The notes under the pieces were generated by a model, which was not told where the DNA came from, made no database searches, and saw only the letters and a program-made list of their open reading frames with translations. Shown here in pieces: positions 1 through 25,005 of a DNA stretch of 25,005 nt (the first letter of the stretch is position 1; every line of letters begins with the position of its first letter). The DNA is from a virus: IMG/VR virus record IMGVR_UViG_3300010373_000128, positions 1 through 25,005 of that record; one strand, 5' to 3'. A program made the translations under genes and the position numbers.

Positions 1-182
1 TCAGTCTCAGGCGCACGATATTTTGCTTCGCGGCTATCCTGAAAAATCAAAGGCTTCTCAAGTTCATCCGCCAGCGCCGTTGCGTCCTGTGCAGGGGGCA
101 TGGTGCAATATCCGCCTTTCATGTAAGCGCATTCCGGATTGTGGCGAGGCGAGCAGGAGCAGTTGTCCTGTGCAGGGGTCAT
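1..182 (-). CDS. Partial small Cys-rich phage protein (3' end outside window)
   Basis: Leftward ORF that runs off the left edge; the first 60 codons are visible. The N-terminal part is cysteine-rich (CSCSPRHNPEC, then GGYC), which suggests metal binding, followed by a more charged part (ADELEKPLIF). I do not recognise the family. A stop lies three codons upstream of the ATG at 182, so that is the earliest start. A second in-frame ATG at 101 is also possible: the segments after both ATGs share an almost identical sequence (MTPAQD and MPPAQD). The ATG overlaps the stop of a 17-codon ORF at 179-232 in the ATGA manner typical of this genome. No strong Shine-Dalgarno sequence is visible. It lies downstream of the methyltransferase in the same direction. 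Confidence 0.6.
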   Translation of the reverse strand, partial: MTPAQDNCSCSPRHNPECAYMKGGYCTMPPAQDATALADELEKPLIFQDSREAKYRAPET

Positions 183-232
183 GCTTGCTCATCGTTGAAA
201 TAATCCCACTTGTTCAAAACCCAATTCCACAC
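179..232 (-). CDS. Possible 17-residue ORF between methyltransferase and partial gene
   Basis: GTG-initiated ORF (MWNWVLNKWDYFNDEQA) whose TGA overlaps the ATG of the next gene as ATGA. In-frame sequence upstream of the GTG stays open for nine more codons, back to a TAG. The aromatic-rich composition is not random-looking. It has no clear ribosome-binding site and may only be a coupling leader or chance. Low confidence. Confidence 0.25.
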   Translation of the reverse strand: MWNWVLNKWDYFNDEQA

Positions 233-242
233 AACGAAGCCG

Positions 243-1577
243 TCACGATACGCGTGCTGCTACCATAGCAATGGCGTCCTCTAGGTCGAATTGTGCATTA
301 TCATTAGCCGGTTGCTCCGCAACTGGCATAGCATTGAACCGCGCTCCGATATCAGCGATGTATTCTTTCTCGCGTTCCATCAGGTAGCAGTTGAAGCCCT
401 CAAGGTACGCGGCCTCGCCTGTGGTGCCGCTACCCGCGAACGGGTCTAGGATCGTTCCACCGGGAGGCGTAATGAGCCGCGCAAGATACCGCATCAACGC
501 AACCGGCTTCACTGTCGGGTGCTTGCTGTTCGCGCGATCTGTCTTGTTGGCTTTGGCTTGGTAGAAGAAACGGGCGGCAGAGCCTTCATCGCCGTAACCC
601 GGTTGCTGTGCAACCGCGCCGTAATGTCCGAAACAAGCACCGTCTACGCCTTTGCGTCCGAACTGGCCGCCTTTCCTATCAGGAAACGCACTCACAACCT
701 CATCGCTGCCATCGGTAATGACGTTGGCGGGAAAGCGGCCAACAGCGGCCCGGCCGCTGTTCTCTGCACCTTTGAATTGTCCGTAAATCTCGTTGCTAGA
801 GGCGCTGGCGTTGTGCCGCAATTCGTCACCAACCCTACACCCGTCAATATTGATCGCGCCCGTTCCCCACTTGAGCACGTTCGCGGCAACCGTCTTTTCA
901 GACAGCGGCTTGCGAGCTAATACAATCGGCTCGTTGGCGGGCTTTAACGCTGTGCCCCAGCCTTGCCATTCAAGTGCCTCGGCGCATGGTGCTTCCGGCC
1001 GCCCGGTGATACCGTTCATTTTTGAGCCGCCACCGTTGTCGTAGTCGACACGACCGCGCCCGCTCGGCTCGTAATTCTCACCCATGGCGAGCTTGCGAAT
1101 ATCTTCGGTGCGCGCCGAGCCTAATTTGATCTTGGCATCGATGCCTTTAAGAACGTCATGCGACTTAGGAAACCCGCTGCCGTAGAGCCACTGAATCATG
1201 TCGCGGATTTCAAAGCCCGCGTCTTCTACGGCACAGGCCATCCGGTGATACGTTCGCGTACCGCCGAATGATAGAAGGTGTCCACCGGGCTTCAGGACGC
1301 GCAAGCACTCGCCCCAAAAGCCGGGGTCGTTCACTACCTCGCCCGTGTCCCAAGTCTTGCCCATAAAGCCCTTTGAGGCTCGTGCATAGGCTTCGTTGCC
1401 CTTGGCCGGTGCAGCGTTCGCGCCGCCGAAGCGCTTGACGATGGACACGAGCGCGTAGGGACCATCAGTTAAAATGGCTTCGATCGAGTTATCGGGAGCG
1501 TCTATTAAAATCTCACGATTGTCTCCACCAAACAATGTAACGCGGCCACCCAAGAATTCGTCGACAGAATAAGTCAT
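243..1577 (-). CDS. Orphan DNA methyltransferase, beta class (N6-adenine or N4-cytosine)
   Basis: A 444-residue SAM-dependent DNA methyltransferase. Motifs run in the beta-class order IV - target recognition - X - I. The catalytic motif IV position reads TDGPY (residues 37-41) instead of DPPY. HPTVKP (about 353-358) is the motif X region, and DPFAGSGTT (about 378-386) is motif I, which binds SAM. A longer reading to 1754 exists, but its first 59 residues overlap the upstream lipoprotein gene in another frame and look non-coding. The ATG at 1577 sits 40 bp after that gene's stop with an AGGG just upstream. No restriction endonuclease is adjacent, so it probably protects phage DNA or alters regulation. 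The proline-to-glycine change in motif IV could affect catalysis. Confidence 0.9.
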   Translation of the reverse strand: MTYSVDEFLGGRVTLFGGDNREILIDAPDNSIEAILTDGPYALVSIVKRFGGANAAPAKGNEAYARASKGFMGKTWDTGEVVNDPGFWGECLRVLKPGGHLLSFGGTRTYHRMACAVEDAGFEIRDMIQWLYGSGFPKSHDVLKGIDAKIKLGSARTEDIRKLAMGENYEPSGRGRVDYDNGGGSKMNGITGRPEAPCAEALEWQGWGTALKPANEPIVLARKPLSEKTVAANVLKWGTGAINIDGCRVGDELRHNASASSNEIYGQFKGAENSGRAAVGRFPANVITDGSDEVVSAFPDRKGGQFGRKGVDGACFGHYGAVAQQPGYGDEGSAARFFYQAKANKTDRANSKHPTVKPVALMRYLARLITPPGGTILDPFAGSGTTGEAAYLEGFNCYLMEREKEYIADIGARFNAMPVAEQPANDNAQFDLEDAIAMVAARVS

Positions 1578-1617
1578 GATGCTATGTTGCCCTGTGCTTC
1601 TTTCACTGGCGTAATCA

Positions 1618-2133
1618 TCACTCACCGACCGAAGGCATTTCAAAGAGATACACCATAACATGAGGCTCAACATACGTCGGCGATAATGCTTTCGTTGTCG
1701 GGTTGAGGCAAAGAATCCAAGTGCCGTCAGCACTGGCCGGTGAGAACAGCGCATTAGGGTCAGCTTGTGGCAGTGTAACGTTTCCCTTATCCGATGTTTC
1801 GGAATAACCCGGAACGCGCATAGGATTCGTGAACTGCGTTGCGTAGGGAATACCGAACCCGCTTGAAGTCGTTGGGCAAACCTTGTGGCGCTTGCCGTTC
1901 ATATCCAACGTATAGGTGTAGGTAACGAGATTGGCAGAGTCGCGGAGTTCAAAAATTGCCTTAAGCTGGCGCTTCTCCGTAAAATTAATGATGGCAGGCA
2001 TACCAACCGTAACAGCGGCGTGTTGTGCCAATTGTTCTTGCTGTCGCTCTTCGATCGCAGTAGACGACGCTACTGCATCACAACCGGCCAAAACAGAACA
2101 CGCGGCCAGAGCTAAAACAATTTTCCTAAACAA
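1618..2133 (-). CDS. Phage lipoprotein of unknown function (TTG start)
   Basis: A 171-residue protein with a lipoprotein signal: FRK, a hydrophobic stretch, then lipobox LAGC with the lipidated cysteine at residue 18. The mature part is mostly polar (FTEKRQLKAIFELRD, GFGIPYATQFTNP) and resembles a lipoprotein type often seen in phages beside a membrane-anchored partner; its function is unknown. I chose the TTG at 2133 because GGGAGG lies 5 bases upstream and it puts the signal peptide at the N-terminus; an ATG at 2244 would bury it behind 37 residues. The TTG follows the stop of the upstream membrane gene by one base, so the two are probably translationally coupled. Confidence 0.8.
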   Translation of the reverse strand: MFRKIVLALAACSVLAGCDAVASSTAIEERQQEQLAQHAAVTVGMPAIINFTEKRQLKAIFELRDSANLVTYTYTLDMNGKRHKVCPTTSSGFGIPYATQFTNPMRVPGYSETSDKGNVTLPQADPNALFSPASADGTWILCLNPTTKALSPTYVEPHVMVYLFEMPSVGE

Positions 2134-2134
2134 G

Positions 2135-2455
2135 TTAACCTCCCAACGAGTTGATGAATACCTGAAGATCGATCGGCAGTAATTCACGATTGCCAGCGTC
2201 CGCTTCGTGTAGAGCAAAGGCGCGAATAGTCGCGCGTTCGTCATCCGTCTTGGCCTGCAGGTATTGGCGCTTGAAGCCGTACATTTCGCGCGTCTGCGCT
2301 TCGCTATACGCCCGCGACTGAATCATGGTGTCACGCCGCACAATCTCATAACGCGGCGCGAAAAACCCGTAACTCATAAGTCCCGCGTAATTCAGGCCGA
2401 AACAAACCACTACCGTTAGCGCCAGAGCGCCGACGATTCCAAAAACTGCTTTCAT
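2135..2455 (-). CDS. Membrane-anchored phage protein of unknown function
   Basis: A 106-residue protein with one N-terminal transmembrane helix (about residues 4-24, GALALTVVVCFGLNYAG) and a charged, probably helical, soluble domain (RYEIVRRDTMIQSRAYSEAQ, then QAKTDDERATIRAF). Small phage proteins with this layout are common and unnamed. AGAGGAAAGC precedes the ATG. It is immediately followed by the lipoprotein gene. A membrane protein plus lipoprotein pair recalls inner/outer spanins, but the lipoprotein is far longer than usual and no endolysin or holin is nearby, so I do not call it a spanin. Confidence 0.75.
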   Translation of the reverse strand: MKAVFGIVGALALTVVVCFGLNYAGLMSYGFFAPRYEIVRRDTMIQSRAYSEAQTREMYGFKRQYLQAKTDDERATIRAFALHEADAGNRELLPIDLQVFINSLGG

Positions 2456-2862
2456 GCTTTCCTCTGAAATAAAAACCGGTTACTTTCCACCGGCAAAGTC
2501 ACGCATCTAGGCGACCCGCGTTCGGTCCAGTTTTTCTAAGGTTTCACTGTGCTATAATGAGGTTGGTTTTAATCGCGCTTCATGACTGCACCTATCTAGG
2601 TTTGGCCGGAGACCATTCGTCCGGGTCCATATCTCAGCATCGTTTTCAAAATCTATTTTTCAATCTAGGTTTTCAAAATCCCGGCTTTACGGGATGCGCG
2701 ATACTAGAACGGAACAACCTCCTATGTTGGCGAGTACGTTTCGTGGGGCCGTTAGCCGGTCACATACGCGTAGTCGCTTTGGTCTATACCGGCCGCAGCC
2801 AGTCATAATAACGGTGCAGCCATCGCGCGGTTTTTGATCCCGGCATGATATTCGCGGCACCG
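2456..2862. other. Non-coding stretch between two leftward gene groups
   Basis: No convincing gene longer than about 20 codons is seen here. A 20-codon leftward ORF (2784-2846, MPGSKTARWLHRYYDWLRPV) is open but lacks a good ribosome-binding site. A direct repeat GTTTTCAAAATC occurs at 2642-2653 and 2669-2680, the second abutting a hairpin (2678-2695). On the leftward strand an AGGAGG at about 2721 has no fitting start codon. A perfect TATAAT lies on the + strand at 2553-2558 with no gene behind it. The region probably contains the promoter of the 2455 gene, but I cannot place it with confidence. Confidence 0.4.
2678..2695 (-). terminator. Possible leftward intrinsic terminator
   Basis: ATCCCG (2678-2683) and CGGGAT (2690-2695) form a perfect 6-bp stem around a 6-base loop. 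Read leftward the stem is followed by TTTTGAAAACC, a short T run. It would end transcription of the 2863-3789 small-gene cluster before the membrane protein/lipoprotein genes. The stem is short and the T tract weak. Confidence 0.35.
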
Positions 2863-3093
2863 CTAAATAGAATTTCTTGGGCTGTCCTTGCCGTCCTTGT
2901 CGCTGGCACAGCGGATATTCCGCACGGTGTAGCCGGGCAGCAAACGCGGCGCGATAATCTGTTGAGCCATCAGATAACAAACCTCTTCGCTGCTTTCAGC
3001 GCGAGCAATAACCTGTTCCTGACAAAACTCGATTGCTGGCATTCCCGGCGATACAGTCGCCATGTGGCAGAGCGTGGCTAGCATGGTAATCAC
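2863..3093 (-). CDS. Small hypothetical phage protein
   Basis: A 76-residue protein, family not recognised. It contains CATVSPGM-like polar sequence, a region ending CYLMAQQIIAPRLLPGY and a basic, lysine-rich C-terminus. The GTG start overlaps the stop at 3090-3092 of the frame continuing from the gene interrupted at 3207 (GTGA), so its expression may depend on ribosomes reaching that point. An alternative ATG lies 9 bases into the gene. It is last in the coupled leftward cluster that starts at 3789. Confidence 0.6.
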   Translation of the reverse strand: MITMLATLCHMATVSPGMPAIEFCQEQVIARAESSEEVCYLMAQQIIAPRLLPGYTVRNIRCASDKDGKDSPRNSI

Positions 3094-3206
3094 GCCGCGT
3101 TCTCCATATTGTTTGCATCCTCTTGCGCCCCTAGCAGCGCTTCAAAGTCGGGGTCGCCGGTTTCAAGAAAATTGTAGATGCCGTCTGCAGCAATGGTGGG
3201 GGCAAT
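3090..3206 (-). pseudogene. In-frame remainder of the amber-interrupted 3485 gene
   Basis: Directly after the TAG at 3207-3209 the same frame stays open for 38 codons, reading IAPTIAADGIYNFLETGDPD and onward to a TGA at 3090. It has no start codon of its own near its beginning, its codon use is gene-like, and its stop overlaps the GTG of the next gene. A C-terminal block of the type 'NFLETGDPDFEALL' is what proteins with the CGTVACIGGW motif usually carry after the point where this protein stops (family recollection, not a search). This is best explained as the original C-terminus of the upstream gene. Confidence 0.65.
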
Positions 3207-3485
3207 CTAACTCCAACCAACGTCATCAGGATAATAAAGCGGATAGATGGATTCGGCGCAGTTGCGAACGTACGTGTCCGCGCCGCCGACCGTCATCCCC
3301 ATTTCAATACCTACCCATCCACCAATACAAGCGACGGTGCCGCACGCGTGAGGTGAACACGTAACGTGCATGTCGAAGATTTTGCCGTTCTCTTCTGTGC
3401 ACGATCCGCTCGCCAGCCCTGCCGCCACCGATTGGAGTGCCAACCATTCGGCGTCCGTGATTTTCAATTCCGCTGCGGTTTTCAT
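3207..3485 (-). CDS. Small phage protein with CGTVACIGGW motif, cut by amber codon
   Basis: A 92-residue product. The central sequence FDMHVTCSPHACGTVACIGG is typical of a widespread small phage/bacterial family of unknown function, with cysteines that may bind metal. It ends at TAG after YPDDVGWS, but the reading frame continues open to 3090, so the full-length protein would be about 131 residues. The ATG at 3485 overlaps the TGA of the preceding gene (ATGA), and an AGGAAAGC lies in front. Member of the leftward coupled cluster. Whether the TAG is a nonsense mutation, a sequencing error or is read through cannot be told from sequence alone. Confidence 0.8.
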   Translation of the reverse strand: MKTAAELKITDAEWLALQSVAAGLASGSCTEENGKIFDMHVTCSPHACGTVACIGGWVGIEMGMTVGGADTYVRNCAESIYPLYYPDDVGWS

Positions 3486-3631
3486 GCTGCTTTCCTGATT
3501 TCAAAATCGCCACGCTCTGCACGCGCCTCACTGACGTATGAGAGCCAAATCTGTTTTCCGCTCGCTATGGTGAGGGGATTGAAACCGGCTGCGGTGCACA
3601 GCTCTATTGCGCGTTGCTCTACGAGCGTCAC
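3482..3631 (-). CDS. Small hypothetical phage protein (49 residues)
   Basis: GTG-started ORF encoding MTLVEQRAIELCTAAG...YVSEARAERG...RKAA. The GTG overlaps the upstream TGA (GTGA) and the TGA overlaps the next ATG (ATGA), which supports it as a real gene in a coupled cluster even though it is short. It is predicted to be soluble, mostly helical with mixed charge. No family recognised. Confidence 0.65.
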   Translation of the reverse strand: MTLVEQRAIELCTAAGFNPLTIASGKQIWLSYVSEARAERGDFEIRKAA

Positions 3632-3789
3632 GACACCAACCCCTGCCGCAACGGTTCGGACAGCGAACCCCGCACCACTTCCGGCCAGTGCTCAATGATT
3701 TCTTCTGCGGTGAATTCACCGCACGAAAAAAGCACGTCGGGCTTTTCATGCCCGCGTGCTAGTTCTCGCATTCTTTGAAGGTTCGTCAT
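3628..3789 (-). CDS. Small hypothetical phage protein (53 residues), first of leftward cluster
   Basis: ATG-started ORF (MTNLQRMRELARGHEKPD, later FTAEEIIEHWPEVV). It is acidic and helical, with no family recognised. It is the first gene of a cluster of four or five leftward genes joined by 4-base overlaps. Its AAGGGA ribosome-binding site lies inside an inverted repeat (3793-3818) and a probable repressor operator (3818-3838) is 29 bp upstream, so this cluster appears to be under its own regulated promoter. Confidence 0.65.
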   Translation of the reverse strand: MTNLQRMRELARGHEKPDVLFSCGEFTAEEIIEHWPEVVRGSLSEPLRQGLVS

Positions 3790-3792
3790 TTT

Positions 3793-3818
3793 CACGGTTC
3801 CCTTATTGTGGGACCGTG
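3793..3818 (-). promoter_or_regulatory. Inverted repeat over the ribosome-binding site of the 3789 gene
   Basis: CACGGTTCCC (3793-3802) and GGGACCGTG (3810-3818) form a hairpin of about 9 bp with one bulge and a 7-base loop. On the leftward transcript it contains the AAGGGA that should serve the ATG at 3789, so folding would hide the ribosome-binding site. It could equally be a protein-binding palindrome next to the operator. Confidence 0.5.
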
Positions 3819-3838
3819 TGTAACTAAATTCGCTACAA
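3818..3838. promoter_or_regulatory. Probable repressor operator upstream of leftward small-gene cluster
   Basis: On the leftward strand the core reads TGTAGCGAATTTAGTTACA, an imperfect palindrome with arms TTGTAGC and GTTACAC around 7 bases. The arms and spacing match the site at 5048-5068 between the repressor and the rightward operon. It overlaps the stop codon of the 4138 gene and lies 29 bp before the next start, where a promoter would be expected. Confidence 0.65.
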
Positions 3839-4138
3839 AACGCAAGCCGGTTTTAGAAAATAGTTACAATCCTGTTTCTTAACCTGCCTCTCGTGCCACT
3901 CCCGCTTCATATTTGTAAAGCGGATAGAGGAGTCCGGGTCGGTACGATTCGCCCAAGCCAAGAGGGCTGTAAGCCTCTCCCGATCCTTTTTGGATTGGGA
4001 CAGCGGAAGGTAACTATCTATACGAAACTGATTTTCTTCAACGCATTTCCAGACGTACCAAACGGCAGACAAAGTGGCGCACGCTTTCACATATTCTTCG
4101 TAATCGAACGAAGACAGTTCAATACAGGCTAGCGGCAT
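3833..4138 (-). CDS. Hypothetical protein next to the repressor
   Basis: A 101-residue protein rich in aromatic residues (FDYEEYVKACATLSAVWYVW, then WANRTDPDSS and KREWHERQVKKQDCNYF). It is probably soluble and helical. No recognised family. AAGGGGAT lies upstream of the ATG. It follows the repressor gene in the same direction after a 102-bp gap and could be co-transcribed in the lysogen, which would make an immunity, exclusion or host-modifying role possible; that is inference from position only. Confidence 0.7.
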   Translation of the reverse strand: MPLACIELSSFDYEEYVKACATLSAVWYVWKCVEENQFRIDSYLPLSQSKKDRERLTALLAWANRTDPDSSIRFTNMKREWHERQVKKQDCNYFLKPACVL

Positions 4139-4240
4139 TACTTATCCCCTTGCACTATCAAATGCGAGCTATATTGCGCGCTTTGGTATCAAGGGTTGTG
4201 TAGCGATTTTGGAATCGGTTAACAACCGGAAATATACGGG
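4139..4240. other. Spacer between repressor and 4138 gene with degenerate operator half-sites
   Basis: Contains TGTAGC at 4199-4204 and AATCGGTTAACA at 4213-4224, which resemble the two halves of the repressor operator but lie too far apart for the normal spacing. CGGTT-AAC-AACCG (4216-4228) is also a small hairpin. Function uncertain: degenerate operator, or end of the repressor transcript. Confidence 0.3.
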
Positions 4241-4927
4241 CTACGAAAATATTCGTGTTGTCCGTCGTATAATTGCCACAACTCTAACGGTTTCATTTTC
4301 GGAACCGTTACCGCCCTTATTCTTTTTGCTATGATGAACAACCACCGGCTTGTAGCTGCTATTATCGCTACAAACGCGATACTCAGTTCTATCCGGCAGC
4401 TTGGACACTACACGCGCCGACAGTTCGATCAACCCGGCCCGGCTGCGCTCTATGATTACGCTCTGCCCTTCAATCGCTTCATAATTAGCTGGCGCTTGCA
4501 CACATATAACAATGTCGCCGTTTAGAATTCCTCCCTTCACCATCGAGTCACCTTTGAACGCATAAGCGATCGGTTTGGCGTCGGGAAACTGGATATCGTG
4601 CGGGGCCTCAATAGTTCCTAGGTCTTCAAGCTGCGGAAGGCCCTGCTCAAACCACAGGCCGAGTCCTATTTCTCTCTCTATATGTATCCACATTGATTCA
4701 GAGCCGAGAACTTGGGCGGCGCGAACGTTAGGAATCGGCTCTTCGAGATATTGAGAAACTGGCACAAGCTCTTCGCTCTTAACTTTACGGATTCCGGAAG
4801 TCATCTTGTGCACGGTAATGCGGTGCATGGGCTTTTTTAGCTTGAGTGCCTTTGTAAGAAACTCCGCCAGCCCGATCGCGCTCTTACCCTGCTTCTCAAG
4901 TCCGGATTTGATCCACTTTGCATACAT
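4241..4927 (-). CDS. Phage repressor, helix-turn-helix plus S24 (LexA-like) domain
   Basis: A 228-residue protein with an N-terminal DNA-binding region (about residues 1-62, with FLTKALKLKKPMHRITVHKM where the recognition helix is expected) and a C-terminal S24/LexA-type domain (about 110-222). The domain has the nucleophile motif GDSM (serine 128), NGDIVI (136-141) and a GQSVIIERSRAGLIELSARV segment. In self-cleaving relatives a catalytic lysine follows the E-T-T-V stretch; here the aligned residue appears to be arginine 172, with lysine 176 nearby, so autocleavage is uncertain. It is transcribed leftward, opposite the long early operon, as expected for a CI-type lysogeny repressor. Operators of matching sequence occur in the divergent region and elsewhere. 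It ends in TAG. Confidence 0.88.
   Translation of the reverse strand: MYAKWIKSGLEKQGKSAIGLAEFLTKALKLKKPMHRITVHKMTSGIRKVKSEELVPVSQYLEEPIPNVRAAQVLGSESMWIHIEREIGLGLWFEQGLPQLEDLGTIEAPHDIQFPDAKPIAYAFKGDSMVKGGILNGDIVICVQAPANYEAIEGQSVIIERSRAGLIELSARVVSKLPDRTEYRVCSDNSSYKPVVVHHSKKNKGGNGSENETVRVVAIIRRTTRIFS
4350..4373. promoter_or_regulatory. Operator-like palindrome inside the repressor gene
   Basis: Perfect arms TTGTAGC (4350-4356) and GCTACAA (4367-4373) separated by 10 bases, against 7 in the other sites. It encodes CSDNSSYK in the repressor, so the match could be due to codons. If bound, it could act as a roadblock or auxiliary site for autoregulation. Confidence 0.35.
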
Positions 4928-5118
4928 TACGTGTATGTACCCTCTCTTGAGCGATTCGCTGATTTGTCAATAGCCAACTTACAATACGCGGCTTGTGCAC
5001 CATTAGTTTCAGAGCGTCAAACTTTATTTCTAAAACCACCTAGTAAATTGTAGCTAATATCGTTACAACCCGCCCCATAATGTTGCTCATGTAGCTAACA
5101 AAGGCGGGGGTAGGCTAG
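4928..5118. promoter_or_regulatory. Divergent immunity control region
   Basis: AT-rich spacer between the repressor (leftward) and the rightward early operon. It holds the operator at 5048-5068, a further half-site ATGTAGC at 5089-5095, a CATAAT -10-like hexamer at 5076-5081 for the rightward promoter (the operator would cover its -35), and a perfect 11-bp palindrome AGCGATTCGCT at 4950-4960 close to the repressor start. On the leftward strand TTGACA lies next to that palindrome, but no well-spaced -10 is obvious. Confidence 0.65.
5048..5068. promoter_or_regulatory. Probable repressor operator in the divergent region
   Basis: The core TGTAGCTAATATCGTTACA is part of a 21-bp imperfect palindrome (TTGTAGC - 7 bases - GTTACAA). 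The same arms and spacing recur at 3818-3838 and, more loosely, at 22711-22729 and 22757-22775. Its position over the rightward promoter suggests the repressor binds here to silence the early operon. Confidence 0.7.
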
Positions 5119-5583
5119 GTGACTGATTCTGTTATCGCCCAAGGACTTAAACGGCAACTCGAATGTCCTGAGATTCACAAGAAAGTTGAGAAACTGACGG
5201 GTTCCAAGATCGGGTTCAATGAGTCCGTATATAATATGGTTACCGATCTCAAGGAACACGTACCGGAACTCAGCACACGCCAATTGTCAGTCTTGGTGGG
5301 TGTAAGCCGCACCGTCGTAATGAAGGCTCTCGATAATACCGTTGAACGCGAAGAATGGTCGGAAGAAGACAACCCCGCTTCCTGTGCAGCGGAACTTACC
5401 GCGCTTCGTGAGCACCACCCCGGCAGGCAATACGAAGACGATCCAGAGGCCGCCGCCGAGTCGACCGTTCCTGTTCTCTATACCGCACCATCCTTACGCG
5501 ATCCTTACAGGGTTGCGGATCAATCGCACACCGTCAAGCGTCCAATAACTCTTGCCACGTCGCCATTCAACGTCGCGGCGTAG
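5119..5583 (+). CDS. Small helix-turn-helix regulator, first gene of rightward operon
   Basis: A 154-residue protein. Residues 51-73 (LSTRQLSVLVGVSRTVVMKA) form a clear helix-turn-helix. The N-terminal third is helical and charged, and the C-terminal half is acidic and low complexity. The GTG at 5119 is used; the sequence before it is purine-rich (GGGGGTAGGCTAG). As first gene opposite the repressor it takes the place of a Cro- or CII-like regulator, though sequence similarity to those is not evident. Its expression should be controlled by the operator at 5048-5068. Ends in TAG. Confidence 0.75.
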   Translation: MTDSVIAQGLKRQLECPEIHKKVEKLTGSKIGFNESVYNMVTDLKEHVPELSTRQLSVLVGVSRTVVMKALDNTVEREEWSEEDNPASCAAELTALREHHPGRQYEDDPEAAAESTVPVLYTAPSLRDPYRVADQSHTVKRPITLATSPFNVAA

Positions 5584-5613
5584 TTTTTCTAAAACACAAC
5601 CCGGAGTCAACAC

Positions 5614-5838
5614 ATGCTTTCGATAAAGAAACTGTTTCGCACGCGTACCGTTGAGTCGATTACCGCTCCAATTACTTCGATCGTGACGGAGCTGAAAGAG
5701 CACGCTGAAGACAACGCCACGCTTCAGTCAATGCATGAAATGGCTGCGGCAGAAGCAACTAAGCTGGCCGAAGCCACCAAGACGGAAGCCGCCCGCGCTC
5801 TGGCCGCAGCCGATAAGTTCGCCGCGTTGGTGGCGTGA
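5614..5838 (+). CDS. Short coiled-coil phage protein
   Basis: A 74-residue protein: basic N-terminus (MLSIKKLFRTRTVESI), then a threonine/isoleucine stretch and a long alanine/glutamate/lysine-rich helix (about residues 26-74) likely to form a coiled coil. Proteins of this shape sit early in many rhizobial phage operons with no known function. CCGGAG lies about 8 bases before the ATG. The TGA overlaps the next start. Confidence 0.75.
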   Translation: MLSIKKLFRTRTVESITAPITSIVTELKEHAEDNATLQSMHEMAAAEATKLAEATKTEAARALAAADKFAALVA

Positions 5839-6023
5839 TGGAAGATTTTGATTTCGCTTTGGGCGAGCGCGTAGCAGTCGGCACGCAATCGGCCATCGTC
5901 ACCGGACAGGCGACGTTCGCGTACGAGCCTGACGCGTACCAGCTTCTTTTGACCACCGATGACGGCTTGCCGCTCAAGAAGTGGTTTGACAGCCATCTTA
6001 TTTCGAAAGTGAGGATGCAGTGA
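5838..6023 (+). CDS. Small beta-rich phage protein
   Basis: A 61-residue protein (MEDFDFALGERVAVGTQ...) with the pattern of a small SH3-like barrel: GERVAV, SAIVTGQ, YQLLLTTDDG, LPLKKWF. I took the ATG at 5838 (TGATG overlap with the previous stop); a GTG three bases earlier would add one residue. Similar GDRV/GERV openings occur in several proteins of this region. Function unknown. Confidence 0.65.
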   Translation: MEDFDFALGERVAVGTQSAIVTGQATFAYEPDAYQLLLTTDDGLPLKKWFDSHLISKVRMQ

Positions 6024-6928
6024 AGTACGGCGACAAGATTAAGTGCGTGTCCAACGTAGGAGGTCCGGGAGACTTCACAGTCGGGAAGACATATATCGTC
6101 GATGGACTGAAAAGAGGCGAAATGCTGTGGGTTGTCGCTGACGATCATGGCTTCCGCAACGCCATGTTCTCCCACCGTTTTGAATCTGTACCGCAACCGA
6201 AGTTCAAGCCGGGTGATGTTGTCAGCAACAACAACCCCGGCCATCGCGCTACGATTAGGCGCGTGAAAGATGACGCGTGGATTGGCGCGGTTGCTTACGA
6301 TTATCAACACGAAGGTTGGGATTACGAACGCAGCCTGACTCTCGTGCAGCGTTTCGAAGACAACCTTATTGAGCTGGCCAAGGCGGGGAAGAAAATCGAA
6401 GCCATCAAAGCGCACCGTGCCGCTACCGGTTGTGGCCTCAAGGAGTCAAAGGACTTCGTTGAAGCCTTGGATTTGAGTCCGACGCTTGGCGATATTCTGT
6501 CAACTGCGCTTGCTCCGTTCAAGATCGGCGATCGTGTTTCGATCGGCCTTGAGTACGGCTCTCATTATCTACCCGACCACGGGACTGTTACGGACACTCG
6601 TTCCAATCAGGTTATGGTCAAGTTGGATGATGGAACCGGTTGCGAAACTTGGTTCGGCGTAGAGCATATCAAGAGATCGGATGAGCCCGCACCTAATCCC
6701 GCTTGGTGGGCCTCCCCCTCAATCCCCGCCATCGTTGTTCGCAAGGACTCGCGCGGCTACCATCCCAATACCAACCCGATGGTTCACGGCAGCGTAGAGC
6801 TGGCCAAGAAAGAAGCCGAACGGCTGGCGCTTGCCAACCCCGGCGTTGAGTTCGTTACGTTCGTGGTGGCCAGCCGCAGCACGGCTACAACTCCCGTCGC
6901 TGGCACCGTTACGACGGTGGCTGCATGA
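6020..6928 (+). CDS. Multidomain phage protein with bL12-like helical module between SH3-like modules
   Basis: A 302-residue protein starting at a GTG that overlaps the previous stop. Residues 1-60 (YGDKIKCVSNVGGPGDFTVG) and 62-112 (FKPGDVVSNNNPGHRATIRR) look like SH3/KOW-type beta modules. Residues about 116-150 (NLIELAKAGKKIEAIKAHRA, then TGCGLKESKDFVEAL) closely resemble the C-terminal domain of ribosomal protein bL12. Another SH3-like module (FKIGDRVSIGLEYG) follows, then a segment ending in a Thr/Val-rich tail. bL12 domains contact translation GTPases on the ribosome; whether this one does is unknown. It is the largest gene in the first part of the operon. Confidence 0.75.
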   Translation: MKYGDKIKCVSNVGGPGDFTVGKTYIVDGLKRGEMLWVVADDHGFRNAMFSHRFESVPQPKFKPGDVVSNNNPGHRATIRRVKDDAWIGAVAYDYQHEGWDYERSLTLVQRFEDNLIELAKAGKKIEAIKAHRAATGCGLKESKDFVEALDLSPTLGDILSTALAPFKIGDRVSIGLEYGSHYLPDHGTVTDTRSNQVMVKLDDGTGCETWFGVEHIKRSDEPAPNPAWWASPSIPAIVVRKDSRGYHPNTNPMVHGSVELAKKEAERLALANPGVEFVTFVVASRSTATTPVAGTVTTVAA

Positions 6929-7131
6929 GGGGTTTCGCAGCATTAGCGGCCAGTGCGGCAGCGTTGGTCGCAGGGATAGGTCCAGATATCCGCACAATCT
7001 ATCCTCACGGGCGGGCACCGCAGCGTAGCATTCCGCGCGGTCCTATGCCCGGTTCACCGCCGACGAACGGTGCTCGCGAAGTCGCGCGACGGCTTCGCCA
7101 GATTCAAAATGGGCAATTGAAGGTGACGTGA
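6925..7131 (+). CDS. Small basic hypothetical protein with hydrophobic N-terminus
   Basis: A 68-residue product (MRGFAALAASAAALVAGIGP...). The N-terminal 20 residues could be a signal peptide or weak membrane helix; the rest is proline- and arginine-rich (APQRSIPRGPMPGSPP, REVARRLRQIQNG). The ATG overlaps the preceding TGA (ATGA). Family unknown. Confidence 0.6.
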   Translation: MRGFAALAASAAALVAGIGPDIRTIYPHGRAPQRSIPRGPMPGSPPTNGAREVARRLRQIQNGQLKVT

Positions 7132-7355
7132 TGATGGAAATTACAGGCACACTGAAGAATGCTGTATTTGTGAATAACGAATACGAGCGACGTAGCCCGT
7201 GTGTTCATGGGCAGGTCTATAACGACAGCAAGGGCCGCTTTTGTGATGGTGAGTGGATCACAACCAGCAAGATTGATTCCATATATGCAGGCGGCGTCAT
7301 AAAGACTCGCTTCTCGGCATATCAAGTTGAGTTTGCAGAACAGGTGTCGGGATGA
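7131..7355 (+). CDS. Small hypothetical phage protein
   Basis: A 74-residue protein (MMEITGTLKNAVFVNNEYER...). It appears beta-rich, with RFCDGEWITTSKI and a YQVEF ending. Three in-frame starts (GTG 7128, ATG 7131, ATG 7134) follow each other; AAGG ends 7 bases before 7131, which I chose. Sequences of the type 'V.G..Y.D..GRF.DG..I.TS.I' are common in small phage proteins of unknown role. Confidence 0.65.
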   Translation: MMEITGTLKNAVFVNNEYERRSPCVHGQVYNDSKGRFCDGEWITTSKIDSIYAGGVIKTRFSAYQVEFAEQVSG

Positions 7356-7459
7356 ACGTACTTCGACCCGGCTACAGCTACGCTACTTGGACGTACGACT
7401 CGGCCGGGCGGTTTACGCTCGTGCCTGAGTACGTCGCGCCGGAAAGCGATGGGGCATGA
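7352..7459 (+). CDS. Tiny hypothetical phage protein (35 residues)
   Basis: ATG-started ORF encoding MNVLRPGYSYATWTYDSAGR and an acidic tail VPEYVAPESDGA. It is joined by ATGA overlaps to the genes on both sides, which is the main support that it is real. No family recognised. Confidence 0.6.
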   Translation: MNVLRPGYSYATWTYDSAGRFTLVPEYVAPESDGA

Positions 7460-7617
7460 AGACCACCGCAGAAATTGACGATATCCGCAGCGCGTTTGAC
7501 GATCTGATTGAAGGCGTGCCGAAGACGCGGCGGACCAACCATCTATTTGCCATCAACGAAATCAGTTTAATTCTTGATGCGATGGACCGTGAAGCAAAGA
7601 AGGTTGCCACAAAATGA
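7456..7617 (+). CDS. Small hypothetical phage protein (53 residues)
   Basis: MKTTAEIDDIRSAFDDLIEG...AINEISLILDAMDREAKKVA: an all-helical, charged protein, possibly a helical hairpin. ATGA overlaps at both ends place it firmly in the operon. No known family. Confidence 0.65.
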   Translation: MKTTAEIDDIRSAFDDLIEGVPKTRRTNHLFAINEISLILDAMDREAKKVATK

Positions 7618-8204
7618 TCTTCGAAGCGTTTCCAAAAATCGGCCGTCTCAAGCGTGACTGCCTCGTTACCGAAAAGATTGATGGCAGCAACGCACAGATT
7701 GGGATTATCAAAGACGACGGCAACACATCCGGCGCTGTAGCCTACGACGGCGGTTACGCGATGTTCGCCGGTTCGCGTAGCCGTTGGCTTCAGCCGGGAA
7801 AGACCACCGACAATTTCGGCTTTGCCGGGTGGGTAGTTGACAATTCTTCAGCCCTTTTTGCTTTGGGCGAGGGCAGACACTTCGGCGAGTGGTGGGGACT
7901 CGGCATTCAGAGGGGCTACGGGCTGACAGAACGTCGCTTCTCACTGTTCAACCCGTACCGCTGGAAAGACGACGTACGGCCCGCGTGCTGTCATGTGGTG
8001 CCTATTCTGTATCAAGGTGTGTTCGATAGTGCGGCCATCGAAGGAACTATTGAGACTCTAAAGGATGTTGGTTCTTACGCTCGCCCCGGTTTCGGCAACC
8101 CGGAGGGCATTATCGTTTGGCACTCCGCTACGAAAACTTATTTCAAACGCCTGATTGAAGGCGACGAAATTTCAAAGGGCGAAGCGCTGCAACCTGCAGC
8201 GTAA
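7614..8204 (+). CDS. RNA ligase-family nucleotidyltransferase
   Basis: A 196-residue member of the ATP-dependent RNA/DNA ligase superfamily. Motif I is EKIDGSNAQI (nucleophile lysine 21, which would be adenylated). GEWWGLGIQRGY (91-102) and SLFNPYRW (110-117) mark the motif III region, EGIIVWH (164-170) is motif IV, and the lysine of YFKRL (178) is the motif V position. It consists of the nucleotidyltransferase domain alone, without an added OB-fold, as in several phage RNA ligases. It could repair host tRNA cleaved by anti-phage nucleases or seal nicks; no polynucleotide kinase partner is visible. Confidence 0.85.
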   Translation: MIFEAFPKIGRLKRDCLVTEKIDGSNAQIGIIKDDGNTSGAVAYDGGYAMFAGSRSRWLQPGKTTDNFGFAGWVVDNSSALFALGEGRHFGEWWGLGIQRGYGLTERRFSLFNPYRWKDDVRPACCHVVPILYQGVFDSAAIEGTIETLKDVGSYARPGFGNPEGIIVWHSATKTYFKRLIEGDEISKGEALQPAA

Positions 8205-8226
8205 CCCCCCACTCATAGAGGATTAC

Positions 8227-8418
8227 ATGAAATCGATTGGCATTGTTGCGGCAGTCGCCGCTAGCTTCTCTGCACTCTTCGTTGCGATGGCAGCTTGGGT
8301 GACTCACGTTATTGTCTGCATCAAAACCGCATCGTGGATTTTATTGCTGTTCGGATGCGTCGTCGCACCGATCGGTGTCATTCATGGCATTGGCGTTTGG
8401 TTCGGCCTGTTCACTTGA
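8227..8418 (+). CDS. Small membrane protein with two transmembrane helices
   Basis: A 63-residue protein. A first hydrophobic segment (about 4-30, GIVAAVAASFSALFVAMAAW) and a second (about 37-61, WILLLFGCVVAPIGVIHGIG) are separated by a short linker. AGAGGAT precedes the ATG at 8227. Its TGA overlaps the TTG of the next membrane gene (TTGA), so the two may work together. Function unknown. Confidence 0.65.
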   Translation: MKSIGIVAAVAASFSALFVAMAAWVTHVIVCIKTASWILLLFGCVVAPIGVIHGIGVWFGLFT

Positions 8419-8603
8419 TTACGTTCTTTGCCGGTGTCCTCGCATCGCTAGGCGTTAGCTTTTTCACCATCTGGCTATTGTTCATGGCCAGCGCTGTTCT
8501 ATTCGCCTGCCTTATCGTTTTCATATTTGAAAGGTTTTTGCATTGGCTAAATCGATTTCTTCGCTCAACTCTACCAAATCCGACAAGCCGCCCATTACGC
8601 TGA
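8415..8603 (+). CDS. Probable small membrane protein (TTG start) overlapping the ATPase gene
   Basis: A 62-residue ORF beginning at a TTG that overlaps the previous stop. It has hydrophobic segments ITFFAGVLASLGVSFFTIW and ASAVLFACLIVFIF, then a basic, amphipathic tail (HWLNRFLRS). The last 61 bases overlap the ATPase gene in another frame, an unusually long overlap for this operon. The hydrophobic profile is unlikely by chance, but the start and even the existence of the gene are less sure than for its neighbours. Confidence 0.5.
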   Translation: MITFFAGVLASLGVSFFTIWLLFMASAVLFACLIVFIFERFLHWLNRFLRSTLPNPTSRPLR

Positions 8604-9370
8604 TTTATGGAGTCGACGGCGTCGGCAAGACTTCTCTAGCCGCTGAATGGCCCGACCCGATCTACCTGCATACGCAGGGTGAAGAACCGCCAAGCAATAT
8701 CGAACTGGCGACACCCTCCGCAGAAGATGGCGAAGACACCGCAATTCAATCATATGACGAAATGATTGAGCTGATGACACAGCTTGTTGTCGGCGACCAT
8801 GACCGCAAGACAGTCATTATCGACAGTGTCGACGGCTTCGAATCTCTCGTTTGGGCCAAGACGTGCGAGCGCAACGGCTTCGCTTCTATCGAAGCACCCG
8901 GTTACGGCAAGGGCTACATTGAGACAGATCAAGAATGGCAGTTCTTTATTGACGGTGTCGTAGCTCTCAAGCAACGCGGCATTGCTGTTGTGATGCTGGC
9001 CCATCCGGAAGTTATCCGGTTCGACTCGCCGATTACCGACCCGTACAGCCGGTACACCATCAAGCTTCACAAGCGGGCAAACGCCATGCTTCGTGAGAAG
9101 TCCGACATTGTGTTGTTCATGAACTACCGAACCACCATCAAGGAAAAGGAAGTTGCCCGGCAGAAAACAGTAGCGCACGGCGAAGGCGGGGGAGATCGAC
9201 AGATGCACACCGAAGAGCGTCCCGGCTTCTTGGCAAAGAGCCGCTATCAGATGCCGCCGACGATTCCGTACAAGATCGGCAAGGGCTATGCCGAACTGTC
9301 CAAGTATTTCCCAGCGCCATACGGCGCTGTGGCTACGGAAACCAAGACGGCAACCAAGAAGGCAGCGTAA
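8543..9370 (+). CDS. Sak4-like (RecA-fold) phage recombination ATPase
   Basis: A 275-residue AAA/RecA-fold ATPase. Walker A is GVDGVGKTS (23-31) and Walker B VIIDSVDGFE (91-100), followed by an AMLREKSDIVLFMNY strand-rich core and a lysine/alanine tail. This is the pattern of the phage 'Sak4-like' / AAA_24 group, which promotes single-strand annealing. The TTG at 8543 is preceded by AAAGG. The downstream DUF669 gene is its usual partner, so together they probably form the phage's homologous recombination and ssDNA-handling module. The TAA overlaps the next ATG (TAATG). Confidence 0.85.
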   Translation: MAKSISSLNSTKSDKPPITLIYGVDGVGKTSLAAEWPDPIYLHTQGEEPPSNIELATPSAEDGEDTAIQSYDEMIELMTQLVVGDHDRKTVIIDSVDGFESLVWAKTCERNGFASIEAPGYGKGYIETDQEWQFFIDGVVALKQRGIAVVMLAHPEVIRFDSPITDPYSRYTIKLHKRANAMLREKSDIVLFMNYRTTIKEKEVARQKTVAHGEGGGDRQMHTEERPGFLAKSRYQMPPTIPYKIGKGYAELSKYFPAPYGAVATETKTATKKAA

Positions 9371-10035
9371 TGGGGAAGTTTAAGATCGGCGATCGTATCG
9401 TAAATCGTCACGGAGAAACGGCCACTGTTGTTGATAGCAGTGAGATTCTTACTATCGATTGGGACGCGGGCGTTATGGGTTTTGTGCCTGCCTCTGCCTT
9501 CAAACTGCTAGCCCGCAAGTTCACCACAGGCCAGTACGTTCGCGTGGTTGATACCGACGATGATTTCGCGGGCGTCGTTGGTTTCATCTACGAAGATGAC
9601 GGCGACGAAGAAGAGAACATGCCGTATGCGGTTGCGTTGTTCGACGACTTCGGCACCGAAGAAAACTTCAGCGCAAGCGAGTTGATTCCGTGGGTGCCTT
9701 TTGTTGGTGAACACGTAATCGAGGCCAACAACGAAGCCGAAGAAGACGAAATCGGCGTTGTTGTTTCCAGCGACCCCGACAACGGACGTGTCCGTGTGCT
9801 GTGGGAATCATTTCCTCTAGCTCAAGACTGGCCTGTTTCTGATCTTGAACCCGCCGACGAAGACGAGTTCTTTTCTGAAGGTGACGTTGTCGTTTACAAC
9901 AACCCGCTCTTTACGACGCCAGCGCGGGCAAAGGTTGTTGCTGTAGAAGGCAACGTTCTGCGCGTCAATTTCGAAATCGGCAGCATTTTTGCCGATGGCA
10001 ATTATCCCACTGATTTTTTCTCCTTCGCAGCATAG
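9370..10035 (+). CDS. Acidic protein of repeated SH3/KOW-like modules
   Basis: A 221-residue, very acidic protein that seems to be built from about four small beta modules opening with FKIGDRIVNRHGETATVV, FTTGQYVRVVDTDDDFAGVV, VGEHVIEANNEAEEDEIGVV and FSEGDVVVYNNP. These have the turn-rich GD/GE-V pattern of KOW or SH3-like domains. Acidity and modular repetition suggest a DNA mimic or a protein-binding scaffold, but this is speculation. It lies between the Sak4-like ATPase and the DUF669 protein, which argues for a role with DNA replication or recombination. Confidence 0.7.
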   Translation: MGKFKIGDRIVNRHGETATVVDSSEILTIDWDAGVMGFVPASAFKLLARKFTTGQYVRVVDTDDDFAGVVGFIYEDDGDEEENMPYAVALFDDFGTEENFSASELIPWVPFVGEHVIEANNEAEEDEIGVVVSSDPDNGRVRVLWESFPLAQDWPVSDLEPADEDEFFSEGDVVVYNNPLFTTPARAKVVAVEGNVLRVNFEIGSIFADGNYPTDFFSFAA

Positions 10036-10060
10036 TTTTTTAACAAGGAATCAATTTTCT

Positions 10061-10600
10061 ATGGCGAGTCTTAACGGTCAATACGATGCGGATGCAGGCG
10101 TACCGGGTACTTTCGAAGTCTTCGAAGCCGGGCCGCAACCGATGGAATTTACTGAGACGGATATTATCCCGACCAAGGCGGGCACCGGCAAGTTGCTGAA
10201 GTACAAGCTTCGCATTACTCAGGGCGATCTTGAAGACCGTTTGGTTTTCGGACAAATGAACCTGCAGAACCCGAATCCGGTTGCTACCAAGATCGGACAG
10301 GAAGAGTTTCGTGCAGCCCGTGAAGTGACTGGCGTGCTTGAGCCGGAAGATACCCAAGACCTTCATTTCAAGGAATTCATTGGGTACGTCAAGATCACAC
10401 CGGCCAAGGGTGACTACGCAGCCAAGAATGAAATCGATTGGGGTAAGACGTACAAGATTCACGCTGAAGGAATCGACGCTGTTGCTGCGCCCGCTGCGGC
10501 CAACGACAACGTTGCGCCTGCCAAAGCTGCTACCCCCGCTGCGAAAGTAGCGCCTGCCGCAGTTCCAAAGAAGGCCGCGTGGCCGCGAAAGGCGGCGTGA
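10061..10600 (+). CDS. DUF669-family ssDNA-binding-type protein
   Basis: A 179-residue protein with the DUF669 pattern: IIPTKAGTGKLLKYKLRI (about 42-59), LVFGQMNLQNPNPVA (66-80) and IGQEEFRAAREVTGVL (83-98). It has an alanine/lysine/proline-rich C-terminal tail similar to those that make SSB-like proteins recruit partners. DUF669 proteins replace SSB in phage recombination modules with Sak4-like ATPases, as here. The ATG at 10061 has AAGGA 12 bases upstream. The TGA overlaps the next ATG (TGATG). Confidence 0.82.
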   Translation: MASLNGQYDADAGVPGTFEVFEAGPQPMEFTETDIIPTKAGTGKLLKYKLRITQGDLEDRLVFGQMNLQNPNPVATKIGQEEFRAAREVTGVLEPEDTQDLHFKEFIGYVKITPAKGDYAAKNEIDWGKTYKIHAEGIDAVAAPAAANDNVAPAKAATPAAKVAPAAVPKKAAWPRKAA

Positions 10601-10791
10601 TGTTTTATGTTATAGCAGACATAGACAACAAAGAAGCCTTTTGGCTCACGGATTCTGACTATCAACCAGCGCAGTACATAACAGAGGCAGAGGCGGTAGC
10701 CGCTGCAAAAGAGGCTTGTTTGTCGGTTACGATCTTGAAGGCGGTTGCGACAGTGAAAGAGAAGATGACCTTTACAGTAACGAAGCTGTAG
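10600..10791 (+). CDS. Small hypothetical phage protein (63 residues)
   Basis: MFYVIADIDNKEAFWLTDSD...YITEAEAVAAAKEACLSVTI. An alpha/beta protein with a strand-rich beginning and an alanine-rich helix, ending in FTVTKL and TAG. It is the last gene before the 140-bp non-coding gap with the tandem structured repeats. No recognised family. Confidence 0.65.
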   Translation: MFYVIADIDNKEAFWLTDSDYQPAQYITEAEAVAAAKEACLSVTILKAVATVKEKMTFTVTKL

Positions 10792-10797
10792 CGGAAT

Positions 10798-10850
10798 GAC
10801 GTTGTGGGTGAGCGATGGCCCGCGCCGTCTACGATAAACCCTCTGCAATT
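10798..10850 (+). ncRNA. Structured repeat element, copy 1
   Basis: First of two tandem copies. GACGTTGTGGGTGA (10798-10811) and ACGATAAACCCTCTGCAATT (10831-10850) are identical in both copies. As RNA, UUGU-GGGU pairs with ACCC-(UCU)-GCAA, leaving a 3-base bulge. The interior holds a copy-specific 6-bp hairpin, GATGGC / GCCGTC with loop CCGC, followed by the conserved ACGATAA. It lies in the only sizeable non-coding gap of the 5119-16911 operon. No known riboswitch or ribozyme consensus is recognised. Alternatively it may be a DNA-level repeat such as a replication site. Confidence 0.5.
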
Positions 10851-10857
10851 CATGAAA

Positions 10858-10917
10858 GACGTTGTGGGTGAAAACTCGCGGCCAAAAGTCGCTATGTACG
10901 ATAAACCCTCTGCAATT
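10858..10917 (+). ncRNA. Structured repeat element, copy 2
   Basis: Second copy, 60 bp after the first at its left arm and 67 bp at its right arm. The outer arms are identical to copy 1, but the interior differs in sequence and length and still makes a hairpin (GCGGC / GTCGC with loop CAAAA, extended by an AC/GT pair). This preservation of pairing with different bases favours an RNA structure. It ends 14 bp before the TTG start of the Cas4-like nuclease gene, next to its AGGA, so it could control that gene's translation. A 34-codon ORF at 10852-10956 (MKDVVGENSRPKVAMYDKPS...) crosses it and is a less likely explanation. Confidence 0.5.
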
Positions 10918-10931
10918 TTCAGGAATCCGTT

Positions 10932-11876
10932 TTGGCCAAGATCACAGCCGAGCTAACCGCGAAGCCTACGTTAACCGTAGACGCGATATATCGAGCGTAC
11001 GAGGCAGCAAAAGAAGAATGGGATTCCCTTGGTATATCCGTTGGCGAGCTAGGCGAGGAATGTGAAAGGAAGCTTTTTTATGCGCTTCATTGGGTAACTC
11101 ATCCTGAGAAGATACCCGGCCGTAACCTTCGCTTATTTGAAACTGGCAATATTGAGGAAGAGAGACTCGTTGCCGATCTTGAACGCGCTGGCGTTGAAGT
11201 GTTCGGCCAACAAGAACGTATCCGGCTCGTGTCCGGCCACGTTCGCGGCAAGATTGACGCGCGATGTATCGGCCTGCCGGAAGCGCCAAAGACTGAGCAC
11301 CTTGTTGAGTTCAAATCAAGCAACGACAAGAACTTCAAGAAGCTTGTAAAGGAAGGCTGCTTCAAAGCGAAGCCTCTGCATTATTGTCAGGTGCAAATCG
11401 GCTGTCACGCGTTCGGTTTGACGCGTGGCTTGTACCTTGTAGTCAACAAGAACGATGAAACCATTTATCAAGAGCGTATCGAATACGATCCCGTTTATTG
11501 CCTGAAGATGCTTGCCAAGGCAGAGCGTATTGTAAAGGCAACGTCGCCACCCGCACGAATATCAGAAGACCCGGATTTTTTCGGTTGTCGTTTCTGTAAC
11601 AAGAAACAGGTTTGTCACCACAACGAGCTGCCGCGCATAAGCTGCAGAACGTGTTTGCATTCGACTGCGGAACTCGGCGGGACAGATGCCCATTGGTCTT
11701 GTGCTCGTTGGAACAAGCCTCTTTCGTTTGACGAACAGAAGGTGGGTTGCGGTGCCCACCTATACGACCCGGATTTTGTACCGGGAGAACAGACAGATTC
11801 TGACGAACTGGCAGAGACTGTCACGTATTTGATGCACGATGGTTCTGTGTGGATTGATGGGGCGGTAGCGGCATGA
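10932..11876 (+). CDS. Cas4-like PD-(D/E)XK nuclease with iron-sulfur cysteines
   Basis: A 314-residue RecB/Cas4-family nuclease. GKIDAR (aspartate 109), LVEFKSS (glutamate 126, lysine 128) and CQVQIG (about 152-157) are the PD-(D/E)XK and QhXXY-type core. Cysteine 44 (GEECERKLFY) with cysteines 219, 222 and 228 (CRFCNKKQVC) form the Cas4/AddB-type 4Fe-4S set. A second group (cysteines 238, 241, 257, 273) may bind zinc. The start is TTG at 10932 with AGGA 8 bases upstream. It probably resects DNA ends for the Sak4-like/DUF669 system. There is no CRISPR array and no cas1, so a role in adaptation is not supported. Confidence 0.85.
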   Translation: MAKITAELTAKPTLTVDAIYRAYEAAKEEWDSLGISVGELGEECERKLFYALHWVTHPEKIPGRNLRLFETGNIEEERLVADLERAGVEVFGQQERIRLVSGHVRGKIDARCIGLPEAPKTEHLVEFKSSNDKNFKKLVKEGCFKAKPLHYCQVQIGCHAFGLTRGLYLVVNKNDETIYQERIEYDPVYCLKMLAKAERIVKATSPPARISEDPDFFGCRFCNKKQVCHHNELPRISCRTCLHSTAELGGTDAHWSCARWNKPLSFDEQKVGCGAHLYDPDFVPGEQTDSDELAETVTYLMHDGSVWIDGAVAA

Positions 11877-12367
11877 AAGAGCTAACGCAGGAATATCTTA
11901 AGTCCATTCTCAATTACGATCCTGTGACGGGTATCTTCACTTGGCTTGTTTATCGCTCACGATTGGCTCGCGCTGGATCAGTGGCAGGTAATCTAAACTC
12001 GATTGGATACCGAGTAATTGTAATCGATCAAGTCAGTTATTTAGCTCACAGGCTCGCATGGTTTTATCATTACGGAGTTTGGCCAACAGACTTAATCGAC
12101 CACAAAAGTATGAACGCGGACGAAAATTGGATAGCTAATATAAGGGAGGCGTCTAAATCTACAAACTCTGCAAACACTCATGTTCGATCTACGAACAAAC
12201 TCGGTGTTAAAGGCGTCAGTCAAACACCAACGGGAACGTACAGAGCTAGAATCGTTTTGAATGGAAAGGAGCGCCATATCGGAACATTCGATACAGTTGA
12301 ACTAGCGTCAGCAGCTTATGCGAAAGCTGCAAATGACAGCTTCGGCGAATTCGCGAGGGCAGCATGA
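11873..12367 (+). CDS. HNH homing-type endonuclease with AP2 DNA-binding domain
   Basis: A 164-residue protein. The HNH part covers about residues 10-105 and carries AHRLAWFYHYGVWP, DHKSMNADENWIANIREAS (histidine 77 and asparagine 89 at expected positions) and an SANTHV end. The AP2 domain covers 110-161 (GVKGVSQTPTGTYRARI, GTFDTVELASAAYAKAA). This is the architecture of free-standing phage homing endonucleases. The gene looks more AT-rich than its neighbours and sits between nuclease and helicase genes, so it is likely a mobile insertion that has kept ATGA overlaps with both neighbours. Confidence 0.88.
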   Translation: MKELTQEYLKSILNYDPVTGIFTWLVYRSRLARAGSVAGNLNSIGYRVIVIDQVSYLAHRLAWFYHYGVWPTDLIDHKSMNADENWIANIREASKSTNSANTHVRSTNKLGVKGVSQTPTGTYRARIVLNGKERHIGTFDTVELASAAYAKAANDSFGEFARAA

Positions 12368-12531
12368 TTTTCGAAAACGGCGACATAGTCACTAGCCATC
12401 CGATCGGCAGCAAAGAGTCTTTCACCGGCACGGTTGTTGGCATCGGCAATCACGATACGTACACCGTGCGTGATTTCTATGGTCTGCTTTGGCATCGCGC
12501 CGGTTGTGATCTTATTGGGGGTTCGAAATGA
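12364..12531 (+). CDS. Small SH3-like phage protein (55 residues)
   Basis: MIFENGDIVTSHPIGSKESF, then TGTVVGIGNHDTYTVRDFYG. It has the small-barrel pattern ('GDIVTS...GTVVGI...YTVRD...LW') seen in several proteins of this genome. ATGA overlaps on both sides. Function unknown. Confidence 0.65.
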   Translation: MIFENGDIVTSHPIGSKESFTGTVVGIGNHDTYTVRDFYGLLWHRAGCDLIGGSK

Positions 12532-12677
12532 ATACACTAACCGGACGTCGCCGCTATCGGTCGACAACTCACGGCCTGATTTTAGAGGTTGAGGTTTGCT
12601 ATTTTGATTGGCCGCAATGGCGCTGCGAATGGCGAGACGCTGACACGAATGACGTAATGTCTGTGGAGTTAGTGTGA
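12528..12677 (+). CDS. Small Trp/Arg-rich phage protein (49 residues)
   Basis: MNTLTGRRRYRSTTHGLILE, then a segment FDWPQWRCEWRDADTNDV. Basic N-terminus and tryptophan-rich middle; the length and composition suggest a small nucleic-acid or protein-binding factor, but no family is recognised. It is coupled to its neighbours by ATGA and TGATG overlaps. Confidence 0.6.
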   Translation: MNTLTGRRRYRSTTHGLILEVEVCYFDWPQWRCEWRDADTNDVMSVELV

Positions 12678-12862
12678 TGGGCTGCGTTGTTGTTATGATC
12701 GCTTTTTTGCTTTTCGGCGGTTGTATCGGATTAGGTTGGGAGTCGTTTTCTCTCCTAGGATTTGTGCCACACATTACCGAAAATCAGTTTGACGGAATTA
12801 TGGGCTTGTCGTTGTGCATCGGCTTTCCGGCTGGTCTGGCTCTTGAAATCATTGGTGCTTGA
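12677..12862 (+). CDS. Small membrane protein
   Basis: A 61-residue protein with two hydrophobic segments (GCVVVMIAFLLFGGCIGLGW and GLSLCIGFPAGLALEIIGA). The ATG at 12677 is used; a GTG three bases earlier adds one residue. It is followed by the helicase N-terminal ORF with a TGATG overlap. Membrane peptides are scattered through this operon with no clear role. Confidence 0.6.
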   Translation: MGCVVVMIAFLLFGGCIGLGWESFSLLGFVPHITENQFDGIMGLSLCIGFPAGLALEIIGA

Positions 12863-13020
12863 TGCACCAATTGCGCCCATATCAGGAAGAAGCCCTATCC
12901 GCGTTGATGGACTATTGGCAAGCCGGTGGCGACCATCCGTTAGTGGTGCTCGCAACCGGCACAGGCAAGAGTCTTGTTCAAGCCAAGCTTGCGAAACAAT
13001 TGATTGAGGAATTCGGTTGA
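12862..13020 (+). CDS. Helicase N-terminal fragment with Walker A
   Basis: A 52-residue ORF: MHQLRPYQEEALSALMDYWQ (Q motif region), then VVLATGTGKSLVQAKLAKQL (motif I, Walker A). It ends in EEFG-TGA. The rest of the same helicase is encoded from a TTG overlapping this stop (TTGA) in the -1 frame. In related phage helicases the two parts are one chain, and the join here (EEFG, then RILSVTHVKELIEQN) leaves no gap. The product alone cannot be a helicase. It may be a real two-part enzyme made by reinitiation, a frameshift mutation, or a base missing from a T run. Confidence 0.75.
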   Translation: MHQLRPYQEEALSALMDYWQAGGDHPLVVLATGTGKSLVQAKLAKQLIEEFG

Positions 13021-14555
13021 GAATCCTATCCGTAACTCATGTTAAGGAATTGATTGAGCAAAATTATCTTGAGTTAATGGAGGAGTGGCCATTCGCCCCG
13101 GCTGGAATCTATAGCGCCGGGCTTGGTCGACGCGACACGCAAGCGCAGATTCTGTTTTGCGGAATCCAATCGGTACATAACAAAGCGAAGCGTATCGGTT
13201 GGGTCGACCTTCTTATGGTCGATGAATGCCACTTGATTCCTAAGACAGCCGACACGATGTACGGCCGGTTTATTCAGGACTTGCTTGCGATCAATCCGGA
13301 AATGCGGATTGTTGGATTCACGGCTACGCCGTTCCGCACCGACAGCGGACGGCTAGACGAAGGCGATGAACGCCTTTTTACAGAGGTTGTCTATGATTAC
13401 GGAATCGCTCAAGGCATCGCTGACGGCTATTTGTCTCCTCTGGTTAGTAAGGCCACCGAAACCGGTATTGACATTTCTGGCGTGGCTAGGCGCGGCGGCG
13501 ATTACGTGCCCGGCGCTCTCAACGCTGCAGTTGACAAGACGGCTACTACGCAGGCCGCAGTGGCGGAAGTCGTTGCGAGAGGCAGCGACCGCAAGTCGTG
13601 GCTTGTCTTCTGCGCTGGCGTTGAGCACGCCGAACACGTCCGCGACGAAATCCGATCGCATGGCATAACCTGCGAAATGGTGACCGGCGACACGCCGAGT
13701 CACGAGCGGGCGCGGATACTACGGGAATTCAAAGCCGGGCGCATTCGGGCGCTGACAAACAACAGCGTCTTGACCACCGGATTCTATCATCCGGGTATCG
13801 ACCTGATAGCGGACCTTCGCCCTACTCTTTCGTGCGTGCTGTATGTCCAAATAGCGGGTCGTGGTACGCGCCCGATCTACGCCAAGGGGTTTGACCTATC
13901 CACGGTCGAAGGCCGCTTGCAGGCCATTGCTGCCGGTCCTAAGCCTAACTGTCTATACTTGGACTTCAGCGGCAACGTATCCAAGCGCCACGGGCCGGTA
14001 GACACGGCGCAGCCAAAGCCACCGGGAAGCGGCGACGGAGAAGCGCCGGTCAAGGAATGTCCGGAATGCCGGGAGTTGGTGCATATCAGCCGGAAGGATT
14101 GCCCGTGCTGCGGCTACATCTTCCCTGAGAACGAAAAGCCAAAGCACTCCGCAACCGCTGCAGCCGCGCCGATCTTGAGTACGGAACCGCCGAAGTGGCT
14201 CAACGTGCAGAGTCGCAAGTTTTACTACCACGAAAACGCGGAAGGTTCAGAATCGGTACGCGTCGACTTTCTCGCCAATTTCAACAGCTACCGAATGTGG
14301 CTGTCGATTAAGAAGGCCAAGGGACGCTCTGATAAATTCTGGCGCGACCACGCCGGAAAAGAACCCTACCCGGCCGATGTTGAAGAGTGGCTTGCGCGAG
14401 TGAGTGAGTTGCGCGAGACGTCGCAGATTCAAGTGAGACCGAAAGGAAAGTATTTCGAGATTGTCGGCATCAAACCTGCAGCACAACACGAGCCGCCGAA
14501 CACGCCACAATACAAGCGGCCTTCTATTATTATTGACGACGATATCCCATTTTGA
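13017..14555 (+). CDS. Superfamily 2 DEAH-type helicase, main part (motifs Ia-VI and zinc ribbon)
   Basis: A 512-residue ORF from TTG 13017. Motif Ia region RILSVTHVKEL (2-11), motif II VDECH (68-72), motif III TATP (102-105), a helicase C-terminal domain with LTTGFYHPGIDLIA (252-265; many relatives have FDxP here) and motif VI QIAGRGTRP (278-286). A zinc ribbon follows (cysteines 348, 351, 362, 365). The N-terminal Walker A is in the preceding ORF, so activity needs both parts. The zinc ribbon and position after a Cas4-like nuclease suggest DNA unwinding in replication or recombination. Upstream and downstream genes are co-directional. Confidence 0.88.
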   Translation: MRILSVTHVKELIEQNYLELMEEWPFAPAGIYSAGLGRRDTQAQILFCGIQSVHNKAKRIGWVDLLMVDECHLIPKTADTMYGRFIQDLLAINPEMRIVGFTATPFRTDSGRLDEGDERLFTEVVYDYGIAQGIADGYLSPLVSKATETGIDISGVARRGGDYVPGALNAAVDKTATTQAAVAEVVARGSDRKSWLVFCAGVEHAEHVRDEIRSHGITCEMVTGDTPSHERARILREFKAGRIRALTNNSVLTTGFYHPGIDLIADLRPTLSCVLYVQIAGRGTRPIYAKGFDLSTVEGRLQAIAAGPKPNCLYLDFSGNVSKRHGPVDTAQPKPPGSGDGEAPVKECPECRELVHISRKDCPCCGYIFPENEKPKHSATAAAAPILSTEPPKWLNVQSRKFYYHENAEGSESVRVDFLANFNSYRMWLSIKKAKGRSDKFWRDHAGKEPYPADVEEWLARVSELRETSQIQVRPKGKYFEIVGIKPAAQHEPPNTPQYKRPSIIIDDDIPF

Positions 14556-14571
14556 ACGGAGAGAGACGGAT

Positions 14572-14796
14572 ATGTTTCACGAAATTGAAGCTACCTACAT
14601 CATTACGGACGACGTAGCCAACGTCATCGCGTGCAACGATGACGGCACTACAACGGAGTTTACCACCGAAAGAGACGCCGTAAAGAGAGCCACCAAAGAA
14701 CTTACTTTGGTGGGTGACGAAAACGAGATTTGGATTTGGAAACTGTCTCATGTTCTTTCCAAAACCTCGACTATTGATGTTGAGGAAGTGGCATGA
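14572..14796 (+). CDS. Small acidic hypothetical phage protein
   Basis: A 74-residue protein (MFHEIEATYIITDDVANVIA...). It has a two-strand start, a helix TERDAVKRATKEL and a strand NEIWIWKL: a compact alpha/beta fold. GGAGAGAGACGG precedes the ATG. It shares general layout with the 10600 gene. No family recognised. Confidence 0.65.
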   Translation: MFHEIEATYIITDDVANVIACNDDGTTTEFTTERDAVKRATKELTLVGDENEIWIWKLSHVLSKTSTIDVEEVA

Positions 14797-14957
14797 CCGG
14801 CAACAACAAAATCATTTTGAACAACGCCACGATGCAAGAGGCTGTCAAACTCTGGCTTAACAGCCAGACCGTCGTCCCAATAGCCAACGTAGGTTGGATT
14901 TCAGCCAGCAACAGCAGTCACGGGTTCACCGTTGATCTTAAGGGTATCGAAGCATGA
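14793..14957 (+). CDS. Small hypothetical phage protein (54 residues)
   Basis: MTGNNKIILNNATMQEAVKL, later VVPIANVGWISASNSSHG and VDLKGIEA. It is a mixed alpha/beta protein with no recognised family. ATGA overlaps with both neighbours (14572 gene and the Nudix gene) support it. Confidence 0.6.
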   Translation: MTGNNKIILNNATMQEAVKLWLNSQTVVPIANVGWISASNSSHGFTVDLKGIEA

Positions 14958-15409
14958 AACAATACGTCTGCGGCTTCATTCGTGACAAAGACAACATCGC
15001 GCTTGTTCGCAAGAACAAGCCGACGTGGCAGGCCGGGAAGTTGAACGGCATTGGCGGCGGGATTGAGCCGGGAGAGAAGGCACACGACGCCATGCCGCGT
15101 GAGTGGCAGGAAGAAACCGGGATGGTATTCGACGATTGGAAATTATTCGCAGAGCTGTGCTTTGACGAAGCTGCTGTGCACTTTTTCAAAGCCACCGTTG
15201 AGCAGCTTCCGACCTTTCCAGCTATAAATGATATCGGCGAGGCTATTGAGGTTCACAACTACGAATCTGTTGTGCGTTCGTGCAGCACCATCCCAAACCT
15301 GAAGTGGCTCTTGCCGCTCGCGTTCGAAGACCCCGACGCCGGTTGGACGCGGTCGACTCCGTGGCTGCATAAGGTTGCGGCGAATGATAACTCCGACGTG
15401 TATGCATGA
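14954..15409 (+). CDS. Nudix hydrolase (MutT-like)
   Basis: A 151-residue Nudix enzyme. The Nudix box starts at glycine 36 (GIEPGEKAHDAMPREWQEET, then G56) with the metal-binding REWQEE residues intact (49-54). The upstream stretch LVRKNKPTWQAGKLNGIGGG is typical of MutT-type proteins that hydrolyse nucleoside diphosphate derivatives such as oxidised dNTPs. The C-terminal part has NLKWLLPLAF. In phages such enzymes clean nucleotide pools or act on NAD or RNA caps; the substrate cannot be predicted here. ATGA coupled to the gene before it. Confidence 0.87.
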   Translation: MKQYVCGFIRDKDNIALVRKNKPTWQAGKLNGIGGGIEPGEKAHDAMPREWQEETGMVFDDWKLFAELCFDEAAVHFFKATVEQLPTFPAINDIGEAIEVHNYESVVRSCSTIPNLKWLLPLAFEDPDAGWTRSTPWLHKVAANDNSDVYA

Positions 15410-15609
15410 GCACCACAGCACGAGCAACTGTACAGGTTGAAGTCTACGCGTTGGGTAGTTGGGGAAAAACTTGCGAACTTGACCAAGTCTACCGACAGGC
15501 TGCGCAAGCAGCCATCGGACGCTTGGAAAATTGCAAAGACCTTCGCAACATTCGCATAATCGGCAAGCCGGTTATCACCGCAATTTTAGTTGAGGATGAA
15601 AAGCTATGA
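15406..15609 (+). CDS. Small hypothetical phage protein (67 residues)
   Basis: MSTTARATVQVEVYALGSWG, then KTCELDQVYRQAAQAAIGRL and a strand IRIIGKPVITAILVEDEKL. A beta-alpha-beta pattern like a small ferredoxin-like fold. Unknown function; overlapping ATGA with the Nudix gene and the DUF3850 gene. Confidence 0.65.
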   Translation: MSTTARATVQVEVYALGSWGKTCELDQVYRQAAQAAIGRLENCKDLRNIRIIGKPVITAILVEDEKL

Positions 15610-15869
15610 CCACACACGAAGTAAAGTCTTGGTCACACCTTTTCGACGCGATTGTTTCCGGCGCGAAGCCGTACGATCTTCGCAAGAACGATCGTGGCTA
15701 CAAGGTTGGTGATACGCTGCGACTTTGGCGATACGATAACATCAACGGAAAATACACCGGAGACCATCACGACGTCAATGTATCCTATATCACAAGCAAC
15801 GATACGCCGTGTGCCGTTTCCAGTGCTGTGCTTCCGAATGAATATTGTATCTTGGGATTCGAGACATGA
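15606..15869 (+). CDS. DUF3850 / ASCH-like small protein
   Basis: An 87-residue protein with the DUF3850 pattern: HEVKSWSHLFDAIVSGAKPY, then YDLRKNDRGYKVGDTLRLWR, YTGDHHDVNVSYI and a final YCILGFE. DUF3850 proteins have a PUA/ASCH-like fold thought to bind RNA or modified bases; the KNDR-Y-VGD stretch is the signature. Common in phages and often without a known function. ATGA overlaps join it to its neighbours. Confidence 0.78.
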   Translation: MTTHEVKSWSHLFDAIVSGAKPYDLRKNDRGYKVGDTLRLWRYDNINGKYTGDHHDVNVSYITSNDTPCAVSSAVLPNEYCILGFET

Positions 15870-16096
15870 AACCCGTATCATTCCCCGAACAAAACCGCGT
15901 CTATGTCGCGCCTGCGAATTGGGACGAAGCCACCATGGGCAAGTGTGGCGACTTGCCGGTGAGGCAAGAGAACGGCGCTATTACGTCGTGCTACGAGTTG
16001 GACCTAGCCGACGTTGCAGCGTTCGAATGCGGCAAGAGACTTTACTTCACGATCTATACGGACGTGCAGCCGGTTGTTGGGTGGGAGATTAGATGA
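15866..16096 (+). CDS. Small hypothetical phage protein (76 residues)
   Basis: MKPVSFPEQNRVYVAPANWD...MGKCGDLPVRQENGAITSCY. Probably an all-beta protein ending in PVVGWEIR. The ATG at 15866 overlaps the DUF3850 stop. A longer reading from 15845 lies inside that gene and is not needed. No recognised family. Confidence 0.65.
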   Translation: MKPVSFPEQNRVYVAPANWDEATMGKCGDLPVRQENGAITSCYELDLADVAAFECGKRLYFTIYTDVQPVVGWEIR

Positions 16097-16281
16097 CCTA
16101 CGCTGGCGTTTGCTACGATGGGCCGCTTGAGGGCCAACACCAAGTAATGCAGGCCCGTCATTTTATCGTTCCAGTTATGCCAACATTTTTACAGCACGAT
16201 GAAAACGGCACACCTACGAACATCGGTCAATGTTCTTATCGTTGGTCTTTCGCTCTCCGCAAATGGGTTTTTGAATCATGA
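16093..16281 (+). CDS. Small hypothetical phage protein (62 residues)
   Basis: MTYAGVCYDGPLEGQHQVMQ, later CSYRWSFALRKWVFES. The YDGPLEG opening and aromatic-rich C-terminus are typical of a widespread phage small-protein group of unknown function. ATGA overlap at both ends. Confidence 0.65.
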   Translation: MTYAGVCYDGPLEGQHQVMQARHFIVPVMPTFLQHDENGTPTNIGQCSYRWSFALRKWVFES

Positions 16282-16433
16282 AGCTAACCTTCGACGAAAT
16301 CTACGGCAAACTTGATGGCATTGCCGCACTGTGCGTGGCTCGCGACGAATCTATGACGAAGACCAAAGACGAACGCGGCACAGCGTTTGTTAAGCGCATC
16401 GTTGCGCGATATTTGTACGTGGTGCAGAAGTGA
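16278..16433 (+). CDS. Small helical phage protein (51 residues)
   Basis: MKLTFDEIYGKLDGIAALCV, then ARDESMTKTKDERGTAFVKR. It is all-helical, with no recognised family. Tight coupling (ATGA upstream, GTGA downstream) and clean codon use support it. Confidence 0.6.
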   Translation: MKLTFDEIYGKLDGIAALCVARDESMTKTKDERGTAFVKRIVARYLYVVQK

Positions 16434-16666
16434 CCCCACAGCACTTAGCAGACGCTTGCGCCAACTCAATCAATTTAGCGACACAAATTGGCACGCCAAC
16501 TGATAAGGCTTCAATTCAGATCACGACTCCGAAGGGGTGGAAAACTCCGCCAAAATTCCCGCGCGGCTGGCTAGCTCAAGTCAAAGAGGACGGCACGCGG
16601 ATTCGATACGTCAACGCAATGAAGGTGCTCGCGTGGCTAGCCGCTAACGAAATGATTAAGACATGA
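16430..16666 (+). CDS. Small phage protein, possibly DNA-associated
   Basis: A 78-residue protein with a GTG start. It begins with a helical stretch (MTPQHLADACANSINLATQI) and continues with PKGWKTPPKFPRGWLAQVKE and RIRYVNAMKVLAWLAA. Its C-terminal part is basic and aromatic. It is directly upstream of the AlpA-like gene; a partner role in gene control is possible but unproven. Confidence 0.6.
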   Translation: MTPQHLADACANSINLATQIGTPTDKASIQITTPKGWKTPPKFPRGWLAQVKEDGTRIRYVNAMKVLAWLAANEMIKT

Positions 16667-16911
16667 CCCCCGCCAACGACAACTCACCCCACTGGCCGCG
16701 TGGTCTTCGCCGCACGCTTGCCGCTGCCTACATTGGGGTTGGCCTCACCATGTGGGATACGATGGTAGCTGACGGCAAAATGCCAAAGCCAAAGCGCTTC
16801 TACGGACGCACGATTTGGGATAGGCTGGCCGTAGACGCTGCATTTGACGTGCTAGACGGCGGGCAGGCCACCGACAAAGCCGGGGAAACTATTTACGATT
16901 TTGCCGCTTGA
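16663..16911 (+). CDS. AlpA-like helix-turn-helix DNA-binding protein
   Basis: An 82-residue protein with the pattern of rhizobial prophage AlpA/excisionase-like regulators: LRRTLAAAYIGVGLTMWDTM (15-34, helix-turn-helix) followed by ADGKMPKPKRFYGRTIWDRL (36-55, wing) and AVDAAFDVL. Such proteins control promoters or aid excision. Its stop codon TGA is part of the -35 TTGACA of the first palindrome promoter (16908-16936), so it is adjacent to a site it could bind. It closes the long early operon. Confidence 0.78.
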   Translation: MTPANDNSPHWPRGLRRTLAAAYIGVGLTMWDTMVADGKMPKPKRFYGRTIWDRLAVDAAFDVLDGGQATDKAGETIYDFAA

Positions 16912-16936
16912 CACCTAGGGCGGGTTGCCCTATGGT
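16908..16936 (+). promoter_or_regulatory. Palindrome promoter 1 (TTGACA - TAGGGC/GCCCTA - TATGGT)
   Basis: -35 TTGACA (16908-16913), 17-base spacer, -10 TATGGT (16931-16936). The spacer contains the palindrome TAGGGCGGGTTGCCCTA (16916-16932). It drives the gene at 16985; the leader is 48 bases, longer than in the other copies. The -35 overlaps the stop codon of the AlpA-like gene. Confidence 0.8.
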
Positions 16937-16984
16937 CGTTTTTGGATGGGCCTTTCGCCTGCCACATAAAAGGGAGCATCGATC

Positions 16985-17296
16985 ATGACCGAATATCGTT
17001 TCATTTCTCGCGGTCTCAAATTCGTTATTGAAGGCCACGGCTTCGCCAGCAGTGAGGCCCGCAACGATTTCGATCTGATCGCCGACAAAATTGAGACTGC
17101 ACTGGACGCGATGCCCACCGCTGAACTAGCTCGCCTGCACGCCATCGCTGTCGAGGCCATTGAAGGCGGTAGCGGCACCTACGGTACGGAAGCTACCGCG
17201 TTAGATGACATCGTGATCGGCATAAAGGTCGAAGTCACACGCGGCTGGTACAACCCGAATGGATGCGACGTTAGCTTGATCGCACTGCCGACTTGA
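16985..17296 (+). CDS. Hypothetical phage protein after palindrome promoter 1
   Basis: A 103-residue protein: MTEYRFISRGLKFVIEGHGF, then a helical middle (ALDAMPTAELARLHAIAVEA), a glycine-rich turn (GGSGTYGTE) and a beta end (DIVIGIKVEVTRGWYNPNGC). AAAAGGGAGC lies before the ATG. It is a single-gene unit between two palindrome promoters; its stop overlaps the -35 of the second. Family not recognised. Confidence 0.7.
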   Translation: MTEYRFISRGLKFVIEGHGFASSEARNDFDLIADKIETALDAMPTAELARLHAIAVEAIEGGSGTYGTEATALDDIVIGIKVEVTRGWYNPNGCDVSLIALPT

Positions 17297-17321
17297 CACC
17301 TAGGGCGAATTGCCCTATAAC
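17293..17321 (+). promoter_or_regulatory. Palindrome promoter 2 (TTGACA - TAGGGC/GCCCTA - TATAAC)
   Basis: -35 TTGACA (17293-17298), 17-base spacer, -10 TATAAC (17316-17321). Palindrome TAGGGCGAATTGCCCTA at 17301-17317. The start of the next gene follows the -10 after exactly 27 bases, as in copies 3 and 4. The -35 overlaps the stop of the preceding gene. Confidence 0.85.
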
Positions 17322-17348
17322 TGATTCCAGAGAGAATGAATTGGACAA

Positions 17349-17627
17349 ATGGCGACCAAGGAAATCACCCTAAAAGACGTTCGCAAATACGCCGCGACGA
17401 TCGGCGCGAAAGTCGAAGACGACAAGAGCGGCAATTGCCATTGCTGCCGAGTTGAAGCGCCTCACCGCAAGAAGTGGGCCTGTCGCGGCGTTCACGAAAT
17501 GGTTGACGATACCAACCGGCCTTGGAAGCCTGACTATGCCGACATGCTTTCGTGTATGAAATTTGGCCTTGAAGATTGCGAAGACGCTGATTGTGAATGG
17601 TGTGATGACGCAGGGGAGTTTTCGTGA
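17349..17627 (+). CDS. Cysteine-rich hypothetical phage protein
   Basis: A 92-residue protein with several cysteines: NCHCCRVEAPHRKKWACRG (about 29-47), MLSCMKFGLEDCEDADCEWC (66-85). Probably metal-binding. It starts a gene group from palindrome promoter 2. The leader has GAGAGA but no classic ribosome-binding site. The TGA overlaps the next start. Confidence 0.7.
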   Translation: MATKEITLKDVRKYAATIGAKVEDDKSGNCHCCRVEAPHRKKWACRGVHEMVDDTNRPWKPDYADMLSCMKFGLEDCEDADCEWCDDAGEFS

Positions 17628-17857
17628 TGGCAAAACCACCCACCACGCTAGACGATATTTTCAACGAGATTGAAGCGGAAGCTGCGGCTTCGCCGCGCCC
17701 CGCTCCTCTTACGCCCGAACAACTTGCAAAGCGTGAAGAAGAGAACAGAGCCGAGCACGAAAAAGGAATCAGGCTTGGATGGTGGGATAAAGACGGCAAC
17801 CCGCTTGAGCAAGAGTCTGACGAAGATGAAGACGAAGACGAAGAGGAGTCCAAATAA
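17627..17857 (+). CDS. Small acidic-tailed phage protein
   Basis: A 76-residue protein. The N-terminal half is helical and alanine/proline-rich (LDDIFNEIEAEAAASPRPAP), and the C-terminus is a strongly acidic tail (QESDEDEDEDEEESK). The ATG at 17627 follows a GTG at 17624; either could be used. An acidic tail suggests binding to a basic partner; no known family. TAATG overlap with the next gene. Confidence 0.6.
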   Translation: MAKPPTTLDDIFNEIEAEAAASPRPAPLTPEQLAKREEENRAEHEKGIRLGWWDKDGNPLEQESDEDEDEDEEESK

Positions 17858-18090
17858 TGCCCCGCCTCAACGTCGACTCCCACAACTGCACGCCGGTTAT
17901 TACCAAGACCTTGCGAGCGTTCTTGGCTCGCAACGCGGACAAGGTCGCAGAGTTTTGGGCTGAAGCCGATGGAATTTTTGTCGTGCTCAAAGAAGGTTGG
18001 TGTGACGCACACGGCGCACACACCATTCGCGGCGATCATTCCAGCGCGACGATTGCGCGGTTTAAGCAGATGGTGAGGCGGGAGTCATGA
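17857..18090 (+). CDS. Small hypothetical phage protein (77 residues)
   Basis: MPRLNVDSHNCTPVITKTLR, then AFLARNADKVAEFWAEADGI and FVVLKEGWCDAHGAHTIRGD. An alpha/beta protein with histidine/cysteine positions that may bind metal. No recognised family. Confidence 0.65.
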   Translation: MPRLNVDSHNCTPVITKTLRAFLARNADKVAEFWAEADGIFVVLKEGWCDAHGAHTIRGDHSSATIARFKQMVRRES

Positions 18091-18290
18091 CAAGCGAGCA
18101 AGCCAAACGCGTCAAGATCGGAGATCGTATCAAGTGGCAGTCGCTAGACGATTCCGTTGAACCAACATACGGCCGAGTCAGCTTCGTTGGTTACAATGGC
18201 TTCGAAGTCAAGTGGAACGACGGCGAGGAGAGCAATCAGAAGTTCAACGAGCCGGAACGGTTGTGCTGCTTCCATTTGGTGTTGTCATGA
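18087..18290 (+). CDS. SH3-like phage protein with KIGDRI opening
   Basis: A 67-residue protein: VKIGDRIKWQ, YGRVSFVGYNGFEVKWNDGE. A small barrel of the KOW/Tudor kind, like those at 5838, 6020 and 9370. ATGA overlaps on both sides. Its role is unknown. Confidence 0.65.
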   Translation: MTSEQAKRVKIGDRIKWQSLDDSVEPTYGRVSFVGYNGFEVKWNDGEESNQKFNEPERLCCFHLVLS

Positions 18291-18454
18291 TCCCGTCCGC
18301 AAAAGCTACGGCCATGGTGAAGCGTTGGCTTGGCAACAAGCAAATCGCCATAGCTATTGCGAAAGAGAACTTAGAGATACACACGCGCAACAACGACAAG
18401 GTAGCGATTGAGTTTTGGAAACAGGTTCTTTTGGCTTTGGAGAATGAGTCGTGA
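18287..18454 (+). CDS. Small helical phage protein (55 residues)
   Basis: MIPSAKATAMVKRWLGNKQI, then AKENLEIHTRNNDKVAIEFW. Mostly helical and basic. The ATG at 18287 overlaps the previous TGA. A longer in-frame reading from 18212 overlaps the SH3-like gene and is not favoured. Confidence 0.6.
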   Translation: MIPSAKATAMVKRWLGNKQIAIAIAKENLEIHTRNNDKVAIEFWKQVLLALENES

Positions 18455-18693
18455 AACTGTTCTGCATAACCAGCGATAGCGGTACGATCGACTGGCGAGC
18501 CACAAAAGGCGAAGCCATCAAAGAGGCTCGTCGGTGGATGACCAAACAGGACGGTGAAGCCGAAGATATGTGCGCAATAATTGTTGAAGAGCACGAGATA
18601 GGAAAGCTGACCAAGGCAGTTGCTATATCGCTTGTCACGGGCCGAGGGTTTTATATCAGCAAGTGTAGAGTCTGGCCGGAGGAAAAAACGTGA
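18451..18693 (+). CDS. Small hypothetical phage protein (80 residues)
   Basis: GTG start; MKLFCITSDSGTIDWRATKG, then EAIKEARRWMTKQDGEAEDM. Alpha/beta pattern with final YISKCRVWPEE. GTGA overlaps at both ends. The function is unknown. Confidence 0.65.
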   Translation: MKLFCITSDSGTIDWRATKGEAIKEARRWMTKQDGEAEDMCAIIVEEHEIGKLTKAVAISLVTGRGFYISKCRVWPEEKT

Positions 18694-19043
18694 AACGTCG
18701 CATTGACGCCGTGCGCGGGAAAATTCCTCCGCACTCATTCTTCTGCCAAGCTGAAATTGATTCAGCAAAGGTTGACGCGTTGGTGTCGCATATCAAAGCT
18801 GGCGGAAAAGTCGCGCCTGTTGTTGCTGTTAAATATCGCACGGAATACATGCCGATCGACGGCCACCACCGGCTTGCAGCGTTTGAAGAATTAGAGTTGG
18901 TCGCAGACGCGTGGCTTGTTGACGGAAATAAGTTCGAAACGTTGGACCAACTTGTTCGTATGGATAGCGACAATAACAGAGCTGAAGATTTTGTTTTTTG
19001 TGATGGCGTCCCGGCGCTGAAGGTTGCTCAATGTTTAACCTGA
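18690..19043 (+). CDS. ParB/sulfiredoxin-fold domain protein
   Basis: A 117-residue protein with the ParB N-terminal (CTPase/nuclease) domain pattern: KVDALVSHIKAGGKVAPVVA, then MPIDGHHRLAAFEELELVAD. The GHHRLAA block is the conserved 'GxxRxxA' motif that binds nucleotide. It lacks a separate DNA-binding domain, so it is more likely a stand-alone enzyme or modification factor than a partition protein. It overlaps the DUF6283 gene by 13 bases. Confidence 0.75.
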   Translation: MKRRIDAVRGKIPPHSFFCQAEIDSAKVDALVSHIKAGGKVAPVVAVKYRTEYMPIDGHHRLAAFEELELVADAWLVDGNKFETLDQLVRMDSDNNRAEDFVFCDGVPALKVAQCLT

Positions 19044-19390
19044 AGCGTCCATGCAAAACCTGCCCGTTCAAGGCCGACCAAGGCACTAGCTTTTCGCTTG
19101 GGAAGAGCAGGCTTGAGGAGATTTTTTCTGCAATTGCTTTTCAGTGCCACAGCACGATTGATTACGATTCATTTGAAGACCCCATTGCGAGGCAAGGAGA
19201 TAAGCCGCAGCAATGCGCCGGGCTAATGTCGTTACTCCACCGTGATAACAGGCCGAATGCAATTATGCAGATTGCGGAACGTCTTGGATATTTTGACGGC
19301 AACAAGCTGGATCATTCCGGAGTCTATAATTCTATCGCCGAATGTATGCGCGATCATACGAAGCGCGTTTCGCGCAGGGTAAAAAAATGA
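19031..19390 (+). CDS. DUF6283-family protein
   Basis: A 119-residue protein. The N-terminal RPCKTCPFKADQG (6-18), AIAFQCHSTI (35-44) and QCAGLM set of cysteines and histidine matches DUF6283, found in actinobacterial and phage proteins and probably metal-binding. The C-terminal part is basic (MRDHTKRVSRRVKK). It is directly followed by the integrase, whose ATG overlaps its TGA. Confidence 0.78.
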   Translation: MFNLKRPCKTCPFKADQGTSFSLGKSRLEEIFSAIAFQCHSTIDYDSFEDPIARQGDKPQQCAGLMSLLHRDNRPNAIMQIAERLGYFDGNKLDHSGVYNSIAECMRDHTKRVSRRVKK

Positions 19391-20499
19391 AAACCCCCAA
19401 GTACGTCACCACCGACACTGGACCGGACGGCATGGAACGATTCTATTTCCGCCGCCCCGGTCAAAAGAAGGTCCGCATTCATGGCGTGCCGTGGACTCCA
19501 TCGTTCATGGCGCAGTACGAGGCTGCGAAGGGTGGTGCTGTGCTCGTGCAAGGTATCGAGCCACAGAAGACGGGAACGTTTTCTTGGCTCTGCGATCAAT
19601 ATTTTGCATCGGGTGAATTCAAAGCGCTTGACGATGAACTTTCAAAACCAAAACGCCACAACAATCTTCTGAAGATTTGCAAAGAACCGATAGCGCCGAA
19701 CAGCACAAAGTTGTTTGGTGACGTCGCGTTGCCAGCTTGGAACAAGAAAGCTGTCCGCGTCATTCGCGACCGCTTTTCGCAGACACCCGGCACGGCAAAC
19801 GATTTACTGAAGGCTCTTCGCGTTATTTTCAAGTGGGGCAACGATGCAGAGCACTGCGACAGCGTCGCGCGTGATGTTGCGTACCTGAAGCTAACGAACG
19901 TTGACGGTTGGCATACTTGGACGATTGAAGAGGTTGTGACGTTCGAAATTCGTTGGCCTATTGGCACACGAGAGCGGCTAGCTATGGGTTTACTACTTTT
20001 TACCGGGCAGAGAATTTCAGATGCCATGCGCCTTGGGAAAAAGAATGTGAAGCTTGTTCCGACTCCTATCTTGGGTGAAGACGGCAAAGAAATAGTTGTT
20101 CTCAAGAAATGGCTGAAGTTCCGCCAACGCAAGAACCGGAACAGCAAGCCGGTTGATATGGAAATACCGCTTCGTCCGGAACTTGAGGAGCTGATTGACG
20201 CTGTACCCGGCGCATGGGAAGGCGAAACGTTTCTCAAGAACACCCTTGGCAGGCCGTTCACGGCTCACAACTGCGGCGATTGGTTCGCCGCCGCCTGCAT
20301 AGCCGCCGACGTTCCCGGCCGCTCACACGGTCTCCGCAAGGCCGCTGCTTCCCGGTTGGCAGAGCTAGGTGCGACGGAAAAAGAGATCATGTCGATTACC
20401 GGCCACAAGACGTCGCAGGAAATCAAGCGTTACACGGAAGCTGCAGACCGAAAGAAACTGGCGGCGCGTGCAACTGCACTTAGTGCAAAGGTGGGGTGA
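19387..20499 (+). CDS. int: Tyrosine site-specific recombinase (phage integrase)
   Basis: A 370-residue integrase. The catalytic set is visible: LLLFTGQRISDAM (arginine 209), SHGLRKAAA (histidine 314, arginine 317), ITGHKTS (histidine 340) and RYTEAA (nucleophile tyrosine 349). The N-terminal third (GPDGMERFYFRRPGQKKVRI) is the usual arm-type and SAM-like part of rhizobial phage integrases. The ATG at 19387 overlaps the previous stop; an earlier ATG at 19342 would duplicate coding sequence. It catalyses integration and, with a helper such as the AlpA-like protein, excision. It is embedded among small genes; the nearest candidate attachment region is 21608-21869. Confidence 0.93.
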   Translation: MKTPKYVTTDTGPDGMERFYFRRPGQKKVRIHGVPWTPSFMAQYEAAKGGAVLVQGIEPQKTGTFSWLCDQYFASGEFKALDDELSKPKRHNNLLKICKEPIAPNSTKLFGDVALPAWNKKAVRVIRDRFSQTPGTANDLLKALRVIFKWGNDAEHCDSVARDVAYLKLTNVDGWHTWTIEEVVTFEIRWPIGTRERLAMGLLLFTGQRISDAMRLGKKNVKLVPTPILGEDGKEIVVLKKWLKFRQRKNRNSKPVDMEIPLRPELEELIDAVPGAWEGETFLKNTLGRPFTAHNCGDWFAAACIAADVPGRSHGLRKAAASRLAELGATEKEIMSITGHKTSQEIKRYTEAADRKKLAARATALSAKVG

Positions 20500-20708
20500 T
20501 GGCTAAACTAACTAAGCTAGAACTTGAAATTATCTCTCACGCCAAGGCCATGCAACATATGGGCGGCTTTTACACGGCCGATCGTCTACAATGGCGTCGT
20601 TGTGAACGTCTTCGCGAGAGAGGATTATTGAAGTTCTGGAATGATCGTAAATCTCGTTATTGGACGTCTCAGTTTTATACGATCACTGACAAAGGTAACA
20701 GTCAATGA
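20499..20708 (+). CDS. Small winged-helix-like phage protein
   Basis: A 69-residue protein: MAKLTKLELEIISHAKAMQH, RLRERGLLKFWNDRKSRYW. The helix-helix-strand-wing pattern resembles a small winged helix. The ATG at 20499 is preceded by a GTG at 20496 in frame. It overlaps the integrase stop; a recombination directionality role is possible but unsupported. Confidence 0.6.
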   Translation: MAKLTKLELEIISHAKAMQHMGGFYTADRLQWRRCERLRERGLLKFWNDRKSRYWTSQFYTITDKGNSQ

Positions 20709-20887
20709 CTGACAAAACCTTTACCCTCTACTGGCGAACCGGAACACGCGAAGTCGTAACTGGCAAAGACACCGCCGATGCAATGACTCGCGCCGGTTAC
20801 GGCGGTGGTGCAACTCGTGCGTTACAGGTTGGGATGCCTTCGCGGATGCCCGTCAAGGCTGGCGAGTTTGATGGTGGGGCGAAATGA
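20705..20887 (+). CDS. Small phage protein of widespread unknown family
   Basis: A 60-residue protein, FTLYWRTGTREVVTGKDTAD, then AMTRAGYGGGATRAL. This 'FTLYWRxGxREVVxG...AGYGxGAxRALxF' pattern is common in phage small proteins. Function unknown. ATGA overlaps. Confidence 0.7.
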   Translation: MTDKTFTLYWRTGTREVVTGKDTADAMTRAGYGGGATRALQVGMPSRMPVKAGEFDGGAK

Positions 20888-21141
20888 CCGACGAATTCCT
20901 AAAAGGCATCATGAGCCGCGAAAAACCAAAGCGCCTCACTAGGGCTGATAAGCTGGCCATCAACAAGGCCGGGCAACAGAATCTGATTCAAGAAATTCAG
21001 GATATCGAGAGTCGCGCCCATAGCCTTGGAATGCATGTCACCGGCCACGCGTTGAACCGCGCCAAGAACGCCTTGGGTTGGGAGATACAGGGGAAGATTG
21101 TAGAGGCTGACGCGGCTGCGCGAGGGTACGACTCCAAGTGA
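20884..21141 (+). CDS. Small helical phage protein (85 residues)
   Basis: MTDEFLKGIMSREKPKRLTR, then QQNLIQEIQDIESRAHSLGM and LNRAKNALGWEIQGKIVEAD. All-helical. No recognised family. ATGA upstream and GTGA downstream overlaps. Confidence 0.65.
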   Translation: MTDEFLKGIMSREKPKRLTRADKLAINKAGQQNLIQEIQDIESRAHSLGMHVTGHALNRAKNALGWEIQGKIVEADAAARGYDSK

Positions 21142-21377
21142 CCTTCACCGGCCACATAACGCCATCTGACTTTACAGTGGCCCGCGTCTTGGCCGATCGG
21201 TTGATGGCATCATGCGAGCCAAATCAACATTGGGACGAACTAGACGAACTTACACCCGCTCAATGCGTGGCGCTCGATAGCATCGCCTTTGAGTGCCAGA
21301 CCTGTAATCATTGGTTTCCAGCCGCAGCCAAGGGCCGTGAAGAGCGCGGCGGCTGGCTTTGCCGGGAGTGTGAGTGA
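21138..21377 (+). CDS. Small zinc-finger-type phage protein
   Basis: A 79-residue protein with GTG start. The C-terminal half has a four-cysteine set: FECQTCNHWF (about 51-60) and WLCRECE (73-79), which should bind zinc. The N-terminal part is helical (DFTVARVLADRLMASCEPNQ). The stop overlaps the next start. Confidence 0.7.
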   Translation: MTFTGHITPSDFTVARVLADRLMASCEPNQHWDELDELTPAQCVALDSIAFECQTCNHWFPAAAKGREERGGWLCRECE

Positions 21378-21607
21378 TGGGTGATTCTAGATTCATAGCC
21401 ATTGAGTGCGATGGTATTATTAATGTTCACGCGGAAGGAAACGGTTTAGGTTTTGGCTATGCCACTCTTTGCGGTATGGATGGGGCTGATCCCGTTGCCG
21501 GGCAATATTTGGCCGATCTACCCCGACGCCCGAAAATCAATTGCGAGCAGTGCCGGGCCTTGATCGTAGAGGCCCGCCGATGGACTAAGCGCGACCTTTG
21601 CGCCTAG
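21377..21607 (+). CDS. Small phage protein, last gene of integrase group
   Basis: A 76-residue protein: MGDSRFIAIECDGIINVHAE, then FGYATLCGMDGADPVAG and INCEQCRALIVEARRW. The 'HAEGNG...TLCGMDG' and 'CEQCRA' patterns are typical of a phage small-protein group with probable metal-binding cysteines. GTG at 21374 or ATG at 21377. Ends in TAG and is followed by a 300-bp non-coding region. Confidence 0.65.
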   Translation: MGDSRFIAIECDGIINVHAEGNGLGFGYATLCGMDGADPVAGQYLADLPRRPKINCEQCRALIVEARRWTKRDLCA

Positions 21608-21869
21608 GACAAACCCGGCCTAAAACCGGAATAAGCCTGTCCAACTCTGTTCTTGCCTTGGACATTGGCCGAAATTCTTCAATGATTTTGCACCCCTAGA
21701 CCATATAGGTAACTCCAATATGGGGTTACAGTCTAAAAAATACCCCTATATTTTCAGGCACTTACCTCTCGAAAATTGTCCAAGCATACTTTCGGCTTTC
21801 TAAGATATCGTTGAGCTATTGGTTTTATTGTCCAATCTTAATTCGTAAAAATGTCCAACGGAGAAAAAC
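21608..21869. other. AT-rich non-coding region with five TGTCCAA heptamers (candidate attP or origin)
   Basis: TGTCCAA occurs at 21638-21644, 21777-21783, 21829-21835 and 21852-21858, and inverted at 21658-21664. Between them is an AT-rich core with related segments CACCCCTA, ATATAGG, ATATGGGG and TACCCCTATAT (about 21690-21755) that pair as imperfect inverted repeats. GGACA (21607-21611) and TGTCC (21638-21642) bracket a small CCGG hairpin. There is no gene. Repeated short sites flanking an AT-rich core, 1.1 kb after the integrase, suggest arm-type integrase sites around attP; iterons of a replication origin are the alternative. Confidence 0.5.
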
Positions 21870-21908
21870 ATTTCGAGGCTGATTAAAAGAGACGAAATAG
21901 CTACGTTC

Positions 21909-22355
21909 TTGCGAGCGTGGCCAAGCCGGGTTGATGAACTATTTGAGTGTGGCGCTATCAAAGAAAACGAAAGCGACGTCTACGATAAGGACGAAGTGGG
22001 GATGGCATTCAGCAACGAGCAACACATCAAAAATCCACCCTTACCCCCAAAGGTATTTTCTGAGCCGCCGCAAATCGTTTACTTTGTTGAAGATGGCGAT
22101 TGTATCAAAATAGGTACTACAGTGGGAAAGGTGAAAATTCGGCTATCTAGTCTTCAGGTAGGCAACCCACGGCAACTGACTTTGCTTGGCACCTTTCAAG
22201 AGTCTGGAAACGTTGAATACGATTTGCACAATCGGTTTCATGCATATCACATTCGCGGCGAATGGTTCCGCGACAATCCAGAGCTTCGCGCCCTGATATC
22301 CGCCCGGTGCCCGGCCAACGATAACGCGGTTGCAGCCTCCTCCGAAGTCGCCTAG
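21909..22355 (+). CDS. T5orf172 (GIY-YIG-like) domain protein
   Basis: A 148-residue reading from TTG 21909. Residues about 56-130 carry the T5orf172/Mug113 domain: IVYFVEDGDCIKIGTTVG, RLSSLQVGNPRQLTLLGTF, LHNRFHAYHIRGEWFRDN. This is a GIY-YIG-fold module found in phage and other proteins, probably DNA-cleaving or DNA-binding. The frame upstream stays open and reads like protein (RLIKRDEIATFLRAWPSRVD, a helix-turn-helix-like start) back to an ATT at 21870 with GGAG six bases before it, so the true start may be the rare codon ATT, giving 161 residues. An ATG at 22002 is another possible start. The 3' end overlaps a hairpin before the lipoprotein gene. Confidence 0.78.
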   Translation: MRAWPSRVDELFECGAIKENESDVYDKDEVGMAFSNEQHIKNPPLPPKVFSEPPQIVYFVEDGDCIKIGTTVGKVKIRLSSLQVGNPRQLTLLGTFQESGNVEYDLHNRFHAYHIRGEWFRDNPELRALISARCPANDNAVAASSEVA

Positions 22356-22374
22356 CCTTCCCTTCTTTCGGAGG
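22339..22374 (+). promoter_or_regulatory. Hairpin masking the ribosome-binding site of the BamE-like gene
   Basis: CCTCCGAA (22339-22346) and TTCGGAGG (22367-22374) are a perfect 8-bp stem with a 20-base loop that contains the TAG of the upstream gene. The right arm carries the GGAGG ribosome-binding site of the ATG at 22383. Ribosomes finishing the upstream gene would open it, giving translational coupling. No T run follows, so it is not a typical terminator. Confidence 0.5.
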
Positions 22375-22382
22375 TTGTCGCC

Positions 22383-22643
22383 ATGCGTATTCTCGCCCTC
22401 GCCTTGAGCCTCGCCCTAGCGGGCTGCGCTGGCACGCCATTCTATTGGGACAGCGCGAAGCAGGTAAGGGTAGGGTCTAGCCAAAGCGAACTGGTAGCCC
22501 TCCTAGGCAAGCCGTACATGGTCAAGACCGCTGGCGATGAACAGACGTGGATTTGGTCATATTCCGGCTTAGACGGAACCAAGCTTGTTTCCTACGTCCT
22601 GCGAAATGGCACGGTTACGGTGGTGCCTACCATCGTCAATTAG
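22383..22643 (+). CDS. BamE/SmpA-like outer-membrane lipoprotein
   Basis: An 86-residue lipoprotein. Signal RILALALSLALAGC with lipidated cysteine 15, then the SmpA/OmlA pattern QVRVGSSQSELVALLGKP and TWIWSYSGLDGTKLVSYVL. Host BamE helps assemble outer-membrane proteins; a phage copy could modify the host surface, for example to exclude other phages, or be unrelated in role. GGAGG precedes the ATG, inside a hairpin. It is followed by a GC-rich hairpin, so it probably ends its transcript. Confidence 0.8.
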   Translation: MRILALALSLALAGCAGTPFYWDSAKQVRVGSSQSELVALLGKPYMVKTAGDEQTWIWSYSGLDGTKLVSYVLRNGTVTVVPTIVN

Positions 22644-22675
22644 CGGCCCCGCACAGCCCCGCCCTAGCCAAGTAG

Positions 22676-22712
22676 CAGCCCGCCCGGTCTAACGCACCAC
22701 CGGGGCGGGCTG
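22676..22712. terminator. GC-rich hairpin after the lipoprotein gene
   Basis: CAGCCCGCCCGG (22676-22687) pairs with CCGGGGCGGGCTG (22700-22712) with one bulge: a strong stem of about 12 bp. There is no T tract on either side, so it may act as a pause or insulating structure rather than a classic intrinsic terminator. Its right arm abuts the operator at 22711. Confidence 0.45.
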
Positions 22713-22729
22713 TACCGATTCTAGCTACA
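22711..22729. promoter_or_regulatory. Distal repressor operator-like site A
   Basis: TGTACCGATTCTAGCTACA. Its reverse complement, TGTAGCTAGAATCGGTACA, matches the immunity-region operator core TGTAGCTAATATCGTTACA at 15 of 19 positions by hand alignment. It forms a pair with the site at 22757, 46 bp apart. Confidence 0.6.
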
Positions 22730-22756
22730 TTTCCCTTGCATCCCGGCTCACCATCC

Positions 22757-22775
22757 TGTACCGATTTTGGCTACA
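22757..22775. promoter_or_regulatory. Distal repressor operator-like site B
   Basis: TGTACCGATTTTGGCTACA, identical to site A except at 2 of 19 positions. It directly abuts the AGGAGG of the small ORF at 22788, so a bound repressor would block its transcription start or leader. A TTGCAT at 22736-22741 with a 17-base spacer to TACCGA inside this site could be a promoter, but it is poor. Confidence 0.6.
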
Positions 22776-22787
22776 GGAGGATTTGCC

Positions 22788-22895
22788 ATGCTTACGCCTG
22801 CCGTCATTGAAGCCCCTCGCTCTGGCCTTTGTCTTCGTCCCTGTGGCCTTTTGGGCTATCTGCGGCCGGTGCCGAAAATAGGTGTTGACTCCTAG
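22788..22895 (+). CDS. Tiny ORF behind the distal operator pair, possibly frameshifted membrane peptide
   Basis: A 35-residue ORF (MLTPAVIEAPRSGLCLRPCG...) with an excellent AGGAGG ribosome-binding site 7 bases before the ATG. In the +1 frame, a TTG at 22807 gives a 24-residue reading, MKPLALAFVFVPVAFWAICG..., which is a textbook transmembrane helix. Either the C run at 22815-22818 has gained a base in a single membrane peptide gene, or the upstream ORF is a leader for the TTG reading. Such a strong ribosome-binding site behind two operators argues that some product is made. Confidence 0.5.
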   Translation: MLTPAVIEAPRSGLCLRPCGLLGYLRPVPKIGVDS

Positions 22896-22913
22896 GGCGA
22901 ATCGCCCTATCAA
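22885..22913 (+). promoter_or_regulatory. Palindrome promoter 3 (TTGACT - TAGGGC/GCCCTA - TATCAA)
   Basis: -35 TTGACT (22885-22890), 17-base spacer, -10 TATCAA (22908-22913). Palindrome TAGGGCGAATCGCCCTA at 22893-22909, here symmetrical to the CG inside. The gene at 22941 starts 27 bases after the -10. The -35 lies inside the end of the tiny ORF at 22788. Confidence 0.82.
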
Positions 22914-22940
22914 CGATGCATCAGGAACGGAGATACGCAG

Positions 22941-23150
22941 ATGGCCAGCCACGTTTTGAGACCCGACAATCGCCCGAACGAAGTTGTTTGGCACTGGGTT
23001 GAGAAGGCGCTTTCCGAACATGATTTCGCTCCCGTGTCTTGGGCGCTTGGCTCAGATTGGGGTAGCGGAATGCGAATACTCACCGCCGCCGAATACAAAG
23101 CCGAAGTCTACAAGCGAATGGAAATCATTTATGGAAAGCGCCCGACATGA
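22941..23150 (+). CDS. Small hypothetical protein after palindrome promoter 3
   Basis: A 69-residue protein: MASHVLRPDNRPNEVVWHWV, EKALSEHDFAPVSWALGSDW. Mixed helix and aromatic residues; no recognised family. ACGGAGA is suitably placed before the ATG. It heads a four-gene operon (22941-23621) with ATGA/GTGA overlaps. Confidence 0.65.
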   Translation: MASHVLRPDNRPNEVVWHWVEKALSEHDFAPVSWALGSDWGSGMRILTAAEYKAEVYKRMEIIYGKRPT

Positions 23151-23305
23151 TCGATATGACCCGCCTTCACAAGCTGGCTTGCGATGCTGCTTACGCAGCC
23201 GTGCCCGGCTATCAAGACAACGACACGCCAGAGCATACGGCTTGGCTTGCCGCGTATGACAAAGAGTTTGCGATTCTGTTGCTGCTACCGGGTAATGTGT
23301 CGTGA
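23147..23305 (+). CDS. Small hypothetical phage protein (52 residues)
   Basis: MIDMTRLHKLACDAAYAAVP, then HTAWLAAYDKEFAILLLLPG. Mostly helical. It is coupled by ATGA to its predecessor and GTGA to its successor. No recognised family. Confidence 0.6.
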   Translation: MIDMTRLHKLACDAAYAAVPGYQDNDTPEHTAWLAAYDKEFAILLLLPGNVS

Positions 23306-23505
23306 AGCGCCCCGGCTATCGCGAAGCGATCGAATGGCTAGCTTGCAACGATGATTGCTATTGGCTTGGCGGCGAAGAAGGCGAAAGCATTTCTGTGGCT
23401 GCGGCCCTCGTGCGCGACCTATTCGACGTCGCCGACGAAAAACTATTTTCCGATATACGCCGCGCTCTCAAGCGAATCCACCCGAATCATGAGGCATTGA
23501 AATGA
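23302..23505 (+). CDS. Small hypothetical phage protein (67 residues)
   Basis: GTG start; MKRPGYREAIEWLACNDDCY, then SISVAAALVRDLFDVADEKL and FSDIRRALKRIHPN. The pattern 'REAIEWLAxNDD..WL' is frequent in small phage proteins of unknown role. Helical. Confidence 0.68.
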   Translation: MKRPGYREAIEWLACNDDCYWLGGEEGESISVAAALVRDLFDVADEKLFSDIRRALKRIHPNHEALK

Positions 23506-23621
23506 CCGTTATTTATTGCTGGCTGGCGCTCAATGCTGCAATTCCTGTCGTGATCTATATTCGCGTGGTCACCAGCCGCCGAGTCAGGTTCTACCGGCAC
23601 GCCAAATTATTTTCAATTTAG
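23502..23621 (+). CDS. Tiny single-pass membrane protein (39 residues)
   Basis: MTVIYCWLALNAAIPVVIYI followed by a basic tail (RVVTSRRVRFYRHAKLFSI): one transmembrane helix with positively charged C-terminal side. ATGA overlap with the previous gene; the TAG ends 3 bp before the -35 of palindrome promoter 4. Too short to assign. Confidence 0.6.
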   Translation: MTVIYCWLALNAAIPVVIYIRVVTSRRVRFYRHAKLFSI

Positions 23622-23624
23622 GTG

Positions 23625-23653
23625 TTGACACCTAGGGCGGTTGGCCCTATACC
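23625..23653 (+). promoter_or_regulatory. Palindrome promoter 4 (TTGACA - TAGGGC/GCCCTA - TATACC)
   Basis: -35 TTGACA (23625-23630), 17-base spacer, -10 TATACC (23648-23653). Palindrome TAGGGCGGTTGGCCCTA at 23633-23649. The gene at 23681 starts 27 bases after the -10. It should also transcribe the ParB-like gene. Confidence 0.84.
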
Positions 23654-23680
23654 GAGACTACACCAACCGGGAGACGCGCC

Positions 23681-23956
23681 GTGAACCATCAAGAAATGAC
23701 CAAGCACATTCGCGGTCGCATCAGGAAGGAAGGCGTTGAAGCTCGCGTTTCCCTCTACACTTCATGCGGCACGAAGTGCATTCGGGTAATCCCGATTGCT
23801 GCAGATAAATCTTGGAGCGGTGAAGAGGCTCGTAAAATCTGCATCGTTGCCAGTGCCAACAATCTTTACGGCTCAATGAAATCAACAATCGATTATTCGT
23901 TTGAACGTTGGGCCAATAGCGGCGCTACCAACTTCCAGTTTGAATTTCACGGCTAA
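23681..23956 (+). CDS. Small hypothetical protein after palindrome promoter 4
   Basis: A 91-residue protein: MNHQEMTKHIRGRIRKEGVE, then SLYTSCGTKCIRVIPIAADK and a C-terminal FERWANSGATNFQFEFH. Alpha/beta. GGGAGACGCGCC precedes the GTG start. Similar 'I..RIKKAGI.A.V..Y..CG.K.IRV..P' proteins are common in phages and host genomes, unnamed. Confidence 0.7.
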   Translation: MNHQEMTKHIRGRIRKEGVEARVSLYTSCGTKCIRVIPIAADKSWSGEEARKICIVASANNLYGSMKSTIDYSFERWANSGATNFQFEFHG

Positions 23957-23986
23957 CTCACAACCAACACACAGGGGCTACACACC

Positions 23987-24766
23987 ATGCAATTCCGTGA
24001 CCACGAAGCCGTCAAGGGCAAGCGCGACTCCTACCCGGTTGATCCTCGTGAGCTGAAGGTCGACCCGGCCTACAACGTCCGCGACATGAAAGACCCGGAA
24101 ACGATTGAGCACGTTCGGTGGCTGGCCGACTCGATCAAGGAGTCCGGCGTTCGTGTGCCGTTGGAAGTCCGGCTTGAGGGCGATGATATCTACGTTGTCT
24201 CCGGTCACTGCCGTCTCGCTGCTACCATGCTGGCGATCAAGGAAGGCGCGGAAATCGAAACCGTGCCGACGATTCCCGAGCCGAAGGGCACCAACGAAAT
24301 TGAACGCGTGCTGAATCTTGTTATCAGCAACAGCGGCAAGTCTCTTACGCCGCTCGCAATCGCTGAAGTCGTGCGCCGGCTGATGGCGTTCGGCTGGGAC
24401 GCGGCCAAGATCGCGCAGCGACTCGGGTGGAAGTCTGCGGCCACCGTCGACCAATACACTACCCTCTTGGGCGCAGCTCCCGACGTGCAGGAAATGGTAC
24501 GCAGCGGCGCGGTAGCCGCCAGCACTGCGGCCAAGGTCGTGAAGAAGGAAGGCAACAAGGCCGGTGCAACGCTTGCCGCAGCGGCGAAGCAGAGCGGCGG
24601 TAAGGTGACCGCGAAGACCATTCGCGAGAGCAAAGGCGAGTTCGACCCGTCGCCGAAGAATGTCGCGAAGCTCTGCGATTACATTCGCAGCATCGCTACC
24701 GGCCATAGCGCCATGAATGCGTCTGCGCTCAAACTGATGAAAGAAGTTGGATTGGAGGCGGCGTGA
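23987..24766 (+). CDS. ParB-like DNA-binding protein
   Basis: A 259-residue protein. ParB N-terminal domain at about 15-110 with ELKVDPAYNVRDMKDPETIE, LADSIKESGVRVPLEVRLEG and the nucleotide-binding block SGHCRLAAT (72-80). A helix-turn-helix region follows at about 119-175 (LTPLAIAEVVRRLMAFGWDA, AKIAQRLGWKSAATVDQYTT). The C-terminal part is alanine/lysine-rich. No parA is visible on either side. It lies between palindrome promoters 4 and 5 and is a natural candidate to bind their palindromes, either as regulator or as centromere-binding protein. The ATG follows a CAGGGG leader. Confidence 0.82.
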   Translation: MQFRDHEAVKGKRDSYPVDPRELKVDPAYNVRDMKDPETIEHVRWLADSIKESGVRVPLEVRLEGDDIYVVSGHCRLAATMLAIKEGAEIETVPTIPEPKGTNEIERVLNLVISNSGKSLTPLAIAEVVRRLMAFGWDAAKIAQRLGWKSAATVDQYTTLLGAAPDVQEMVRSGAVAASTAAKVVKKEGNKAGATLAAAAKQSGGKVTAKTIRESKGEFDPSPKNVAKLCDYIRSIATGHSAMNASALKLMKEVGLEAA

Positions 24767-24936
24767 CCTGCAAACTGTGTGCGGGATTCGGAAGCCGGTT
24801 CTGCATACAGGGCGGCAACAAGGAATGGTGGACTTGCCAAGCTTGCGGCGGTTGCGGGGTTAGGGTTTTGTATGGCCCCGCAACCATAACAGTTCACAAA
24901 ATCAAGGCAGTTAAGCCGCCGAAGCGCAAAAGATAA
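24763..24936 (+). CDS. Small zinc-ribbon protein
   Basis: A 57-residue protein with GTG start overlapping the ParB-like stop (GTGA). CKLC (3-6) and CQACGGC (25-31) with further cysteine 14 form a zinc-binding set; the tail is basic (KAVKPPKRKR). It could bind nucleic acid. Last gene before palindrome promoter 5. Confidence 0.65.
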   Translation: MTCKLCAGFGSRFCIQGGNKEWWTCQACGGCGVRVLYGPATITVHKIKAVKPPKRKR

Positions 24937-24949
24937 TTGTTTTTGGTAG

Positions 24950-24978
24950 TTGACAGATAGGGCGACGTGCCCTATAGT
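24950..24978 (+). promoter_or_regulatory. Palindrome promoter 5 (TTGACA - TAGGGC/GCCCTA - TATAGT)
   Basis: -35 TTGACA (24950-24955), 17-base spacer, -10 TATAGT (24973-24978). Palindrome TAGGGCGACGTGCCCTA at 24958-24974. By the fixed 27-base leader of copies 2-4 the next gene should start on the first base after the window; a GGGG stands at a plausible ribosome-binding distance. Confidence 0.84.
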
Positions 24979-25005
24979 GAGTCTATCGAAACGGGGTTCA
25001 CGACA

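Follow-up and report, generated by a model that had tools for sequence, protein, structure and literature searches.

The 25,005-bp DNA analysed here (the window, which is the entire record), from a phage known solely through environmental sequencing, carries five exact copies of the palindrome TAGGGC-N5-GCCCTA in one shared register, all inside promoters of the form TTGAC[A/T]-17-TATNNN. Each palindrome is probably the operator of a homodimeric helix-turn-helix (HTH) repressor of the KorC/Aca1 type that represses a set of dispersed small-gene operons and is encoded outside the fragment. The case is computational and draws on the sites and their register, the linkage of regulator genes to such sites, the covariation of one protein residue with the operator bases and the location of the regulator gene in relatives. 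The initial annotation had also read the palindromes as operators of a dimeric regulator serving small co-regulated operons, and on sequence grounds that part appears to hold, whilst two of its candidate binders, a ParB-like and an AlpA-like protein, do not survive the comparisons described below.

The five copies, together with the spacing and common register first described for them, proved to be exact:

16908-16936, + strand: promoter-operator 1, -35 TTGACA, palindrome TAGGGCGGGTTGCCCTA (16916-16932), -10 TATGGT
17293-17321, + strand: promoter-operator 2, -35 TTGACA, palindrome TAGGGCGAATTGCCCTA (17301-17317), -10 TATAAC
22885-22913, + strand: promoter-operator 3, -35 TTGACT, palindrome TAGGGCGAATCGCCCTA (22893-22909), -10 TATCAA
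23625-23653, + strand: promoter-operator 4, -35 TTGACA, palindrome TAGGGCGGTTGGCCCTA (23633-23649), -10 TATACC
24950-24978, + strand: promoter-operator 5, -35 TTGACA, palindrome TAGGGCGACGTGCCCTA (24958-24974), -10 TATAGT

The -35 element is TTGACA in four copies and TTGACT in copy 3, and lies 17 bases from the -10 element. In every copy the palindrome begins exactly 8 bases past the start of the -35 and ends two bases into the -10, a position from which a bound dimer would span the core of the promoter. The arms are fixed and the N5 centre varies among the five copies. The -35 of copy 1 overlaps the TGA stop codon of the AlpA-like gene, and that of copy 2 the stop codon of the operon 1 gene. 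A chance origin is excluded: the exact palindrome (arms only, from the dinucleotide content of the window) is expected 0.0005 times against five observed, and the window contains 19 six-five-six palindromes, in which no half-site but TAGGGC recurs. All five promoters read on the + strand and, in agreement with the initial annotation, none lies to the left of 16.9 kb; no further copy with two or fewer mismatches is present elsewhere in the window. A reading of the palindrome as an RNA terminator or riboswitch was rejected: the palindrome ends inside the -10 and therefore lies upstream of the transcript. An Rfam search of the window gave no match, and nor did a nucleotide-similarity comparison of the window with known phages.

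The gene order of the window recurs in three contigs: G001 (35.3 kb), G003 (30.8 kb) and G007 (36.9 kb). The main features of the window besides the promoter-operators are as follows:

4241-4927, - strand: S24-peptidase CI-like repressor
16663-16911, + strand: AlpA-like protein (phrog_25900, transcriptional regulator), abutting copy 1
16985-17296, + strand: operon 1, a 103-amino acid orphan gene without a homologue in G001, G003 or G007
17349-21607, + strand: operon 2, its extent judged from overlapping genes
18690-19043, + strand: second ParB-N-like protein, in operon 2
about 19388-20499, + strand: tyrosine integrase, in operon 2
22941-23624, + strand: operon 3, small genes (22941-23150, 23147-23305, 23302-23505 and 23502-23624)
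23681-23956, + strand: first gene of operon 4, a 91-amino acid orphan with a GTG start
23987-24766, + strand: ParB-like protein (phrog_1033) with an HTH_ParB match, between copies 4 and 5

Operon 2 contains small orphan genes, the second ParB-N-like protein, the integrase and further small genes. The genes of operon 3 have no homologue in G001, G003 or G007. The region around the S24 CI-like repressor holds no copy of the TAGGGC palindrome; that protein was rejected as the binder for this reason, and phage immunity is, by the same token, probably a circuit apart from the TAGGGC regulon. No KorC/Aca1-like HTH protein is encoded in the 25-kb window. A search for a terminase with PF03354 was negative for the window, G001, G003 and G007.

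The closest known parallels come from broad-host-range plasmids. The klcA and kleA promoters of the IncP plasmid R751 carry TAGGAC-N5-GTCCTA, and the IncU plasmid RA3 carries TAGGCC-N5-GGCCTA before orf02, before klcA and at another promoter. As in the window, these 17-bp TAGGNC-N5-GNCCTA palindromes occupy the -35/-10 interval of TTGACA-type promoters, and the position of the palindrome relative to TTGACA is the same, within one base, in the window and at R751 klcA, R751 kleA and RA3 klcA. Both plasmids encode KorC, a small HTH protein described in the literature as the repressor of these promoters and serving several of them, as is proposed here for the phage regulon. The systems differ in the fifth base of the half-site (G in the window, A in R751, C in RA3) and in setting and cargo, the plasmid operators driving klcA or kle genes and those of the phage driving orphans: no klcA, kle or kfr gene lies under the window operators, the first genes of which are all orphans. 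The phage KorC-like proteins described below are only distant homologues of plasmid KorC.

A second parallel is provided by Aca1 of Pseudomonas phages, whose operators are likewise TAGGNN-N5-NNCCTA palindromes in the core promoter; Aca1-binding DNA quoted in PMC9410881 contains TAGGCA-CAATG-TGCCTA. The Aca1 half-site TAGGCA and the window half-site TAGGGC share one frame but differ in the inner dinucleotide. Aca1 systems also have an HTH homologous to that of the KorC-like proteins of other loci (the KorC-like profile matches Aca1 structures at an E-value of about 3e-5) and small variable genes upstream of the regulator, but there is typically one operon per phage rather than several as here, and no anti-CRISPR gene was recognised in the window operons with Pfam or PHROG. 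The stoperators of cluster A mycobacteriophages are also many dispersed copies of a repressor site in largely one orientation but, unlike the window sites, are asymmetric, lie largely outside promoters and are bound by the immunity repressor. Judged by sequence, the five palindromes are best described as putative operators of the KorC/Aca1 type: a switch of a kind already known, in a phage form that is dispersed over several operons.

The initial annotation had proposed scanning related genomes for further copies of the motif; in a scan of viral contigs the TAGGGC promoter-palindrome occurs in 61 stretches, against six for a control palindrome. Other half-sites in the same scan gave 27 (TAGGCC), 25 (TAGGAC), 30 (TAGGCA) and six (TAGGTC) stretches. 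With a profile grown from plasmid KorC, KorC-like HTH genes were found in 47 of the 61 TAGGGC stretches; within 1.5 kb of the sites, 43 lie downstream on the same strand, five upstream on the same strand and none on the opposite strand. The un-iterated profile, built from plasmid KorC alone, gave 24, two and none, respectively, and control loci have no KorC-like genes near their sites. The order at these loci of promoter-operator, one or two small genes, then the HTH gene matches that of klcA-korC and acr-aca operons. For TAGGCC, the majority of stretches showed no KorC-like gene at a distance of up to 1.6 kb (10/37 sites). Searches of the KorC-like proteins against Pfam, PHROG and NCBIfam returned only generic HTH, MqsA-antitoxin-like or unnamed families. 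Most site-bearing contigs have a single copy, as would be expected, by analogy, of one acr-aca-like operon; several copies are found in the window (five), G001 (nine), L019 (five) and a few others, and it is this multi-operator form that sets the present phage group apart. Single matches in genomes were rejected as relatives, there being 18 such stretches against roughly seven expected (an estimate from 18 fixed bases and 257 Gb); single chromosomal matches, such as one in Oscillospiraceae (L067), are mostly noise.

The pairing of half-sites with proteins extends to a single residue. When each site was paired with the nearest downstream KorC-like protein and the proteins clustered at 60% identity, the residue following the invariant arginine of the recognition helix was found to be arginine in 20 of 22 TAGGGC clusters and in eight of nine TAGGAC clusters, lysine in all six TAGGCC clusters and neither of these in four TAGGCA clusters. 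Fisher tests gave P = 7e-5 for TAGGGC against TAGGCC and 1e-5 for TAGGNC against TAGGCA, values that are optimistic in that the clusters are partly kin by descent. An unbiased scan of 60 alignment columns placed the same residue at the top for covariation with the half-site (z 8.5, 0/1000 shuffles). Among the TAGGCA proteins are Aca1-like sequences (RMMRYYL type); since binding of Aca1 to a site of this sort is established, they act as a positive control. In an AlphaFold2 model of the G001 KorC-like protein (79 residues, mean pLDDT 82), which has the arginine expected for TAGGGC, the covarying residue is residue 42 in helix 37-45, the third and recognition helix of the HTH. A Foldseek search with this model ranked Aca1 first and also listed Aca2, Aca7 and Aca10, all at weak E-values (best 0.13), so that the apparent fold likeness to Aca1 is only supportive. 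Exceptions to the code are the TAGGGC clades with lysine (L015/L065, L042 and L060) and four multi-copy TAGGCC phages (L095, L106, L113 and L115) in which the sole KorC-like protein found has arginine; in these four the gene lies 1.6-3.7 kb away from the sites.

Where, then, is the repressor gene of the window? In G001 nine operators are exact and share one strand, and a further copy has a single mismatch; G003 has three TAGGGC operators, and comparable promoters in G007 hold five sites of the variant form TAGG[A/C/T]C. Of these three contigs, G001 alone reaches the structural genes surrounding the connector, and there, between the head-tail connector and tail genes (reverse complement 33739-33978), it encodes a KorC-like protein in an operon with its own operator, one of the nine exact ones. 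L010, another relative of the structural region, has the same arrangement and three operators. The window, G003 and G007 all end short of this region, which accounts for the absence of a regulator gene from the window; the gene is predicted from this synteny to lie just beyond the 25-kb fragment, in the structural region that the fragment lacks. The third candidate of the initial annotation was a factor outside the window, and it is the one that G001 and L010 support. In both, the KorC-like gene stands away from most of the operators and could for this reason be accessory, its operator serving it alone.

The absence of a KorC-like gene from the window itself, together with the architecture that it shares with plasmid KorC operators, would also suit control by a KorC-type repressor of the host or a co-resident plasmid, the phage plugging into an existing regulon. 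The relatives that extend into the structural region carry a KorC-like gene of their own, preceded by an operator, and we regard such borrowing as very improbable. The initial annotation had looked within the window, to the ParB-like protein at 23987, as a binder using the palindromes as operators, dispersed centromeres of a phage-plasmid, or both. That protein has an HTH_ParB match, its gene is flanked by copies 4 and 5, and conserved counterparts occur in G001, G003 and G007, but the gene is present in only two of the 61 motif-bearing stretches. Nor does its sequence track the operator: the HTH is nearly identical in G003 (TAGGGC) and G007 (TAGG[A/C/T]C) despite their different operators, whereas the window and G001 share the G003 operator but have a different ParB HTH. 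The confinement of the sites to promoters in a fixed register speaks against centromeres, and no match to PF13614, the one ParA family searched, was found in the window, G001, G003 or G007, all of which are fragments. We consider a role for this protein as binder very improbable; it is probably a member of the regulon instead.

Slimmer still is the chance that the AlpA-like protein at 16663, also named in the initial annotation, controls the set from beside copy 1. Its gene abuts site 1 in the window and the equivalent site in G003, G007 and L030, but it is encoded in only two of the 61 motif stretches, the different operator of G007 is not mirrored in its sequence, and the gene lies upstream of the site, outside any controlled operon. 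The repeats might, finally, be duplicated strong promoter cassettes whose palindrome has no binder, given that promoter, leader and ribosome site recur as one unit. Against this, the N5 centre differs between copies and conservation is confined to the palindrome arms, and the same geometry, with other half-sites that covary with the recognition-helix residue, is kept in unrelated phages and plasmids; the likelihood of this reading is close to negligible.

The mechanism that we infer from the KorC/Aca1-type reading is one of early expression followed by common shut-off. The promoters resemble sigma-70 promoters and for this reason should fire at once on infection, before repressor accumulates, and switch on a number of blocks of small accessory genes. 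Once produced from its own operator-bearing operon, the repressor would bind as a homodimer to the palindrome between -35 and -10, block RNA polymerase and shut all of the blocks together. One repressor appears to control several such operons in this phage group (five in the window, nine in G001), not one.

What these operons encode is suggestive. The window genes between operators have almost no counterpart in the relatives; counterparts do exist for the helicase, AlpA-like, integrase and ParB-like genes. The 60 first genes taken from all loci fall into 53 families; only three Pfam families match any of 54 first genes, and none of these 54 has a Pfam or PHROG match to an anti-defence gene. 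By analogy with klcA-korC and acr-aca operons, and because fast exchange of small genes is what such cargo looks like, the small, orphan, exchanged genes driven by these operators may be anti-defence cargo that counters the host. We hold only tentatively, as a serious possibility that falls short of the probable, the fuller reading in which an Aca1/KorC-type autorepressor has been turned into a genome-wide switch of up to about ten operators, driving exchangeable anti-defence cassettes in one burst on entry. If true, the operator and its Arg/Lys/other code would provide a sequence handle for dozens of uncharacterised anti-defence gene families. The operator marks promoters of small orphan phage genes, and it is in settings of this kind that anti-CRISPR and other anti-defence genes are found. 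A literature search found no link drawn between KorC of broad-host-range plasmids and Aca1 of anti-CRISPR operons; one operator architecture and a testable residue-to-base code join the two literatures.

The leaders that follow the promoters in the window are:

16937-16984, + strand: leader of copy 1, 48 nt, hairpin class
17322-17348, + strand: leader of copy 2, 27 nt
22914-22940, + strand: leader of copy 3, 27 nt
23654-23680, + strand: leader of copy 4, 27 nt
24979-25005, + strand: leader of copy 5, start predicted at 25006

The 27-base leaders first noted for copies 2, 3 and 4 measure 27 nt each. For copy 5 a start just past the end of the record had been predicted. The syntenic G001 promoter, behind the same ParB-like gene, has a leader of equal length that aligns without gaps (20 of 33 bases identical, counted from the -10) and ends in ATG, and a gene start at 25006, the first base beyond the window, is consequently well supported by sequence comparison. 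Across loci the leaders fall into two classes, of 24-29 nt (mode 26-27) and about 40-55 nt (mode 46). A perfect G+C hairpin is present in none of 26 short leaders and in 32 of 36 long ones (11 expected after shuffling), so that the 27-base rule, whilst real, describes the hairpin-free class only, and copy 1 belongs to the other. As a further part of the tentative reading set out above, a subset of these promoters may add a second, RNA-level control via the leader hairpin. In the copy 1 leader this is a GGGC-CUUUC-GCCU helix (MFE -9.2 kcal/mol) that uses a G-U pair.

At copies 1 and 2 the -35 hexamer includes the TGA stop of the preceding gene, so that these promoters sit tightly against the ends of genes: the stop at 16909-16911 in copy 1 is that of the AlpA-like gene, and the stop at 17294-17296 in copy 2 is that of the 103-aa gene. 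Leaders of the long class, to which copy 1 belongs (16937-16984), contain a hairpin about 8-14 nt past the -10, also seen in L023, L055, L064 and other stretches from the promoter-palindrome scans and frequently with the sequence GGGCAATNNTGCCC. The klcA and kleA leaders of IncP plasmid R751 carry a similar GGGC..GCCC hairpin sequence. Possibly this hairpin serves RNA-level control or stabilises the mRNA.

Gene order is shared with contig G007, whose ParB-like protein is 76% identical and whose operators are asymmetric, with TAGG[A/C/T]C halves and without TAGGGC.

G007 21809, 26346, 27129, 27714 and 29479: variant operators (L148 and L151)
Window 18690-19043: another ParB-N-like protein in addition to that at 23987 and shorter than it, with a length of 117 aa and a partial match to phrog_1033

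A further phage group (L093-L095, L113, L115, L118) has two to four dispersed TAGGCC promoters per stretch; the KorC-like protein, where found, lies farther from the sites and has Arg, contradicting the simple code, which pairs TAGGCC with Lys.

Four Bradyrhizobium genomes (L068, L069, L071, L074) have in common the TAGGGC-N5-GCCCTA palindrome with conserved flanks, with no KorC-like gene near it; this is probably an unrelated chromosomal repeat. In Duganella and Pseudoduganella (L070, L078), the promoter-palindrome lies upstream of an apparently tRNA-like sequence (AGCTCATGCTTGGTTAGAGC).
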